A DNA stretch of 64,000 nucleotides from an uncultured Erythrobacter sp. Its GTDB lineage: Bacteria > Pseudomonadota > Alphaproteobacteria > Sphingomonadales > Sphingomonadaceae. The stretch is from NCBI GenBank assembly GCA_947501005.1, contig CANMTU010000001.1, forward strand, positions 248,001-312,000, written 5' to 3'. A model generated the notes under the pieces. The model was not told the DNA's origin. It saw only the letters and a list, made by a program, of their open reading frames with translations, and did no database searches. Each line of letters begins with the position of its first letter. The stretch's first letter is position 1. Below are positions 1-64,000 of the stretch, in pieces. Both the position numbers and the translations under genes were made by a program.

Positions 1-731
1 CCTACGAAGTCGGCTTCAAGTATTCCCAGCGCAAATGGGGCTTCAGCCTGGTTGGCTTCCGGCAGGAGTTCAGCAACTTCCAGCTGAACACCTTCAACGG
101 CTCGGTCTTCCTGGTGCAGAACATCAATGGCTGCGATGCCGATCTGGCTGGCGGCGACCGTGATGCGAGCGCCACCACCGGCCGGTGCGATCCGGACGAT
201 GTCGCGCCGGGCGTGATTGCGCAGGGCGTCGAGTTCGAGACGACGCTCAACCCGATCCGCGATCTCGGCTTCACGCTGGGGCTTACCTATGCCGACACCA
301 GCTACGAGGACAATCTCGTAGGCGGCGACGATGGCACCCCGCTCGATCCGCAGCTGCGTCTGCTTGCCGGAGACAATCTGTCGAACGCACCGGAAATCGT
401 CGCGACGAGCTCGCTCACCTGGACTCCGCCGCTCGGCGACAGCGGGTTGGCCGGCCTGTTCTTCGTCAACGCTCGCATGAGCGATGACTACAACACCGGT
501 TCCGACCTGCTCTACGGCAAGGAGCAGGACTCGTTCGTGATCGTCAACGGCCGCGTCGGCGTGACCGGCATCGGCGGGCGCTTCGCGGTCGAAGGCTGGG
601 TGCAGAACCTGTTCGACGTGGACTACACGCAGGTTGCGTTCAACACGCCGTTCATCGCGCCGCAGCAGACCTACTCGGCCTATCTCGCCGAACCGCGGAC
701 CTACGGCATCACGCTGCGCGGCGAATTCTAA
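1..731 (+). CDS. TonB-dependent receptor, C-terminal part
   Basis: This is the carboxy-terminal end (about 242 residues, frame beginning at base 3) of an outer-membrane TonB-dependent receptor; its start lies outside the window. The visible part alternates aromatic and polar residues in the way of beta-barrel strands and long loops, includes the late-barrel pattern EGWVQNLFDVDY, and finishes with the usual strand ending in a terminal Phe (TYGITLRGEF). Such receptors import iron chelates, cobalamin, sugars or other bulky ligands using energy from TonB-ExbBD. The plug domain and ligand-specific neighbours are not visible, so the substrate cannot be named. A strong terminator follows at 761-790, so this is the last gene of its transcript. 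Confidence 0.9.
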   Translation, partial: YEVGFKYSQRKWGFSLVGFRQEFSNFQLNTFNGSVFLVQNINGCDADLAGGDRDASATTGRCDPDDVAPGVIAQGVEFETTLNPIRDLGFTLGLTYADTSYEDNLVGGDDGTPLDPQLRLLAGDNLSNAPEIVATSSLTWTPPLGDSGLAGLFFVNARMSDDYNTGSDLLYGKEQDSFVIVNGRVGVTGIGGRFAVEGWVQNLFDVDYTQVAFNTPFIAPQQTYSAYLAEPRTYGITLRGEF

Positions 732-760
732 GCCGCACAGGACAAGCCGGTCTGGAAGAG

Positions 761-790
761 GGGGCGCTCCGTTCGGGGCGCCCCTTTTTT
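761..790 (+). terminator. Rho-independent terminator after the TonB receptor
   Basis: A 7-bp GC stem (GGGGCGC at 761-767 paired with GCGCCCC at 778-784) is followed directly by six T residues at 785-790. It sits 30 bases after the receptor stop codon and ahead of the convergent YggS gene. Confidence 0.85.
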
Positions 791-834
791 GTGGGCCCGC
801 CTTTTTCGCGGCGTGCCTCGTTCGCGCTTCCGCC

Positions 835-1497
835 CTAGTCGCGTTTGCCGAACAGCGCGGTGCCGACGCGCACATGCGTCGCGCCCAGCATGATCGCGGT
901 TTCGTAGTCTCCGCTCATTCCCATGCTCCGGCCATCCAGCCCGTTGTCGCTCGCCAGCTTGTCGAGCAGGGCGAAGAACGGCGCGGGCTCGATGCCCTGC
1001 GGCGGCACGCACATCAGACCGGCGAGCGGAATGTCGGCGGCGCGCGCTTCTTCGATCAGTGCGGGCAGATCGCTAACGGCGCACCCGCCCTTCTGCTCCT
1101 CCGCGCCGATATCGACCTGGACGAAGCAGGGAACCCGCCGCCCGGTCTTGTCGAACGCCTTGCCGAGGGCCTTCACCAGGCTCGACCGGTCGAGCGAGTG
1201 GATGACGTCGAACAGCGCTGCCGCATCCTCCGCCTTGTTCGACTGCAACTGGCCGACCAGATGCAGGCGCACGTCAGGATAGCGCGCGCGCAGGTCCGGC
1301 CATTTGGCCTGCGCTTCCTGCACGCGATTCTCTCCGAAATCGCGGTGGTCCTGTTCCAGCAGGGGCACGATCGCGTCCGCCGGGTGGTGCTTGCCGATCG
1401 CCACGAGGGTCACGTCCCCGGGATCGCGCCTGGCCCTTTGGCAGGCATCGGCGATGTTTGCGCGAACCTGAGCGAGCGGAGTGTCTGCCTTTTCCAT
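835..1497 (-). CDS. YggS family pyridoxal-phosphate homeostasis protein
   Basis: A 220-residue single-domain protein with the alanine-racemase N-terminal barrel fold. It binds pyridoxal 5-phosphate without known catalytic turnover and helps keep PLP and amino-acid pools balanced in the cytoplasm. The PLP lysine is expected at K36 (VAIGKHHP), followed by the family hallmarks FGENRVQEA, LVGQLQSNK and, near the end, MGMSGDYETAI and VRVGTALFG, which line the phosphate site. Length is normal for the family. The start at 1497 faces a divergent thiamine-phosphate-synthase-like gene whose start is only 22 bases away, so the two probably share a very compact promoter region. Confidence 0.93.
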   Translation of the reverse strand: MEKADTPLAQVRANIADACQRARRDPGDVTLVAIGKHHPADAIVPLLEQDHRDFGENRVQEAQAKWPDLRARYPDVRLHLVGQLQSNKAEDAAALFDVIHSLDRSSLVKALGKAFDKTGRRVPCFVQVDIGAEEQKGGCAVSDLPALIEEARAADIPLAGLMCVPPQGIEPAPFFALLDKLASDNGLDGRSMGMSGDYETAIMLGATHVRVGTALFGKRD

Positions 1498-1519
1498 GGC
1501 ATCGCGCTATACCGCGCGA

Positions 1520-2071
1520 ATGGCTTCAGACCATCCCCTGCCGCTGCTCTGGCTGTTGAGCGATGCGCGCAACGACGCGCTGCTGGAGCAGGCGCTCGAT
1601 AATCTGCCGCCGGGATCGGGTTTCGTGTTCCGTCACTATCACCTGGGGCCGCCCGCCCGGCGGCGGCGGTTCGAGCGTTTGCGCACCCAGGCTGCCCGGT
1701 CGGGGCACTGCGTCCTGCTTGCCGGCCAAGAGGACTGGCCGGCGGCCGGCACCTATGGCGGCCAGCGCCGCCGGGCGGGCGGTCTGCACATCGCCACCGC
1801 ACACGACCGGGCGGAGATTTGCGCCGCCGCGCAGGACGGGGCAGACGGTCTGTTCCTCTCGCCGGTCTTCCCGACCGCCTCCCACCCCGCCGCCGCAACG
1901 CTCGGCATCGCGGGGTTCCGAGCGCTGGCGCAGGAAAGCCCGATACCGGTCATTGCGCTGGGCGGCATGGATGCGGAAAAGGCGCAGCGGCTCGACTGGC
2001 CGCGCTGGGGAGCGATCGACGGCTTGACGCCTCGCGCCCCCGCGCCGCATACTGCCGGGCCTACGGACTAG
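1520..2071 (+). CDS. Thiamine-phosphate-synthase-like (ThiE/TenI-type) protein
   Basis: A 183-residue alpha/beta-barrel protein. The segments GADGLFLSPVFPTASHP and PVIALGGM match the second half of the ThiE/TenI family, where the SPVF loop and the Gly-rich strand bind phosphate. The usual GVHLGQ-type motif is weak here (GGLHIATAHD), so I cannot tell a true thiamine-phosphate synthase, which joins HMP-PP and thiazole phosphate, from a related TenI-like protein. An in-frame ATG at 1481 exists, but that start would lie within the divergent YggS gene; ATG 1520 is preferred. The stop is 10 bases before ftsK. No TPP riboswitch is evident in the short leader. Confidence 0.72.
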   Translation: MASDHPLPLLWLLSDARNDALLEQALDNLPPGSGFVFRHYHLGPPARRRRFERLRTQAARSGHCVLLAGQEDWPAAGTYGGQRRRAGGLHIATAHDRAEICAAAQDGADGLFLSPVFPTASHPAAATLGIAGFRALAQESPIPVIALGGMDAEKAQRLDWPRWGAIDGLTPRAPAPHTAGPTD

Positions 2072-2081
2072 GGGACAAAAC

Positions 2082-4430
2082 ATGGCCACGCGCGCTGGCG
2101 CTCAACCCGATTGGCGGGCAGCCTTTCGCCGCTCGCTGCGGCGCGCGCTGCACATGGCGGGGGCGGCAATGCTGCTCGGCATCCTCCTGTTCCTGACGCT
2201 GTCGCTGGCGAGCTACACCCAGACCGATCCCAGCACCTCGACCGCCGCGGCGGCCGCGAACATCGCCAACTGGATGGGCGCGAGCGGGGCATGGCTGGCC
2301 GAACGCGTGTTCATGGCGTTCGGCCTGCCGGCATTGCTGCTGCTGCCGATGCTGTGGATCTCGGCGCGCCGGCTGTGGACCGGGGTCGAGGATGCGGACG
2401 AGGAGGAAACCCCGGGGCACTGGTGGGGGCCGTTCGGTCTGCTGCTGGCGGCGATGGCGCTGCTCGGGATCGTGATCTCGCTGCTGTTCGCCGATACGCC
2501 GGGGCCGTTTCCGGCGGGGGCGGGCGGGCTCGCCGGCCTCCTGGGCGCCAATGCGATCGAGGCGGTGGCGACGCGCTTCGGTGGCGGGCTGTCGGGCTGG
2601 ATCGTCGGCCTGATCGGGCTGATCGCGCTGGGCGGCGGTCTTGCGCTGACCGCCCGGGTCTTCGCGCTCGACTGGGCGCAGTTCTTCACCCTGCCCGATT
2701 TCCTGCGCCGCCGGGTCGAGACGGGCGAATTCGACCTGCCGCTGCTGCCCAGGAAAGCCGCGGAGGAAAAGCCGGAGAAGACCCGCCGCAAACCCGCGCC
2801 GGTCGAAGCGGCCGAGGAACCCGCGCCCCCTCGCCGCGCGCCCGAAATCGCCGACCCGCTGCCCGCGCCCGCCCAATCCCGCCCGGCAACCGCGATCCAG
2901 CGCGACATGTTCGCCAACTACCAATTGCCAAGCCACGATTTGCTGACCGATGCGCCGCCCCATACCGCGCAGAAGCTCGACAAGATCGCGCTCGAACGCA
3001 ATGCCCGCCTGCTCGAGAACGTGCTCGACGACTTCAACGTCAAGGGCGAGATCACGGCGGTTCGCGCCGGCCCGGTCGTCACCATGTACGAGCTGGAACC
3101 GGCGCCGGGCATCAAGGCCAGCCGCGTGGTCGGCCTGGCCGAAGACATCGCCCGCAACATGAGCGCGATCAGCGCCCGGGTCTCGCCCATTCCGGGCCGT
3201 ACGGTGATCGGCATCGAACTGCCCAATGCCGACCGCCAGATGGTGAGCTACAAGGAATTGGCGACCTCGGCCGCCTTCGTCGACAGCAAGGGCAGCCTGC
3301 CGATGATCCTCGGCAAGGACATCGCGGGCGAGCCGATCGTCGCCGATCTTGCCGCCATGCCGCATCTGCTGGTCGCCGGCACCACCGGGTCGGGCAAGTC
3401 GGTCGGCCTCAACACGATCCTGCTCTCGCTGCTCTACCGCTTCACGCCCGACGAGTGCCGCCTGATCCTGATCGATCCCAAGGTGCTGGAACTCAAGACC
3501 TACGACGATATCCCGCATCTCCTCTCGCCGGTCGTCACTGAGCCTGCGAAATCGGTCCGCGCCCTGAAATGGGCGGTCGAGGAAATGGAGAAACGCTACC
3601 GGATGATGAGCAGCGTGAATTCGCGCAACATCGCCGGCTTCAACGAGAAGGTCCGCTCTGCCGCAGCCAAGGGCGCGCCGCTTGGCCGCCGGGTGCAGAC
3701 CGGCTTCGATGCGGAGACCGGCGAGGAACTGTACGAGGAAGAGCAGCTCGATTATCAGCCGCTGCCCCTGATCGTGCTGATCGTCGACGAGCTGGCCGAT
3801 CTGATGGTTACGGTGGGCAAAGAGATCGAGGTCCTGATCCAGCGCCTCAGCCAGAAGAGCCGCGCGGCGGGCATCCACCTCATCATGGCGACGCAGCGCC
3901 CCTCGGTCGACGTCATCACCGGTGTCATCAAGGCCAATCTGCCGACCCGCATCAGCTTCAAGGTGACCAGCCGGATCGACAGCCGCACCATTCTGGGCGA
4001 GCAGGGCGCCGAACAGCTGCTGGGCAAGGGCGATATGCTCTACAAGCCCAACACCGGCGCGATGGTCCGCGTCCACGGCCCCTTCGTGGCGGACGACGAA
4101 GTGGAGCGGGTGGCCGATCACTGGCGCGCGCAGGGCAAGCCCGCCTATGTCGACGCGGTTACGGAAGAACCGGAAGATGGCGGCGGTTACAATTTCGAGG
4201 ACGAGTTCACCGCGTCCGACAATCCGGAGGAGCGCAAGTATCGCCAGGCCTGCCAGATCGTGATCGAGAATCAGAAGGCGAGCGGCAGCTGGCTCCAGCG
4301 GCAGATGGGCGTCGGCTACAACACCGCCGCCAAATGGATCGAGCGGATGGAGGAAGAAGGGCTGGTCGGCGCCGCCAACCATGTCGGCCGGCGCGAGATT
4401 TTCCGCGACCAGGACGGCAACCCGCTCTAG
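2082..4430 (+). CDS. ftsK: DNA translocase FtsK
   Basis: A 782-residue FtsK/SpoIIIE translocase, which pumps chromosomal DNA through the closing septum and activates dimer resolution at dif. The N-terminal 200 residues contain about four hydrophobic membrane segments (near 25-45, 80-97, 125-145, 175-200). A short Pro/Ala/Glu-rich linker (about 220-275) replaces the long linker of E. coli FtsK. The RecA-like motor follows, with Walker A GTTGSGKS near residue 434 and Walker B LIVDELADLM near 567. The gamma winged-helix domain that reads KOPS sites is at about 720-782 (SGSWLQRQMGVGYNTAAKWI). It lies 10 bases after the ThiE-like gene and 9 bases before the DUF389 gene, so co-transcription is likely. 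Confidence 0.97.
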   Translation: MATRAGAQPDWRAAFRRSLRRALHMAGAAMLLGILLFLTLSLASYTQTDPSTSTAAAAANIANWMGASGAWLAERVFMAFGLPALLLLPMLWISARRLWTGVEDADEEETPGHWWGPFGLLLAAMALLGIVISLLFADTPGPFPAGAGGLAGLLGANAIEAVATRFGGGLSGWIVGLIGLIALGGGLALTARVFALDWAQFFTLPDFLRRRVETGEFDLPLLPRKAAEEKPEKTRRKPAPVEAAEEPAPPRRAPEIADPLPAPAQSRPATAIQRDMFANYQLPSHDLLTDAPPHTAQKLDKIALERNARLLENVLDDFNVKGEITAVRAGPVVTMYELEPAPGIKASRVVGLAEDIARNMSAISARVSPIPGRTVIGIELPNADRQMVSYKELATSAAFVDSKGSLPMILGKDIAGEPIVADLAAMPHLLVAGTTGSGKSVGLNTILLSLLYRFTPDECRLILIDPKVLELKTYDDIPHLLSPVVTEPAKSVRALKWAVEEMEKRYRMMSSVNSRNIAGFNEKVRSAAAKGAPLGRRVQTGFDAETGEELYEEEQLDYQPLPLIVLIVDELADLMVTVGKEIEVLIQRLSQKSRAAGIHLIMATQRPSVDVITGVIKANLPTRISFKVTSRIDSRTILGEQGAEQLLGKGDMLYKPNTGAMVRVHGPFVADDEVERVADHWRAQGKPAYVDAVTEEPEDGGGYNFEDEFTASDNPEERKYRQACQIVIENQKASGSWLQRQMGVGYNTAAKWIERMEEEGLVGAANHVGRREIFRDQDGNPL

Positions 4431-4439
4431 CCCCTCCGC

Positions 4440-6047
4440 ATGTCCGAAACCGCTTCCCTACGATCTCCCGCTGCCGACCCTGCCGATGCCGCGGAACCCG
4501 GCGATGCAGATGGCGAAAACACCACCCGTGAGCGCAAACCCCCTGGCTGGGTCTACAGCCCGCTCGGCCGGGCGCTGGTGCCGCTGCGGCGCTGGTGGCT
4601 CGACCGGGTCATCGAGGATGTCGACCACACCGAGGTGATCGCCAAGATCGCGAGCGATAGCACCACCTCGCCGCGCTACATCTTCATGACCATGATGTCG
4701 GCCGGCATCGCCATTCTCGGCATGCTGCTGTCCTCGCCGGCGGTGGTGATCGGGGCGATGCTTCTGTCGCCTCTGATGAGCCCGATCCTGGGGGCCGGTT
4801 TCGCACTCACATCGGGCAAGATCAAATGGCTGCGGATCAGCGTGCGGGCGCTGTTCATCGGCAGCGTCGCGGCGGTCGCCTTCACCGCGCTGATCGTGCT
4901 GGTCTCGCCCTTGCAGACGATGACGCCCGAGATCGCCTCGCGCACACGGCCCAATCTGTTCGACCTGCTGGTTGCGCTGTTCTCCTCGCTCGCCGGGTCC
5001 TATGCGATGATCCGCGGGCGCGAGGGCACGATCGTGGGCGTCGCCATCGCCACCGCCCTGATGCCGCCGCTGGCCGCGGTGGGATACGGGCTGGCGACGA
5101 TGAACTGGACGGTCTTCCTCGGCGCGCTGGCGCTGTATGTGACCAACTTCCTCACCATCGCGCTGACCGCCACGATCATGGCGCGCCTCTACGGCTTCCG
5201 CACCGATCTTTCGACCCGGCAGGGCTGGTTCCAGAATTTCGGCATCTTCGTGGTGTTCGTCGCGCTGGCCGTGCCGCTCGGCCTCTCCCTGCGCCAGATC
5301 GCGCTGGAGGCGAACGCGCAGCGGGTGGTGCAGGCGGCGATCGCCGCAAGCTTTCCCGAGGATGCGCAGGTCAGCGATGCGAGCATCGACTGGGAAAGCG
5401 AACCGCTTTTGATTTCCGGTATCGTCTTCACGCCCGCCTTCAACGCGGCGGCCAATAGCGAGATCTCGCGCCGGCTGCAGGACGATCTCCTTCGCACGGT
5501 GACGGTGCAGATCGAGCAGTTCCAGGTCGGCACCGATCCCGGCGCGGCGGAGCAGGCGCAACTGGCACAGGCACGCGCCGCCCAGCAGGCCGAGGCGAGC
5601 GAGCGGCAGATCGCCGCGCTGACGGAGAACCTCGCGCTGGTAGCTGGGGTCGAGCGGTCGGCGGTCGTCGTCGATCGCGAACACAACCGCGCCATCGTGC
5701 GGGCGCGGCCGCTTCCCGGGCTGACGCTGGCGGGCTGGCGCATCCTCGAACGGCGCGCGGCGGCCAATACGCCGGGCTGGGAGGTCGAGCTGCGACCGCC
5801 GCTGCTGGCCCTGCCGTCGATTCCGTTGAACGAGGAAGGCGAAGCGACGGCGGAAGGCGAGCAGGCCCGCGCCGTCATCGCATGGGCGGCCCGCCGGCTC
5901 GATATGCCGGTCGTCCTCACGGGCGGCGATGCCGAGGCACGCGATTCGCTGGCGCAGTCGCTTACGGAGGCGGGCGTGACACTTACGCAAACCGAAGGCG
6001 GCCCGGCCGATGCGATCGAAGCGCGCTGGCAGATGCCCGAGCAATAA
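4440..6047 (+). CDS. DUF389 family membrane protein
   Basis: A 535-residue integral membrane protein. After an acidic N-terminus, residues about 80-290 form a bundle of hydrophobic helices with the DUF389 signatures GAMLLSPLMSP and VAIATALMPPLA, which look like two copies of one re-entrant element. The C-terminal 240 residues are soluble, with a coiled, Ala/Gln/Glu-rich stretch near 360-400 and a region resembling an OmpA/BON-like fold that I cannot assign firmly. The biochemical role of DUF389 proteins is not established. It starts 9 bases after ftsK stops, which may simply be close packing. Confidence 0.85.
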   Translation: MSETASLRSPAADPADAAEPGDADGENTTRERKPPGWVYSPLGRALVPLRRWWLDRVIEDVDHTEVIAKIASDSTTSPRYIFMTMMSAGIAILGMLLSSPAVVIGAMLLSPLMSPILGAGFALTSGKIKWLRISVRALFIGSVAAVAFTALIVLVSPLQTMTPEIASRTRPNLFDLLVALFSSLAGSYAMIRGREGTIVGVAIATALMPPLAAVGYGLATMNWTVFLGALALYVTNFLTIALTATIMARLYGFRTDLSTRQGWFQNFGIFVVFVALAVPLGLSLRQIALEANAQRVVQAAIAASFPEDAQVSDASIDWESEPLLISGIVFTPAFNAAANSEISRRLQDDLLRTVTVQIEQFQVGTDPGAAEQAQLAQARAAQQAEASERQIAALTENLALVAGVERSAVVVDREHNRAIVRARPLPGLTLAGWRILERRAAANTPGWEVELRPPLLALPSIPLNEEGEATAEGEQARAVIAWAARRLDMPVVLTGGDAEARDSLAQSLTEAGVTLTQTEGGPADAIEARWQMPEQ

Positions 6048-6125
6048 GATTACACGCCACGCGCTCCGCTTGCCGCGCCCCTGCGGCGGGCGTAACGGCG
6101 GCTGCAAATCCAGGAGAGAATTGCC

Positions 6126-7244
6126 ATGCGCGTCGGATGTCCGAAGGAAATCAAGAACCATGAATACCGCGTCGGCCTGACGCCCGAAAGCGCGCACGAA
6201 CTGGTGGCGCAGGGCAACGAGGTCTGGATCGAGAGCGGCGCCGGCCTCGGCATCGATGCGACCGACCAGCAATACATGGCCGCCGGGGCGAAGATCGTCG
6301 ACGGGCCGGACCCGATCTTCGCCAAGTGCGAGATGGTGGTGAAGGTCAAGGAACCGCAGGCGGACGAGCGCAAGAAGCTGCGCGAGGGGCAGATTCTCTA
6401 CACCTATCTCCACCTTGCGCCCGATCCCGATCAGACCCGCGATCTGGTCGACAGCGGCGTGACTGCCATCGCCTACGAGACGGTGACCGGCCCGCGCGGC
6501 CAGCTCCCGCTCCTGAAGCCGATGAGCCAGGTCGCCGGGCGGATGAGCGTGCAGGCCGGCGCCTCGGCGCTGGAAAAGGCGCATGGCGGGCGCGGCGTGC
6601 TGCTGGGCGGCGTCCCGGGCGTGATGCCGGGCAAGGTCGTGGTGATCGGCGGCGGCGTGGTCGGCTTCAACGCGGCGCAGATGGCGGTCGGCCTTGGCGC
6701 CAACGTCACCATCCTCGACCGCGATCCAGAAACGCTGGAAAAGGTCGGCACCCATTTCGAGGCGCGGGCCAGCACCCGCTTTTCCAACGCCGCCAACCTG
6801 CTGGATGCGGTGAGCGGGGCGGACCTCGTGATCGGCGCGGTCCTGATCCCCGGCGCCGCGGCCCCCAAGCTGGTGACCCGCAACATGCTGAAACGCATGC
6901 AAAAGGGTGCAGTGCTGGTCGACGTGGCGATCGATCAGGGCGGCTGCTTCGAAACCTCGAAGCCCACCACCCATGCCGAACCGACCTATGTGGTGGACGA
7001 TGTGGTGCATTACTGCGTCGCCAACATGCCCGGCGCCGTGGCCCGCACCAGCACCTATGCGCTCAATAACGTGACTTTGCCCCACGCCCTGCGCATCGCG
7101 AGCCTCGGCTGGAAAGAGGCACTCAAGAGCGACCCGCATCTGGCGGAAGGGCTGAACGTCCATGCAGGCCAGGTCAGCTACCAGGCGGTGGCCGAGGAAC
7201 TGGGCTACGAATATCGGACGGCGGCGGATATTCTGGGGATTTGA
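6126..7244 (+). CDS. ald: Alanine dehydrogenase
   Basis: A 372-residue NAD-dependent L-alanine dehydrogenase, interconverting L-alanine with pyruvate and ammonia in the cytoplasm. The N-terminus ([19 protein letters not shown]) is diagnostic. The two catalytic positions known from the family fall exactly where expected: K75 (VKVKEP) and H96 (YLHLAPD). The Rossmann fold begins near residue 175 with [11 protein letters not shown] and continues to an aspartate suited to NAD ribose binding (TILDRD). A ribosome site AGGAGAG lies 8 bases before the ATG. The gene stands alone, followed by a low-G+C region; no adjacent Lrp-type regulator is present. Confidence 0.97.
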
Positions 7245-7767
7245 GGGGGCGGACGGCGGCTTGCGCCTCGATTGCGGTCGCTCGTGGTCTTAGCCATGCC
7301 GCCTAGAGGCCGTCGTTTATTTCAAGCCTAGTGGTTCTCACGCAATGACGGAAATGGGGTGGTTAGCGGACGTTGCAGCGTCTCGGAGACACGGCCTGAC
7401 CGCTTTGTGGCTATTGTCCCAAAACAGACGCATCATCTTCGCGTAATTGTGCGTCGCCGGAAATTTCTCCATACGATTTCGCTTCTGCTCTGGCACCGTA
7501 ATCGGATAGACCAGCATGGGAGGTTTTCAGCCGTAGGCGGACATTCTCCGTAAGGGTTTCACGTCTTATCTACTTGGGATTCGAACGGTTCAGGTGCTGC
7601 ATACGGTCGGGGAGAAATTGAAAGCATTCGTCACTGTCGATGCGAAAGGGGTATCGGTTAACTTATTTCTCGAACTGTTCGACAAGCCTTTCTTGACAGA
7701 CTCACTTGATATCCAGGCAAACGATCGTTGAAGCGAATAAGAGAAAAAACAAGATGATAGCTTCCGA
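7245..7767. other. Low-G+C intergenic region without a convincing gene
   Basis: These 523 bases separate ald from the FkbM methyltransferase gene. A 60-base sample at 7621-7680 is 43% G+C, against 67% in a sample inside ald. A frame open from 7537 to 7731 with no good start codon, and a short frame at 7359-7553, look like decayed coding remnants; neither resembles a protein I know. The last part probably holds the promoter of the methyltransferase gene, but I could not pick out a convincing pair of boxes. Confidence 0.6.
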
Positions 7768-8502
7768 ATGAAAATGTCAAAAAAGCGGCGCGCGCGGCTC
7801 CTACTGGAGCGCCTCTCAGGGCTTCACATCATGCGAGAGCTGCCGGCTGGAATTGCCATCGCGCATGACATCCAGAAGTTCGCTCCCGGGTTTGAAATTC
7901 GGACGATCTTCGACATCGGTGCAAACGAAGGGCAATCTGCACTGCAGTTCGCAGGAGATTTCCCTAAGGCGAAGATTCATAGCTTTGAACCGGCTACCCG
8001 GATCTATGAGAAGCTGCGCGCAAAAACCGCTCATCTGCCCAATGTCCAATGCCATAATTACGCAATCGGTGCCGAAACCTCCGAGAAGCAGTTCGTGGTG
8101 AAGAACCTTGTCTCTCATATCATGGCAGCGGACGAGAGCGTTACAGGTCAAGAACTCCAGACGGTACAGGTCCGACGCTTGTCTGAGGTATCCGAGCAGC
8201 TTGCTGACCGGATAAGCTTACTGAAGATCGACACGGAGGGCCACGACTTTGAGGTTCTGCTCGGCGGTGAAAGTCTTTTCGACACCGCATCTGTTGATTT
8301 GGTTATTGTCGAAGCCGGCCTATACCCAGAGAACGACCGGCATGTTCCTATGCGCAGATTTCAAGACTGGTTTGAAGAGCGGGGATATTGCCTGTTCGGT
8401 ATTTACGAACAAACCCACGAATTCACCGGCGAACCTCTTCTAAGGCGCGGGAATGTCGCGTTCATCTCACCGGAAGTGCGGCGAAAGCATCGGCGTTTCT
8501 AG
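7768..8502 (+). CDS. FkbM family methyltransferase
   Basis: A 244-residue SAM-dependent methyltransferase. SAM motif I is FDIGANEG near residue 49, an acidic residue for the ribose follows in IHSFEPA, and the FkbM hallmark LLKIDTEGHDFEVLLG is near 152-167. FkbM enzymes O-methylate varied substrates, often sugars of polysaccharides or secondary metabolites; no substrate can be read here because no glycosyltransferases or capsule genes sit nearby. Base composition is unlike its neighbours (50% and 53% G+C in two 60-base samples), with more A/T-ending codons, suggesting recent transfer. ATG 7768 is followed by a second ATG at 7774 that could also serve. Confidence 0.88.
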   Translation: MKMSKKRRARLLLERLSGLHIMRELPAGIAIAHDIQKFAPGFEIRTIFDIGANEGQSALQFAGDFPKAKIHSFEPATRIYEKLRAKTAHLPNVQCHNYAIGAETSEKQFVVKNLVSHIMAADESVTGQELQTVQVRRLSEVSEQLADRISLLKIDTEGHDFEVLLGGESLFDTASVDLVIVEAGLYPENDRHVPMRRFQDWFEERGYCLFGIYEQTHEFTGEPLLRRGNVAFISPEVRRKHRRF

Positions 8503-8640
8503 CGCACCCTACTGTTCCCAGTCCGCTTGATCGGTATTCCTATCCTGCGTTCGGCCACACCCGCATGCTGAAGACGCGCCCGCCGTCTTTAGGGCAGTCG
8601 CTTCCTCTATGTCGGCGCAGGGGTCGTTAGAAAGCAGCCG

Positions 8641-9042
8641 CTACTCCCTCGCCAGAAACGGCCCCGCCACCGCGTTCGTAATCCGCGCCGGCCGCCCGCT
8701 CTCCCGATCGATCATTGCCCAGGTCGAGCGGACTGCGACCAACAGCTTGCCCCCCGCATCGTGGAAGTCCACGCAGCGGTCGAACTTCGCACCCTTTGGC
8801 TTGCCCGGGATGTAGGTGGTGCCGGTCACGGTCTCGCCTGCGCCGACATTGCCGCGATAGTCGATCTCGTGCCGCACCACGACCCAGACGTAGCGATCGA
8901 CCACCGCCGAATCGGCCGCCGCGCGCCAGTGCGCTGTCGCGATATCCTGTACCCAGCGCACCCATACGGCGTTGTTGACATGGCCCAACTCGTCGATGTG
9001 TTCGGGCCGGGCGACGAACTCGCGCTCGTAGCTGTTGCTCAC
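8641..9042 (-). CDS. Acyl-CoA thioesterase, hotdog fold (4HBT/YbgC-like)
   Basis: A 133-residue single-hotdog protein. The motif DELGHVNNAVWVRW is the active-site helix of the 4-hydroxybenzoyl-CoA thioesterase family, with the catalytic Asp followed by GHVNN; YVWVVVRHEIDYRG is the second conserved strand. It probably hydrolyses a cytoplasmic acyl-CoA of unknown chain type. I place the start at a GTG (9042) that overlaps the TGA of the upstream peptidase gene by four bases (GTGA), a typical translational coupling; an ATG at 9063 would add seven residues and overlap more. Acting downstream of a secreted peptidase is probably coincidental. Confidence 0.85.
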   Translation of the reverse strand: MSNSYEREFVARPEHIDELGHVNNAVWVRWVQDIATAHWRAAADSAVVDRYVWVVVRHEIDYRGNVGAGETVTGTTYIPGKPKGAKFDRCVDFHDAGGKLLVAVRSTWAMIDRESGRPARITNAVAGPFLARE

Positions 9043-11216
9043 TCCGTCATGCCCATCTGCCACAGGATGAAGGCGTATTCCTCCGCCACTTCGTAAAGCG
9101 AGGCGAAGCGGCCGGACTTGCCGCCGTGGCCCGCGCCCATATTGGTCTTGAGCAGCAGCTCGTTATCGTCGGTCTTCACCTCGCGCAGCTTGGCGACCCA
9201 TTTGGCCGGCTCCCAATAAGTAACGCGCGGATCGTTCAATCCGGCGGTGACCAGCATCGGGGGATAGTCCTGCTCGGTCGCCTGATCGTAGGGGCTGTAG
9301 CTCAGGATATAGGCGAAGGCCTGCTTGCTCGTCAGTGGGTTGCCCCATTCGGGCCATTCGCCCGGCGTCAGCGGCAGATCCTTGTCGAGCATGGTGTTGA
9401 GCACGTCGACGAAGGGCACATGCGCCACCACCGCGCCCCACAGGTCGGGATTGGTGTTGACCACCACACCCATCAGCTCCCCGCCCGCAGAGCCTCCGCT
9501 GGCACTGATCCGGCCCCTGGCGGTATAGCCGCGCTCGATCAGGCCCTCGGCCACGTCGACGAAATCGTTGAACGTGTTCGTCCGCTCGTTGAGCTTGCCC
9601 TGCAGATACCATTTGCGCCCCAGATCGTCGCCGCCGCGGATATGCGCGATTGCGAAGGCGAAGCCGCGATCGACGAGGCTCAACCGGCTGGTCGAGAACC
9701 CAGGCGGCACGGCATAGCCATAGGCGCCATAGGCATAGAGATGGAGCGGGCCGCCAGCCGGCCGGTCGGCACGGCTGACCACGGAAACGGGCACCATTGT
9801 CCCGTCGCGCGCGGCGATCTCGATCCGCTCGACCTTGTAGGCGCCAGCGTCGTAGCCGCTGGGTATTTCCTGCTGCTTCAATTGTTCGAGTTCGCCCGTG
9901 GCGACGTGATAGTCGAACACCGTATCGGGCGTGACCATGCTCTCGTAGGAGACACGCAGCCTGTCGGTATCGTATTCGGGATTGTTCGACAGGCCGGCGC
10001 TGAAGCTCGCCTCGGTAAAGGCGACCGGTTTCACGAGGTTGGGATCGGCGTAGCTGCGCAGCTGGATCTGGTCGAGCCCGCGCAGGCGCCCCTCGGTGAC
10101 GTAGAAATCCTTGAACAGCTCGAACCCGTCGAGATAGAATTCGTCCGACCCTTCGATCAGCGTGGTCCATTCCCCCGGCCGCGCGAGCGGCGCGGTAGCG
10201 AGGCGGAAATTGACGTGATCGTCGTTCGTATGGACGTAGACCGTGGTTTCCCCGTCCCTTGTGCGCACGTCGACATCGTATTCCACGCCCTTGCGGCGCG
10301 GAGCGACGAGGATCTGTTCGCCGGTCGGATCGTCGGCCCGCACCAGGCGGACCTCGCTCGTCTCGTTGTCGCCGGTGGAAATGATCAGCCAGTCTTCCTG
10401 CGCGGTAAGGCCGGTGCCGACCCGGAAGCCATCGTCTTCGGTTTCACGGTAGAGTTCGACGTCCTCGGCCACCGGCGTGCCGATCACGTGCAACGTCGCG
10501 TCGTGGACGCGCCAGTTCTCGTTCGCCGTGCCGTATACGAGGCCGCGATCGCCCATCACCCAGGTCAGGCCCGACAGCGTGCCGGGGATCTCGTCGGCCA
10601 GCAGCTCGCCGGTCTGCAGGTCCTTGATCCGCGCGGTGAACCGCTCCGACCCGTTGGTGTCGGCCGAATAGGCGAGATAGCGCCCGTTCTTCGACACGGA
10701 GAAGGCGCCGAGCCGGAAATAATCGAGCCCTTCGGCCAGCTCGTTCTCGTCGAGCATCAGCTGCGCCGCGCCGCCGCCTGCGGGCTTGCGATAGTGCAGG
10801 GGGTATTCCTTGCCCTGCTCGAATTCGGACCAGTAAAGCCAGTCGCCATCCTTTTGCGGCACGGTGGATTCATCTTCCTTGATCCGCGCCTTCATCTCTT
10901 CATAGAGGCGTTCGACCAGCGGCTGGTGATCGGCCATGCGCGCTTCGAACCAGGCGTTTTCCGCCTTCACATGCGCCAGCACGTCCGCATCGTCGACATC
11001 GGGATAGCTCTCGTCCTTCAGCCAGGCATAGGGATCGGCGATGGTGATGCCGTGATGGCTGTAGGAATGATCGCGCTTCTCGGCGACGGGCGGGCTGGTC
11101 GGTTGGGTCACGGATGTCCCTCTGGTGGTTTTCGGAGCCGCGGTTTGCGCGGCGAGCGGGCCTGCAACGGCAAGCGAGGCGGCAGATAGGCACGCGGCAA
11201 GGCGCATATAACCCAT
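9039..11216 (-). CDS. S9A family serine peptidase (oligopeptidase B-like), exported
   Basis: A 725-residue prolyl-oligopeptidase family enzyme. The first 24 residues form a signal peptide ending in PLAAQ, so the protein is periplasmic, unlike cytoplasmic E. coli PtrB. A beta-propeller spans about 50-470. The alpha/beta-hydrolase domain follows, with the nucleophile in SASGGSAGGELMG near residue 573, the acid in TAGLNDPRV and the histidine in GAGHGGKSGRF. Oligopeptidase B cleaves short peptides after basic residues; the exact specificity is not readable here. It is the first gene of a two-gene unit with the thioesterase and is divergent from the aminopeptidase P gene, so peptide turnover may be co-regulated. 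Confidence 0.92.
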   Translation of the reverse strand: MGYMRLAACLSAASLAVAGPLAAQTAAPKTTRGTSVTQPTSPPVAEKRDHSYSHHGITIADPYAWLKDESYPDVDDADVLAHVKAENAWFEARMADHQPLVERLYEEMKARIKEDESTVPQKDGDWLYWSEFEQGKEYPLHYRKPAGGGAAQLMLDENELAEGLDYFRLGAFSVSKNGRYLAYSADTNGSERFTARIKDLQTGELLADEIPGTLSGLTWVMGDRGLVYGTANENWRVHDATLHVIGTPVAEDVELYRETEDDGFRVGTGLTAQEDWLIISTGDNETSEVRLVRADDPTGEQILVAPRRKGVEYDVDVRTRDGETTVYVHTNDDHVNFRLATAPLARPGEWTTLIEGSDEFYLDGFELFKDFYVTEGRLRGLDQIQLRSYADPNLVKPVAFTEASFSAGLSNNPEYDTDRLRVSYESMVTPDTVFDYHVATGELEQLKQQEIPSGYDAGAYKVERIEIAARDGTMVPVSVVSRADRPAGGPLHLYAYGAYGYAVPPGFSTSRLSLVDRGFAFAIAHIRGGDDLGRKWYLQGKLNERTNTFNDFVDVAEGLIERGYTARGRISASGGSAGGELMGVVVNTNPDLWGAVVAHVPFVDVLNTMLDKDLPLTPGEWPEWGNPLTSKQAFAYILSYSPYDQATEQDYPPMLVTAGLNDPRVTYWEPAKWVAKLREVKTDDNELLLKTNMGAGHGGKSGRFASLYEVAEEYAFILWQMGMTE

Positions 11217-11363
11217 GATCGATCCTCCATCATGCGGGGCAACGGTGGAAAGGCGCGCCGCGATCGTCTAAGCAGAGGGCATGATTACGCGGCGCATACC
11301 CGCGCCGCAAGCGCCGCCCGTCGCGGAAGAAAACGCGGCCCGCGGGACGAAAGGATTTTGACC

Positions 11364-13169
11364 ATGCTCATGCAGACTCACGAAGCGCGGCTCGACGCTT
11401 TGCGCACCGAACTTCAAAAACGGGGCCTCGACGGGTTCGTGGTGCCGATCTCCGACGAACATATGAGCGAATATGTCGGCAGCTACGCGCAGCGTCTGCA
11501 GTGGCTCACCGGTTTCGGCGGCAGCGCGGGCAGCGCGGTGGTGCTGAAGGATCGCGCCGCCATGTTCACCGACGGGCGCTACACCGTGCAGGTGCGCGAG
11601 CAGGTGGACGGCAAGCTCTACGATTACGAGGACGTGCCCAGGACTTCGCCCGCCAAGTGGATCGCAGCGCATGCCGGCAAGGGCGCGCGGATCGGCTACG
11701 ATGCATGGCTGCACGGCGTCGAATGGGCGGAAGAGGCGGCGACGCTGTTCGCCAAGAAGGGCATCGAACTCGTCGCGGTCGACGGCAATCCGATCGACGC
11801 GGTCTGGGTCGACCGCCCCGAACCCAGCCCTGCGCCCGCCGTGCCGCACGAGGATCGCTTCGCCGGCCGCTCCAGCGCGGACAAGCGCGCCGCAATCGCC
11901 GACTGGCTGAAGGAAGAGGGCTATGACGCGACGGTCATCACCGCGCTCGATTCCGTCGCCTGGGTGCTGAACATGCGCGGGGCCGACATCGCCAACACGC
12001 CGGTGGCCTTGTCCTATGTCGTCGCCCATGCCGACGGGACCGCCGAACTGTTCATCGCGGGCGAGAAGGTGACGCCCGAACTCACCCAGCATTTCGGCAA
12101 TGCCGTGACCGTGCGCGAGCGCGGCGATTTCGAACCGGCGCTCGCCAACCTCAAGGGCAAGACCGTGGCGGTCGATCCCAAGCATGCGGTCGCAGGCATC
12201 TTCCGCGCGCTGGAGCAGGGCGGGGCCAAGGTCGTGCGCGATGCCGATCCCGCCGTGCTGCCCAAGGCGATCAAGACGCCGGCGGAACAGCAGGGCCACC
12301 GCGACGCGCAGGCGCGCGACGGGGCGGCGGTCGTCCGCTATCTCCGCTGGATCGCCGAGAACGCCCCGTCGGGCGAAGTCGATGAACTGACCGCCGCGGC
12401 GAAGCTGCGCGAATTCCGCGGCCTGAGCGCGGACCTGAAAGATACCAGCTTCGACACGATCAGCGCCGCCGCCGGCCATGCCGCCCTCCCGCACTACAAG
12501 GTGGACGAGGAGAGCAATATCCCGATCCCGCCCTCCAGCATCTATCTGTGCGATTCGGGCGGCCAGTATCTCGACGGCACGACCGACATCACGCGCACCG
12601 TCTGGGTCGGCCCGGGCGAACCGTCGGTCGAGATGGTCGATCGCAACACGCGCGTCCTCAAGGGCCATATCGAACTCGCGCTCGCGACCTTTCCCGACGA
12701 GACGACCGGCGGCGCCCTGGATGCGCTGGCGCGGATGCATCTGTGGCAGGCGGGCGTGGATTACGGCCACGGCACCGGCCACGGCGTCGGCAGCTATCTT
12801 TCGGTGCATGAGGGGCCGCAGCGGATCTCCAAGCCCGGCGGTGCCTTCCCCGGCACCGAGACGCCGCTGCGCGAAGGCATGATCCTGTCCAACGAGCCGG
12901 GCTATTACAAGGCTGGCGAATACGGCATCCGGATCGAGAACCTCGTGCTGGTCGTGGATGCGGGGATCGCGGGTGCGGAAGGCAAGTATCTCGGTTTCGA
13001 GACGCTGACGCTGGTACCGCTCGACTGGCGGCTGGTGGACAAGGCGCTGCTTACGCCGCGCGAGATCGCCTGGTGGAACGATTATCACGCGCAGGTCCGC
13101 GCGGTGCTGGCACCGCAACTGGACGGCGCAGACCGCGAATGGCTCGAAACGGAATGCCGGCCATTGTAG
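11364..13169 (+). CDS. Aminopeptidase P family metallopeptidase (M24B)
   Basis: A 601-residue Xaa-Pro aminopeptidase, cutting the N-terminal residue when the second residue is proline. It has the long, three-domain architecture seen in eukaryote-like APP1 enzymes: two creatinase-like N-terminal domains, a pita-bread catalytic domain and a C-terminal extension. The dinuclear metal ligands are visible: two Asp in YLDGTTDITRTVW, His in GHGTGHGVGSYL, Glu in LSNEPGYY and Glu in GIRIENL. The reading frame is open back to 11232, but ATG 11364, preceded by AAAGGA, begins the conserved sequence. No signal peptide is seen, so it acts in the cytoplasm. Confidence 0.93.
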   Translation: MLMQTHEARLDALRTELQKRGLDGFVVPISDEHMSEYVGSYAQRLQWLTGFGGSAGSAVVLKDRAAMFTDGRYTVQVREQVDGKLYDYEDVPRTSPAKWIAAHAGKGARIGYDAWLHGVEWAEEAATLFAKKGIELVAVDGNPIDAVWVDRPEPSPAPAVPHEDRFAGRSSADKRAAIADWLKEEGYDATVITALDSVAWVLNMRGADIANTPVALSYVVAHADGTAELFIAGEKVTPELTQHFGNAVTVRERGDFEPALANLKGKTVAVDPKHAVAGIFRALEQGGAKVVRDADPAVLPKAIKTPAEQQGHRDAQARDGAAVVRYLRWIAENAPSGEVDELTAAAKLREFRGLSADLKDTSFDTISAAAGHAALPHYKVDEESNIPIPPSSIYLCDSGGQYLDGTTDITRTVWVGPGEPSVEMVDRNTRVLKGHIELALATFPDETTGGALDALARMHLWQAGVDYGHGTGHGVGSYLSVHEGPQRISKPGGAFPGTETPLREGMILSNEPGYYKAGEYGIRIENLVLVVDAGIAGAEGKYLGFETLTLVPLDWRLVDKALLTPREIAWWNDYHAQVRAVLAPQLDGADREWLETECRPL

Positions 13170-13179
13170 AACCGCAAAT

Positions 13180-13194
13180 GTTCACATAATGTTC
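13180..13194 (+). promoter_or_regulatory. Candidate LexA (SOS) box
   Basis: GTTCACATAATGTTC matches exactly the alphaproteobacterial LexA consensus GTTC-N7-GTTC. It lies in the 60-base gap between the aminopeptidase P stop and the VOC gene, 36 bases before the latter's ATG, where a repressor would block transcription. The match is direct; control by LexA is inferred. Confidence 0.65.
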
Positions 13195-13229
13195 TGCCGG
13201 GTCGCGAGTCGTTCGACAGGAGAACTTGC

Positions 13230-13628
13230 ATGATCGGTTATGTGACGCTCGGTACCAATGATCTGCGCCGCGCCGCCGCTTTCTACGACCCCATCGCCGC
13301 CGAACTCGGCTACGGCCGGATGATGGATTTCGAGACGTTCATCGCCTGGGGGTCGATGGATGGCGGCGCTGGGCTGGCGGCGACCAAACCGTTCGACGGC
13401 GAACAGGCCACGGTCGGCAACGGCACGATGGTGGCGCTCGAATGCAAGGACCGCGAACAGGTCGCCAGGCTCTACGACATCGCGTTGTCGAACGGCGGCA
13501 GCGACGAGGGTGAACCGGGCCCGCGGGGCGAGCCGGACGAGAACGGCATCCAGTTCTACGCCGCCTATTTCCGCGATCCGGACGGCAACAAGCTCAACGC
13601 CTTCCTGATGGAGCGAACCGCAGGATAG
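13230..13628 (+). CDS. VOC superfamily (glyoxalase-like) protein
   Basis: A 132-residue vicinal-oxygen-chelate protein with two beta-alpha-beta-beta-beta modules. The start MIGYVTLGTNDLRRAAAFYD and the end YFRDPDGNKLNAF are standard for small VOC proteins resembling glyoxalase I or bleomycin-binding proteins. Metal-site positions are only partly conserved, so enzymatic function is uncertain. AGGAGA lies 7 bases before ATG 13230. A perfect GTTC-N7-GTTC element lies just upstream, so it may be induced by DNA damage, which would be unusual for this family and might point to a toxin- or antibiotic-binding role. A second VOC gene of the same size lies at 39611-39991. Confidence 0.88.
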   Translation: MIGYVTLGTNDLRRAAAFYDPIAAELGYGRMMDFETFIAWGSMDGGAGLAATKPFDGEQATVGNGTMVALECKDREQVARLYDIALSNGGSDEGEPGPRGEPDENGIQFYAAYFRDPDGNKLNAFLMERTAG

Positions 13629-13640
13629 GGCGGCACGCGC

Positions 13641-13654
13641 CCCCCTTTCGGGGG
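13641..13654. terminator. Short hairpin between convergent genes
   Basis: A five-base CCCCC/GGGGG stem with a TTTC loop sits between the stops of the VOC gene and the convergent HerA-like gene. It lacks a T-tract on either strand, so termination activity is only a guess. Confidence 0.3.
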
Positions 13655-15181
13655 TCAGCGCATCAACCCGCCGATGATGTTGCGCACGAAGGCGCTTGCC
13701 CCGGTGTGCAGCGGGTTGGCGCGCGATTTCTTGCCGAGCACGGCGGCGACCGCGATCGAAGTGAGCGATCCGGCCGCCGCTCTGGTCGCAGCCTTGCCGG
13801 CCTTGCCCCACAGGGAGGGCGATTTGCGCGCTTCCTTCGCGACTTCTTGGCGGCCCTTTGCTTCGACCTCCTCGGCCGTCGCGGCGGCATCGGCGGCTTT
13901 GGCGGCGAGCACTTCCTGCGCACTTTCGCGGTTCACGGCCTCGTCGTATTTGCCATCGAGGTCGCTGACCGAGTTGACGATCCTGCGTTCTTTTTCCGTC
14001 ACCGGGCCGAGACGCGAATGGGGCGGCTTGATCAGCGTGCGCTGCACCACCGTGGGTGCGCCGTCTTCATCGAGCGTAGATACAAGCGCCTCGCCCACTT
14101 GCAGTTCGGTGATTGCGCGCTCGACATCGAGGGCGGGATTGATGCGGAAGGTTTCCGCCGCCGCCTTGATCGCCCGCTTGTCGCGCGGGGTGAAGGCGCG
14201 CAGCGCGTGCTGCACCCGATTGCCCAATTGCCCGGCGATCTTCTCGGGAATGTCGATCGGGTTCTGGGTCACGAAATAGACGCCGACCCCTTTCGAACGG
14301 ATCAGGCGGACGACCTGCTCGACCTTGTCCTCCAGCGCGGCGGGCGCGCCGTCGAACAGCAGATGGGCCTCGTCGAAGAAGAAGACAAGCTTGGGTTTAT
14401 CGAGATCGCCCACCTCGGGCAGGGTCTCGAACAGTTCGGCCAGCAGCCACAGCAGGAAGGTCGCATACAGTTTCGGGCTGCGCATCAACTGATCGGCGGC
14501 AAGGATGTTGATCGTCCCGCGCCCCTGTTCGTCAAGCGCGAGGAAGTCGTCGATCTCCAGCGCCGGCTCACCGAAGAACAGCCCTGCGCCCTGGCTTTCC
14601 AAGGTCAGCAATTGCCGCTGGATCGCGCCGACGCTGGCCTTGGAGACATTGCCGTATTTCCCCGACAGCGCGCTCGCATTCTCATAGGCGAAGGCCAGCA
14701 TCGCCTGCAGATCGCCCAGATCGAGCAGCAAGAGCGCATTGTCGTCGGCATAGCGGAAGACGATGTTGAGCACGCCCTCCTGCGTGTCGTTGAGATCGAG
14801 CAGGCGGGCGAGCAGCAGCGGCCCCATCTCGCTGATCGTGGTGCGGATGGGGAAGCCCTGTTCGCCATACAGGTCCCAGAACACCGCCGCATTGTCGGCA
14901 TAGGCATAGTCGTCCATGCCCAGCGCCTTCGCGCGGCCCTCCAGCTTGTCGGCATGGCGGAACTGCGCGCTGCCGGCCATCGCGATGCCGGACAGATCGC
15001 CCTTCACATCGGCGAGGAAGACCGGGACGCCGTGCGCGGAAAAACTCTCGGCAAGGCCCTGCAGGGTCACCGTCTTGCCGGTGCCGGTTGCGCCCGCGAT
15101 CAGGCCGTGCCGGTTCGCCTGGTCGAGCCGCAGGGCCTGCCGCCCGCCATCGTCGCCCTGCCCGAGAAAAATCGCGTCCAT
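13655..15181 (-). CDS. HerA-like helicase, DUF853 (YjgR) family ATPase
   Basis: A 508-residue HerA/FtsK-superfamily ATPase of the YjgR type. Walker A is [11 protein letters not shown] near residue 33, Walker B is [12 protein letters not shown] near 265-276, and [11 protein letters not shown] is the conserved sensor region. A charged coiled stretch near 430-455 ([18 protein letters not shown]) precedes a C-terminal tail with a basic, hydrophobic end. HerA proper works with NurA in DNA end resection; the DUF853 branch stands alone and its role is not settled. No NurA partner is adjacent. It is divergent from the pabB-pabC fusion with about 107 bases between starts. Confidence 0.9.
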
Positions 15182-15288
15182 CCGGCTGTCTCCCGCGCTG
15201 TGCCGATCGCGTCCTGCATTGGCGCAGGGGCGCGGGCGCGGTCAAGCAATCCTCGACTTGTGCAGGCGACGCGCTAAAGGCTGGGCGC

Positions 15289-17109
15289 ATGGGGAAGCGG
15301 CTGCCTTTCGTCCTGCTCGACGATGCGCGCGAAGACGGCGCGGTTGCTGCCATGCTGTTCGAAAACCCGCGCGAGATCTTCGTCGCGCGCCGGCCGGGCG
15401 AGGTTGCCGCTGTGCTCGATGCGGCGGGTGCGGCACAGGCCCGTGCACAGGCAGAAGGCGCCACGCTCGCCGGATATATCGCCTACGAGGCCGGGCTGGC
15501 GCTGGAGCCGAAGCTGGCCCCGCTGGCCGAGGGGCGGAGCGGGGCGGCGGGTCCGCTCGTCTGGCTCGGCCTGTTCGGCGAGGGGCAGCGCCTCGCGGCG
15601 GATGAGGTGGCGGAGTGGCTGGCCCGCACGGCCACCGGGCCGGGCCATGTCGGACCGCTCGAACCGCAGCTTTCGCCTGGCGGATATGCGCAGGCTTTCG
15701 CCCGGCTGCAGGACGCGATCCGGGCGGGCGATATCTATCAGGCGAACCTGACCTTTCCGCTCGCCGGCGGCTTCACCGGCGATCCGCTGGGCCTGTACGC
15801 GGCGCTGCGGCCGTCCGCCCGGGCGGGGCATGGGGCGGTGGTGTTCGACGGGTCGCACTGGCTCCTCAGCCTGTCGCCCGAACTGTTCGTCTCGCTCGAG
15901 AATGGCGAGGCGACCGCCCGGCCGATGAAGGGAACCCGGCCGCGCGGCGGGGATCCGGCGCGCGATGCCGAACTCGCCGGCGAACTCGCCGCGTCGGCAA
16001 AGGACCGGGCAGAGAACCTGATGATCGTCGACCTGATGCGCAACGACCTTGCCCGCGTGGCCGAGGCGGGCAGCGTGCGGGTGGAAAACCCCTTCGCCGT
16101 CGAAACCTACCCCACCGTGCACCAGATGGTCAGCGTGGTGCGCGCGCGGCTGGGCGAGGGGCAGGGGCCGCTGGACCTCGTCGGGGCGCTGTTCCCCTGT
16201 GGCTCGATCACCGGAGCGCCCAAGATCCGCGCCATGGAGCTGCTCGCCGAAATCGAGCGCGACCCGCGCGGCCCCTATTGCGGCGCGATCGGGCGGATCG
16301 GGCCGGGTGGCGACGCCGCGTTCAACGTCGCCATCCGCACCCTGCGCCTGACCGAGATGGAGAACGGGCGCGGCAAGGCCGTGCTCGGCGTGGGCGGGGC
16401 GATCGTCGCCGACAGCGATGCGGATGCCGAACGGCGCGAAGCGTTGCTCAAGGGCGCGTTCGCCCGCGCGTCATCGCCGGATCTTGCCGCCGCGCAATTC
16501 GACCTGATCGAGACGATGCGCTTCACCCCCGAAGAAGGCCTGGCCTTCCTGGAACAGCATCTGGCGCGCCTGAAACGCAGCGCGCAGGAACTGGGCTTCC
16601 TGTTCGACCGGCATCAGGCGCGCAATCAACTCCACGCCCTGTGCTTCACGGTCGAGAAGCCGAGCCGGGTGCGCCTGCTCGCCGCGCGGTCGGGTGCCAT
16701 CGCGATCGACGTGCAGGATCTGGGCGCGGCATGGCCCGATCCGGCGCGCTGCATCGTGCTGCCCCTGCCGGTCGATGCGGGCGACTGGCGGCTGCGTCAC
16801 AAGACCTCGGATCGCGGCTTCTACGAAGACGGGCGGCGCGTTGCCGAGGGTGTGGGCGCGCAGGAGGCGCTGTTCGTGCGCGCGGACGGCTTGCTGACCG
16901 AAGGGTGCATCACCAGCCTGTTCGTCGAGCGGGACGGCATGCTCCTCACCCCGCCGGCCGGGCGCGGCCTGTTGCCCGGGGTGCTGCGCCAGTCGCTGCT
17001 CGAGAGCGGCAAGGCGCGCGAGGCGGATATGCGGATCGAGGATCTCGAGGATGGCTTCCTGATCGGCAACGCCGTTCGCGACCTGATGAAGGCGCAGCTC
17101 GCCAGCTAA
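15289..17109 (+). CDS. pabB: Aminodeoxychorismate synthase component I fused to aminodeoxychorismate lyase (PabB-PabC)
   Basis: A 606-residue fusion for folate synthesis. Residues about 1-385 are the chorismate-binding PabB part, with ARPMKGTRPRGGD, DLMRNDLARV and CGSITGAPKIRAME, which form the chorismate site and turn chorismate plus ammonia into aminodeoxychorismate. Residues about 400-606 are a class IV PLP fold like PabC, with the lysine in LRHKTSDRGFYE and the cofactor-loop sequence EGCITSLFVE, releasing 4-aminobenzoate and pyruvate. The glutamine amidotransferase PabA is not nearby. The frame is open upstream to 15088, but ATG 15289 starts conserved sequence and avoids overlap with the divergent gene. 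It is followed within 7 bases by a pseudouridine synthase gene. Confidence 0.92.
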   Translation: MGKRLPFVLLDDAREDGAVAAMLFENPREIFVARRPGEVAAVLDAAGAAQARAQAEGATLAGYIAYEAGLALEPKLAPLAEGRSGAAGPLVWLGLFGEGQRLAADEVAEWLARTATGPGHVGPLEPQLSPGGYAQAFARLQDAIRAGDIYQANLTFPLAGGFTGDPLGLYAALRPSARAGHGAVVFDGSHWLLSLSPELFVSLENGEATARPMKGTRPRGGDPARDAELAGELAASAKDRAENLMIVDLMRNDLARVAEAGSVRVENPFAVETYPTVHQMVSVVRARLGEGQGPLDLVGALFPCGSITGAPKIRAMELLAEIERDPRGPYCGAIGRIGPGGDAAFNVAIRTLRLTEMENGRGKAVLGVGGAIVADSDADAERREALLKGAFARASSPDLAAAQFDLIETMRFTPEEGLAFLEQHLARLKRSAQELGFLFDRHQARNQLHALCFTVEKPSRVRLLAARSGAIAIDVQDLGAAWPDPARCIVLPLPVDAGDWRLRHKTSDRGFYEDGRRVAEGVGAQEALFVRADGLLTEGCITSLFVERDGMLLTPPAGRGLLPGVLRQSLLESGKAREADMRIEDLEDGFLIGNAVRDLMKAQLAS

Positions 17110-17116
17110 GGAATTT

Positions 17117-17773
17117 ATGCAGGACATCCCGATACTCTACGAAGACGCCGAAGCCCTGGTGATCGACAAGCCGGCAGGCCTGCCGGTCGACCGGCCGCGC
17201 AAGGGCGGGCCATGCCTCGAGGATCATTTCGAACAATTGCGCCTCGGGTTTCAGCGCGATCCGGTCCCCGTCCACCGGCTCGACACCGATACCAGCGGAT
17301 GCCTGCTGCTGGCGCGCAATCCCAAGGCGCTGAAGCGGTACGGCCATGCTTTCGAGGAACGGCAGGTCGGCAAGCGCTATCTCGGCATCCTCGCCGGCAT
17401 TCCGGACGAGGAGGAAGGCACGATCGACCTCGCTTTGTCGAAGATCAGCAGCGCCGAGAAAGGCTGGCGCATGATCGCGGCGCGCAAGGGCAAGCCCTCG
17501 ATCACCCATTGGCGGGTCGCCGCGCTGGGCGAGGGGCGGGCGCTGGTCGAATTCCGGCCCGAAACCGGCCGTACGCACCAGATCCGCATCCACGCGCTCG
17601 CCGGTCTGGGCATCCCTCTGCTGGGCGATCCCATATACGGGACGGGCAAGGGGGCGCCGCGCACCATGCTGCATGCCGCCGGGCTGACCGTGCAGCGCGA
17701 GAAGAAGCCCGCGATCGAGGCCGCCGCCCCGCTGCCGGCGGATTTCGCCGCCGCCGGGTTCGCACAAGCCTAG
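17117..17773 (+). CDS. RluA family pseudouridine synthase
   Basis: A 218-residue RNA pseudouridine synthase of the RluA class. The catalytic motif HRLDTDTSGCLLLAR carries the essential aspartate near residue 57, and the later motifs KRYLGIL and LVEFRPETGRTHQIRIHA are standard. There is no N-terminal S4 domain, as in the short RluA and TruC forms. Its rRNA or tRNA target cannot be told from sequence alone. It begins 7 bases after pabB and ends 18 bases before arfB, suggesting one transcript through three genes, the last two working on the translation apparatus. Confidence 0.92.
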   Translation: MQDIPILYEDAEALVIDKPAGLPVDRPRKGGPCLEDHFEQLRLGFQRDPVPVHRLDTDTSGCLLLARNPKALKRYGHAFEERQVGKRYLGILAGIPDEEEGTIDLALSKISSAEKGWRMIAARKGKPSITHWRVAALGEGRALVEFRPETGRTHQIRIHALAGLGIPLLGDPIYGTGKGAPRTMLHAAGLTVQREKKPAIEAAAPLPADFAAAGFAQA

Positions 17774-17791
17774 GCGCTATGGGCAGGCCGG

Positions 17792-18196
17792 ATGGGTAAG
17801 ATCGCCGACCGCGCGCTGGAGATCGCGGAGGAGAAGTTCATCGCCTCGTCCGGCCCCGGCGGGCAGAACGTCAACAAGGTGGCGAGCGCGGTGCAATTGC
17901 GCGTCGACGTGTTCCGCCTTGGCCTGCCGCCCGAGGCCTATGCCCGCCTGCAGGAGATCGCCGGCAGCAAGCTGACCAAGGGCGGCGAGATATTGATCGC
18001 GGCCAACGAATACCGCACCCAGGAACAGAACCGCGAGGCGGCACGCGAACGCCTGCTCGCCCTGCTGGCCGATGCGCTCAACCCGCCGAGGAAACGCCGG
18101 AAGAGCCGGTTGAACCGGGTCGGCAAGGTCAAGCGGCTGAAAGCGAAGAAGGAACGCGGCGCGGTCAAGGCGAAACGCGGCAAGGTCGACTGGTAG
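17792..18196 (+). CDS. arfB: Alternative ribosome-rescue factor ArfB (YaeJ-type peptidyl-tRNA hydrolase)
   Basis: A 134-residue release-factor-like protein that frees ribosomes stalled on truncated mRNA by hydrolysing peptidyl-tRNA. The catalytic GGQ is in SSGPGGQNVNKV near residues 26-28. The last 35 residues are a Lys/Arg-rich tail (KRRKSRLNRVGKVKRL and beyond) that in the family threads into the empty mRNA channel. Codon-recognition domains of normal release factors are absent, as expected. Length agrees with E. coli YaeJ at about 140 residues. It probably shares a transcript with the pseudouridine synthase gene. Confidence 0.95.
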   Translation: MGKIADRALEIAEEKFIASSGPGGQNVNKVASAVQLRVDVFRLGLPPEAYARLQEIAGSKLTKGGEILIAANEYRTQEQNREAARERLLALLADALNPPRKRRKSRLNRVGKVKRLKAKKERGAVKAKRGKVDW

Positions 18197-18341
18197 CCTG
18201 CCCCGCATGCCCGCGCTTGACTTTCGCCCGTGAATCGCGCAGTGGCCGCGCCGGAACGGCGGTGCTGCGCGCGCCGCCCTTATTTTTTCGGCCCGGTCCC
18301 GGCCAGCGGGGCGGCCCACCAGAGATATTTAGGATTACGAC

Positions 18342-18509
18342 ATGGCGAAACCCGCAACCGTCAAGATCAGGCTCGTCTCGACCGCCGATACGGGCTTCTT
18401 CTATGTCACGAAGAAGAACCCGCGCAACATCACGGAAAAGATGACCTTCCGCAAATACGATCCCGTCGCGCGCAAGCACGTCGAGTTCAAGGAAGCGAAG
18501 ATCAAGTAA
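18342..18509 (+). CDS. rpmG: 50S ribosomal protein L33
   Basis: A 55-residue protein beginning [20 protein letters not shown] and containing YVTKKNPRN and [18 protein letters not shown], which identify L33 of the large ribosomal subunit, sited near the E-site. It has no Cys pairs, so it is the zinc-free form. The ATG is preceded by a weak GGA. The 145 bases upstream, containing a run TTATTTTTTC, presumably carry its promoter because the preceding arfB transcript has no obvious reason to include it. Confidence 0.97.
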
Positions 18510-18594
18510 TCGGCGCTTGCCGGACAGGCTTGCTGAACCGCGGGAACGGCCCGGGTTCACTGGCGGTTCAATGCTCCGACCTACAAACGGGAGC

Positions 18595-19257
18595 ATGAGC
18601 ATCTTGTCTTTTCCCAACCGGCGTTCCGCCACCGCCGCAGCGGCCCTCGCGCTTGCCGTCGGCATCCCCGCGACTTTCGTGATAGCGCCGGCCCCGGTCG
18701 AAGCCGCCGCCGGCGATCTCGACAAGGCCGTCGCCGCGCTGCGCGGCATTTCCACGATGAAGGCCGATTTCACGCAGACCGACCGCAACGGTCAGAGCGT
18801 GTCCGGCGTCATGACGCTGAAGCGCCCCGGCAAGATCCGCTTCCAGTACGACAAGAGCGTGCCGATGCTCGTCGTCTCGAACGGCAAGTCGATGTACCTG
18901 ATCGATTACGAGGTCAATCAGGTCCAGCGCTGGCCGATCAAGAACTCGCCGCTCGGCGCGCTGCTCGATCCCAGTCGCGACATGAAGAAATACGGCAAGC
19001 TGCTGCCGACCGATCACCCTGATGTGGTGAGCGTGCAGGTGCGCGATACCAGCCATCCCGAATACGGTGTCATCACGCTGATCTTCAACCGCGACGCATC
19101 GGCGCCCGGCGGCCTGCAACTGACCCACTGGGTCGCCCTCGATGCGCAGAATCACCGCACCACCGTCCGGCTGCGGAATCAGCGTTACGGCGTCTCGGTC
19201 GCGGACAGCGCGTTCACCTTCCGCGACCCGCGCAGATCGTCTCGTCGCCCCGGGTGA
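18595..19257 (+). CDS. lolA: Outer-membrane lipoprotein carrier protein LolA
   Basis: A 220-residue periplasmic chaperone that takes lipoproteins from LolCDE in the inner membrane to the outer membrane. A signal peptide of about 40 residues ends near VEAAA; the mature part begins with a helix and then the conserved strands MKADFTQTDRNGQSVSGVM and RPGKIRFQYD, with YLIDYEVNQVQRWP following. The frame is open to 18517, but ATG 18595 has GGGAG just before it and gives a normal signal peptide. The very end (DPRRSSRRPG) is basic. It lies 85 bases after rpmG. Confidence 0.9.
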   Translation: MSILSFPNRRSATAAAALALAVGIPATFVIAPAPVEAAAGDLDKAVAALRGISTMKADFTQTDRNGQSVSGVMTLKRPGKIRFQYDKSVPMLVVSNGKSMYLIDYEVNQVQRWPIKNSPLGALLDPSRDMKKYGKLLPTDHPDVVSVQVRDTSHPEYGVITLIFNRDASAPGGLQLTHWVALDAQNHRTTVRLRNQRYGVSVADSAFTFRDPRRSSRRPG

Positions 19258-19319
19258 ACCGGCCAGCGACGGAGCGTTCCAGGAAAGCGTCATACGCATG
19301 AGGGCATTCATTCAATAGC

Positions 19320-19464
19320 AAGACGTTAAGGCCTATCTATAGTCGAACGAGACGACGGGAGGCGGGTTTCCCCCCTGTTGACCCCCAACCAGAAGGTCGG
19401 CTCGTAGCAAGCGTGACGAACGCTCAAGGAACCCCCGAGCCATGCCCCCGGCTCGGGGGTTTTC
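19320..19464 (+). ncRNA. Candidate structured RNA ending in a strong terminator
   Basis: The gap between lolA and xth has no coding frame but carries several possible hairpins: AGCGT-GACGA-ACGCT at 19410-19424 and GC-rich runs near 19358-19378. It ends in the strong terminator at 19431-19464. The start given is arbitrary. It may be a small RNA, or only the untranslated end of the lolA transcript; I recognise no known RNA family in it. Confidence 0.3.
19431..19464 (+). terminator. Rho-independent terminator before xth
   Basis: A perfect 11-bp stem (ACCCCCGAGCC at 19431-19441 with GGCTCGGGGGT at 19450-19460) has an 8-base loop and is followed by TTTTCC. It ends either the lolA transcript or a small RNA. 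Confidence 0.85.
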
Positions 19465-19551
19465 CTTTGCCTGTGGTCGGCGCCCCCGCATCGACCGGAG
19501 GCGTGCAGCGGAGGGCTGGACCGGGGCGGTCGCCCGCCCTATCTGGCCGGC

Positions 19552-20349
19552 ATGGTCTCCGTTGCAACCTGGAACATCAATTCGGTGCGCCTGCGCATGC
19601 CGATCGTCGCCCGCTTCCTGAAAGAACAGGCGCCCGACATTTTGTGCCTGCAGGAGATCAAGTGCCAGGAGGACCAGTTCCCCTACGAGGCGTTTCGCGA
19701 TCTCGGTTACGAGCACATCGCGGTGCATGGCCAGAAGGGCTATCACGGCGTCGCGACGGTCGGGAAGATCCCGTTCCGCGATTTTTCGAAACACGACTGG
19801 CAGGACAATGGCGAGGCGCGGCATATCGGCGTCGAACTCACTGATTCCGCGCATCGGGGCATGATCGTCGAGAATGTCTACGTGCCCGCCGGCGGCGACA
19901 TTCCCGATCGCGAACAGAATGCGAAGTTCGGGCAGAAGCTCGATTTCCTCGAACGCATGACCCGCTGGGCCGATGCGGTGGACCGGCCGACCCTGATCGT
20001 CGGCGATTTCAACGTCGCCCCGCTCGAAAGCGACGTGTGGAGCCACAAGCAATTGCTGAAAGTGGTCAGCCACACCCCGATCGAGGTCGACAGCCTGCAA
20101 CGTTTCATGGACGCGCATGGCTGGCGCGATATCGGCCGCGAACATATCGCCGCGCCCGAGCGGTATTACAGCTGGTGGAGCTACCGTTCGAAGGACTGGA
20201 AGACGAACGATCGCGGCCGCCGGCTCGACCATATGTGGGCCAGCCCCGAACTGGCGCGGCAGGCGACCGCGCACCGGGTGCACGAGGACGCACGCGACTG
20301 GGAAAAACCGTCGGACCATGTGCCGCTGGTGACGGAGTTCGATCTCTGA
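19552..20349 (+). CDS. xth: Exodeoxyribonuclease III
   Basis: A 265-residue Xth/ExoIII-family enzyme, an AP endonuclease and 3-prime exonuclease in base-excision repair. Motifs are in order: ATWNINSVR at the start, LQEIKCQ with the metal-binding Glu near 34, NVYVPAGGD, LIVGDFNVAP with the catalytic Asp-Asn pair, and at the end GRRLDHMWAS and PSDHVPLV with the catalytic His. Length is typical. Its stop overlaps the probable non-ATG start of ribA, indicating coupling of the two genes. Confidence 0.96.
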   Translation: MVSVATWNINSVRLRMPIVARFLKEQAPDILCLQEIKCQEDQFPYEAFRDLGYEHIAVHGQKGYHGVATVGKIPFRDFSKHDWQDNGEARHIGVELTDSAHRGMIVENVYVPAGGDIPDREQNAKFGQKLDFLERMTRWADAVDRPTLIVGDFNVAPLESDVWSHKQLLKVVSHTPIEVDSLQRFMDAHGWRDIGREHIAAPERYYSWWSYRSKDWKTNDRGRRLDHMWASPELARQATAHRVHEDARDWEKPSDHVPLVTEFDL

Positions 20350-21410
20350 GCGAAGCGGCGTCTCCCGCGCGCCGGGCGGCGCAGGCGATCGACGCGCTGC
20401 GCCATGGCTGGCCGCTGGCCTTGCCCGGCGCACCCCTGCTGCAACCGGTGGAGACGGCGTTCGGCCAATCGCATGCCGACCGCCTGCTGATCTCCGCCAG
20501 CCGGGCGGCGACCTTGAAACTGGCGAACCAGCGCGATGCGGCGATCCCCGGCCAGCCGGTGCTGCTGCGCGGGGCGGAGCGGTTCGGCGTGGCGCACGCG
20601 CTGGGGGTGGCCGATCCCGCGCTCGACCTCGCCAATCCGATGAAGGGGCCGTTCGCGGCGCTGGAATGCGACTGGGCGGAGCAGGCGGCGGCGGCGCTGG
20701 AACTGGCGCGACTGGCCGGCATTCTGCCTGCCTTCCTCGTCGATCCGGACGGGGCGGGCGAACCGGTCGAGGTCTTGCCGGCTGACCTCGCCGCGTTTCG
20801 CGATCCCGCGCGCCTCGCCATTGCCAGCCGCGCGAAACTGCCGGTCGCGGCGGCGCAGGATGCCCGCATCGTCGCCTTCCGCAGCCCCAACGACACGCGC
20901 GAGCACGTCGCGCTGATCATCGGCGAACAGCGTTCGGACCGCCCGCCGCTGGTGCGCCTGCATTCCGAATGCCTGACCGGCGACATTCTCGGCAGCCTGA
21001 AATGCGATTGCGGCCCGCAACTGAACGCGGCGCTGGCCGCGATGGCGGAGGAGGCAAAGGGCGGCGGTTGGGGCGTGCTGCTCTATATGCGGCAGGAGGG
21101 GCGGGGCATCGGCCTCATCAACAAGCTGCGCGCCTATCGTCTGCAGGATCAGGGATTCGACACGGTGGATGCGAACACGCGGCTCGGCCTGCCGGACGAG
21201 GCGCGCGATTTTCCCACCGCGGCGCGTATGCTCGACTTGCTGGGCGTGCGCAGCATCCGCCTGCTGACCAACAATCCGGCCAAGGTCGCGGCACTGGAAG
21301 CCGCCGGCGTCGCCGTGGCGGAACGCGTGCCTCACGCCCTTCCCGACAATCCGCACAACGCCCATTACCTCGCGACCAAGCGCGACCGGGCGGGGCATCT
21401 CCTCGACTAG
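20346..21410 (+). CDS. ribA: GTP cyclohydrolase II with vestigial RibB-like N-terminal domain
   Basis: About 354 residues. The C-terminal 195 residues are RibA, opening the imidazole ring of GTP for riboflavin synthesis: zinc Cys residues in HSECLTGDILGSLKCDCG, then LLYMRQEGRGIGLINKL and IRLLTNNPAK. The N-terminal 150 residues resemble the dihydroxybutanone-phosphate synthase (RibB) fold: LELARLAGILPAFLVDPDG and DARIVAF match its C-terminal strands, but the catalytic acidic DDEDRENEGD-type loop is missing, so this half should be inactive. No ATG fits near the 5-prime end; the frame is open from 20037, and a CTG at 20346, overlapping the xth stop with GGAG upstream, is the likeliest start. No FMN riboswitch is seen. 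Confidence 0.88.
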   Translation: MSEAASPARRAAQAIDALRHGWPLALPGAPLLQPVETAFGQSHADRLLISASRAATLKLANQRDAAIPGQPVLLRGAERFGVAHALGVADPALDLANPMKGPFAALECDWAEQAAAALELARLAGILPAFLVDPDGAGEPVEVLPADLAAFRDPARLAIASRAKLPVAAAQDARIVAFRSPNDTREHVALIIGEQRSDRPPLVRLHSECLTGDILGSLKCDCGPQLNAALAAMAEEAKGGGWGVLLYMRQEGRGIGLINKLRAYRLQDQGFDTVDANTRLGLPDEARDFPTAARMLDLLGVRSIRLLTNNPAKVAALEAAGVAVAERVPHALPDNPHNAHYLATKRDRAGHLLD

Positions 21411-22252
21411 CGCAGGCGCCGCCCGAGGGCCTCGCCCATGCGGACGCTGTCGCCGGCCTTGAACCGGTCCAGCCATTCGACGCGGCCGGGCTCGAACAAC
21501 AGCACCGTGGTCGAGCCGAGGATGAAGCGGCCCATCTCGTCGCCGGCCTTGAGCATATGTTCGCCGGGCGCGAAGCGGTCGTGCACCAGTTTGGGGGCAT
21601 GGGTTTCGACCGGGCCGCCCCACACCGTCTCGATACCCGCCACGATCATCGCGCCGACCATGACGCTGGCGAACAGGCTGTCCTCCCCTTCGAACAGGCT
21701 GGCGAGGCGTTCGTTGCGGGCGAACAGGCCGTCGACATTCTCCGCCGTCACCTGGTTGACCGAGAACAGGTCGCCCGGCACGTAAGTGGTCGAAACCAGC
21801 GATCCCGTGGCGGGCATGTGCACCCGGTGATAGTCCTTGGGGCTGAGATAGATCGTCGCGAAGGCACCGCCCTCGAACCGGCGCGCGGCTTCGTCATTCC
21901 CGCCGAGCAGTTGGGTGGCGGTAAAATGGCGGCCCTTGGCCTGGAAGATGCGACCATGTTCGATCCGCCCGATCTGGCTGATCGCACCGTCGGCGGGGCT
22001 GAGGATGTATTGTGCCCCATCGGCCAGCGGGCGGGCGCCGGGCTTCAACTCGCGGGTGAAGAAATCGTTGAAGCTGCGGAACTGGCCTTCGCTGCGCGCC
22101 GCCTCGCCCATGTCGACATTGTAGGCGGCGATGAAGCGGCGGATGATGAGGTCGCGCAGCCACGGGGTTTCGCTGTTCGCCAGCTTGCCCGCCCCGCGCG
22201 AGATGGGGTGATGGGGCAGGGCGTGCTGCAACCAGATGAAGGGGGAGGCCAT
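21407..22252 (-). CDS. psd: Phosphatidylserine decarboxylase proenzyme
   Basis: A 281-residue inner-membrane enzyme making phosphatidylethanolamine from phosphatidylserine. The self-cleavage motif is LGST (in GRFILGSTTVLLF) about 30 residues from the C-terminus; cleavage generates the pyruvoyl serine. RVHMPATG and SVNQVTAENVDGLFARNERL are typical of the long PSD-B form. Its stop codon overlaps that of convergent ribA within a shared CTAG, so the two genes leave no space for a terminator between them. Psd partners such as pssA are not in the window. Confidence 0.95.
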   Translation of the reverse strand: MASPFIWLQHALPHHPISRGAGKLANSETPWLRDLIIRRFIAAYNVDMGEAARSEGQFRSFNDFFTRELKPGARPLADGAQYILSPADGAISQIGRIEHGRIFQAKGRHFTATQLLGGNDEAARRFEGGAFATIYLSPKDYHRVHMPATGSLVSTTYVPGDLFSVNQVTAENVDGLFARNERLASLFEGEDSLFASVMVGAMIVAGIETVWGGPVETHAPKLVHDRFAPGEHMLKAGDEMGRFILGSTTVLLFEPGRVEWLDRFKAGDSVRMGEALGRRLR

Positions 22253-22279
22253 GGCGCGTTCGATGGACGGCTGCGCGGG

Positions 22280-22543
22280 TCAGCGCAACTGGCTGTCCTT
22301 GCTGCCGCGCCGGTTATAGGCGGAATGCTTCACCGCGCTGTCGCGGCCCGACTGGCAGGCGACGCAGGTGCGCACCCCGGGCAGGGCCGCGCGGCGTTTC
22401 TCCGGGATCGGTTCGCCGCATTCGTCGCAATATTCCGCGCTCTTTCCGGTCGGCATGCGGGATCGCGCCGCGCTCACCGCGTCGTTCACCGTATCGTCGA
22501 TCTGATCCTGCACCGCACCGTCGCGGGTCCATCCGCCTGCCAT
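22280..22543 (-). CDS. DksA/TraR-type C4 zinc-finger protein (YbiI-like)
   Basis: An 87-residue protein with a C4 zinc finger: CDECGEPIPEKRRAALPGVRTCVACQ, read as two CxxC pairs spaced as in DksA/TraR. Only a short N-terminal helix is present, so it lacks the long coiled coil that carries DksA's acidic tip; such short forms are similar to YbiI or phage TraR-like proteins that bind RNA polymerase. Regulatory targets are unknown. It lies 27 bases upstream of psd on the same strand, so they may be co-transcribed. Confidence 0.87.
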   Translation of the reverse strand: MAGGWTRDGAVQDQIDDTVNDAVSAARSRMPTGKSAEYCDECGEPIPEKRRAALPGVRTCVACQSGRDSAVKHSAYNRRGSKDSQLR

Positions 22544-22599
22544 TGCTTACTCCTTACGAGGAGAGAACGGCTGGCAGGCCAAGCGCGTTCCTCGCGGAC

Positions 22600-24372
22600 C
22601 TAGTGCTGTCGAATCACCGCAAGGAACGCGTCGCCGTACGCCGCAAGTTTCTTCGCGCCGACGCCTTCGACGCGGCTCAGTTCCGCGCGGCTCGCCGGGC
22701 GGGCGGCGGCCATCTGGCGCAGAGTCGAATCGTGGAAGATCACGTAAGGTGGCAAGCCCGCCTCCTTCGCCAGATCGCGGCGCAGATTGCGCAAATCCTC
22801 GAACAGAGGATCGCCAACCGGATTCGCCTCCGATGCGCCGCGCCGCCCGCCGCGCTTGCGGGCCGGGGGGACGACGATCTCGACCGATTGCGCGCCTTTC
22901 AGAATATCGCGCGCATCCCCGCCGAGCGCGAGGCCGCCATGCTCGGTCGCCACCAGATCGCCGCGGGCTTGCAGGGCGCGCGACAGGGGCTGGAGCAGGC
23001 GCGCCTCCTCACCCTCGACGATGCCGAAGACCGACAGGCTTTCGTGCCCCTTTTGCAGCACGCGTTCGTCGCTCTGCCCGGTCAGCACCTTGAGGAGGTG
23101 GCCCATGCCGAAGCTCTGCCCGGTGCGATAGACGGCGCTCAGCAGTTTGCGGGCCAGTTCGGTCGCATCCGTCAAGCGGGGCGGGTCGAGGCAATTGTCG
23201 CAATTGCCGCAGGTCGGCGGCGGGTCTTCGCCGAAATGGCGCAGCAGCACGGCGCGGCGGCACTTGGGCGTCTCGACCAGCCCCGCCAGCGCGTCGAGCC
23301 GCTGGCGTTCGGCATTGCGGCGCTCTTCGCCGACTTCGGCCAGCCGCGAACGGGCGGTGCCGAAATCGCCCGCGCTCCAGAACACCTCGGCCCGGGCGGG
23401 ATCGCCGTCGCGCCCGGCGCGGCCGGTTTCCTGGTAATAGCCCTCGATCGACTTGGGCACGCCGACATGGGCGACGAAGCGCACGTCGGGCTTGTCGATC
23501 CCCATGCCGAAGGCGACCGTGGCGACGATGATCATGTCCTCGCTGGCGACGAAGGCGGCCTGGTTGGCGGCGCGCGTCCCGGCATCCAGCCCGGCATGAT
23601 AGGGCCGCACCGACCGTCCGCTGGCGGCGGCGAGCTTCTCCGCCAGTTCCTCGACCTTGCGGCGGGTTGGCGCATAGACGATGCCGGCGCCCGGGTGATC
23701 GGCCATCAGCGCAGTCAACTGCCGCACCGGATTGTCGCGCGCGGTGATGGCGTAGCGGATGTTCGCCCGGTCGAACCCGGCCAAGACCAGTCCGTCATCC
23801 GGAATGCCGAGCTGCGCCATGACGTCCGCGCGGGTCTGGCGATCGGCGGTCGCGGTCAGGGCCAAGCGGGGGACATGGCCGAACTGGTCCATCAGCGGGC
23901 GCAGCTGGCGATAGTCGGGCCGGAAATCGTGGCCCCATTCGGATACGCAATGCGCCTCGTCCACCGCGAACAGGGCCAGCGGGGTGGCGCTCAGGAACTC
24001 GCGGAACGCCGGCTGGCTGGCCCGTTCGGGCGCGACATAGAGCAGGTCGAGCTCTCCGGCGCGGAAGGCGTCCTGCGTCTCGCGCCAGTCGGCATCGGCG
24101 CTGGTCAGCGTGGCGGCGCGGATACCGTTCGCTCGTGCACTGCGCAGCTGGTCGTGCATCAGGGCGATCAGCGGGCTGATGACCACGCAGGTCCCCTCCA
24201 GCATCATGGCGGGCAGCTGATAGGTGAGCGACTTGCCCGCGCCGGTCGGCATCACGGCAAGGGTCGATTCCCCAGAAAGCACGCGCGCGACGACATCGGC
24301 CTGCTTGCCGCGAAAGTCGTCGAAACCGAAGATGTCGCGCAGATATTCGCGGGCGCGGGCGAGGCGATCCAT
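22600..24372 (-). CDS. recQ: ATP-dependent DNA helicase RecQ
   Basis: A 590-residue 3-prime to 5-prime helicase for recombination and replication-fork repair. Walker A is MPTGAGKSLTYQLPA near residue 50, the Walker B box is FAVDEAHC, motif VI is ETGRAGRDG, the zinc site is CRRAVLLRHF followed by CGNCDNC, a winged helix follows, and an HRDC domain closes the protein. The reading frame is open to 24558, but ATG 24372 (MDRLARAREYL) gives the normal start and avoids overlap with the divergent lipoprotein gene. It precedes the zinc-finger gene by 56 bases on the same strand. No LexA box was seen upstream. Confidence 0.95.
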   Translation of the reverse strand: MDRLARAREYLRDIFGFDDFRGKQADVVARVLSGESTLAVMPTGAGKSLTYQLPAMMLEGTCVVISPLIALMHDQLRSARANGIRAATLTSADADWRETQDAFRAGELDLLYVAPERASQPAFREFLSATPLALFAVDEAHCVSEWGHDFRPDYRQLRPLMDQFGHVPRLALTATADRQTRADVMAQLGIPDDGLVLAGFDRANIRYAITARDNPVRQLTALMADHPGAGIVYAPTRRKVEELAEKLAAASGRSVRPYHAGLDAGTRAANQAAFVASEDMIIVATVAFGMGIDKPDVRFVAHVGVPKSIEGYYQETGRAGRDGDPARAEVFWSAGDFGTARSRLAEVGEERRNAERQRLDALAGLVETPKCRRAVLLRHFGEDPPPTCGNCDNCLDPPRLTDATELARKLLSAVYRTGQSFGMGHLLKVLTGQSDERVLQKGHESLSVFGIVEGEEARLLQPLSRALQARGDLVATEHGGLALGGDARDILKGAQSVEIVVPPARKRGGRRGASEANPVGDPLFEDLRNLRRDLAKEAGLPPYVIFHDSTLRQMAAARPASRAELSRVEGVGAKKLAAYGDAFLAVIRQH

Positions 24373-24506
24373 GTCCAGTGCCTTGGGAGCAGAGCCGGCC
24401 GGGCGCAAGCGCGCAACGCGTTTTTCCCGTGGCCAGCGCTGCCCTGCCGGAGTAACACGCCGGACCGACGCGGCAATGTGGTGCCGCACCTTCAAGGAGT
24501 AATGCA

Positions 24507-24812
24507 ATGAAGTTCCGTTTCGCCGTGCTCGCCGCCGGTTCCATCGCCCTTGCCGCATGCGGCGGCGGGAACGACGATGCCTCGACCGAAGCGCAGGCCG
24601 ACACCGTCGAGATTACCGCCGACGAGGCGCTGGCCCCGGTGAACGAAGCACCGGTCGCCGATCCGAACGCCAATGTCGTGACCGCCCCGGCCACTCCGGT
24701 CGACGAGACGACCGAGGAAGAGCGCATCCAGGAAGCGGGCGACAACGCTGCGGATACGGCCGCCGCTGCGATGGATGCGATGGCGGAAGACAGCGCCGAT
24801 CAGCAGAATTGA
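24507..24812 (+). CDS. Small acidic lipoprotein, unknown function
   Basis: A 101-residue exported protein not recognised by family. The N-terminus MKFRFAVLAAGSIALAAC has a lipobox with the lipidated Cys at position 18, followed by Gly-Gly-Gly and a disordered tail rich in Ala, Asp, Glu and Thr with almost no aromatic residues. AAGGAG lies 9 bases before the ATG. A hairpin-like GCGGCAATGTGGTGCCGC precedes the ribosome site. Two similar-style mini-lipoproteins are encoded at 24901-25104 and 30688-30954. It could be an envelope spacer or scavenger of cations, but that is speculation. Confidence 0.82.
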   Translation: MKFRFAVLAAGSIALAACGGGNDDASTEAQADTVEITADEALAPVNEAPVADPNANVVTAPATPVDETTEEERIQEAGDNAADTAAAAMDAMAEDSADQQN

Positions 24813-24900
24813 TCCGGAACGGCGGGGGCCGGACGCGCGCCTCCGCCGTCTTGCCGTAGCGGATTTGGCGCGCCGGATATCTGCCGCTAGAAAACCGGGT

Positions 24901-25104
24901 ATGATTCACCGTTCGCACCTCGCCTTGGCGGCAACCCTCGTTCTTGCCGGATGCGGTACGCCGCCCGAACAGCAGCGGGTCGATCCCGCGAGCGAAGAAG
25001 AGGCACAGGCGCTCGAGGCTGCCGCGTCCATGCTGGATGCCGGCGAGATGCCCGCGGCGGACGCGCCCGTTCCAGACAACCAGACATCGGGAGAAACACG
25101 ATGA
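24901..25104 (+). CDS. Small lipoprotein coupled to the acyl-CoA operon
   Basis: A 67-residue protein with signal peptide MIHRSHLALAATLVLAGC and the lipobox Cys at 18, then a short Glu/Ala-rich tail. It matches no family I know. Its TGA overlaps the ATG of the acyl-CoA dehydrogenase gene as ATGA, a classic coupling arrangement, so translation of the operon may depend on it. The tail predicts disorder with perhaps one helix (SEEEAQALEAAASML). There is no strong ribosome site ahead of the ATG. Confidence 0.68.
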   Translation: MIHRSHLALAATLVLAGCGTPPEQQRVDPASEEEAQALEAAASMLDAGEMPAADAPVPDNQTSGETR

Positions 25105-26294
25105 GCGATGCACCCGCCGCCGCCAATCCGGGTATGGACCCGGACGTTTTCGAACAGTTCCACGAGCAGCTCGAACGCTATGTCCGCGAACGGCTCCTGC
25201 CGGCGGAAAAGGACGTCATCGAGAACGACCGCATTCCCGAGGAGATTGTCGAGGAAATGAAGGAGATGGGGCTGTTCGGCCTCTCCGTTCCCGAAGATCA
25301 CGGCGGGGCGGGCCTCAACATGACGCAATATGCCAAGATCGTGAAGACGATGGCCTATGCCGCGCCCGCCTATCGCTCGATCTTCTCAATCAATATCGGC
25401 ATGTTCAATTCCGCGCTGAAGAACGGCGGCACCAAGGCGCAGCAGGAGGAATGGTGGCCGCGCATCGCGGGCGGCGAGATCGCCTGCTTCGGCCTTACCG
25501 AACCCGGCTCGGGCAGCGACAGTGCGGCGATGCAGACCACCGCCCGCCCCGATCCCGATGGCAATGGCTGGATCCTCAACGGCTCCAAGCGCTACATCAC
25601 CAATGCGCCCCATGCCGATGTCGCGCTGATCATGGCGCGCACGGAGAAGGAGGCGCAGCCCAAAAACGCGCATGTCTCCGCCTTCATTGTGCCGATGGAC
25701 ACGCCGGGCGTGTCGGTCGGCAGTTCGGACAAGAAGATGGGGCAGGCGGGTAGCCATATCGCCGACGTCATGCTCGACGATGTGCATGTGCCGGGCGATG
25801 CGCTGCTCGGCGGGGAGACCGGCAAGGGCTTCCGCTTCGCCATGATGAGCCTCGACAACGGGCGCATCTCGGTCGGCGCGGCGAGCACCGGCTATGCCCG
25901 CCGCGCGCTCGATTCCGCCCTACGCTACGCTAATGAGCGGCAGGCGTTCGGCGAACCGATCTCCAGCTTCCAGCTGATCCAGCAAATGCTCGCCGAAAGC
26001 GAGACCGAGATCTACGCCGCCGAATGCATGATGGCGGACGTGACCGCGCGCGCCGACCGGGGCGAGAACACGATCCGTCAGGCCGCCGCCTTCAAGGTCT
26101 TCGCATCCGAGATGTGCGGCCGGGTGGTCGACCGGGTGGTGCAGATCTATGGCGGCGCGGGCTATCTTGCCGAATACGATGCCGAGCGGTTCTTCCGCGA
26201 TGCGCGTATCTATCGCATCTACGAAGGGACGACGCAGATCCTGCAATTGCAGATCGCCAAGCACATGCTGCGCGAATACGCAGGTCAGGTATAA
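25101..26294 (+). CDS. Acyl-CoA dehydrogenase
   Basis: A 397-residue FAD-dependent acyl-CoA dehydrogenase that puts a 2,3-double bond into a CoA thioester and passes electrons to ETF. Motifs: GLFGLSVPEDHGGAGL (N-terminal helices), CFGLTEPGSGSDSA (flavin and substrate loop), NGSKRYITNA, and at the C-terminus QIYGGAGYLAEYDAERFFRDAR and IYEGTTQILQLQIAK, where the glutamate in YEGT is the position of the catalytic base in short-chain enzymes. Length is standard. Substrate is not obvious; context with a methylfumaryl-CoA-isomerase-like protein, thiolase and hydratase suggests a branched or dicarboxylic acyl-CoA. Confidence 0.93.
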   Translation: MSDAPAAANPGMDPDVFEQFHEQLERYVRERLLPAEKDVIENDRIPEEIVEEMKEMGLFGLSVPEDHGGAGLNMTQYAKIVKTMAYAAPAYRSIFSINIGMFNSALKNGGTKAQQEEWWPRIAGGEIACFGLTEPGSGSDSAAMQTTARPDPDGNGWILNGSKRYITNAPHADVALIMARTEKEAQPKNAHVSAFIVPMDTPGVSVGSSDKKMGQAGSHIADVMLDDVHVPGDALLGGETGKGFRFAMMSLDNGRISVGAASTGYARRALDSALRYANERQAFGEPISSFQLIQQMLAESETEIYAAECMMADVTARADRGENTIRQAAAFKVFASEMCGRVVDRVVQIYGGAGYLAEYDAERFFRDARIYRIYEGTTQILQLQIAKHMLREYAGQV

Positions 26295-26295
26295 G

Positions 26296-27534
26296 GTGTA
26301 CGACCTGCTCGGCGACCTTTCGATCATCGAGGCGTCGAGCTTCGTCGCCTCGCCCACGGCGGGGCTGTATTGCGCGCAGATGGGTGCGGAGGTCATCCGG
26401 GTCGATCACAAGGAAGGCGGGCTCGATTACGATCGCTATCTGCTGACCTCCGAAGGCCGCTCGCTCGCGTGGGAGAACCTCAACCGGGCGAAGAAGTCCG
26501 TCGCGCTCGACCTGCGCAGCGGGGAAGGGCGGGAATTGCTGGTCGAACTGAGTGCGCGGACCGGCAATCTGATCACCAATCTGCCGGAAAAGAGTTTCCT
26601 ATCGCATGAGGCGGTTGCTGCACGGCGTCCCGACCTCGTCAGCGTGCGGATCATGGGCTGGCACGATGGGCGCCAGGCGATGGACTTCACCGTCAACGCG
26701 GCCAGCGGCTATCCCCTGATGTGCGGGCCGGAGGAGTGGGACACGGACACCGCCCCACCGGTCAACCAGGTGCTGCCGGCGTGGGACTTCATCACCGGTG
26801 CCTATTGCGCCTTCGCCCTGCTCGCTGCCCTGCGCCACCGCGAGCGGACGGGCGAGGGTAGCGAAGTGCGGGTGCCGCTGGGCGATGTCGCGATCGGCAC
26901 GCTGGCGAATAGCGGGGCGATGGCAGAAATGCTCTATCGCGGCGGGAATCGCGAACGACTGGGCAATGCGATCTGGGGCGCGTTCGGGCGCGATTTTCGC
27001 AGCCGTGACGGGGTGCGCTTCATGGTCGCCGCGTTGACCGAAAAGCAATGGACGGGGCTGGTTCGAGCCTTCGCGGCCGAGGACCGGATCGCCGCCCTCG
27101 AACAGGACCTCGGCGTGCGCTTCGCCGATGGCGACCGCCCGCGCTTCGAGCATCGCCATGCCCTGTTCGCCTTGTTCCAAGGCGCAGCCGAAGCGCGCGA
27201 TTGGAACGACCTTGCCGCCGCGATGGCGGCGCAAGGTTGCACCTTCGAACGCTACCGCACCGCCCACGAAGCCGCGAACGACCCCGTGCTGGTCGGTGAC
27301 AATCCGCTGTTCGCCGAAACGCGCGACAACCCCAGCGGCTTCGCCTACCCCGCGCCGCGTAGCTTCGCCAACATTCCCGAACGCGCGGCAGCAGCGCCGA
27401 AGCCCGCGCCATTCTTGGGCCAGCACACCGAGGAAATCCTCGCCGAGCGTCTCGGCCTCTCTTCCACCGCGATCGGCAAGCTGGTCGACCGCGATATTGC
27501 CCGCTGCTCCGACAAGGACCGAAACTATGCCTGA
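26296..27534 (+). CDS. Class III CoA-transferase family protein resembling 2-methylfumaryl-CoA isomerase (Mct)
   Basis: A 412-residue CaiB/BaiF-type protein. GTG 26296 is one base after the dehydrogenase TAA. As I remember the Chloroflexus mesaconyl-CoA C1-C4 transferase, many segments agree: SSFVASPTAGL near the start, GGLDYDRY, FTVNAASGYPLMCGP, QVLPAWDFITGAYCA, TGEGSEVRVPLGDVA and GAFGRDF. The catalytic aspartate of the superfamily should be D164 in PAWDFITG. If the assignment is right, it moves CoA within one molecule, from the C1 to the C4 carboxyl of mesaconate; an ordinary intermolecular CoA-transferase remains possible. It overlaps the next gene by 8 bases. Confidence 0.72.
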   Translation: MYDLLGDLSIIEASSFVASPTAGLYCAQMGAEVIRVDHKEGGLDYDRYLLTSEGRSLAWENLNRAKKSVALDLRSGEGRELLVELSARTGNLITNLPEKSFLSHEAVAARRPDLVSVRIMGWHDGRQAMDFTVNAASGYPLMCGPEEWDTDTAPPVNQVLPAWDFITGAYCAFALLAALRHRERTGEGSEVRVPLGDVAIGTLANSGAMAEMLYRGGNRERLGNAIWGAFGRDFRSRDGVRFMVAALTEKQWTGLVRAFAAEDRIAALEQDLGVRFADGDRPRFEHRHALFALFQGAAEARDWNDLAAAMAAQGCTFERYRTAHEAANDPVLVGDNPLFAETRDNPSGFAYPAPRSFANIPERAAAAPKPAPFLGQHTEEILAERLGLSSTAIGKLVDRDIARCSDKDRNYA

Positions 27535-28759
27535 ACTCCGCCGCGTCGCCATCTGCAAGCCGCTCCGCACGCCCGTCGGCGCGTTCCTTGGAACGCTCGC
27601 CCCGCTCGAGGCCGGGGAACTCGGCGCGAAGATCATCACCGCCGTGATCGAGCGCAGCGGGCTCGATCCGGCGCGCGTCGACGATGTCGTGTTCAGCCAG
27701 GGCTACGGCAATGGCGAGGCCCCGGCCATCGGGCGGTGGAGCTGGCTCGCGGCAGGCTATCCGATCGAAGTGCCCGGCTATCAGCTTGACCGACGTTGCG
27801 GCTCGGGCCTGCAGGCGGTGGTCAACGCAGCGATGATGGTGCAGACCGGCGCTGCGGATTGCGTGCTGGCAGGCGGCGTCGAAAGCATGTCCAATGTCGA
27901 GCATTACACGACCAAGGCCCGCCACGGCGCGCGGCTCGGCGACATGGTGCTGTGGGACCGGCTGACGCGCGGGCGGCTGATGAGCCAGCCGATCGAGCGG
28001 TTCGGCGTGATCACCGGCATGATCGAGACGGCGGAAAACCTCGCCAAGGATTACGACATTTCGCGCGAGGCCGCCGATGCCTTCGCCGTGCGCAGCCACC
28101 AGAGCGCCGCCGCTGCATGGGACGCGGGCCGGTTCGACGAGCAGCTCGTGCCTGTGGAAATCCCGCAGCGGCGCGGCGATCCGGTGGTGTTCGCGAAAGA
28201 CGAAGGCTTCCGCGCCGATGCGAGCATGGAGACACTGGGCGGCCTTCGCGCGATCGACGGCAAGCGCGACAAGGACGCCATCGTCACCGCCGGCAATGCC
28301 AGCCAGCAGAACGATGCCGCCGCCGCCTGCCTCGTGGTGGCGGAAGACAAGGTCGAAGAACTCGGCCTCGAACCGATCCTGTGGTTCCATTCGTGGAGCG
28401 CGGCGGGCTGCGATCCGTCGCGCATGGGCATCGGCCCGGTCCCGGCGGTGGAGCGGTTGTTCGCCCGTAGCGGCCTTGGCTGGGACGATATCGGCCTTAT
28501 CGAACTCAACGAGGCTTTCGCCCCGCAGGCGCTCGCCGTGATGAAGGGCTGGGGTTTTGCCGAGGACGACAGCCGGCGCGATATCGTCAACGTCAACGGG
28601 TCAGGGATTTCGCTCGGCCATCCCATCGGCGCGACCGGCATCCGCATTCTTGCCGACATGGCGCATGAAATGCAGCGGCGCGAGGCGCGTTATGGCCTGG
28701 AAACCATGTGCATCGGCGGTGGGCAGGGCATGGCTGCGGTGTTCGAGCGCGCGGCGTGA
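27527..28759 (+). CDS. Thiolase (acetyl-CoA acyltransferase family)
   Basis: A 410-residue thiolase. The nucleophilic cysteine is in LDRRCGSGLQAV near residue 91, the His in the NEAFAPQA region and GHPIGATGIRI, and the second Cys in CIGGGQGMAAVF. It either cleaves a 3-ketoacyl-CoA to acetyl-CoA plus a shortened acyl-CoA or condenses two acyl-CoAs; the preference cannot be read. ATG 27527 overlaps the preceding stop by eight bases and its TGA overlaps the GTG of the hydratase gene, so it is embedded in a tight operon. Confidence 0.93.
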   Translation: MPELRRVAICKPLRTPVGAFLGTLAPLEAGELGAKIITAVIERSGLDPARVDDVVFSQGYGNGEAPAIGRWSWLAAGYPIEVPGYQLDRRCGSGLQAVVNAAMMVQTGAADCVLAGGVESMSNVEHYTTKARHGARLGDMVLWDRLTRGRLMSQPIERFGVITGMIETAENLAKDYDISREAADAFAVRSHQSAAAAWDAGRFDEQLVPVEIPQRRGDPVVFAKDEGFRADASMETLGGLRAIDGKRDKDAIVTAGNASQQNDAAAACLVVAEDKVEELGLEPILWFHSWSAAGCDPSRMGIGPVPAVERLFARSGLGWDDIGLIELNEAFAPQALAVMKGWGFAEDDSRRDIVNVNGSGISLGHPIGATGIRILADMAHEMQRREARYGLETMCIGGGQGMAAVFERAA

Positions 28760-29610
28760 GCGATTGGCAGGCGTGGGTCGGGCGCGAACAGCGCGCCGCC
28801 GACCGGCTCGACCCGGCGCTTGCCGTCCGCTGGTGCGCGACGTTCGACCGCGATGCGCCGGCGGGCGCGGCGATGCCGCAGGGGATCCACTTCTGCCTCT
28901 GCACGCCCGAAGCGCGCACCGCGCAATTGGGGACGGACGGGCATCCGATCCGGGACGACAGCGCGGCAAGCTTCCTGCCGCCGATCCCCCTGCCGCGCCG
29001 GATGTGGGCGGGCAGCGACATCCGCTTCCACGCCCCCCTCGCCATCGGCGCGACGATCGAGCGCATCAGCCGGATCGCCGCGATCACGCCCAAATCGGGC
29101 AGCAGGGGCGACATGGTGTTCGTCGCGATCGAACACGAAACCCATGCCGACGGAACGCTGGCGGTGCGTGAGACGCAAGACCTCGTCTTCCTCGATGCGG
29201 TGGCGCCCGATGCCGCGCTCTCGCCGCCGGCTCCTGGCGAAGGCACGTTCGATCCATCGGCGTGGGACGAGCATCGCACGGTCCATCCCGCCGAGCCGCT
29301 GCTGTTCCGCTACTCCGCATTGACCTTCAACAGCCACCGCATCCATTACGACCGGCCCTATGCGCGCGAGGTCGAGCGGTATCGCGGACTGGTCGTCCAC
29401 GGCCCGCTCACCGCGAGCCTGCTGCTGCAACTGGCGGCCCGGACCCATGGCGAGAACCGCCTTGCCCAATTCCGCTTCCGCGGCCTCAGCCCCGCCATCG
29501 CGGGCGAGCCGCTCAACCTCGTGATGCGCGCGGCCGACGGCGCATTGGAACTCGCCGCCTTCGCGGGCGACGGGCGCAATGTTACCCAGGCAAGCGCCGT
29601 TCTTCGTTGA
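28756..29610 (+). CDS. MaoC-like / FAS1-type dehydratase, candidate mesaconyl-C4-CoA hydratase
   Basis: A 284-residue double-hotdog protein. The N-terminal half is the FAS1-like dehydratase fold (PLPRRMWAGSDIRFHAPL). The C-terminal half has the hydratase motif TFNSHRIHYDRPYA and then YRGLVVHGPLTASLL. Such proteins hydrate enoyl-CoAs or dehydrate 3-hydroxyacyl-CoAs; the mesaconyl-C4-CoA hydratase of the 3-hydroxypropionate bicycle is a member of this fold group, which fits the neighbouring Mct-like gene. GTG 28756 overlaps the thiolase stop (GTGA); an in-frame ATG upstream would lie deep within the thiolase gene. It ends the operon. Confidence 0.82.
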   Translation: MSDWQAWVGREQRAADRLDPALAVRWCATFDRDAPAGAAMPQGIHFCLCTPEARTAQLGTDGHPIRDDSAASFLPPIPLPRRMWAGSDIRFHAPLAIGATIERISRIAAITPKSGSRGDMVFVAIEHETHADGTLAVRETQDLVFLDAVAPDAALSPPAPGEGTFDPSAWDEHRTVHPAEPLLFRYSALTFNSHRIHYDRPYAREVERYRGLVVHGPLTASLLLQLAARTHGENRLAQFRFRGLSPAIAGEPLNLVMRAADGALELAAFAGDGRNVTQASAVLR

Positions 29611-29676
29611 CACCCCCCAGCGGATTATAACGCCGTTCGTTTGTGCCGCGCGGCGATTGGTAGTAGCATTTGCCGC

Positions 29677-30615
29677 ATGGCTACACTTGCAGAACCGCAG
29701 ACCGACTTCACCCGCCTTCCGGACATGGACGAGAGCGTCTTCACCGCGCCTCTCAAAAAGCCGGATCGTGTCGGCGACGACTGGCTCGAACCCAAACAGA
29801 CCGAATACGATAGCGAGGACGATGCGATCTGGAACGACCTGTTCGCGCGCCAGATGGAGGTCCTGCCCGGCCGCGCGGCGAGCGCGTTCATGCACGGGCT
29901 CGAGAAGCTCGATCTCGGCAAGGGCGGGGTGCCCGATTTCGGCGAGCTCAGCGAAAACCTTGGCCAGCTGACCGGGTGGAGCGTGGTGCCGGTGCCCATG
30001 CTGATCCCCGATCACGTCTTCTTCTGGCACCTCGCCAATCGCCGGTTCCCGGCCGGAAATTTCATCCGCACGCGCGAGACCTTCGACTATATTCAGGAGC
30101 CCGATGTCTTCCATGACGTGTTCGGCCATGTGCCGATGCTGACCGATCCGACCTATGCCGACTATATGGCGGAATACGGCAAGGCCGGGTGGAAGGCGAT
30201 GCGCTACAACCGGCTGAAGGCGCTCGGCGCGCTCTACTGGTACACGGTCGAATTCGGCCTGCTGCGCGAGCAGGACGAGATCCGCGCCTACGGGGCGGGG
30301 ATCCTCTCCGGCCCGACCGAAGTGGTCTACGCGACCGAGGCGGAAAGCCCCAACCGGATCATGCTGAACGTCGATCGGGTCATGCGCACCGATTATGTCA
30401 TCAGCGATCTGCAGCCGACCTATTTCGTGATCGAAAGCTTCGAGGACCTGTTCCGCCAGACGGTGGAGCGGGACTTCGACAAGCTCTACCGCAATCTCGG
30501 CCCGGGCTTCACCTATGCCAATACGGCGGTGATCGATGTCGACCATGTGGTGAACCGCGGCACGCTGGAATACACGCTGCGCGGCGGGCGGGGCAGCGGG
30601 GCCGATCCGGTCTGA
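29677..30615 (+). CDS. phhA: Phenylalanine 4-monooxygenase
   Basis: A 312-residue pterin-dependent, non-haem iron hydroxylase turning phenylalanine into tyrosine. The iron ligands are visible: two His in PDVFHDVFGHVPML and a Glu in LYWYTVEFGLL. The pterin and substrate regions are in the usual positions (RRFPAGNFIRTR). It is longer at the N-terminus than the minimal Chromobacterium enzyme and lacks the regulatory ACT domain of the animal enzyme. ATG 29677 is chosen; a TTG at 29641 is also in frame. The pterin recycling enzyme gene phhB is not adjacent. Its link to the preceding acyl-CoA operon is unclear. Confidence 0.95.
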   Translation: MATLAEPQTDFTRLPDMDESVFTAPLKKPDRVGDDWLEPKQTEYDSEDDAIWNDLFARQMEVLPGRAASAFMHGLEKLDLGKGGVPDFGELSENLGQLTGWSVVPVPMLIPDHVFFWHLANRRFPAGNFIRTRETFDYIQEPDVFHDVFGHVPMLTDPTYADYMAEYGKAGWKAMRYNRLKALGALYWYTVEFGLLREQDEIRAYGAGILSGPTEVVYATEAESPNRIMLNVDRVMRTDYVISDLQPTYFVIESFEDLFRQTVERDFDKLYRNLGPGFTYANTAVIDVDHVVNRGTLEYTLRGGRGSGADPV

Positions 30616-30632
30616 TCTTTCGGGCACAACGC

Positions 30633-30661
30633 AAAACGGCCCCGGATCGCTCCGAGGCCGT
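30633..30661 (-). terminator. Terminator of the small lipoprotein gene (minus strand)
   Basis: ACGGCC at 30636-30641 pairs with GGCCGT at 30656-30661, with extra pairs inside, and on the minus strand the stem is followed by TTTT (30636-30633). It serves the leftward lipoprotein gene and also lies just after the phenylalanine hydroxylase stop. Confidence 0.6.
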
Positions 30662-30687
30662 CATGCGATAATTCGGACGAGCCGAAA

Positions 30688-30954
30688 TTACATCGTGTTG
30701 CCGTCGGCAGCTTCGCCAACCGTGTCGGCAGCGGCTTCGCCCTGGTCTTCCACGGCATCGGCCTGATCTTCGACAGCGTCGACCTGCGCTTCGGGAGCGC
30801 CGGCGTCTTCCATCTGTTCGGCCTGCGCGTCGAGCTGCGATTCCTGCATCTCGGCAGTGTCTTCCATGCCTTCTTCGGTCGGGCCATCGCAAGCGACGAG
30901 GCCGAGGCTGAGAGCGGCGGCGGAAGCGACGAGCATGGTCTTGTTGAATTTCAT
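30688..30954 (-). CDS. Small acidic lipoprotein with VEDQ repeats
   Basis: An 88-residue exported protein of no family I recognise. The signal sequence ends in the lipobox LVAC with the lipid Cys near position 22. The rest is very acidic and Ala/Gln/Glu-rich, with internal repetition (AVEDQADAVEDQGEAAADT) likely to form a helix or coiled coil, and no aromatic residue. A terminator follows. It resembles in style, though not obviously in sequence, the two small lipoproteins at 24507 and 24901, so an envelope role is likely. Confidence 0.8.
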   Translation of the reverse strand: MKFNKTMLVASAAALSLGLVACDGPTEEGMEDTAEMQESQLDAQAEQMEDAGAPEAQVDAVEDQADAVEDQGEAAADTVGEAADGNTM

Positions 30955-31029
30955 TGTCAGTCCCCTTCAAATAGGTGGACGTGATCTAGCGGGCCAGACT
31001 TGGAAATGTAAGCCCTATTTTTGCCGCAT

Positions 31030-31287
31030 TTAGCCAAGTTGCCGTTTTCGTTGGATAAAATTATAGACCGCAACGAAGATCACGGCACCGAGAAGGCCGA
31101 AAAGCAGGGTCGTGGCGCTGACGCCGCCGAGGATCAGGCCGCTCGACGCGACGGTGCCGAGCAGCACCGCGCCCACTGCGCCCCATACGATATTCCGGCC
31201 GATCTCGCGGCCCGATTCGATGCGCAAGGCGATTGTCGTGAGCCACCCGAGCAATGCCCCTGTGACGAGGAGGAGAACCAGTCCCAT
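31030..31287 (-). CDS. GlsB/YeaQ/YmgE family stress-response membrane protein
   Basis: An 85-residue protein almost entirely of three hydrophobic helices, with Gly-rich first helix (LVTGALLGWLTTIAL), a loop IESGREIGRNIVWGAVGAVLLG and a last helix ending in a basic tail (FIQRKRQLG), as in transglycosylase-associated/GlsB proteins. Family members are induced by general stress in many bacteria, but their molecular role is not known. A GGAAC-N16-CTGTT element lies 29-54 bases upstream of the ATG, close to the EcfG consensus. GAGGAG-like sequence is downstream of the start, not a ribosome site. Confidence 0.87.
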   Translation of the reverse strand: MGLVLLLVTGALLGWLTTIALRIESGREIGRNIVWGAVGAVLLGTVASSGLILGGVSATTLLFGLLGAVIFVAVYNFIQRKRQLG

Positions 31288-31315
31288 GAATTTGTCCTGT
31301 TGTGTCAGCCTGTTC

Positions 31316-31341
31316 AACAGGCATCCAGCGAAAGGGGTTCC
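31316..31341 (-). promoter_or_regulatory. Candidate EcfG-type general-stress promoter
   Basis: Reading leftward, GGAAC (31341-31337) and CTGTT (31320-31316) are separated by 16 bases. The alphaproteobacterial EcfG consensus is GGAAC-N16/17-CGTT, so the minus-10 box is off by one base. Position fits a transcript start about 20 bases ahead of the GlsB ATG. Confidence 0.45.
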
Positions 31342-31394
31342 CAAAACTTGCCGATTGTTAGTCTTCTGCGGAAACCGTGACGTGAACGCCACAC

Positions 31395-32207
31395 TCAGGC
31401 CAGGGTGAACCACGCGATCCCGGCAAGGCCCACCACGATCCGGTACCAGCCGAAGGGCGAGAAGCCCGCGCGGCTGACATAGGCGACGAATGCGCGGATC
31501 ACGATAAGCGCGACGATGAAGCTGACGACGAAGCCGATCGCCACCTCGTCCCAACCCACGCGCGATGCGCTGCTCGTCAGCTGGTCGTGCTTGGTCACCA
31601 GTTCGAGGAAGCTCGCGCCGATCATGGTCGGCACGGCGAGGAAGAACGAGAATTCCGCCGCGGTCTTGCGGTTCACGCCCATGGCGAGGGCGCCCATGAT
31701 CGTTGCCCCCGAACGGCTGACCCCGGGAACGAGCGCGAGGCACTGGGCGAAACCGACCCCCAGCACCTTTTTCACCGGCAATTGCGCGACGCCGCTTTCG
31801 TCCTTCGGATCGACCGAGCGTTCGATCAAGATGATGGCGATCCCGCCGATCAGCAGCGCCCACGGCACGATCGCCGGACTGCCCAGCAGCATTTCGAACT
31901 GTTCGTGCAGGGCGAAGCCGATCACCGCGCTGGGCAGGAAGGCGAGCAGGATGTTGCGCGCGAACATCAGGCCCTCGCGCTCCCGCTTGAGGACGCCGAT
32001 CCCAGCGTTCCAGAACGTGCCCCAATACTGGTAGACGACCGCGAGGATCGCGCCGAGCTGGATCACGACGTTGAACAGGGCCCATTCGCCCGGATCGGCC
32101 CCGAGGATCTCGGTCGTCAGGATGAGGTGGCCGGTGGAGGACACCGGAATGAACTCGGTCAGGCCCTCGACGATGCCGAGGATGATGGCGGTGATCCAGT
32201 CTTGCAT
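31395..32207 (-). CDS. uppP: Undecaprenyl-diphosphatase (UppP/BacA)
   Basis: A 270-residue polytopic inner-membrane phosphatase that recycles undecaprenyl pyrophosphate for peptidoglycan and polysaccharide synthesis. The two active-site signatures are clear: EGLTEFIPVSSTGHLIL near residues 13-30 and VPGVSRSGATIMGAL near 155-170. About eight membrane helices are visible and the length is normal. It starts 82 bases after the M13 peptidase stop, with a terminator between, so it is separately transcribed. Confidence 0.96.
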   Translation of the reverse strand: MQDWITAIILGIVEGLTEFIPVSSTGHLILTTEILGADPGEWALFNVVIQLGAILAVVYQYWGTFWNAGIGVLKREREGLMFARNILLAFLPSAVIGFALHEQFEMLLGSPAIVPWALLIGGIAIILIERSVDPKDESGVAQLPVKKVLGVGFAQCLALVPGVSRSGATIMGALAMGVNRKTAAEFSFFLAVPTMIGASFLELVTKHDQLTSSASRVGWDEVAIGFVVSFIVALIVIRAFVAYVSRAGFSPFGWYRIVVGLAGIAWFTLA

Positions 32208-32228
32208 GCGGCAGCGTCCATGAAGAAA

Positions 32229-32260
32229 GGGCGGGACAAGTCAAGCGACCTGTCCCGCCC
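32229..32260 (-). terminator. Terminator of the M13 peptidase gene (minus strand)
   Basis: A 10-bp stem (GGGCGGGACA at 32229-32238 with TGTCCCGCCC at 32251-32260) is followed on the minus strand by the pyrimidine run CTTTCTTC. It lies 30 bases after the peptidase stop codon. Confidence 0.75.
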
Positions 32261-32289
32261 CTCCTGAAAGCGGTCACGATTTCCGGCGC

Positions 32290-34431
32290 TTACCAGATAT
32301 GGATGCGCTCTTCCGGCGGCAGGTAAAGATCGTCGCCCGGCTGCACGTTGAACGCCTTGTACCAGGCATCCATGTTGCGCACGACGCCGTTGACGCGGAA
32401 CTCCTCCGGGCTGTGCGGATCGGTGGTCAGCCGCTGGCGGGCCGAAGCCTCGCGCTGCTGCGAACGCCACACCTGTGCCCAGGCAAGGAAGAAGCGCTGG
32501 TCGCCGGTCAGCCCGTCGATCACCTTGTCCTCCTTGCCGTTCAGCGAGAGCTTGTAGGCGCGGTAGGCCAGGCTGAGGCCGCCGAGATCGCCGATATTCT
32601 CACCCAGCGTGAGGCGGCCGTTGACGCAGGTTTCCCCGTTATCGAGCGGGCAGTAGGCATTGTACTGCTCGACCACGGCGTTGCCCAGTTCGTCGAACGC
32701 CTTGCGATCGCTGTCGGTCCACCAGTTGCGCAGCATGCCGGTGGCATCGGACTTGGAACCCTGATCGTCGAACCCGTGGCCCATTTCGTGCCCGATCACG
32801 CCGCCGATGCCGCCATAGTTGACAGCCGGGTCTGCATTCATGCCGAAGAACGGCTGTTGCAGGATCGCGGCGGGGAAGACGATCTCGTTCTTGGTGGGGT
32901 TGTAATAGGCATTCACCGTCTGCGGCAGCATGTACCATTCGGTGCGGTCGATCGGCTCGCCGAGCTTCGAAAGATTGTCCTGCCACTCCCAATTGGCTGC
33001 CGCCATGCGGTTGGCGATGGGCGAGCCGGCTTCGATGCCAAGGCCAGGATAGGTTTCGAGATTGTCGCGATAACCGATCTTGGGATCGAAACTGTCGAGC
33101 TTGGCCATCGCCTGCTGCTTCGTCGCGGCCGTCATCCAGTCGTTCTCGTCGAGCGACTGGGCAAGGGCGAGGCGCAGGTTGGCAACGAGATCGCTCATCG
33201 CTTCCTTGTTTTCCGCCGGGAAGTACTGCGCCACGTAGGATTTGCCGAGCACTTCACCCAGCAGCCCCTCGGTTTCCGCCGTCGCGCGCTTCCAGCGGGG
33301 GCGCTGTTCGGGGGTGCCGTTCAGCAACGTGCCGTAAAGCGCGAAGTTCGCATCATCGAACCGCTTGGGCAGGACCGAGGCGTTGGAATTGAGCCAACCC
33401 TTCGCGGTCCACGCCTGCAGCACGTCCATCGGAGTGTTCTCGGCCAGCTTGGCCAGCGCCGGCAGGCCGCCGCCAATCTTGGCCAGCGTCGCCTGATCGA
33501 GGCCGAGTTTGGCCGCACGTTCGGCGCTGGGCGGAATGTCGGAGACGATGATCCGGTCGAGATCGGGGAAGCCGCCGGCCTCAAGCATCGCGGCGAGCGG
33601 GAAATCGCCCGACATCGCTTCCAGCTCGTCCACCGTGAGCGCGGTGTAGGTCAGATCGTCGTTGCGGCGCGTCGCCCGGTCCCAGGCGACGGTACGGGCA
33701 ATGGTATCCTCGAAGGCATAGACCTTCTGCGCCATCGCCTGCGGATCGGCATAGCCGGCCTCGCCCAGCAGGAAGGCCATGTAGTCGCGATATTTCGCCT
33801 GGATCTCGCGGCCCTTCTCGCTGTCGTCGAGATAGTAGTCGCGGTCGGGCAGGCCGAGACCGCCGGCGCTCGCCTGCGCGGTGTAGCGTGTCGGCTCCTT
33901 GGCATCGACCTCGACATAGGCGTTGATCGGCGAACTGTAGCCCGGCTTGCCCCACAGGGTCGCCAGCTCTTCCAGCGTGTCGGCATCCTTGATCGTTTGC
34001 AGATAGGGCTGCGCGGGGGCGAGGCCAGCCTGCTCGATCGCCGCAGTGTCGAGATACGAGCCATAGGCATCCACGATGCGCCGCTCGTCATCGGTCAGCT
34101 GCGCGGGGTCCTTCGCCATCAACTGGTCGATCACCGCCTTCACGTCGGCCGTGGACTTCTCGCGCAGGAGGTTGAACGCGCCGAAGCGGGCATATTCGGG
34201 CGGCAGCGGGTTGGCATCGAGCCACTTCTTGTTGGCATAGGCGAAGAAGTCGTCACCCGGATCGACGCTCGGCGAAATGGATGCCGGATCGAAGCCCCAC
34301 TCGCCGAACTCCATCGTCGGGGTCGCGGGCTGGGCAGGGGCCGGCGCAGCGGGCGCATCGTCGGCGAACGCCGGGGCGGCGGCGAACAGGGCAAGCGCCG
34401 AGGCGCCGGTGGCAAGAAGTGTCTTGATCAA
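32290..34431 (-). CDS. M13 family zinc metallopeptidase (neprilysin/PepO-like), exported
   Basis: A 713-residue endopeptidase with signal peptide (IKTLLATGASALALFAAAPAFA) followed by an Ala/Pro linker, so it works in the periplasm or as an envelope-linked enzyme. The zinc motif HExxH is in IGHEMGHGFDDQGS and the third ligand Glu in GENIGDLGGL; the M13 substrate region VNAYYNPTKNEIVFPA precedes it. The usual C-terminal Cys of the CxVW ending is missing (ERIHIW). The only start fitting the signal peptide is TTG 34431, preceded by GGGAGA; ATG starts farther upstream have no conserved sequence. It probably cleaves short oligopeptides. Confidence 0.93.
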   Translation of the reverse strand: MIKTLLATGASALALFAAAPAFADDAPAAPAPAQPATPTMEFGEWGFDPASISPSVDPGDDFFAYANKKWLDANPLPPEYARFGAFNLLREKSTADVKAVIDQLMAKDPAQLTDDERRIVDAYGSYLDTAAIEQAGLAPAQPYLQTIKDADTLEELATLWGKPGYSSPINAYVEVDAKEPTRYTAQASAGGLGLPDRDYYLDDSEKGREIQAKYRDYMAFLLGEAGYADPQAMAQKVYAFEDTIARTVAWDRATRRNDDLTYTALTVDELEAMSGDFPLAAMLEAGGFPDLDRIIVSDIPPSAERAAKLGLDQATLAKIGGGLPALAKLAENTPMDVLQAWTAKGWLNSNASVLPKRFDDANFALYGTLLNGTPEQRPRWKRATAETEGLLGEVLGKSYVAQYFPAENKEAMSDLVANLRLALAQSLDENDWMTAATKQQAMAKLDSFDPKIGYRDNLETYPGLGIEAGSPIANRMAAANWEWQDNLSKLGEPIDRTEWYMLPQTVNAYYNPTKNEIVFPAAILQQPFFGMNADPAVNYGGIGGVIGHEMGHGFDDQGSKSDATGMLRNWWTDSDRKAFDELGNAVVEQYNAYCPLDNGETCVNGRLTLGENIGDLGGLSLAYRAYKLSLNGKEDKVIDGLTGDQRFFLAWAQVWRSQQREASARQRLTTDPHSPEEFRVNGVVRNMDAWYKAFNVQPGDDLYLPPEERIHIW

Positions 34432-34570
34432 ATCTGATCTCCCATGGGAAATTCGTCGGCCGTCGGACGCGGACCGCGCGCAGCCATCATGTTGGCTATA
34501 CACGACGGGTTGTGAATACGACCTGTCGCCGTTGGTCGACCGGATCGGAGGTCCGGTCGAAAAGCGCGGG

Positions 34571-36436
34571 TCAGGCGGCGGTGTCGCGCCCGAATTGCAG
34601 GGCAGCGAGGCGTGCATACAGGCCGCTGCCCTCGGCAAGGTCGGCATGGGTGCCCTGTTCCACGATCGCCCCTTCCTCCATCACCACGATCCGGTCGGCG
34701 GCGCGCACGGTGGCGAGGCGGTGGGCGATGACCAGCGTGGTGCGATGCGCCATCAACCGGTCGAGCGCATCCTGCACCAACCGCTCGCTCTGCGCGTCGA
34801 GCGCGCTGGTCGCCTCGTCGAGCAGCAGGATCGGCGCATCGCGCAACAGGGCGCGGGCGATGGCGAGGCGCTGTTGCTGCCCGCCCGACAGGCGCGTGCC
34901 GCTTTCGCCGAGGAACGTGTCGAGCCCCTGCGGCAGGCGTTCGAGGAATTCGGCGGCATTGGCGGCGCGCGCCGCGGCCCACAGCTCGTCCTCGCTCGCA
35001 TCCCAATTTCCGTAGCGCAGATTGTCGCGCGCGCTGGCGGAGAACAGGAGCCCGTCCTGCGGGACGAACGCGATGCGCTGGCGGATCTCGGCGGGATCGG
35101 CGCTGACCAAGGGAACGCCGTCGATCCGCACCGAGCCTGCCTGCGGATCGTAGAACCGCTCGACCAGCTGGAAGATCGTTGACTTGCCGGCGCCCGAGGG
35201 TCCGACGATGGCAACCGTCTCGCCCGGTTCGATCTCCAGGCTGAAATCGCGGATCGCCGCCTCGTCGGGCCGGGTGGGATAGCGGAAGGTGACGTTGCGG
35301 AACGAGACCCCGCCGCGCGGCGGCACCGGCAGGGTCTGGGGCCGGGCGGGGGCGGCGATGTCCGGCTCCGCATCGAGCAGTTCGGACAGACGGCTCGCCG
35401 CGCCGGCCCCGCGCAGCAAGTCGCCCAGCACCTCGGTCAGCGCGCCGAACGCCCCGGCTGCGATGATGCCCGCGAACACGAACGCGCCGATCGTGCCGCC
35501 GGTGATCGCGCCCTGCTGGACCAGCGCCGCGCCGCGCCACAGCAGCACCACGATCGCGCCGAATATGAGGGTGATGATCAGCGCCGTCATGATCGCGCGC
35601 AGCAGGATGCGTTCGCGCGCCGTGTCGAACGTGCGTTCCACCGCCGCACCGAACCGCTCCCCCTCGCGGGTCTGCTGGTTGAACGCCTGGACGATCTTCA
35701 TGCCGGTCAGCACCTCGGTCACGATCCCGCCGACATCGGCGATCCGGTCCTGGCTGGACCGGCTGATCGCCCTCAGCTTCGATCCGAACAGGGCGATGGG
35801 GATGATGACCAGCGGAATGCCGACGAGGAGGTAGATCGCCAGCTGCGGCGCGAGCCAGAACAGGTAGCCGGTGGCAAAGATGGCCATGATGATGTTGCGC
35901 AGCGCCACCGATAAGGTGGTACCGACCACGGTCTCGATGATCGCGGTATCCGCCGTCATCCGGCTGGAAATTTCCTTGGGGCTGTTTTCCTCGAAGAAGG
36001 AGGGGGAGAGGCGCAGCAGGTTGCGATACACCTTGCTGCGGATGTCGGCCACCACCCGCTCGCCCACCCAGCTGACGAAGTAGAACCGCATCGCGGTAAA
36101 TCCGCCCAGTACCACGACCAGCAGCAGCAGATACCGGAACCAGCGATCGATATCCTCGGCACCCTCGGCGGTGAAGCCGCGGTCGATGATCAGCTTCAAC
36201 GCGCTTGGCACGGCGAGCGAGGTGATGAGCGCGGTGACCAGCAGGGCCACGCCGGCAAGGCTCATCTGCAGGGGATAATGCTTCGCCGCATCCCACACCA
36301 TCGCGAGCGATTTGAGCGAACGCTTGTCCGCATCCTCGCCCCGCTTTGGGAACAGCCGCCCCCGGCGCGGCCCTTTCGCAGGCTCTTCACCGGTTTCCTG
36401 GCGCCGCCCGCCTTCGATCTGAGCCTCGTCGTCCAT
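34571..36436 (-). CDS. ABC exporter, fused permease and ATPase (MsbA-like)
   Basis: A 621-residue half-transporter of the ABCB class. After an acidic N-terminus (about 40 residues) six membrane helices span 60-340, with VSWVGERVVADIR typical of the first cytoplasmic loops. The nucleotide-binding domain contains Walker A VGPSGAGKST near 412, the Q-loop FVPQDGLLFS, signature LSGGQQQRLAIARAL and Walker B ILLLDEATSALD. It works as a homodimer; lipid A, lipid or drug export are all possible and cannot be separated by sequence here. It is divergent from the PHA depolymerase gene with about 160 bases between. Confidence 0.93.
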   Translation of the reverse strand: MDDEAQIEGGRRQETGEEPAKGPRRGRLFPKRGEDADKRSLKSLAMVWDAAKHYPLQMSLAGVALLVTALITSLAVPSALKLIIDRGFTAEGAEDIDRWFRYLLLLVVVLGGFTAMRFYFVSWVGERVVADIRSKVYRNLLRLSPSFFEENSPKEISSRMTADTAIIETVVGTTLSVALRNIIMAIFATGYLFWLAPQLAIYLLVGIPLVIIPIALFGSKLRAISRSSQDRIADVGGIVTEVLTGMKIVQAFNQQTREGERFGAAVERTFDTARERILLRAIMTALIITLIFGAIVVLLWRGAALVQQGAITGGTIGAFVFAGIIAAGAFGALTEVLGDLLRGAGAASRLSELLDAEPDIAAPARPQTLPVPPRGGVSFRNVTFRYPTRPDEAAIRDFSLEIEPGETVAIVGPSGAGKSTIFQLVERFYDPQAGSVRIDGVPLVSADPAEIRQRIAFVPQDGLLFSASARDNLRYGNWDASEDELWAAARAANAAEFLERLPQGLDTFLGESGTRLSGGQQQRLAIARALLRDAPILLLDEATSALDAQSERLVQDALDRLMAHRTTLVIAHRLATVRAADRIVVMEEGAIVEQGTHADLAEGSGLYARLAALQFGRDTAA

Positions 36437-36598
36437 GTCGTGTGCCTAGCCTGCGCGCCGGTCCAAATCCACCTGCCGTGATTGGACCGGCGGCACATCG
36501 TCCCTATTTGTGCGTTGCACAAGAACCGCCAGTGGGTAAACCCATCCGCAGGCGCGACCCCGACAGAACCAACAGATCCGGGGCAGCAGAGGACGATT

Positions 36599-37834
36599 AT
36601 GCTTTACCAAGCCTACGAATTGCAGCGCAGCTGGCTTTCCAGCGCCAGTGCCTGGGCCTCGATCGGGGCGGAAATGCTGTCGAACCCGGCGCTGCCGATG
36701 GGCTATATGGGCATGGGGCCGGCGGTCGCCTCGGCGCTGGAAGTGTTCGCCCATGCCTCCGCGAACCGCGGCAAGCCGGCCTGGAACATCGAGACCGTCC
36801 CCGCCAACGGCAAGCGCTGGCCGGTCGAGGAGGCGACGGTGGTGAACAAGCCGTTCGGCGATCTCAAGCGCTTCACCCGCGACGGTCTGCCGGACGATGC
36901 GCCGAGCATGCTGATCGTCGCGCCGATGAGCGGGCATTACGCCACCCTGCTGCGCGGCACGGTGGAGCGGATGATCGAGAACTACGTCGTCTACGTGACC
37001 GACTGGGCCGATGCGAAGACCGTGCCGCTGAGCGAAGGGCGCTTCGATCTCGACGAATATATCGACTATGTGATCCAGTTTCTCGAACATATCGGGCAGG
37101 GCGGGAACGGCGGCGGCGCCCATGTGATGGCCGTGTGCCAGCCTTCGGTGCCCGTCTTTGCCGCGACCGCGATCATGAACCGCGACGGCCACGCATGCGC
37201 GCCGCGCACGCTGACCATGATGGGCGGGCCGATCGACACGCGCTGTTCGCCCACCACGGTGAACGATCTGGCGATGGACCGCCCGCTCGCCTGGTTCCGG
37301 CAGAACGTGATCGCCACCGTGCCGATGCAGTATCGCGGCGCTGGGCGGCGGGTCTATCCCGGCTTCCTGCAGCTCGCCAGCTTCATGAGCATGAACCTCG
37401 GCAGCCACCTGCAAAGCCATTACGAGATGTTCAAGCATCTGACCGAAGGCGACGAGGAAAGCGCCAACGCGACCAAGGATTTCTACGACGAATATCGCAG
37501 CGTCTGCGACATGACGGCGGAGTTCTACATTCAGACGGTCGAGGAGGTGTTCCAGAAGCATTCGCTCCCCAATTCGACCTTCATGCACCGGGGCAAGCGC
37601 GTTGATCTCGGCGATATCACCGAAACCGCGCTCCTGGCTATCGAGGGCGAGCGTGACGATATCTCCGGCCTCGGTCAGACCCGCGCCGCGCTGGAACTGA
37701 CGCCCAATCTCGACCCGTCGAAGAAGCGTTACTACATGGCCGAGGGCGCCGGGCATTACGGCATCTTCAACGGCAGCAAGTGGCGCGGCAAGATTGCGCC
37801 GGTGGTCGAGGAATTCGTCGCGATGCACGGGTAA
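36599..37834 (+). CDS. phaZ: Intracellular poly(3-hydroxyalkanoate) depolymerase
   Basis: A 411-residue PHB depolymerase of the intracellular type, which breaks down stored polyester granules. The nucleophile is a cysteine in HVMAVCQPSVPV rather than serine, as known for this class; the acid is likely in EGERDDISG and the histidine in GAGHYGIFNGSKWR. The N-terminus LYQAYELQRSWLSSASAWA is highly conserved in the family. GAGGA lies 7 bases before ATG 36599; an ORF start at 36482 is not supported by conservation. No PHA synthase or phasin gene is adjacent, so the granule genes lie elsewhere. Confidence 0.95.
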   Translation: MLYQAYELQRSWLSSASAWASIGAEMLSNPALPMGYMGMGPAVASALEVFAHASANRGKPAWNIETVPANGKRWPVEEATVVNKPFGDLKRFTRDGLPDDAPSMLIVAPMSGHYATLLRGTVERMIENYVVYVTDWADAKTVPLSEGRFDLDEYIDYVIQFLEHIGQGGNGGGAHVMAVCQPSVPVFAATAIMNRDGHACAPRTLTMMGGPIDTRCSPTTVNDLAMDRPLAWFRQNVIATVPMQYRGAGRRVYPGFLQLASFMSMNLGSHLQSHYEMFKHLTEGDEESANATKDFYDEYRSVCDMTAEFYIQTVEEVFQKHSLPNSTFMHRGKRVDLGDITETALLAIEGERDDISGLGQTRAALELTPNLDPSKKRYYMAEGAGHYGIFNGSKWRGKIAPVVEEFVAMHG

Positions 37835-37847
37835 GGGCCCCCGCCTT

Positions 37848-38549
37848 TCACGAACGGTCGGGCGTCGGTTCCAGCGGCGTTCCGAACTGTGTCCAGTCGG
37901 CCGGGCATTGGGCCACCGGCCGGGCGGCGCTGGCCCGGGAATCCTCGATCCAGCAATCCTCGAAGACCGAGCAGTAACAGATCCGCACCCTGAGGTCGGC
38001 TCGCAATTTGCCGAACCGTTCGTAAGTCCGCTCCCCGCTCAGTGCCGGAGTGAGCTGGACGAAGTCGATCTCGTCACCGGGGGCAATTACCTCGCCGTTG
38101 ACGTTCTGCACGATGACCCCGATGTTGCCGTTCCCATCGACGCAGCAGGCCTTCATCAAGGAACGAATGTCGGGATAGGCTTTGCCGCCGTAACTGACCT
38201 GCATCGCCGCGATGCGGGCCGGCCCGACGCCCCTGTTGGTGACCAGCATGCTGATTTCGCGCTCGCCCGCATCGCCGATATTGCTGAAATCGTAGGCAAC
38301 GTTCGGCCAGACGCTGCCGATCTGCATCTTCTTGGTCGCTTCTGCCTGTTCGAAGGCGAAATACGCAACGGCGGCGGAAATCAGCATGGCAGGCGCGGCG
38401 AGCAGCAGATTGCCGATCGCCAGCACCGGCAGATAGCGCAGCAGCCGGGTCAGGCCACCGGAGTTCGATTCGAGTTTCGCCAGCCGCTCGCGAAGCTGCG
38501 CCAGTTGCGCGTCTGGCGGAAGCTCGGCGGGCGGTTCGGATGCGCTCAT
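37848..38549 (-). CDS. Hypothetical protein, one or two membrane helices
   Basis: A 233-residue protein I do not recognise. Residues about 14-28 form a short heptad helix (AQLAQLRERLAKLES), then a membrane segment at about 40-68 (LPVLAIGNLLLAAPAMLISAAVAYFAF). The remainder is a soluble beta-rich domain with five Cys, among them pairs CC and CYC, suggesting disulfides in the periplasm. A phrase MLVTNRGVGPARI recalls the Ig-like fold of many stand-alone envelope proteins. It is convergent with phaZ, 13 bases apart, and lies after fghA on the same strand. Confidence 0.75.
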   Translation of the reverse strand: MSASEPPAELPPDAQLAQLRERLAKLESNSGGLTRLLRYLPVLAIGNLLLAAPAMLISAAVAYFAFEQAEATKKMQIGSVWPNVAYDFSNIGDAGEREISMLVTNRGVGPARIAAMQVSYGGKAYPDIRSLMKACCVDGNGNIGVIVQNVNGEVIAPGDEIDFVQLTPALSGERTYERFGKLRADLRVRICYCSVFEDCWIEDSRASAARPVAQCPADWTQFGTPLEPTPDRS

Positions 38550-38669
38550 GGGACCGGGGTTATCGTCCAGAATTGCCTTTCGGGCAATCGGTCACGGCGA
38601 GTGCGCCTATCGCCATGGCAGCCGTTCGGTCGAGCGTGGTCGGCCAGCGCCGTTCAAACGTCTCTTCCG

Positions 38670-39521
38670 CTACCCCAACCGCGCCGCATGCCACGCGACG
38701 TGTTCGGCCATGAAGGTGGAGATGAAATAGTAGGAGTGGTCGTACCCCTCCTGCATGCGGATCTCGGGCTGCATCCCCGCCTTCGCGCAGGCGAGCGACA
38801 GCAGGCCGGGCTTGAGCTGGTCTTCGAGGAACTGGTCGGCGGTGCCTTGATACACGAGGATATGGTCGTGCCGCGCACCGTTCTCGATCAGGGCGACGGC
38901 GTCGTACTCGGCCCACGCATCGCGATCCTCGCCGAGATAGCGGGTGAAGCTCTTCTCCCCCCATGGCACGCGCGACGGGGCGCAGATCGGTGAGAAGGCG
39001 CTGATCGCGCGGAAACGTGACGGATTGCGCAAGCCGATGGTCAGCGCGCCGTGGCCGCCCATCGAATGGCCGGTGATCGACTGGCGCGAGAGATCGATCG
39101 GGAACTCGGCCGCGATCAGGCCGGGCAGCTCGTCCTCGATATAGCTGCGCATCCGGTAATGCCGCGACCACGGTTCCTGCGTCGCGTCGACATACATGCC
39201 CGCGCCCTTGCCGAAATCGTACTCGTCCTGCGCATCGGGCACGTCGGCCCCGCGCGGGCTGGTGTCGGGCGCGACGAAGACGATGCCATGCTCGGCGCAG
39301 GCGGCGCGGTACTCGCCCTTCTCGGTCACGTTCTCATGCGTGCAGGTCAGGCCGGAGAGATACCACAGCACGGGCAGCTTCGCGCCGTCCCCAAGCTCGG
39401 CGGCTTGCGGCGGGACATAGACCGACAGCGTCATGTCCGTACCCGTGCTGGCCGAGGCGTGCGAGCAGACGAATTGGGTGCCGCCATGCGCCTTGTTCTG
39501 CGAGAGATATTCGAAGTTCAT
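38670..39521 (-). CDS. fghA: S-formylglutathione hydrolase
   Basis: A 283-residue esterase D-family hydrolase that releases formate and glutathione from S-formylglutathione, the second step of glutathione-dependent formaldehyde oxidation. The nucleophile is in GHSMGGHGA near residue 148, with catalytic His in EGYDHSYYF; LSGLTCTHENVTEKG and APDTSPRG are the oxyanion-side conserved loops. ATG 39521 fits homologues better than one five codons upstream. A terminator separates it from the adhC-cupin-VOC genes, so it is probably transcribed on its own though functionally linked. Confidence 0.95.
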   Translation of the reverse strand: MNFEYLSQNKAHGGTQFVCSHASASTGTDMTLSVYVPPQAAELGDGAKLPVLWYLSGLTCTHENVTEKGEYRAACAEHGIVFVAPDTSPRGADVPDAQDEYDFGKGAGMYVDATQEPWSRHYRMRSYIEDELPGLIAAEFPIDLSRQSITGHSMGGHGALTIGLRNPSRFRAISAFSPICAPSRVPWGEKSFTRYLGEDRDAWAEYDAVALIENGARHDHILVYQGTADQFLEDQLKPGLLSLACAKAGMQPEIRMQEGYDHSYYFISTFMAEHVAWHAARLG

Positions 39522-39540
39522 GGACCGCCTATGCAAGAAA

Positions 39541-39570
39541 GGGCGCAGCGGGAAAAGTGCCGCCGCGCCC
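39541..39570 (-). terminator. Terminator after the adhC operon (minus strand)
   Basis: GGGCGCAGCGG (39541-39551) pairs, with one mismatch, with CCGCCGCGCCC (39560-39570). On the minus strand it is followed by CTTTCTTG. It lies 40 bases after the VOC gene's stop. Confidence 0.65.
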
Positions 39571-39610
39571 GGATCGTGTGTGCGCGGGACGAGCCGCGCC
39601 TGTCGCTATG

Positions 39611-39991
39611 TCAGCCGGGGCGATGCATCGCGCAGACCTTGTTGCCGGCCGGATCTTGCAGATAGGCGAGGTAGAGCTTCATGCCCGCGCCTTCGCGAAT
39701 GCCCGGCGGATCTTCGATCTCGCTGCCGCCATTCTCGCTGCCCGCCTTGTGCCAGGCATCGGCCATCTCCGGACTGTCCGCCGCAAAGCCGATGGTCGAG
39801 CCGTTGCCGCAGCTGGCCGGGCCGCCGTCGATCGGCTTGGTCAGCATGAAGATGCCGCCCTTGTGCATGTAGATGACGCGGCCCTTGGGATCGATGGAGC
39901 CTTCGCGGCCGCCCAGTGCCTTGAAGCAGGCGTCGTAAAATTTCTTGGATGCGTCGATATCGTCGGCACCCAGCATGACGTGGCTGAACAT
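39611..39991 (-). CDS. VOC superfamily (glyoxalase-like) protein
   Basis: A 126-residue VOC protein, starting MFSHVMLGADDIDASKKFYD and ending YLQDPAGNKVCAMHR, the usual head and tail of small glyoxalase-like folds. It sits 14 bases after the cupin gene, behind adhC, so it is probably the last gene of a formaldehyde-detoxification transcript. A role with glutathione adducts is plausible from context, but the metal-binding residues do not permit a firm enzyme name. Compare the distinct VOC protein at 13230. Confidence 0.87.
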   Translation of the reverse strand: MFSHVMLGADDIDASKKFYDACFKALGGREGSIDPKGRVIYMHKGGIFMLTKPIDGGPASCGNGSTIGFAADSPEMADAWHKAGSENGGSEIEDPPGIREGAGMKLYLAYLQDPAGNKVCAMHRPG

Positions 39992-40005
39992 TGAAGCGCT
40001 CTCCT

Positions 40006-40373
40006 TTATGCGTCGACCGCCTGCGTGGCGGTTGCGGCGTCCCCGGTATTGGGGCTTTCGGCGGGATCGAGCAACAGGGCCTTTACCTCACCCTTGCGGG
40101 CCACCGGCTGATGTTCGGTGTCGCGCGGCACGACGAACAACTCGCCTTCGCGCAGGGTCACCGTGCGTTCGCCCGGTTTTCCCTCGCGCAGTTCGATATC
40201 GAGTTCGCCCGCGAGGATCAGGAACAGCTCGTCATGATCGTGGCTGTGCCAGCCGAATTCGCCTTCGAGCCGGGCGATGCGGACCTCGTGCCCCTCATAG
40301 CGCGCGACGATGCGCGGCGCCCATTGCTCGCTGAACGTCGCGAACTTGTCTTCCAGGCGGACGGGGTCGCCCA

Positions 40374-40374
<1 letters not shown>
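40006..40374 (-). CDS. Cupin domain protein in the adhC operon
   Basis: A 122-residue single-domain cupin. The first cupin box is HSHDHDELFLILAGELDIELREG, with two His and a Glu as metal ligands, and the second is FVVPRDTEHQPVA with the third His. The ATG shares one base with the adhC stop (TGATG). Small cupins of this kind often accompany adhC in alphaproteobacteria. It may bind a metal and act on an adduct of glutathione or formaldehyde, but I cannot say more. Confidence 0.85.
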
Positions 40375-41483
<1,109 letters not shown>

Positions 41484-41598
41484 CGGGGGACTTTCATTCT
41501 CGAACTGCTTCTGATTTGCGCAAAAGGCGTAGGGAACGGGGGCGGGCGGGGCAAGCGGTGTTGCTCGCGGTTAAGGCCGGCGGCGCTAGAGGCGGGGC

Positions 41599-42006
41599 AT
41601 GTCGTTGCTCTTATCGCTCGCGCTGATCGCCGTTCAGGTCGCCGTTCCGCAGGCCGCCGTTCCGCAGGCCGCCGTTCCGCAGGCCGCCGCCCCGCACGCC
41701 GCGCCGCCCGCGCCCACTCGCCTGACGATGCCGCAGCAGACGGCGCTGCGCTGTTCCGTGGGAATCGCGATGGCGGCCGAACGGCAACGGGCAGGCACGG
41801 GCGCCGACCCCGACTGGCCCGACCTGACCGAGCGGGGGCGCGAATTCTTCGTGCGCTCGCTTGCCCGCCTGATGGACGAGACCGGCATGACCCGCGAGGC
41901 GCTGATGCAGGCGGCGGCCCCGCAGGTCGCCGAGTTGCAACAAGGTGAGCAGCTGGAGGAGGTCATGCCGGCCTGCCTGCTGATGCTGAACGCGTCCGGT
42001 CTTTGA
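41599..42006 (+). CDS. Exported hypothetical protein with VPQAA repeats
   Basis: A 135-residue protein not assignable to a family. A hydrophobic N-terminus (MSLLLSLALIAVQV) is probably a signal peptide or anchor; it runs into three exact AVPQA repeats and a degenerate fourth, encoded by 15-base tandem repeats. The remaining part has one Cys after LTMPQQTALRC and another near the end (VMPACLLML), fitting a disulfide, and is mostly helical. It is 14 bases before another exported unknown, so the pair probably act together. Confidence 0.7.
   Translation: MSLLLSLALIAVQVAVPQAAVPQAAVPQAAAPHAAPPAPTRLTMPQQTALRCSVGIAMAAERQRAGTGADPDWPDLTERGREFFVRSLARLMDETGMTREALMQAAAPQVAELQQGEQLEEVMPACLLMLNASGL
41641..41700 (+). 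repeat. 15-base tandem repeat in a coding region
   Basis: The unit GCCGTTCCGCAGGCC occurs three times without change (41641, 41656, 41671), followed by a diverged copy GCCGCCCCGCACGCC at 41686. The unit is five codons, so copy-number change keeps the frame. Confidence 0.95.
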
Positions 42007-42020
42007 GGGATAGCTGCGTG

Positions 42021-42452
42021 ATGAAACGTCTCAGTCTTACCCTCGGCGCGGCGCTCGCCCTTTCCGCCCCGCTGCCGCTCGCGGCTCAGGACGGTGCGCC
42101 TGCCGAGGGCGAGCCGCTGTCCGAGATGCAGGCGACGCTTGCAGATCCAGCGAAGCAGCAAAGAATTGCCGCGACCCTGCGCGTTCTGGGCGAAGTGTTG
42201 CTCGACATGCCGCTGGCCCCGCTTGCCGACATGGCCGAGCGGATAACGGGCGAGGCGATGCCGGACGTTTCGCCCCATACCACGCTGCGCAGCATGGCAC
42301 CCGAAGCCTCTCGCCTGCCCGAGCAATTGAAGCGCGGCACGCCGCGTGCAATGGCGGCAATGGGCGAGATGACGCAGGCGCTCGAAGCCTTGCTGCCCGC
42401 CCTGCGCGACATGGCGAACCGGCTGGACGAGGCCGCGCCGCCCGCGCGCTGA
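42021..42452 (+). CDS. Exported hypothetical protein
   Basis: A 143-residue protein of unknown family. It has a clear signal peptide cleaved after PLAAQ (position about 23), so it is periplasmic. The mature part is Ala/Met/Leu-rich and helical (AATLRVLGEVLLDMPLAPLADMAERI and LEALLPALRDMANRLD as amphipathic helices), without Cys. It follows the VPQAA-repeat gene by 14 bases and precedes the GST gene. The TTG at 42003 in the same frame is less likely than ATG 42021. Confidence 0.75.
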   Translation: MKRLSLTLGAALALSAPLPLAAQDGAPAEGEPLSEMQATLADPAKQQRIAATLRVLGEVLLDMPLAPLADMAERITGEAMPDVSPHTTLRSMAPEASRLPEQLKRGTPRAMAAMGEMTQALEALLPALRDMANRLDEAAPPAR

Positions 42453-42522
42453 TCCGAAAACCCGTCTCGCGGCGCCGCGGATGGTGGACGGCGCGGCGCA
42501 GTTGCGGCATGAGCGCAGGCGC

Positions 42523-43194
42523 ATGTGGCAGCTCCACCAATTTCCCCTGTGCCCCTTCAGTCGCAAACTGCGCCTGCACATGGCGGAAAAGGCCGTCGCC
42601 TACGAACTGGTGCGCGAAAACCCGTGGGAGCGGAGCGACGGGTTCTGGCAGCTCAATCCGGCGGGCAAGACCCCGGTGCTGCACGATCCCGCGCGCGGCA
42701 CCACCCTATGCGACAGCCGGGTGATCGCCGAATATTTCGAAGAGACGATCGAGCGCAACGCCCTCATTTCCGGCAGCGCCGCGCAGCGCGCCGAGACCCG
42801 CCGGCTGGTCGCCCTGTTCGACGAGAACTTCTACCGCGACGTCACCGAACCGGTGATGCACGAGAAGATGATGAAGCGCCTCGTCCTGCGCCAGCCGCCC
42901 GACGGGCGCGTGCTGCGCAGCGCGGGCAAGCTGCTGCACGGGCATCTCGATTATATCGACTGGCTGGTCGACACCCGCCAATGGCTCGCCGGCCCGACCC
43001 TGAGCCTCGCCGACCTGACCTGCGCGGCGCATATCTCGGTCATCGACTATCTCGGCGCGATGGACTGGTCGGGCCACGAACAGGCCAAGGGCTGGTACAT
43101 GGTGATGAAGAGCCGCCCGAGCTTCCGCCCCCTCTTGGGCGAGAAGATGGACGGCCTGCCACCGCCGCGCGAGTATGCCTCGCTGGATTTGTGA
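42523..43194 (+). CDS. Glutathione S-transferase family protein
   Basis: A 223-residue GST-fold protein. The thioredoxin-like half has CPFSRKLRLHMAEKAVAY at the active site, AGKTPVLHD as the cis-Pro glutathione loop and DSRVIAEYFEE. The helical half ends with GPTLSLADLTCAAHISVIDYL, the conserved N-capping box. It is cytoplasmic. The substrate is unknown; the CPxS pattern is shared with some dehalogenase or omega-type GSTs. ATG 42523 is chosen because the family normally begins a few residues before the first strand. Confidence 0.9.
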   Translation: MWQLHQFPLCPFSRKLRLHMAEKAVAYELVRENPWERSDGFWQLNPAGKTPVLHDPARGTTLCDSRVIAEYFEETIERNALISGSAAQRAETRRLVALFDENFYRDVTEPVMHEKMMKRLVLRQPPDGRVLRSAGKLLHGHLDYIDWLVDTRQWLAGPTLSLADLTCAAHISVIDYLGAMDWSGHEQAKGWYMVMKSRPSFRPLLGEKMDGLPPPREYASLDL

Positions 43195-43213
43195 GGGGTC
43201 GGTGCAATTCCGC

Positions 43214-43251
43214 ACCACCTCCGCTCGGCCTGAGCTTGTCGAAGGCCACGC
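43214..43251 (+). repeat. Left arm of an inverted repeat flanking the GIY-YIG gene
   Basis: The 17-base core CCTGAGCTTGTCGAAGG at 43229-43245 matches, in reverse orientation, the core at 43581-43597 with one difference (T for C). Similarity extends over about 38 bases with around 85% identity. The core resembles a dispersed motif I have met in many GC-rich genomes. Confidence 0.8.
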
Positions 43252-43271
43252 GCGCGCACTAGTTATTTCGA

Positions 43272-43601
43272 ATGCCGTTTTACGCCTATCTCCTGCGCTG
43301 CAACGACAAGAGCTATTACACCGGACATACCGACGACCTGGACCTTCGCATCGCGCAACATCGATCGGGAGCCCTTGGCGGTTACACGGCCAAGCATCTG
43401 CCCGTCTCCTTGGTATGGTCCCAAGAGTTTGCCACTCGCCACGAGGCGCTTGCTGCCGAGCGCCAGATCAAGGGGTGGAGCCGCGCGAAGAAGGAAGCGC
43501 TGATTGCCGGGGACTGGGCGCGGGTAGCGGCGCTGGCGAAATCGCGGCGATCGGACAACGGGATTGCCGCAGGCGCGGGGCCTTCGACAGGCTCAGGCTG
43601 A
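43272..43601 (+). CDS. GIY-YIG domain endonuclease, small (UPF0213-like)
   Basis: A 109-residue protein with the GIY-YIG nuclease fold: FYAYLLRCNDKSYYTGHTDDLDLRIAQHR contains the two Tyr motifs (here FYAYLL and YYTGHT) and the catalytic Arg, and the later EFATRHEALAAERQIKGW holds the metal-binding Glu. There is no extra DNA-recognition domain. The last nine residues (AGPSTGSG at the end) are encoded by the right inverted-repeat arm, so the true terminus was probably altered by it. Function of these solitary nucleases is not established. Confidence 0.85.
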   Translation: MPFYAYLLRCNDKSYYTGHTDDLDLRIAQHRSGALGGYTAKHLPVSLVWSQEFATRHEALAAERQIKGWSRAKKEALIAGDWARVAALAKSRRSDNGIAAGAGPSTGSG

Positions 43602-43612
43602 ACGGGGGTGGG
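43575..43612 (-). repeat. Right arm of the inverted repeat flanking the GIY-YIG gene
   Basis: CCTTCGACAGGCTCAGG at 43581-43597 is the reverse complement of the left arm's core save for one base. It overlaps the 3-prime end of the GIY-YIG frame. Distance between arms is about 320 bases, just enough for that gene. Confidence 0.8.
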
Positions 43613-43647
43613 AGCGGGCGGCAATAGGCGGCGGGTGCGATCCCGGC

Positions 43648-44463
43648 TTACCTCTGACAAACCCCGCAAAACCACGTGCTGCGCCCGCCCTGCACGATGC
43701 GCCTGATCGTGCCGCCGTCCTCGCGGTGGCAGGCGCCGCCCTCGCGGCCGTACACATCGAACATCTTGGCGAAATAGCCCAGCTCCCCGTCAGGCCTGGC
43801 GAAATCGCGCAGCGTGGAGCCGCCTTCGCGGATCGACTGCTCCAGCACCTCGCGGATCGCGGGGACAAGGCGGCGAATTTGCGGCATCGTCACCTTGCCG
43901 CCGGCCTTGCGCGGATCGATCCGCGCCCGCCACAATGCCTCGCATACATAGATATTGCCCAGCCCCGCCACGATCCGCTGGTCGAGCAGCAGCAGCTTGA
44001 TCGCCTGTTTGCGCCCCCGCGTCGCCTCGCGCAGATGCTCGGCGGTAAGGTCTTCGCCCAACGGCTCCGGCCCCAGCGCGGCGAAGGGTTTCCACGTCAC
44101 CAGCTCGCCATTGGTCATGAGGTCGACCGAGCCGAACCGGCGCGGATCGTTCAGGGCGAAGCGGTGTTCGGCGGTCTCGATCACGAGGTGGTCGTGCTTC
44201 TCGTCCCCCTCGGGGTCGATCCGCCAGCGCCCGCTCATGCCGAGGTGGAACACCAGCGCATGATCCCGGCTGGTATGGATCAGGCCGTATTTCGCCCGCC
44301 GCCCCAGCCGCACCACGCTCGCGCCCGTCAGCGCCTGCACCAGATCGGGCGGAAAGGGGCGGCGCATGTCGGGCCGGTTGACCGTGACGCGGGTGATAGT
44401 CTCGCCTTCCAGAAAGCGGGCGAGACCCCGCACGGTGGTTTCGACTTCGGGGAGTTCGGGCAT
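43648..44463 (-). CDS. mutM: Formamidopyrimidine-DNA glycosylase
   Basis: A 271-residue base-excision enzyme removing 8-oxoguanine. The N-terminal catalytic Pro-Glu (after Met removal) is in MPELPEVET, the conserved Lys is in LGRRAKYGLI, and the helix-two-turn-helix includes LLDQRIVAGLGNIYVCEALW. The C-terminal zinc finger is odd: GACHREDGGTI keeps only one Cys where CxxC is normal, while STWFCGVCQ has both others, so zinc may be bound differently or not at all. It is divergent from ubiE, and the gap of 54 bases holds both promoters. Confidence 0.93.
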   Translation of the reverse strand: MPELPEVETTVRGLARFLEGETITRVTVNRPDMRRPFPPDLVQALTGASVVRLGRRAKYGLIHTSRDHALVFHLGMSGRWRIDPEGDEKHDHLVIETAEHRFALNDPRRFGSVDLMTNGELVTWKPFAALGPEPLGEDLTAEHLREATRGRKQAIKLLLLDQRIVAGLGNIYVCEALWRARIDPRKAGGKVTMPQIRRLVPAIREVLEQSIREGGSTLRDFARPDGELGYFAKMFDVYGREGGACHREDGGTIRRIVQGGRSTWFCGVCQR

Positions 44464-44517
44464 GCTGCCCTCTAACACCCTTTGCGCCCGCCTCAATTCC
44501 CCGTAAGGCCCTGCACC

Positions 44518-45249
44518 ATGAGCGAGACCGTTTCCTTCGGCTACGAAGACATCGACGCAGGCGAAAAGACCGGCCGGGTGGGGGAGATATTCTCCAACGT
44601 CGCGTCCAAATACGACATCATGAACGACGCGATGTCGGGCGGGATGCACCGCCTGTGGAAGGACCGCTTCGTGCGCCGGGTCAAGCCCCAGCCGGGGGAG
44701 GACATTCTCGACATGGCGGGCGGCACGGGCGATATCGCCTTCCGCATGGCGGCGCGCGGGGCGAGCGTGACCGTGTCCGACATCAATCAGGAAATGCTCG
44801 ACGTCGGCGTCGAACGCGCGATGCAGCGCGGGATCGACGGGCTGGTATGGAGCCGCCAGAACGCCGAGGAACTGAGCTTCCCGGCCCGCACCTTCGATGC
44901 CTACACCATCGCCTTCGGCATCCGCAACGTGACCCATATCGACAAGGCGCTGGCCGAGGCGCACCGCGTGCTGAAATATGGCGGGCGGTTCTACTGCCTC
45001 GAATTCTCGACCGTGGAATGGCCGGGCTTCAAGGAGGTGTACGACGCCTATTCGCACAAGCTCGTGCCCAGGATCGGCAAGGCGGTGGCGGGGGACGAGG
45101 CGAGCTACCGATACCTCGTCGAATCGATCCGCCGTTTCCCCGACATGCCCTCGTTCGAACGCATGATCGCCGCCGCCGGCTTCGTGAACACGCGGGTCGA
45201 GCCGATCATGGGCGGGCTGGTCGCGATCCATTCGGGATGGAAGGTCTGA
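44518..45249 (+). CDS. ubiE: Ubiquinone/menaquinone C-methyltransferase UbiE
   Basis: A 243-residue SAM-dependent methyltransferase that adds the C-methyl group in ubiquinone synthesis. The SAM motif is ILDMAGGTGDIAFRM near residue 65, with acidic VSDINQEML next; the family signatures VASKYDIMNDAMSGGMHRLWKD and FGIRNVT and the tail VEPIMGGLVAIHSGWKV are all present. ATG 44518 is chosen over an upstream in-frame start lying within the divergent mutM promoter. It is 89 bases upstream of ubiB, the same order as in many alphaproteobacteria. Confidence 0.96.
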   Translation: MSETVSFGYEDIDAGEKTGRVGEIFSNVASKYDIMNDAMSGGMHRLWKDRFVRRVKPQPGEDILDMAGGTGDIAFRMAARGASVTVSDINQEMLDVGVERAMQRGIDGLVWSRQNAEELSFPARTFDAYTIAFGIRNVTHIDKALAEAHRVLKYGGRFYCLEFSTVEWPGFKEVYDAYSHKLVPRIGKAVAGDEASYRYLVESIRRFPDMPSFERMIAAAGFVNTRVEPIMGGLVAIHSGWKV

Positions 45250-45338
45250 GCCATGAGCGGGAGCGGCAGCGACCCGGAGCGCGATTGCGCGTCGCCAGCT
45301 AGGGCGGGATCCCGGCGTTCGGGGGCGCCGATGAAAAC

Positions 45339-46886
45339 ATGACTCGCCCGGCAACGCATATCTGGCGGCTGGGGAAATGGGCCCGGATCCTCGCGCGGCA
45401 CGGGGCGCTGCGCGGTATCCAGAACGATCCCAATACGCCGGCTCCGGTCAAGCGGCTGATCGGCCTGTTCTCCATCGGCACGGTGAAGTCGCGCGAGCCG
45501 GACTATGCCGGCGCCTTCCGCGCGATCGGTCCTGCCGCGATCAAGCTGGGGCAAACGCTCGCCACCCGGCCCGACCTCGTGGGCGAGGAAGCGGCGCACA
45601 ATTTGCTCAGCCTGCAGGACAATCTGCCCCCTGTCGATTTCGCGCTGATCCGCGATACGATCGAATCGAGTTTCGAGCAGCCGCTGGAAAACCTGTTCGC
45701 CGAATTCGACGAGGTGCCGATCGGTGCGGCTTCGATTGCGCAGGTGCACAAGGCGGTGACCACCGAGGGGAGGCAGGTCGCGGTCAAGGTTTTGCGCCCC
45801 GGCGTGCGTGAGCGGTTCGCCAAGGACATTCAGACCTACGAATGGGCCGCCGCTCAGCTCGAAAGCTTCGGCGGCGAGGCGGCGCGCCTGCGCCCGCGCC
45901 TGACCATCGCCAATTTCAAGCGCTGGACCCTGCGCGAACTCGACCTGCGGCGCGAGGCGGCCTCGGCCTCGGAACTGGCGGAGTTCATGGCCAGCACGCC
46001 GGGCTACGAGATACCGGGGATCGACTGGGACCGCACCAATGGCCGGGTGCTGACGATCGACTGGATCGACGGGGTCAAGATCTCCAACACCGAGGCGATC
46101 CGCGCCGCCGGCCACGATATGGACGAGCTGGCCGGTCGCCTCGTCCTCGCTTTCCTCAAGCAGGCGATCGCCGCCGGCTTCTTCCATGCCGACATGCATC
46201 AGGGCAATCTGTTCGTGCGGGCCGACGGCACGATCGTCGCCATCGATTTCGGCATCATGGGCCGGATCGACCGGCAGGCGCGCATGTGGCTGGCAGAAAT
46301 CCTCTACGGCCTGACCACGGGCAATTACCGCCGTGTCGCCGAAATCCATTTCGAGGCGCAATATGTGCCCAACTACCACGATGTGGACGAGTTCGCGACC
46401 GCGCTGCGCGCCGTGGGCGAACCGATGCGCGGCAAACCGGTGAGCGAGCTGTCGGTCGGCCAGATGCTCGACGGGCTGTTCGCCATCACCCGCGATTTCG
46501 ACATGCAGACCCAGCCGCATCTGCTGCTGCTGCAAAAGACCATGGTGATGGTCGAGGGGATCGCGACCCAGCTCAATCCCGGCATCAATATGTGGGACGT
46601 GTCCGCCCCTTATGTGCGCAGCTGGATCCGCGACGAGCTCGGCCCCGAAGCCGCGATTGCCGACCGGATCCGCGAAGATACCGAGACGCTGCTGCGCATT
46701 CCGCAGCTGCTCCGCCGGATCGAGGAGCGCTTTCCCCCGCGCGGCGGCGCGCCCGAGCCGCCACCGCTGCCGCAGGTCGACTTGCTGCGCGATCGGCGGG
46801 GCGGCCACGCGCTCGGCTATGTCGCCGCGGCGGTGGCAGGCGGGGCGGCCGTGTGGGTCGCCGCCGCGCTCGGCCTCTTCGCCTAA
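45339..46886 (+). CDS. ubiB: Ubiquinone-biosynthesis protein kinase-like UbiB
   Basis: A 515-residue member of the ABC1/ADCK atypical-kinase family, needed for ubiquinone synthesis at the inner membrane. Motifs: AIKLGQTLATRPDLV (KxGQ), PIGAASIAQVHKA (the Ala-rich nucleotide loop), VAVKVLRPGV, and the catalytic parts HADMHQGNLFV and VAIDFGIMGRID. A C-terminal hydrophobic stretch (LGYVAAAVAGGAAVWVAAALGLF) anchors it to the membrane. It follows ubiE and precedes a convergent DUF gene. Confidence 0.95.
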   Translation: MTRPATHIWRLGKWARILARHGALRGIQNDPNTPAPVKRLIGLFSIGTVKSREPDYAGAFRAIGPAAIKLGQTLATRPDLVGEEAAHNLLSLQDNLPPVDFALIRDTIESSFEQPLENLFAEFDEVPIGAASIAQVHKAVTTEGRQVAVKVLRPGVRERFAKDIQTYEWAAAQLESFGGEAARLRPRLTIANFKRWTLRELDLRREAASASELAEFMASTPGYEIPGIDWDRTNGRVLTIDWIDGVKISNTEAIRAAGHDMDELAGRLVLAFLKQAIAAGFFHADMHQGNLFVRADGTIVAIDFGIMGRIDRQARMWLAEILYGLTTGNYRRVAEIHFEAQYVPNYHDVDEFATALRAVGEPMRGKPVSELSVGQMLDGLFAITRDFDMQTQPHLLLLQKTMVMVEGIATQLNPGINMWDVSAPYVRSWIRDELGPEAAIADRIREDTETLLRIPQLLRRIEERFPPRGGAPEPPPLPQVDLLRDRRGGHALGYVAAAVAGGAAVWVAAALGLFA

Positions 46887-46926
46887 AGCCTGTTCGGCTG
46901 GACCCGTTCGCCTCGACTCTGTTGGC

Positions 46927-47328
46927 CTACACCCTGGCCGACAGCCCCTCTGCCGGGGCGGGCCAGCGCCGCACCGCGACCGTCAGCACGATGATGTGCG
47001 CCAGCTCGACCAGCATCGGCATCCACCACAGATCGTAGGTACCGGCGACGATCAGGTTGATCAGCCGCCCGATAAAGGCGACCGAGAACAGCGCCAGCGG
47101 CACCAGCAGGACGCCGCCGCGCCGCCGCCAGCCGCCCCACGCCATGCAGGCCGCCGAGACGAGGAAGAAGGCGCTGAAATCCGCCCGCATCGCCGAAAGC
47201 CCGGCCACGCCCATCGTCTGCAGGCCAAAATCGCCGCCCGTCCCCCCGGGGTCGAACAGGAAGCCGAAGCCCAGCATCGCGTCGATGATGGCGCCGATGA
47301 TGATCAGCGCCGATAGAATGAAGTGCAT
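46927..47328 (-). CDS. Small four-helix membrane protein, DUF4345-like
   Basis: A 133-residue hydrophobic protein with four helices: an N-terminal one (FILSALIIIGAIIDAMLGFGFLF), SAFFLVSAACMAW, VLLVPLALFSVAFIGRLINLIV and ELAHIIVLTVAVRRW. The pattern GLSAMRADFSAFF with a conserved Arg-Ala-Asp fits the DUF4345-type group, which has no known function. It is convergent with ubiB and divergent from coaBC; a 20-base motif in its promoter region is shared with the secB-timA gap. Confidence 0.75.
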   Translation of the reverse strand: MHFILSALIIIGAIIDAMLGFGFLFDPGGTGGDFGLQTMGVAGLSAMRADFSAFFLVSAACMAWGGWRRRGGVLLVPLALFSVAFIGRLINLIVAGTYDLWWMPMLVELAHIIVLTVAVRRWPAPAEGLSARV

Positions 47329-47370
47329 GCCGCTCGCGTCCCTGTCCCGGCCCTTTGGCCGTCCATCGTC

Positions 47371-47390
47371 TGTCTGTTTGCAATTTCTAA
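47371..47390. promoter_or_regulatory. Motif shared with the secB-timA intergenic region
   Basis: TGTCTGTTTGCAATTTCTAA here and TGTCCGTTTGTAATTCCTTA at 55732-55751 agree at 16 of 20 positions. Both lie between divergent genes, about 43 and 166 bases before the leftward start. It may be a promoter or regulator site; the factor is unknown. Confidence 0.35.
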
Positions 47391-47547
47391 ACCATAGGGT
47401 GCCATAGGTATGCGAGCAATCGCGCGTTTTGCGCGCTGGTATTGAGGGGCAGGGGGCGCTAGCAAGCGCATCGATGACGCAATGGGAATGCATTCTGCGA
47501 TCAGTCTCGGTAGTGCCGCGACCCGCCAGCCGCGCGAGGATGGCCGG

Positions 47548-49308
47548 GTGAGCGGGCCGAAAATCCTGCTCGTCATCGGCGGCGGCATCGCGGCGTACAA
47601 ATCGTGCGAACTCGCCCGCCTGATTCGCAAGGCCGGCGGCGAGGTGACCTGCGTGCTGACCGACGGGGCGCAGCAGTTCGTGACCCCGATGGCGCTCGCC
47701 GCGTTGAGCGAGAACAAGGTCTATACCTCGCTGTTCGATCTCAAGGACGAGGTCGAGATGGGGCATATCCAGCTGTCGCGCGCCGCCGATCTCATCGTGG
47801 TCTGCCCGGCAACGGCCGACCTGCTGGCCAAGATGGCCGCCGGCATCGCCGACGATCTCGCCACCACCCTGATCCTCGCGACCGACAAGCCGGTGTTCAC
47901 CGTCCCCGCCATGAACGTGCGGATGTGGCAGCACGAGGCGACGCAGCGCAATGCCGACTGGCTGCGCTCCGCCGGGGTGACCGTGATGGACCCCGACGAG
48001 GGCGCGATGGCCTGCGGCGAATTCGGCCCCGGCCGCCTGCCGGAACCGCCCGCCATCGTGGCGGCGATCGCGGACAAGCTCGGCCTCGACCTGGCCCTGC
48101 CCGAACCGCCCGCCCCGGCCCGGCAACTCGCCGCCCCGCCTGCACCCCAGCCTGCCTTCGAACCGGAGGACGCGTTCGAGGAGGAAGACTACGCCGCCGA
48201 AGCGCTCGAACCCGAGGAACCGGAAGAACGCAGCAGCCGCTCGTCGAGCCTGGGAAGCCTGCTGTCCGCCATCATTCCGCGCAGCACCAAGCGGCGCAGC
48301 CACGCCGATCTCGAAGCCGAGTTCGACACGGGGTGGGGCGAAGCCGCGCCCGAAATGCTCGATGCCGCGTCGCTGGTCGAGCATACCGATTTCGATGCGA
48401 CCGGCGGCGGGCCGCTGCTGGCGAAGAAGGGCGGGGCCGGGGCCGCGCCGCCGACCGATCCCGAAGCCATCAATCACGAGGTCGCCCGGCAGGATGCGCG
48501 CGCCATGCCGCAACCCATGGCCGACGATGTGCATCGGATCAGGGTCGAACCCGCCGCGCGCGCGGACGCATCCGCCTCGGGCATGCCGGCGGGCGCGCCC
48601 GCCCAGTTCGATCCGGACCCCGAATACCGTCCGCTGGAAGGCCGGCACGTGCTCGTCACCGCCGGGCCGACGTGGGAGCCGATCGATCCGGTGCGCTACA
48701 TCGCCAACCGTTCGAGCGGGAAGCAGGGCTTCGCCATCGCCGCCATGGCCGCCGCCGCCGGCGCGCGCGTCACGCTGGTGGCCGGGCCGGTGCATCTGCC
48801 GACGCCCGCGGGGGTCGACCGGATCGACGTCGAAACCGCCGACGACATGGCCGAGGAAGTGCGCAACGCCCTGCCCGCCGATGCCGCCTTCATGGTCGCC
48901 GCCGTGGCCGACTGGAAGAGCCGCCACGTCGCGGGCGAGAAGATGAAGAAGCGCGGCAGCGCGCCGCCCGCCCTGATCCTCGCCGAAAACCCCGACATCC
49001 TCGCCTCGGTCGCGGGCGGGCGCAAGCGTCCGCAATTGCTGGTCGGCTTCGCGGCCGAGACCGAGAACGTGGTCGAGAACGCCAAGTCCAAGCGCAAGCG
49101 CAAGGGCGTGGACTGGATCATCGCCAACAACGTCGCCACCATCGAAGGCGAAAGCGTGATGGGCGGCGATCTCAACCAGGTTCACATCGTGACCCATGCC
49201 GGCGTCGAAAGCCTGTCCGAAATGCCGAAGGACGCGGTCGCCCGCGAACTCGTGCGGCGGGCGGCGCAGGCGCTGGCCGAACCGGCCGACGGGTCCGCCC
49301 ATGGTTGA
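47548..49308 (+). CDS. coaBC: Bifunctional phosphopantothenoylcysteine decarboxylase/synthetase CoaBC with long linker
   Basis: About 586 residues, making 4-phosphopantetheine for coenzyme A. CoaC (about 1-165) has [35 protein letters not shown] and PAMNVRMW with the FMN and catalytic residues. CoaB (about 357-580) has [33 protein letters not shown] and [12 protein letters not shown]-type ends. Between them lies a disordered linker of about 190 residues, rich in Glu, Ala and Pro, instead of the usual short joint. GTG 47548 with GAGGA upstream is preferred; an ATG at 47482 would add 22 residues. Its stop overlaps the dut start. Confidence 0.93.
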
Positions 49309-49762
49309 ACGGGTGGCGGTCAGGCTGAAACGCCTGCCGCATGGCCGCGATCTCGATCAGCCCGCCTATGCCACGCCCGGCGCCGCCGGGATGGACGTGC
49401 TGGCGGCCGAATCGCTCACCTTGCAACCCGGAGAGCGCCAGGCGGTGGCGACCGGCTATGCGCTCGCCATTCCCGCCGGCTACGAAATTCAGGTTCGCCC
49501 CCGGTCCGGCCTCGCGCTCAAACACGGCATCACCGTGCCCAATACGCCCGGCACGATCGATTCCGACTACCGCGGCGAATTGAAGGTCATCCTCATCAAC
49601 CACGGTGGGGAGGCGTTCGCCATCGCCCGAGGGGACCGCATCGCCCAGCTCGTGGTCGCCCCGGTGGTGCAGGCCCGGTGGGACGAGGTCGCGGAGCTGG
49701 ACGAGACGGTGCGCGGCGCAGGCGGCTTCGGGTCGACCGGCGGCCACGCCGCGCTGACCTGA
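49301..49762 (+). CDS. dut: Deoxyuridine 5-triphosphate nucleotidohydrolase
   Basis: A 153-residue trimeric dUTPase giving dUMP and pyrophosphate, so protecting DNA from uracil. All five motifs appear: [40 protein letters not shown] and [10 protein letters not shown] at the flexible C-terminus. ATG 49301 overlaps the coaBC TGA by eight bases, so the pair is translated together, as commonly seen for these two genes in many bacteria. It is convergent with the membrane-protein gene at 49764. Confidence 0.97.
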
Positions 49763-49763
49763 C

Positions 49764-50303
49764 CTAACGGCGCGCCGCGCGCCGCAACAGGAACGCCGTC
49801 ACGCTCCACAGGACGGTGAACATGACCAGCACGCCCCATTCGACATAGACGCGATCCGCGGTGACGGCGGCCACGATCCCGATAACGAACTGCGCCGCCG
49901 CCAGCACCGTCAGGATCCGCGCCATCGCGAGCGAGCGGAACCGCACCAGTCCCGCCGCGACAAGCGCGATCAGCAGGGCCACGAAGAAAAGGAGGTTCAC
50001 CGGGTTGTCCTCATCCCCCAGAATGCCGACCGCGAGATTGCTCCACACGGTGAAGAAGGCGGTGAACACCGCCAGCGCAAGGCCGAGGAACCGGGGCCAG
50101 TTGCGCGCCGTGCGCAGCGCCCATTCCAGCCCCGCCCCCAACAGGCCGAGCAGCACGGCGGCCGCCACGAAGTCGCCCACGGTCCAGTTCACCTCGTCGT
50201 TGAACTGCATCGCGATCGCCGGCAAAACGAGCAGCGCGGCGGCGGCCGACCATCCGGCGATCCGCCAGCCATTGCCAAGCAGGCGATTTTGCATTTCAAC
50301 CAT
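49764..50303 (-). CDS. Polytopic membrane protein, unknown
   Basis: A 179-residue protein with about five transmembrane helices: WRIAGWSAAAALLVLPAIAM, FVAAAVLLGLLGAGLEW, LGLALAVFTAFFTVW, LLFFVALLIALVAAGL and YVEWGVLVMFTVLWSVTAFLL. Conserved-looking polar residues are few (NDEVNWTVGDF between helices 1 and 2). GGAGG is five bases before ATG 50303. No family recognised. It is divergently transcribed from a winged-helix regulator with its own membrane domain, so that regulator may control it. Confidence 0.78.
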   Translation of the reverse strand: MVEMQNRLLGNGWRIAGWSAAAALLVLPAIAMQFNDEVNWTVGDFVAAAVLLGLLGAGLEWALRTARNWPRFLGLALAVFTAFFTVWSNLAVGILGDEDNPVNLLFFVALLIALVAAGLVRFRSLAMARILTVLAAAQFVIGIVAAVTADRVYVEWGVLVMFTVLWSVTAFLLRRAARR

Positions 50304-50421
50304 ATCATCCTCCAGTTTCCGTCACCCGGTTCTAGGGCGCACGGGTATGAGCGGCATGAGCAATTCGTGAGGAATGGCTGAAACCCTTCACCTGCGGCGG
50401 AAGGAGGGGCAGAGGGAGGCG

Positions 50422-51420
50422 ATGACCGAGGGCGTATTCCAGTTTGGCGATTTCGTGCTGGTGGAGCCGGCGCGCACCCTCAGCCGCAATGGCGAGGTGC
50501 AGGACCTCGGCAGCCGCTATTTCGATGCGCTGTGCCTGCTGGTACGCCACCCCGACGAGTTGATCACCAAGGACCGGTTCATGGCCGAGATCTGGAGCGG
50601 CGTGCCGGTCACCGACGAGGCGCTGACGCAGTGCATCCGCACGCTGCGCCGGACGCTGGGCGACGATGCGGGCAAGCCCCGCTATATCCGCACCGTTCCC
50701 AAGCACGGCTATCGGTTCGTGGCCGACGTTCGCGCGGGCCAGCAACAGGCCGCGCCGCAGGGGCAGGATCGCGGGGCCGGGCATATCGTGGCGGCGACGA
50801 CGCTGGGCGGTGCGCTCTCCGGCGTAATTGGTGGATTTGCCTATGGTCTGCTGGCGACCACCGGCGGGGCGGGTCCGGTCCTGTCCCTGATCCTCCTGAC
50901 CGTCGCGCTCAGCGTCATCGGGGCGGCGGCGATCGGCGCGGGCATGGGCGTCGCGTGTCTGGTGCGCGGGGGCAGTCTGTCCGCGCTGCTCGCGGGCGGC
51001 ATTCTCGGCGGGTTCGCGGTCGGCGCGGCGGGGCAGGCGCTGGCCGCGTCGGGCCTCGTCGCGATCACCGGGGTCGCGCCCGGCCCGAGCACTGGGATGG
51101 TCGAAGGGGCAGGTCTGGGCCTCGCGTGTGCCGCTTCGCTCGCCCTCGTCCGGCACCGCGAACTTCGCGCCGCCGCCGGGATTTTCGCCGCCCTGGCGAT
51201 CGGCGCGGCGGTGATGGGCGTGCTTTCAGTGGCCGGGGCGCGCTCCTATGCCGAGACGCTGGCAATGGTCGAATTGCGTTTTCCCGCCTCGCAGCTGCGC
51301 ATCGGGCCGATGGTGGCGCAATTCGGTGCGCCGCTGTTCGCCGTGGCGGAAGGCATGCTGTTCGCCGCCTCGATCACCGCGGCGAACCTGTATGTGCGGC
51401 ATCGATCTCCGCGCAAATGA
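50422..51420 (+). CDS. Membrane-bound winged-helix transcription regulator (ToxR/CadC-like head, polytopic tail)
   Basis: A 332-residue one-component regulator. Residues about 1-100 are an OmpR-type winged helix: FGDFVLVEPARTLSRNGEVQDLGSRYFDALCLLVRHPDELITKDR, then TQCIRTLRRTLGDD and YIRTVPKHGYRFVA, the recognition helix and wing. Unlike ToxR and CadC, there is no single helix and sensor domain: residues about 115-330 are a series of about seven Gly/Ala-rich membrane segments. Such a layout may sense membrane state or a lipophilic ligand. ATG 50422 is preferred because AGGGAGG precedes it; 50374 is also in frame. It is divergent from a membrane-protein gene. Confidence 0.82.
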   Translation: MTEGVFQFGDFVLVEPARTLSRNGEVQDLGSRYFDALCLLVRHPDELITKDRFMAEIWSGVPVTDEALTQCIRTLRRTLGDDAGKPRYIRTVPKHGYRFVADVRAGQQQAAPQGQDRGAGHIVAATTLGGALSGVIGGFAYGLLATTGGAGPVLSLILLTVALSVIGAAAIGAGMGVACLVRGGSLSALLAGGILGGFAVGAAGQALAASGLVAITGVAPGPSTGMVEGAGLGLACAASLALVRHRELRAAAGIFAALAIGAAVMGVLSVAGARSYAETLAMVELRFPASQLRIGPMVAQFGAPLFAVAEGMLFAASITAANLYVRHRSPRK

Positions 51421-51446
51421 AAAGGGCGGCCCCGTGAGGCCGCCCC
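51421..51446 (-). terminator. Hairpin between regulator and DUF4136 genes
   Basis: GGGCGGCC (51424-51431) pairs perfectly with GGCCGCCC (51438-51445). On the minus strand CTTT follows, so it can end the DUF4136 gene's transcript; on the plus strand it lies directly after the regulator's stop. Confidence 0.55.
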
Positions 51447-51467
51447 GTCATTGCCGATATGGCGGGA

Positions 51468-52160
51468 TCAGCGCCGCCCGTCCCGCTCCGGCGCCACGGA
51501 AATGCGCACCGTCTCGCCCGAATTGCCGGGGAAGTCGGTGAACATCGCCTCGACCAGATTGGGGACGAGATATTGCAGCCGGTCGGACGTCGACAGGGCC
51601 TGCGCCTTGCCTTCGAACAGGCGTTCGCCGGTGGCGGTCCGGTCGATCTTCATGTCGATCCCGCTGGTATAGACGGTATAGCTGCGCACGTCCGGACCGC
51701 CGAACCACGGATCGTAGAAGCCGAAGCCCCAGCGGCTGCCATAGAACCGCGAACGCGGGCCGTAGCCGAGCCGGCCATAACCCAGCCGCCCGTATCCGTA
51801 CCACGGATCGTAGAACGGGTCGGAGAAACCGGTCGTCCGCACTCGTTCACGGCCATTGTCGACCCCGTAGTCGAACCGGACGAGCAGCGACGCCGCCTCG
51901 GGCGAAGCCGCCTGCGTATAGCCGAGGCGCGACATCTGCGCGCGCACGAGGTCGGCATATTGCGAGAATTCCAGCCCGCCGGCCAGCGCCGGATCGTCGG
52001 CCACGATGGCGAAGGTCTCACCCTGCGGCGCGGGCAATTGCGATTCGAACCGCGTCACGTCCGCCCTGAACGGCGTCGCGCAGGCGGCCAGCGAAGCGAG
52101 AACGATAGGAACGGAGACCAGCTTCAGCGTTCGCCCCCAACCCTGTTTGCGGATGGTCAT
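51468..52160 (-). CDS. DUF4136 family lipoprotein
   Basis: A 230-residue outer-membrane-type lipoprotein: signal peptide with lipobox SLAAC and lipidated Cys near residue 27. The DUF4136-like core (FAIVADDPALAGGLEFSQYADLVRAQMSRLGY and VRFDYGVDNG) is interrupted by a Tyr/Gly-rich section (GYGRLGYGRLGYGPRSRFYGS) before the C-terminal strands DMKIDRTATGERLFEGKA and VEAMFTDFPGNSGETVRIS. Function unknown. AAAGGA lies before ATG 52160; a second ATG eleven codons upstream has no ribosome site. A hairpin terminator follows. Confidence 0.85.
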   Translation of the reverse strand: MTIRKQGWGRTLKLVSVPIVLASLAACATPFRADVTRFESQLPAPQGETFAIVADDPALAGGLEFSQYADLVRAQMSRLGYTQAASPEAASLLVRFDYGVDNGRERVRTTGFSDPFYDPWYGYGRLGYGRLGYGPRSRFYGSRWGFGFYDPWFGGPDVRSYTVYTSGIDMKIDRTATGERLFEGKAQALSTSDRLQYLVPNLVEAMFTDFPGNSGETVRISVAPERDGRR

Positions 52161-52327
52161 GGCTCGAGTCCTTTCTGTGTGCAGCGCAAGCATACACCGA
52201 ATATTGAGAAACTCGCAGCTTGCCGGTGGTGCATGGCAATCTGCCAGCGATGCTGCACGGTCTACCGTAAGCGCGCTGAATGCGGATTGAACGCCGTTTC
52301 ACACATTTGTTGACTGGATTGAACGGG

Positions 52328-53398
52328 TTACGCGCGCACCAGGCCGAGCGCGGCGTAGGCCGAGGCGAGCGTGGGGGCCGCGATCCCCCGCGCCTCCGCC
52401 GCGCCTTGCGCGAGGATCGCGCCGAGCGCCTCCTGATCCTCCAGCAATTGGGTGAAGCGCCGGGAAATGGGGCGCAGCGTCTCGACCAGCAATTCGCCCA
52501 GTGCCGGCTTGAACGCGCCGAACCCGGCGCCGCCATGTTCGCCCAGCACCTCGCCCACGCTGCGATCGGACAGGGCGGCATAGATGGTGACGAGGTTCAG
52601 CGCCTCGGGCCGGCCGACCAGCCCGGCTTCCTCGCCCGGCAGGGGTTCGGGATCGGTTTTCGCCTTCTTGACCTTCTTCATCACCGTGTCGGGATCGTCG
52701 GCCAGGTTGACCCGGCTCATGTCGCTCGGGTCGGACTTGCTCATCTTCGCGGACCCGTCGCGCAGGCTCATGATCCGGGCGGCGGCCGGGGGGACGATCG
52801 GTTCGGGCAGGGTGAAGACCGGGGCATCATTGCCCTTCGCGTCCTTCGGGGCGAAGTCGTTGTTGAACTTCTGCGCGATGTCGCGGGCGAGTTCGAGATG
52901 CTGTTTCTGATCCTCGCCCACGGGCACATGGGTCGCCTGGTAGAGCAGCACGTCGGCGGCCTGCAGAACCGGATAGGCGAAGAGGGCGACCGACTGGCCC
53001 TCGCGGTTCTTGCCTGCCTTGTCCTTCCACTGCGTCATCCGGTTGAGCCAGCCCATCCGCGCGGTGCCGTTGAGCAGCCATTGCAATTCGGCATGCTGCG
53101 GCACCTGCGCCTGGTTGAACAGGATCGAGCGCGCCGGATCGATCCCGCAGGCGACCAGCGCGGCGGCCATTTCCAGCGTTCCCTTGCGCAATTGCGCCGG
53201 ATCGTGCGGTTGGCTGATGGCGTGAAGATCGGCGAGGAAGAACAGGCATTGTGCTTTTTGCGCGCTGCCGGCTTCGGCTGCCTGTGCGCCCGAGCCCTCG
53301 CCCACCTCGTCCTGCATGCGGACCCAGTTGCGGATTGCGCCGAGGTAATTGCCGAGGTGGAGATTGCCGGTGGGCTGGATGCCGGAGACGACACGCAT
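52328..53398 (-). CDS. trpS: Tryptophanyl-tRNA synthetase
   Basis: A 356-residue class I synthetase. The HIGH-type motif is in [16 protein letters not shown] near residue 15 and the KMSKS loop is [13 protein letters not shown] near 216. Just after the first motif, residues about 36-50 form an Ala/Glu/Gly/Gln-rich insertion ([20 protein letters not shown]) not seen in most TrpS proteins. The rest is standard. It lies six bases after the end of murJ, so murJ-trpS are probably one transcript. Confidence 0.95.
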
Positions 53399-53404
53399 GG
53401 ATAT

Positions 53405-55006
53405 TCAGTCCCGATCGGTTGAAGGCTCGTCCGGCGCGGGGGCGGCGGATGGCGAGCGGCGGACGAGTGCCTTGATGTCCCCCACGGCGAAGGCGCCGGT
53501 GACGAGGCAGGCCAGCGCGTAGACCGTCCCGCCGCCGGAAACAAGCAAGGCCAGCGCCAGGACCCGCGCCTCGAACGGGCCGGCCAGCAGGCCCGCCGCC
53601 AGCGGCGCCGCGAACCACAGCGCACCGCCCATGGCAAGCGCGGCCAGGGCGAGGCGGGGCAGGCGGCGGGCAAGCTGGGCGTCCATGGCGAACTGCCCCC
53701 GGCGCCGCAGCGTGGTGTAGAGGAGGACGGCGTTTAGCGTCGCCGAAACCGCCGTGGCCAGCGGCGGGCCGAGATAGCCGATGGTCGGGATCAGCGCCAG
53801 ATTGCCGGCGATATTGACCGCGATCGCGATCATCGCGAACCGCACCGGGGTTTTGGTATCGTGCCGCGCATAGAAGCCGGGGGTGAGCACCTTGATCAGC
53901 ACATAGGCCGGCAACCCGAGCGAGAAGGCGGCGAGCACCAGGGCCGTCGCCTCGGTATCGGCCGCGCTGAACGCGCCGTACTGGAACAGGCCGCGCACGA
54001 TCGGCTCGGATATGGTGAGGAAGGCGATGGTGGCGGGGATGGTCAGGAACAGCGCCAGCTCGATGCCGCGGTTCTGCGTGTGCATGGCCGCCTCGTGCCG
54101 CTCCTCCCCCAGCATGCGCGAAAGCGTGGGCAGCAGGATCGTGCCGAGGCCGATCCCGATCAGCCCCAGCGGCAACTGGTTCAGCCGGTCGGCATAATAG
54201 ATGTAGCTGATCGCGCCGGGTGCAAGCAGGCTGCCCGCCAGCGCGGTGGAAACGAGGAGATTGATCTGCGTCGCCCCGGCCCCGGCGGCGGCGGGCAGGA
54301 TCAGGGAAAACAGGCGCTTCATCTCGGGGTCGATCCGGGGCCGCCTGATGCGCAGCGAGACACCGGCGCGGCGGCAGCCCCAGATCAGGAAGACGAGCTG
54401 CAACGCGCCGCCCGCGGTTACCGCCAGCGCCTGGACCCGCGCGGTCTCATAGGGATCGTCGCCGTGGAACAGCGCCAGCCCCGCCACCATCGCCACGTTG
54501 AGCAGGATCGGCGCGGCGGCATTGACCCAGTACCGCTCGAGCGAATTGAGGATGCCGCCCAAGAGCGAAACCAGCGAGATCATCAGCAGGTAAGGCACCG
54601 TGATCCGCGACAGCATCACGGCATAGTCGAACTGCGCGGCCGTCGGCTCGTTGAAGCCGCCCGACAGGGCATAGGTCAGCGGCCAGGCGGCGGCCATCAG
54701 CGCGATGGTGAAGACGATCAGGATCGGCAGCAGCAGCGCCAGCGTCCGCTCGGCAAAATCGATGCCGGCCGGCTTGCCCCCGCCCTTGGCCACCCGGCGG
54801 TTGAACATCGGAATGAAGCCGGCCGCGAACGCCCCTTCGGCGAACAGCGCGCGAAACATGTTGGGCAGGCGGAAGGCGACAAGGAACGCGTCCGAAGCGA
54901 AGCCCGCGCCGACGAAGCGCGCCTGCAGCGCATCGCGGACCAGCGCCAGAACGCGGCTCACCAGCGTCAGCGAGCCGATCGTCCCGGCACTTTTCAGAAG
55001 GCCCAT
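53405..55006 (-). CDS. murJ: Lipid II flippase MurJ
   Basis: A 533-residue MOP-superfamily membrane protein with about 14 helices, moving lipid II across the inner membrane for peptidoglycan synthesis. The start SAGTIGSLTLVSRVLALVRDAL, the motif FRLPNMFRALFAEGAFAAGFIPMF and the central YYADRLNQLPLGLIGIGLGTILLP are the MurJ signatures, including the Arg residues essential in E. coli. Length is normal. It is 6 bases upstream of trpS and about 32 bases after secB on the same strand, so the three may be co-transcribed. Confidence 0.95.
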   Translation of the reverse strand: MGLLKSAGTIGSLTLVSRVLALVRDALQARFVGAGFASDAFLVAFRLPNMFRALFAEGAFAAGFIPMFNRRVAKGGGKPAGIDFAERTLALLLPILIVFTIALMAAAWPLTYALSGGFNEPTAAQFDYAVMLSRITVPYLLMISLVSLLGGILNSLERYWVNAAAPILLNVAMVAGLALFHGDDPYETARVQALAVTAGGALQLVFLIWGCRRAGVSLRIRRPRIDPEMKRLFSLILPAAAGAGATQINLLVSTALAGSLLAPGAISYIYYADRLNQLPLGLIGIGLGTILLPTLSRMLGEERHEAAMHTQNRGIELALFLTIPATIAFLTISEPIVRGLFQYGAFSAADTEATALVLAAFSLGLPAYVLIKVLTPGFYARHDTKTPVRFAMIAIAVNIAGNLALIPTIGYLGPPLATAVSATLNAVLLYTTLRRRGQFAMDAQLARRLPRLALAALAMGGALWFAAPLAAGLLAGPFEARVLALALLVSGGGTVYALACLVTGAFAVGDIKALVRRSPSAAPAPDEPSTDRD

Positions 55007-55038
55007 CGCCGCCGAGCCCTATCGCGGGGCGCGTACGC

Positions 55039-55566
55039 TCAGGCGTTGCCCTGCGGCGGCTGCGATGCCGCATCGCCCTGCTGCTGGCGCGCGGCGAGCT
55101 GCTGCTGATAGAGCTGCCCGAAATCCATCGGGTCGAGCACGAGCGGCGGATAGCCCGCATCGCGCGTCGCCTCGGCGATCACCGCCCGGGCGAAGGGGAA
55201 CAGCAGGCGCGGCGTTTCGGCATACTGGAACATGTGCGCCGCATCGTCGGGCACGTTGCGCATGCCGACGAGGCCGCAATAGGAAAGGTCGACCAGATAC
55301 ATCGTCCCGCTTTCGCACTTGGCGCTGGCGGTGATCTTCAGTTCGACTTCGAACACCTCGTCGTTCACCTTGTTCGAGGCGATGTTGACCTGAATGTCGA
55401 CCTGCGGCTGTTCCTGCCACTGGTAAGAGGTCGGCGCGTTCGGATTCTCGACCGACAGGTCCTTCACATACTGGCTGATGATGCCCGCGGCCGGCGCGGT
55501 ATCGGCCCCGTTCGGGCCGTTCGATTGATTGTCGAGGTCGGTGAGTACGTTGCCTTGGCTGGCCAT
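55039..55566 (-). CDS. secB: Protein-export chaperone SecB
   Basis: A 175-residue SecB, the tetrameric chaperone that passes unfolded preproteins to SecA. The core has ISQYVKDLSVENPNAP, VDIQVNIASNKVNDEVFEVELKITASAK and YCGLVGMRNVPDD, then FPFARAVIAEATRDAGYPPLVLDPMDFGQLY. The Gln-rich end is normal. It is divergent from the Tim44-like gene across 234 bases that contain a shared motif (see 55732). Confidence 0.97.
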   Translation of the reverse strand: MASQGNVLTDLDNQSNGPNGADTAPAAGIISQYVKDLSVENPNAPTSYQWQEQPQVDIQVNIASNKVNDEVFEVELKITASAKCESGTMYLVDLSYCGLVGMRNVPDDAAHMFQYAETPRLLFPFARAVIAEATRDAGYPPLVLDPMDFGQLYQQQLAARQQQGDAASQPPQGNA

Positions 55567-55731
55567 ATGCGAATATCCTGTGTCAGCGAGGGGGCGCGGG
55601 CGGGGCGGAAACCCGCCGGGCCCGCGACGATATGGCCGCGCGCCTAGCATCCCGCGCCCGGCGTAGCAATGCGCATCGCCGGGGCGCGATACCGGGGTTC
55701 TACGCGGTGCCGCATGGCGGGACGCGATCAT

Positions 55732-55751
55732 TGTCCGTTTGTAATTCCTTA
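55732..55751. promoter_or_regulatory. Motif shared with the DUF4345-coaBC intergenic region
   Basis: TGTCCGTTTGTAATTCCTTA matches 16 of 20 bases of 47371-47390. It partly overlaps the small palindrome CCTTAC-TAT-GTAAGG at 55747-55761, and lies between the secB and timA starts. Confidence 0.35.
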
Positions 55752-55800
55752 CTATGTAAGGCACATACCTGAAGGAACCGCCCGGCCCGCTGCCGCGTAG

Positions 55801-56496
55801 GTGAAAGACCAGCAGATTGGACGTATTGCCGTGATCTACGAGATCGTCATCCTTGCCGCGATTGCCACTTTCCTGGGGCTGCGGCTCTATTCCGTGCTCG
55901 GCCGCCGGTCGGAGCATGAGGAAGAGGTCATCCCGCACCGGCTGGACCGCAAGGATCAGGTCGCGCCGGGCAAGGAGACGTCGGCGGAAACGCGCACGAT
56001 CCGGCAGCCGCCGCGCAATCCGGCCGCGCAGGCGACCGGGGCGAGCGCCAACGAAACCGCGATCCGCGCGATCGCGGCGGCCGATCCGCAGTTCGATCTC
56101 ATGCAGTTCCTCGAAGGCGCCAAGGCCGCCTACGGCATGATCCTCGAGGCGTTCTGGAAGGGCGACCGCGAGACCTTGCGCGAATTGACCGACGACGATG
56201 TGTATGAAGGCTTCGCCTCCGCCATCGACCAGCGCGAAGCCGCCGGCGAAACGATGGACAACCGCCTGATCCGGATCGAGGATGCGACCGTGCATTCCGC
56301 CGATCTCGACGGGCGGCAGGCGCGCATCGCGGTGCGCTTCCTCGCCGACATCGCGGCGGTCACGCGCGACCGGGAGGGCGAACTGGTCGCCGGATCGCTC
56401 GACGATGCGATCGAGAGCCGCGACGTGTGGACCTTCTACCGCAATGTCGATTCGCGCGATCCCAACTGGGTGCTCGACGAGACCGATCAGGGCTGA
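55801..56496 (+). CDS. Tim44/TimA domain membrane protein
   Basis: A 231-residue protein with an N-terminal membrane helix (VILAAIATFLGLRLYSVLGRR), a Gln/Arg/Glu-rich linker (about 45-85) and a Tim44-like domain from about 95 (ADPQFDLMQFLEGAKAAYGMILEAFWKGD through FYRNVDSRDPNWVLDETDQ). The mitochondrial Tim44 descends from such proteins; the bacterial role in membrane-protein or exported-protein handling is inferred from the family and from divergence with secB. Start is GTG, either 55801 (an in-frame stop is immediately upstream) or 55831, which gives the more usual short N-terminus. Confidence 0.88.
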   Translation: MKDQQIGRIAVIYEIVILAAIATFLGLRLYSVLGRRSEHEEEVIPHRLDRKDQVAPGKETSAETRTIRQPPRNPAAQATGASANETAIRAIAAADPQFDLMQFLEGAKAAYGMILEAFWKGDRETLRELTDDDVYEGFASAIDQREAAGETMDNRLIRIEDATVHSADLDGRQARIAVRFLADIAAVTRDREGELVAGSLDDAIESRDVWTFYRNVDSRDPNWVLDETDQG

Positions 56497-56520
56497 GGCC
56501 TCACGCAAGAGGGAGGGGTC

Positions 56521-57714
56521 ATGCGGCGGTTCGGCGCAATGCTGGGTGCGGCCCTGCTGGCGGGGTGCGCGGGCATGGTGCCCGGCGGGCACCCGCCGCT
56601 CGATACCGGTGTCGCGCCCGCGCCGCCCCCGATCGCCGCCAGCACGGCCCGCGCGGCCAGCCTGCGGCCCGGTCCCGACATCGCCTCGCTGCCGATCGCG
56701 GCGGCTGATGCCGCTTCCGCGCTGTCTGCCTTCCGTGCCTCCTGCGCCAAGATCCTCTACCGCGACGATACCAGCGGGCTGACCATCCGGACCGACTGGC
56801 AGGCCCCCTGCGGCGCGGCGCAGAGCTGGACCGGCGATGCGCGGCAATTTTTCGCCAGCCAGTTCGAAAGCGTGATCGTCGGCGACGGCGCGGCTTTTGC
56901 GACCGGCTATTTCGAGCCCGAAATCCTCGGCAGCCGCGTGCGTGCACCGGGCTATGACGTTCCGATCTACAAGCTGCCGCCCGATCTCGTGCGCGCCTGG
57001 CCTGCCGACATGCCGGAAAGCGAACGCAGTGGGCGGCCGCCGCTCGGCCGCTATGACGAAAGCGGTGCCTTCGTACCCTATTTCGAGCGAGCCGAGATCG
57101 AGCAGGGCGCACTGGCCGGCAAGGGCCTCGAGATCGGCTGGGCGGCCGACGGGATCGAGTTCTTCTTCCTCCAGATCCAGGGTTCGGGCCTGTTACGCCT
57201 GCCCGACGGGTCGGTGACGCGGATCGGCTATGCCGGGCAGAACGGGCGCGAATATGTCGGCATCGGCTCGGTCATGCGGACACGCGGCCTGATCGGCGAG
57301 GGGCCGGGGCAGTATCCCGGCTCGATGCAGGGGATCGTGCAATATCTGCGCGAGCATCCGCAGGAGGGCGCCGACCTCATGCGGCTCAACAAGAGCTGGA
57401 TCTTCTTTCGCGAACTTAACACCGACGGTCCGCTCGGCTCGCTGGAAATCCCCGTGCGCCGGGGCGACAGCGTGGCGGTCGATCCCAAATTCGTGCCCTA
57501 TGGCGCGCCGGTCTTCCTCGATCTCGACCGGGACGTGGCCGACGGCTTGTGGATCGCGCAGGATACCGGCGGCGCGATCAAGGGCGCCAACCGGTTTGAC
57601 ACCTTCTGGGGCAATGGCGCCGACGCGCGCGAGATCGCCGGCAGCATGAGCGGGCGGGGCCGGGCGCTGATCCTGCTGCCCAGGGGAACGCTCGCCCGCC
57701 TCACCGCGCAATGA
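56521..57714 (+). CDS. mltA: Membrane-bound lytic murein transglycosylase A
   Basis: A 397-residue lytic transglycosylase that cleaves peptidoglycan glycan strands with formation of anhydromuramic acid. It is a lipoprotein (lipobox LAGC, Cys near residue 17). The MltA fold has FFASQFESVIVGDGAAFATGYFEPEILG, LQIQGSGLLRLPDGS, IGSVMRTRGLIGEG and the catalytic Asp in IAQDTGGAIKGANRFDTFWG. It is 25 bases after the Tim44-like gene and its TGA overlaps the smr start, a conserved order in related genomes. Confidence 0.95.
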   Translation: MRRFGAMLGAALLAGCAGMVPGGHPPLDTGVAPAPPPIAASTARAASLRPGPDIASLPIAAADAASALSAFRASCAKILYRDDTSGLTIRTDWQAPCGAAQSWTGDARQFFASQFESVIVGDGAAFATGYFEPEILGSRVRAPGYDVPIYKLPPDLVRAWPADMPESERSGRPPLGRYDESGAFVPYFERAEIEQGALAGKGLEIGWAADGIEFFFLQIQGSGLLRLPDGSVTRIGYAGQNGREYVGIGSVMRTRGLIGEGPGQYPGSMQGIVQYLREHPQEGADLMRLNKSWIFFRELNTDGPLGSLEIPVRRGDSVAVDPKFVPYGAPVFLDLDRDVADGLWIAQDTGGAIKGANRFDTFWGNGADAREIAGSMSGRGRALILLPRGTLARLTAQ

Positions 57715-58283
57715 CCGCGCCGCGCGGGTTGAGCGAGGAAGAGGCGGCGGCGTGGAACACCCTCGCCGCGACGGTGACGCCGCTCGAACCGGTCAGAGCC
57801 AGACGCAAACCGCCCACTACCCAACCCGCGAAGGCTGCCGAGCCGAAGGTGGCGGCGAAGCCTTCCGCACCGGCAGCACCACGGCCCAGACGCCAGACTG
57901 TCAGCCCACCGAAAGCGGTTCCCCCGCCGCCACCGCCGCCCGGGCTCGATTCGCATTGGGAGCGGCGGATGAAGGCCGGTTCGGTGGAGCCTGACTTTAC
58001 CCTCGATCTCCACGGCCATGGCCTCGATGCGGCCTATACGCGGCTGATGAGCGGGCTTGCGCAAGCGCGGGCAATGGAGGCGCGCACCATCCTCCTCGTC
58101 ACCGGCAAGTCGCGCCCGGTCGATCCGGCGGACCGGGGGACGCGGCGCGGGGCGATCCGGGCCAAGGTGCTCGACTGGCTGGCCGCCTCCAGCCATTCCT
58201 CCGCCATTTCCGCGATCCGGCGGGCGCATCGCCGCCACGGGGGCGAAGGCGCGCTTTACATTATCCTGCGTCGCCCGCGTTAG
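57711..58283 (+). CDS. Smr domain protein
   Basis: A 190-residue protein with an Ala/Pro/Lys-rich disordered first half (residues about 25-85, with a Pro run near 70) and a C-terminal Smr domain: FTLDLHGHGLDAAYTRLM, ILLVTGKS and HRRHGGEGALYIILRRPR, where the first is the LDLHG box and the TGK loop binds RNA or DNA. Smr domains act as endonucleases in MutS2 and elsewhere. ATG 57711 overlaps mltA stop (ATGA). Confidence 0.92.
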   Translation: MTAPRGLSEEEAAAWNTLAATVTPLEPVRARRKPPTTQPAKAAEPKVAAKPSAPAAPRPRRQTVSPPKAVPPPPPPPGLDSHWERRMKAGSVEPDFTLDLHGHGLDAAYTRLMSGLAQARAMEARTILLVTGKSRPVDPADRGTRRGAIRAKVLDWLAASSHSSAISAIRRAHRRHGGEGALYIILRRPR

Positions 58284-58394
58284 CGGCCGCTCGCCGGGAT
58301 AAACGCCGGCAAGTCTTGTTTATTCTCGCGTTCCGGCAACCCGATGGCCCGCGCGCCGTTAACCATTGGAAATCCCCACAATACGGAGCGGTAC

Positions 58395-60488
58395 ATGGCC
58401 GACGAATTCGAGCTGTCTGAAGGCGGCGCCAATCATCAGAAACCCCGCGGCGACGACGACGTGATGACGACCGCACAAGGCATGCCGATCGCGGACGATC
58501 AGAACTGGCTCACCGCCGGCCCGCGCGGCCCGCAACTGCTCGAGGATCAGATCGCGCGCGAGAAGATCTTCCACTTCGACCACGAACGCATTCCCGAACG
58601 CGTCGTCCATGCCCGCGGATACGGCGTGCACGGACATTTCGAGCTGAAGAAGGCGATCCCGCAATATTCGCGCGCCCGCATCTTCAACGAGGAAGGCGTC
58701 AAGACGCCGACCTTCACGCGTTTCTCCACCGTCGCCGGCAACAAGGGTTCGCCTGACCTCGCGCGCGACGTGCGCGGCTTCGCGACCAAGTTCTACACGC
58801 CGGAAGGCAATTGGGACCTCGTCGGCAACAACATCCCGGTGTTCTTCATCCAGGACGCGATCAAGTTTCCCGACCTGATCCATGCCGCCAAACCCGCGCC
58901 CGATCGCGGCTTTCCCCAGGCGCAGACCGCGCATGACAATTTCTGGGACTTCGTCAGCCTGAGCCCGGAATCGATGCACATGATCATGTGGATCATGTCG
59001 GACCGCACGATCCCGCGCAGCTTCCGCTTCATGGAAGGCTTCGGCGTGCATACGTTCCGGCTGGTGAACGCCGAAGGCAAGTCGCACTTCGTCAAGTTCC
59101 ACTGGAAGCCGAAGCTGGGCCTCCAGTCGGTCATCTGGAACGAGGCGCTAAAGGTGAACGGGGCCGATCCCGACTTCCACCGCCGCGATATGTGGGATTC
59201 GATCGACGCCGGCGATTTCCCGCAATGGGATCTCGGCATCCAGGTGTTCGACGACGAGTTCGCCGAGAATTTCGAGTTCGACGTGCTCGACGCGACCAAG
59301 ATCATTCCCGAGGAACAGGTCCCGGTCGAGATCATCGGCACCCTCACGCTCGACGCGAATGTCGACAATTTCTTCGCCGAGACCGAGCAGGTCGCCTTCT
59401 GCACCCAGAACATCGTGCCCGGCATCGACCATTCCGACGATCCGCTGCTGCAGGGGCGCAATTTCAGCTATCTCGATACGCAGCTGAAGCGGCTCGGCGG
59501 CCCGAACTTCACGCATATCCCGATCAACGCGCCCAAATGCCCCGTGCGGCATTTCCAGCAGGACGGGCACATGGCGATGACCAATCCCAAGGGCCGCGCG
59601 AATTACGAGCCCAACAGCTGGGGTTCGGGCGACGGGGCCGAGGAGGATCGCGGGCCGCGCGCCTGCTCCACCCGCGGGTTCGAATCCTATCAGGCCCCGG
59701 TGACCGGCCCCAAGGTTCGCGTGCGCAGCGAAACCTTTGCCGACCATTACAGCCAGGCGCGGCAGTTCTACGTCTCGCAGACGCCGGTCGAACAGACCCA
59801 CATGGCCAATGCCCTGACATTCGAGCTGTCCAAGGTCGAGCGGATGGATATCCGCAAGCGCATGATCGGTCATCTGCGCCATATCGACGATGGTCTGGCA
59901 CAGGAGGTTTCGGACGGTATCGGGCTCGACGAATTGCCCGAGAAGGTTCCCTTCGCCCGCCAGCCGATCACCGACTTGCCGGAAAGCCCGGCCCTGTCGA
60001 TCATCAAGAACGGGCCGAACAGCTTCAAGGGCCGCAAGCTTGGCATCTACATCGCGGACGGCGCGGATGCAGGCGTGGTGAATGCGCTCAAGGACGCGGC
60101 CAAGGGTGCGGGGGCGATGGTCGAGATCATCGCGCCGCACATTGCCGGGGCGAAACTGTCCGACGGGACCAAGCTGAAGGCCGACGAGAAGATCGATGGC
60201 GGCCCCTCGGTGGTCTACGACGCGGTGGCCGTGGTGATGAGCGAGGAATCGGCCAAGCGCTACAACGCCGACAAGCCGAGCATCGATTTCGTCAACGATG
60301 CCTTCGCCCATGCCAAGTTTGTGGCTTACGTTCCCGCGGTCAAACCGCTGTTCGAATGTGCCGCGGTGTGGAACTGGATGGATGACGGGTTCGTCGACGT
60401 CTCGGGCGGCAAGGACGCGGCGAAGAGCTTCATCGAGAAGTGCGGCCAGCTGCGCTATTGGGACCGCGAGAGCGTCAAGCAGGACTGA
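58395..60488 (+). CDS. katE: Large-subunit (HPII-type) catalase
   Basis: A 697-residue clade II monofunctional catalase, splitting hydrogen peroxide. Catalytic His is in [13 protein letters not shown] near residue 76, Asn in [13 protein letters not shown] and the haem-ligand Tyr in [18 protein letters not shown]-terminal glutamine-amidotransferase-like domain (from [15 protein letters not shown], about 550-690) is present as in E. coli KatE. GGAG lies 9 bases before ATG 58395. It is convergent with katG, with a shared terminator between. Confidence 0.95.
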
Positions 60489-60514
60489 CGCGGCTTTTCA
60501 TCGAAAGCCCGAAC

Positions 60515-60547
60515 AAAAGGGCCCCGGCATCGCTGCCGGGGCCCTTT
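60515..60547. terminator. Bidirectional terminator between katE and katG
   Basis: A 12-bp perfect stem (AGGGCCCCGGCA at 60518-60529 with TGCCGGGGCCCT at 60534-60545) around loop TCGC, with AAAA before and TTT after, so it can end both convergent catalase transcripts. Confidence 0.9.
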
Positions 60548-60569
60548 CTCGTTTATGTGGTCGCAGCGC

Positions 60570-62783
60570 TCAACCGTGATACCTGGCGTAGCGCAGATCG
60601 AAGCGGTCGGCTTCCATGACCTTGGTCCACGCGGCCACGAAGTCGCGTGCGAACTTCTCCTCATGGCCCCGCTCGCCATAGACTTCGGCGACCGAGCGCA
60701 ATTGCGAGTTCGAGCCGAAGACGAGATCGGTGCGGGTCGCGGTCCAGCGTTCGGACTTGTCCTTGCGGTTGCGGCCGATGAACTTCTCGTCCCCGCTTTC
60801 ATCGACGACCTCCCAGAAGGTGTTCATGTCGAGCAGGTGGGTGAAGAAGTCGTTCGACAGCACGCCCTTGCGATCCGTGAACACGCCCTCGTCGCCGGCG
60901 CTGGAGTGGTTGGCCCCCAGCACCCGCATCCCGCCGACCAGCACGGTCATTTCCGGGATCGATAGGCCGAGCAGGCTGGCCCGGTCGACCAGGATGTCCT
61001 CGGTCTTCACGCTGTGCTTGGTCTTGAGGAAGTTGCGGAACCCGTCGGCGAACGGCTCCAGCGGCTCCCAGCTTTCGGCGTCGAAATCCTCGCGTCGGGC
61101 ATCGCCGCGCCCGGCGGAGACCGGAACGGTGATGTCGAACCCGCCATCCTTCGCCGCCTTCTCGACCGCCGCCGCACCGGCGAGCACGATGGCATCGGCC
61201 AGCGAAATCGATCCGCGCAGCTCATCGAGCCGGGAAAGCACCTTCCCCAGTTCCTCGGGATCGTTGGCCTTCCAGTTCTTTAACTCATCGAACCGGATAT
61301 GCGCGCCGTTCGCGCCGCCGCGATGGTCGGACTTGCGATAGGTGCTGGCCGAGGCCCATGCCGTCTTGACCAGTTCGGACACGGTCAGCCCGCTGTCCAG
61401 CACCTTGCTCTTGAAGCTTGCCACGTCGCCGTCCGAAACCTGCGTCCCGGCGGGGATCGGATCCTGCCAGATCAGCTCCTCGCTCGGCACGTCGGGGCCG
61501 AGATAGCGGATCTTGGGGCCCATATCGCGATGGGTCAGCTTGAACCACGCGCGGGCGAAGGCATCGTCGAGCGCCGCCTGGTCGTTGAGGAAGCGTTCGG
61601 AAATCCGGCGATAGTCCGGGTCGCGCTTCAACGCCATGTCGGCAGTGGTCATCATGGTGGGGACCTTCTTCGACGGATCGCGCGCATCGGGCGCCAGGTC
61701 CGCCTCTTCCTGGTTGATCGGCTGCCATTGCTTGGCCCCCGCCGGGCTTTCCACCAGCTCGTAATCGTATTTGAACAGCAGGCGGAAATAGTCATTGCCC
61801 CACTGGGTCGGGTTGGGCGTCCACGCGCCTTCGATGCCCGAAGTGGTGATGTGCCCCTTGTCGATCTGTTCGGCATCGGTCGCCCAGCCGAAACCCATCA
61901 TGTGGATGTCGCCGCCTTCGGGCGCGCTCGACAGCGTGTCGGGCGGGGCCGCGCCATGGCACTTGCCGAAGGCATGGCCGCCGGCGGTAAGCGCGACGGT
62001 TTCCTCGTCGTTCATCGCCATCCGGCCAAAGGTTTCCTTCATGTCGCGTGCCATGCCTTCCGCATCGTGCGGATTGCCGCCCGGACCTTCGGGGTTGACG
62101 TAGATGAGGCCCATCTGGATCGCGGCGAGCGGGGTTTCGAGCGCCTTGCCCTCATCGGGAATGATGCGGGTTTCGACGCCCTGATCGACCCAGAGTTCTT
62201 CCGAACCCCAGTAGATGTCGTTCTCCGGCTCGAACACGTCCTTGCGGCCGCCGCCGAAGCCGAACACCGGGCCGCCCATGCTTTCGATCGCAACATTGCC
62301 GGTCAGCACGAACAGGTCGGCCCAGCTGATATGCTTGCCGTATTTCTGCTTGATCGGCCACAGCAGGCGGCGCGCCTTGTCGAGATTGCCGTTGTCGGGC
62401 CAGGAGTTGAGCGGGGCGAAACGCTGTTGCCCGCTGGAGGCGCCGCCGCGCCCGTCGCCGGTGCGATAGGTGCCGGCCGCGTGCCATGCCATGCGGATGA
62501 AGAACGGGCCGTAATGCCCGTAATCCGCCGGCCACCAAGGCTGGCTGTCGGTCATCAGGGCCTTGAGGTCGGCCTTCAGCGCATCGTAGTCGAGCAGGTT
62601 GAAGGCTTCGCAATAATCGTAATCCTCGCCCATCGGATCGGGCGTCTGCCCGCCTTGCGTGAGGATGTGCAGATCGAGGGAATCCGGCCACCAGTCGCGA
62701 TTGGTCCGGCCGAGCAGGGCGCGCACGCCGCCATTGCCGGTAAAGGGGCAGCCGCCCGAAATCGATCCTGTCTCTGCGTCCAT
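60570..62783 (-). CDS. katG: Catalase-peroxidase KatG
   Basis: A 737-residue bifunctional haem enzyme with two peroxidase-like domains. The active domain has [21 protein letters not shown] near residue 95, with distal Arg-Trp-His, and the Met-Tyr-Trp adduct positions are expected at the Tyr in [11 protein letters not shown] and the later Met; proximal His is in [14 protein letters not shown]. The C-terminal domain lacks haem but has [16 protein letters not shown]. It degrades peroxide, including at low concentration, alongside KatE and AhpF. Divergence from ahpF is not present; ahpF lies upstream on the same strand, separated by about 198 bases with a hairpin and possible operator. Confidence 0.97.
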
Positions 62784-62853
62784 GATAGTCTCTCCTAAAT
62801 CAGACTCGGGTTATGGCGTCCGAGTATGGCGAGACTATGCTTCGTGGCCGATC

Positions 62854-62877
62854 ATCCGTCCAATCGATTAATCGGAT
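62854..62877. promoter_or_regulatory. Candidate operator upstream of katG
   Basis: The perfect 10-base palindrome CGATTAATCG (62865-62874) lies 82-91 bases before the katG start, inside a wider imperfect dyad ATCCG...CGGAT (62854-62877). LysR-type regulators such as OxyR bind dyads of similar position and A/T character, but this is not a match to the OxyR consensus. Confidence 0.35.
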
Positions 62878-62924
62878 GGGAATGATAGCGTGAGGCGATT
62901 GCACGGTGACCCGTTCGCCCAACG

Positions 62925-62962
62925 CGAAACGCCGCTCTCCCGGTGGGGAAAGCGGCGTTTCG
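62925..62962 (-). terminator. Terminator after ahpF (minus strand)
   Basis: CGAAACGCCGCT (62925-62936) pairs perfectly with AGCGGCGTTTCG (62951-62962) around a 14-base loop. It lies 20 bases after the ahpF stop on the minus strand; no long T-run is present. Confidence 0.6.
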
Positions 62963-62981
62963 GCGTCGGATTGTGCGGCGA

Positions 62982-64000
62982 TCAGGCGGCCTGCGCGATC
63001 TCTTCCGCAGGCTCGGTCCGGATGAGGTAGTCGAAGGCGGAGAGGCCGGCTTTCGATCCTTCGCCCATCGCGACCACGATCTGCTTGTAGGGCACGTCGG
63101 TCACGTCGCCCGCTCCGAAAATGCCGGGCAGATTGGTGCGGCCTTCCTCGTCGGTCTCGATCTCGCCGAATTTCGACAAGGCGAGGCCGCTGTCCTTCAG
63201 CCATTCGGTGTTCGGCACGAGGCCGATCTGGACGAACACACCGGCAAGAGCGATCGTGCGTTCCTCGCCGCTGGTGCGGTCTTTCAGGCGCAGGCCCGAA
63301 ACCTTGCCGTTCTCGCCGAGGATCTCCGTCGTCTGCCCGCTGGTGACGATATCGACGTTGGAGAGGCTGCGCAGCTTGGCCTGCAACACCTCGTCGGCGC
63401 GCAATTTGCTGTCATATTCGATCAGCGTGACGTGGCCGACGATCTTGGCAAGGTCGATCGCCGCCTCGACGCCGGAATTGCCGCCGCCGATCACCGCGAT
63501 GCGCTTGCCCTTGAACAGCGGACCGTCGCAGTGCGGGCAATAGGCGACGCCCTTGTTGCGATATTCCGCCTCGCCGGGGACGCCGATATTCTTCCAGCGC
63601 GCGCCGGTCGCGAGGATCAGGCTGCGGCTTTTCAGAGTGGCGCCGTTGCCGAGTTCGACCGTGTGATAGCCGCCCTCTTCGCTCGCGGGGGTGAGCTTCA
63701 CCGCCCTGGCGAGGTTCATCAGGTCGATATCGTATTCGCCGACATGCCGCTCCAGCTCGCCGGCCAGCTTCGGGCCTTCGGTATAGACCGTGCCGGGCAG
63801 GTTCTCGATCCCCAGCGTATCGTGCAACTGCCCGCCGAAGCGTTCGGCCGCGATGCCGGTGCGAAAGCCCTTGCGCGCGGTATAGATCGCCGCGCCCGCG
63901 CCCGCCGGGCCGCCGCCGACCACGAGGACTTCGAACGGGTCCTTCGCGGCGAGCTTCTCGGCCGCCCTGGCATCGGCGCCGGTGTCGACCTTGGCGAGGA
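62982..64000 (-). CDS. ahpF: Alkyl hydroperoxide reductase subunit F, C-terminal part
   Basis: The 5-prime part is beyond the window edge. The visible 338 residues begin in [14 protein letters not shown], the linker after the N-terminal thioredoxin-like domains, and continue with [21 protein letters not shown] (FAD-binding), [13 protein letters not shown] (redox disulfide), [16 protein letters not shown] (NADH-binding) and [17 protein letters not shown]. The match to E. coli AhpF in layout, including linker, distinguishes it from thioredoxin reductase, for which the conserved core alone might be mistaken. It reduces the peroxidase AhpC, whose gene is expected upstream. A hairpin separates it from katG. 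Confidence 0.95.

Follow-up and report, generated by a model that had tools for sequence, protein, structure and literature searches.

A conserved operon with a Mct-type CoA transferase in an Erythrobacter may serve the breakdown of methyl-branched dicarboxylyl-CoA

Enzymes of the Mct and Meh kinds act consecutively in the 3-hydroxypropionate bicycle, and genes for both kinds lie in a compact operon of an uncultured Erythrobacter sp., together with a dehydrogenase and a thiolase. Which pathway does this operon serve? We analysed a stretch of 64,000 nucleotides (the window; GCA_947501005.1, contig CANMTU010000001.1, positions 248,001 to 312,000 of the forward strand). Four genes at 25101–29610 on the + strand are all present, in frame and one base apart or overlapping, in the order acyl-CoA dehydrogenase, Mct-type CoA transferase, thiolase and MaoC/FAS1-type hydratase, as the initial annotation described. 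The SCAD-like dehydrogenase P0001 (25101–26294; 397 amino acids) has an Acyl-CoA_dh domain, and one base past its stop begins the GTG-started gene for P0002 (26296–27534; 412 amino acids), a family III CoA transferase of the 2-methylfumaryl-CoA isomerase branch. An 8-base overlap joins this gene to that for P0003 (27527–28759; 410 amino acids), a thiolase of the PRK06205 group with Thiolase_N/C domains, and a 4-base overlap joins the latter to the GTG-started gene for P0004 (28756–29610; 284 amino acids), a FAS1-DH/MaoC hydratase. The cluster holds neither mcl nor mch, also as described before, and neither an MmgE/PrpD gene nor an Ict-type transferase gene; no gene there points to a starting compound. 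The gene of a small predicted lipoprotein of 67 amino acids (24901–25104, + strand) runs into the operon: its stop codon and the start codon of the P0001 gene overlap in ATGA. By a crude pattern, a lipobox ORF lies directly upstream of the operon in 44 of the 78 relative loci that extend 500 bases or more upstream, and a Q. citrea plasmid has an 88-amino-acid hypothetical gene at the matching position. The neighbouring gene phhA is part of another pathway.

P0002 contains a CoA_transf_3 domain (200 bits). In phmmer comparisons it matched the Mct structures of Chloroflexus (8apq, E 3.5e-86) and Roseiflexus (7xkg, E 1.7e-85), followed by the next sequence at 3.4e-21; judged by these values, the resemblance to 2-methylfumaryl-CoA isomerase reported initially is far above chance. 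In a tree of 67 hand-chosen rows, P0002 and both Mct structures shared a clade of 63 rows that excluded four other CoA transferases (support 100/100), which places P0002 in the Mct branch and apart from formyl- and succinyl-CoA-dependent transferases. Grouping with the latter had been named beforehand as grounds for abandoning the Mct reading; because P0002 lies in the Mct branch, the sequence half of that test came out in favour of the reading. Sequence, tree and predicted fold agree in making Mct its nearest characterised relative among family III CoA transferases, with approximately 41% identity to characterised mesaconyl-CoA C1–C4 transferases. Its score against the TIGR04253 Mct equivalog model (314.6 bits) is below the cut-off of 725, as are those of all five other Mct-branch members scanned (349–605 bits).

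We compared residues with those of CaMct across 131 family rows (the window protein counted twice) and 5 outgroup rows. Both proteins share the family III fold, the catalytic aspartate (Asp165 of CaMct, Asp164 of P0002, codon 26785–26787), Asn100, Asp135, Arg47 and Leu43. Arg47 (codon 26434–26436) is Arg in 131/131 family rows and in 0/5 outgroup rows, one of which is gapped there; position 43, which narrows the active-site mouth, is Leu or Ile in 86/131 family rows and Pro in 39/131. By contrast, CaMct holds the free carboxylate with Tyr136, for which P0002 has Phe131 (codon 26686–26688); Arg314' is replaced by Gly, Phe101 by Leu and Arg104 by Lys. The Tyr136 position is Phe in 69, Tyr in 61 and Pro in 1 of the 131 family rows. 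Foldseek matched the predicted fold of P0002 to Mct structures at E ~1e-38 and to the next at ~1e-24, whereas TM-scores separated Mct (0.86–0.88) poorly from human SUGCT (0.83–0.85). The model has pLDDT under 50 at residues 140–146 and 154–160, close to the active site.

P0001 keeps the catalytic Glu and has an Arg in helix E (AYRS). The hallmarks of Mcd given in passages of PMC5798300 are three arginines, the Ala285/Phe287 pocket and an N-terminal extension; none of these was found in P0001, which lacks the three arginines and the methyl-pocket Ala. P0003 scored 681.8 bits against the acetyl-CoA acetyltransferase model PRK06205, over its cut-off of 551. P0004 matched FAS1_DH_region at 30.3 bits (cut-off 22) and MaoC under the MaoC cut-off, and matched no NCBIfam model at E<=0.001. 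Among the sequences compared it is closest to itaconyl-CoA hydratase, with a full-length match to Ich (8khg, E 6e-52), and its active-site motif FNSHRIHYD is common to nine linked hydratases. Consistent with the fold group assigned initially, P0004 is by these matches of the itaconyl-CoA/mesaconyl-C4-CoA hydratase kind, with the substrate predicted accordingly.

A search of 296 genomes from the window's order found an Mct-type gene in 118, the window genome included (E<=1e-60). We surveyed 79 relative loci flanked on each side by 7.5 kb or more, drawn from 100 loci (L037–L136) in which one genome may occur twice. Within approximately 8 kb of the transferase, a thiolase (at least 60% identity) was present in 74, a dehydrogenase (at least 60%) in 65, a MaoC hydratase (at least 35%) in 53 and an SDR of the (3R)-hydroxyacyl-CoA dehydrogenase kind in 18. 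The thiolase, for which the initial annotation saw no place, is thus the most constant feature beside the transferase, and would fit one step upstream. Mcd alone was present in 15 of these loci, the other dehydrogenase kind, ACAD2, alone in 8, both in 3 and neither in 53, the last mainly from the window's clade. Among the 64 of 296 genomes holding both genes, Mcd lay within 20 kb of the Mct-type gene in 35 (within 3.2 kb in 33 of these) and elsewhere in 29; co-occurrence had an odds ratio of 7.6 (p 8e-14, uncorrected for shared ancestry). The linked Mcd was identified by 580 bits to 6es9, and all 11 residues checked were kept in 10/10 copies examined, the query copy excluded.

Mcd of the 6es9 kind is an enzyme of the ethylmalonyl-CoA pathway. 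Ccr (crotonyl-CoA carboxylase/reductase) lay at most 0.5 kb from Mcd in 9/9 tested Mcd genomes from other families, and was found in 0/63 Mcd genomes of the window's family; because of this absence, the linked Mct/Mcd set is not the ethylmalonyl-CoA pathway. Sphingobium plasmid pSHV1 carries consecutive genes for transferase, Mcd, hydratase and lyase; pCADAB1 and plasmids of Ancylobacter and Azospirillum also carry the transferase with Mcd. SDR, thiolase, dehydrogenase, transferase, Mcd and hydratase are linked in S. paeninsulae, and a Comamonadaceae plasmid has thiolase–transferase–hydratase. The order methylsuccinyl-CoA to mesaconyl-C1-CoA to mesaconyl-C4-CoA to citramalyl-CoA, suggested initially, is supported by those clusters that contain Mcd and, on one plasmid, the lyase as well. 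ACAD2 relatives occupy MmgE–dehydrogenase–transferase–hydratase–lyase clusters, and a cluster of similar layout was shown to use methylsuccinyl-C4-CoA (PMC12290011). From this layout, we assigned ACAD2 as a putative C4-type methylsuccinyl-CoA dehydrogenase.

On balance, we consider the chances about even that the operon belongs to an aerobic module for the catabolism of methyl-branched C5 dicarboxylyl-CoA, namely methylsuccinyl-CoA. P0001 would open a β-oxidation round on a methyl-branched C6 dicarboxylyl-CoA, such as 4-methyladipyl-CoA; the hydratase and hydroxyacyl-CoA dehydrogenase needed to complete the round would be encoded outside the operon. P0003 would then cleave methyl-3-oxoadipyl-CoA to acetyl-CoA and methylsuccinyl-CoA, with CoA on the carboxyl beside the methyl branch (C1), and P0002 would shift CoA from C1 to C4 intramolecularly, via an Asp164 anhydride and aspartyl-CoA, the substrate being either methylsuccinyl-CoA or its dehydrogenation product mesaconyl-CoA. 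The C4-type methylsuccinyl-CoA dehydrogenase encoded at 1.277 Mb may make mesaconyl-C4-CoA, P0004 would hydrate this to citramalyl-CoA, and a CitE-like lyase encoded elsewhere may yield pyruvate and acetyl-CoA. The sequence establishes gene identities, family placement, key residues and conserved linkage; all reactions and the compound at the start of the route are inferred, as are, in the window genome, the dehydrogenation to mesaconyl-C4-CoA and the final cleavage. Passages of PMC11659651 offer a precedent in ThnP of naphthalene degradation: ThnP and ThnO share the logic of thiolysis, intramolecular CoA transfer, dehydrogenation and then a tertiary alcohol, although ThnP belongs to CoA transferase family I (Cat1) and the step is anaerobic, with a cyclic substrate. 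Several findings count against the module: the TIGR04253 score of P0002, its Phe and Gly in place of Tyr136 and Arg314', the lack of Mcd substrate residues in P0001, the lack of a typical (6es9-kind) Mcd in the window genome, the distance of 1 Mb between ACAD2 (69% identical to the copy in locus L054) and the operon, the 53 loci with neither dehydrogenase kind nearby, the 29 genomes with Mcd elsewhere, a best SDR match in the window genome of 44% over residues 6–205 of 304, and a nonspecific, CitE-like lyase.

A fragment of the 3-hydroxypropionate bicycle, co-assimilating glyoxylate, acetate and propionate from β-methylmalyl-CoA through mesaconyl-C1-CoA, mesaconyl-C4-CoA and citramalyl-CoA to pyruvate, would also use the two enzyme kinds in succession. 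Genes under these names are annotated as bicycle genes in a sphingomonad genome paper, which files meh and 2-methylfumaryl-CoA isomerase under carbon fixation (PMC9967899), and in a deep-ocean survey, which expresses surprise at finding mcl, mct and meh (PMC8139981). A passage of PMC10674011 states that Porphyrobacter and strain NAP1 possess key bicycle enzymes, so that the initial remark on partial bicycle genes in some Erythrobacter is in print for NAP1, which carries the window-type operon (L067). However, the genome search for mcl found no malyl-CoA lyase type, and the only HpcH/HpaI (PF03328) protein found is CitE/RipC-like and scores 46.8 bits with the model of haloarchaeal malyl-CoA lyase, whose cut-off is 500. 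It is just 28–33% identical to the cluster-linked lyases compared, its gene adjoins mmsA and another transferase gene, and its presence is not specific because homologues occur in 183/296 genomes. Matches to the mesaconyl-CoA hydratase family PF19315 exceed the cut-off of 26.5 (49 and 37.7 bits) but extend over no more than 149 and 132 of the 353 positions, and the genes linked to the transferase are dehydrogenases and a thiolase, not mch and mcl. From this linkage and the searches for Mcl and Mch, we regard a bicycle role as very unlikely. A hybrid ethylmalonyl-CoA route for acetate assimilation, in which the thiolase makes acetoacetyl-CoA and Mct/Meh divert mesaconyl-CoA to pyruvate, would give the thiolase and SDR a place and draw on Mcd; a genome of another family has an Mct-type gene and a Ccr–Mcd pair on different contigs. 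With Ccr missing from the window genome (best 86 bits, cut-off 378.55) as from its family's Mcd genomes, this route has next to no probability and is refuted there unless another carboxylase yields ethylmalonyl-CoA. Neither pathway is supported by the genes searched for in the window genome.

It is also rather unlikely that P0002 is an intermolecular transferase, activating the free acids methylsuccinate, mesaconate or itaconate with succinyl-CoA in the manner of pseudomonadal Ict, in an operon that degrades them. The pseudomonadal itaconate/methylsuccinate cluster (msi, mcd, ict, ich, ccl; PMC12290011) shares with the window operon the transferase superfamily, the hydratase kind and the expected end products, pyruvate and acetyl-CoA, and the dehydrogenase kind of such clusters, ACAD2, is present in the window genome. 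However, its transferase is intermolecular, and the same-place transferase in two plasmids is of another branch than P0002; the Aminobacter and Mesorhizobium transferases in the Ict place score 67 and 75 bits to P0002, compared with 280 for CaMct, and the Aminobacter one matches other models. That cluster has MmgE/PrpD and no thiolase, whereas the window operon has the reverse, and P0002 keeps Arg47 and Leu43, which passages of PMC9813914 associate in CaMct with closed, intramolecular transfer. Doubtful, if less so, is the reading in which the enzymes work on another dicarboxylyl-CoA, longer or with other branching, such as one derived from side chains of isoprenoid, steroid or aromatic compounds. 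Intramolecular CoA transfer would then permit β-oxidation from the other end, finished by SDR, MaoC and thiolase with no citramalyl-CoA. The Phe at the Tyr136 position in the window's clade, the SDR and thiolase frequencies, and the other catabolic genes around the Pseudonocardia and Variovorax loci are consistent with this possibility, but repeated linkage to Mcd with intact methylsuccinyl-CoA residues and to citrate-lyase-family genes points to methylsuccinyl/mesaconyl-CoA.

Beyond the methylsuccinyl-CoA module itself, we tentatively suggest, as a possibility somewhat short of even, that the intramolecular CoA transferases of the Mct type form a family that is widespread in proteobacteria and mainly catabolic, rather than a bicycle speciality; the bicycle Mct would have been recruited from it. 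An undescribed aerobic route would start from methyl-branched C6 dicarboxylates, themselves derived from methylated aromatics or the side chains of isoprenoids; thiolysis would give methylsuccinyl-C1-CoA, to be converted to pyruvate and acetyl-CoA. On this view, transfer in the window's clade would take place on saturated methylsuccinyl-CoA, and therefore a C4-type dehydrogenase could replace Mcd. If true, Mct and Meh relatives outside photoautotrophs gain a function, methyl-branched dicarboxylate breakdown is joined to central metabolism with the CoA bond retained, and mct/meh markers in metagenomes need not signal CO2 fixation; the module may explain bicycle genes in bacteria not known as CO2 fixers. 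It would also suggest where the methyl carbon that remains after breakdown of herbicides such as MCPA could end up, because pCADAB1, which carries the transferase–Mcd pair, belongs to an MCPA degrader.

The four packed genes that the initial annotation placed at 25101–29610 were confirmed with those coordinates. They encode the acyl-CoA dehydrogenase P0001 (25101–26294), the CoA transferase P0002 (26296–27534), the thiolase P0003 (27527–28759) and the FAS1-DH/MaoC-type hydratase P0004 (28756–29610). A gene for a small predicted lipoprotein (24901–25104) overlaps the start of the dehydrogenase gene and is coupled to the beginning of the operon; many relatives likewise have short lipoprotein genes upstream of the operon, which by eye share an EAxALxxAAxM pattern. 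The next gene after the operon, at 29677–30615, is phhA (phenylalanine 4-hydroxylase; named from a matching Q. citrea plasmid), and a phhA-like gene was present in 51 of 100 relative loci. A promoter and terminator scan gave no signal above chance.

The transferase P0002 belongs with 2-methylfumaryl-CoA isomerase, the mesaconyl-CoA C1–C4 transferase (Mct). Its closest solved relatives were the Mct enzymes of Chloroflexus (E = 3.5e-86) and Roseiflexus (E = 1.7e-85), the next sequence reaching only 3.4e-21. The top NCBIfam model was 2-methylfumaryl-CoA isomerase, at 314.6 bits and thus below its cut-off of 725, followed by succinate–glutarate CoA-transferase at 104 bits. The phylogeny proposed as a check of the Mct assignment came out on the Mct side: when 67 hand-chosen rows were placed in a maximum-likelihood tree, P0002 fell within a 63-row clade that includes both Mct structures and is split from four other CoA transferases with 100/100 support. 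Rooted on these four, the enzymes of the 3-hydroxypropionate bicycle lay among the proteobacterial rows, beside six rows that come from other families within the window's class (97/90), with long branches flagged by the tree program for the outgroup, L158, L168, L173 and L177. The predicted structure of P0002 (mean pLDDT 82.7, pTM 0.79; weak at residues 140–146 and 154–160) had Mct as its best match by Foldseek E-value, although TM-scores separated Mct little from SUGCT. For some comparisons the P0002 query held eight gap characters, which MAFFT strips and which may slightly shift BLAST identities.

Among 131 family rows, in which P0002 is counted twice, Arg47, Asn100, Asp135 and Asp165 (Chloroflexus numbering) were invariant. 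At position 136 the residue was Phe in 69 rows, Tyr in 61 rows and Pro in one; at position 314, 116 rows had Gly and three had Arg. The functions of these residues in Mct are taken from the available portions of PMC9813914 and PMC9196870. A switch between Tyr136 and Phe tied to a nearby methylsuccinyl-CoA dehydrogenase (Mcd) was not found: Mcd adjoins some Phe members too.

Among the other operon products, P0004 matched itaconyl-CoA hydratase 8khg over its full length (E = 6e-52) and P0003 passed the PRK06205 cut-off. P0001 resembles short-chain acyl-CoA dehydrogenases and keeps the catalytic Glu; it is not a classical Mcd, as the Mcd substrate residues are absent. In an alignment by eye, its helix E carries an Arg at what we take to be the site of the carboxylate-binding Arg of glutaryl-CoA dehydrogenase.

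At E ≤ 1e-60, 118 of 296 genomes of the window's order carry an Mct-type gene; at E ≤ 1e-80, so do 28 of 398 sampled across the phylum. Both counts include the window genome. At the 79 of 100 relative loci with full flanks, a set that pools differing record sources and may hold one genome twice, the neighbours were thiolase (74), dehydrogenase (65), MaoC hydratase (53) and a short-chain dehydrogenase, SDR (18), of the (3R)-hydroxyacyl-CoA dehydrogenase kind (2et6, E = 5e-109). Mcd alone occurred at 15 of these loci, a second dehydrogenase kind, ACAD2, alone at 8, both at 3 and neither at 53. We chose the identity thresholds ourselves (transferase 44%, Mcd 55%, ACAD2 58%, thiolase and dehydrogenase 60%, SDR 55%, MaoC 35%). 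Near one Novosphingobium-type Mct cluster lie genes that by eye resemble those for a meta-cleavage hydrolase, for a hydratase and for an HpaI-type aldolase, hinting at an aromatic origin of methylsuccinate.

The Mcd of relatives is close to 6es9 (E = 3e-173), whose PDB title reads merely acyl-CoA dehydrogenase. We took 6es9 as the Paracoccus Mcd of PMC5798300 because the available part of that paper gives this PDB code and the residues it numbers are found at those positions in our alignment. The residue check covered a subset of the copies found: all eleven residues were kept in 10 of 10 Mct-linked 6es9-type copies besides the query copy, and three other Mcd copies, nearer 8ciw by eye, differed at three of the eleven. 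At E ≤ 1e-90, 88 of the 296 genomes had Mcd; 64 of them also had an Mct gene, within 20 kb in 35 and apart in 29. Crotonyl-CoA carboxylase/reductase (Ccr), searched for in 72 of the 88 Mcd genomes, was found in 0 of 63 from the window's family (family f1 of the genome searches) and in 9 of 9 from other families, each time within 0.5 kb of Mcd. Judged by gene content, its absence from these 63 genomes argues that the Mcd of the window's family works outside the ethylmalonyl-CoA pathway. In one of the nine Ccr genomes, an Mct-type gene lies on a different contig, near a CitE-type gene, MaoC and ACAD2.

The genes repeatedly seen near the transferase (those for a thiolase, for Mcd or ACAD2, for a hydratase of the mesaconyl-C4-CoA hydratase kind and sometimes a lyase) fit one chain from methyl-3-oxoadipyl-CoA to pyruvate and acetyl-CoA. 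Thiolytic cleavage of methyl-3-oxoadipyl-CoA would give methylsuccinyl-C1-CoA; dehydrogenation and C1-to-C4 CoA transfer, in either order, and then hydration would yield citramalyl-CoA, which would be cleaved to pyruvate and acetyl-CoA. In Pseudomonas reinekei MT1, 4-methyl-3-oxoadipyl-CoA is reportedly thiolysed to methylsuccinyl-CoA and acetyl-CoA. Our literature search, with subscription journals mostly outside its reach, found no paper, among texts seen partly in excerpt, placing Mct-type enzymes of heterotrophic Proteobacteria in a thiolase-linked catabolic route, and none joining methylsuccinyl-CoA with 4-methyl-3-oxoadipyl-CoA or Sphingomonas with mesaconyl-CoA. ThnP, as the available portion of PMC11659651 describes it, follows a parallel logic.

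For the window genome, a hybrid with the ethylmalonyl-CoA pathway was rejected because the genome search found no Ccr. A role in the bicycle is not supported, since the search for mcl that the initial annotation called for returned no match resembling malyl/citramalyl-CoA lyase. Outside the window's class, at three loci of one family (L174, L180 and L181), an Mct-type gene stands in a row with genes for a MaoC hydratase and two CitE-type proteins, possibly a bicycle-like set. For the methyl-3-oxoadipyl-CoA chain, the weak points in the window genome are the absence of Mcd (none in the genome search), an uncertain lyase, Phe at position 136 and a starting compound to which no gene points. The genome encodes three CoA_transf_3 proteins and one HpcH/HpaI protein, and its best SDR is 44% identical to the cluster SDR across two thirds of its length. 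A specific co-occurrence of its CitE-like gene with the transferase was dropped because this gene kind is widespread (183 of 296 genomes, E ≤ 1e-60).

The single ACAD2 of the window genome, at 1.277 Mb, is 69% identical to the copy at locus L054. Beside it lies a gene that by eye resembles hppD (4-hydroxyphenylpyruvate dioxygenase), like phhA a tyrosine-pathway gene. On Aminobacter and Mesorhizobium plasmids, ACAD2 relatives sit in MmgE–dehydrogenase–transferase–MaoC–lyase clusters. According to the available part of PMC12290011, the same layout degrades methylsuccinate through a dehydrogenase that acts specifically on the C4 ester; ACAD2 is likened to that enzyme by cluster layout.

On plasmids of other bacteria, an Mcd-type gene lay near the transferase in 8 of 14 places inspected (30 listed, among 1025 matching records); six were 61–80% and two 43% identical to the Mcd copy at locus L043. 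Transferase, Mcd, MaoC hydratase and a citrate-lyase-family gene are consecutive on pSHV1 of Sphingobium herbicidovorans, a hydratase and a CoA ester lyase are close to the transferase on Paraburkholderia and Pseudorhizobium plasmids, and a Comamonadaceae plasmid has the order thiolase–transferase–hydratase. Plasmid pCADAB1, from an MCPA degrader, carries the transferase and Mcd. Its host breaks down MCPA via tfd and pca genes, and the available portion of PMC3877037 names unmethylated 3-oxoadipate; the MCPA route should leave methylated 3-oxoadipate and hence, we infer, methylsuccinyl-CoA. At L157 (pAKD34), L160 (a Variovorax SRS16 plasmid) and L170, the Mct-type gene is paired with a second Mcd-like kind, 42–43% identical to the L043 copy and nearer 8ciw than 6es9 by eye.
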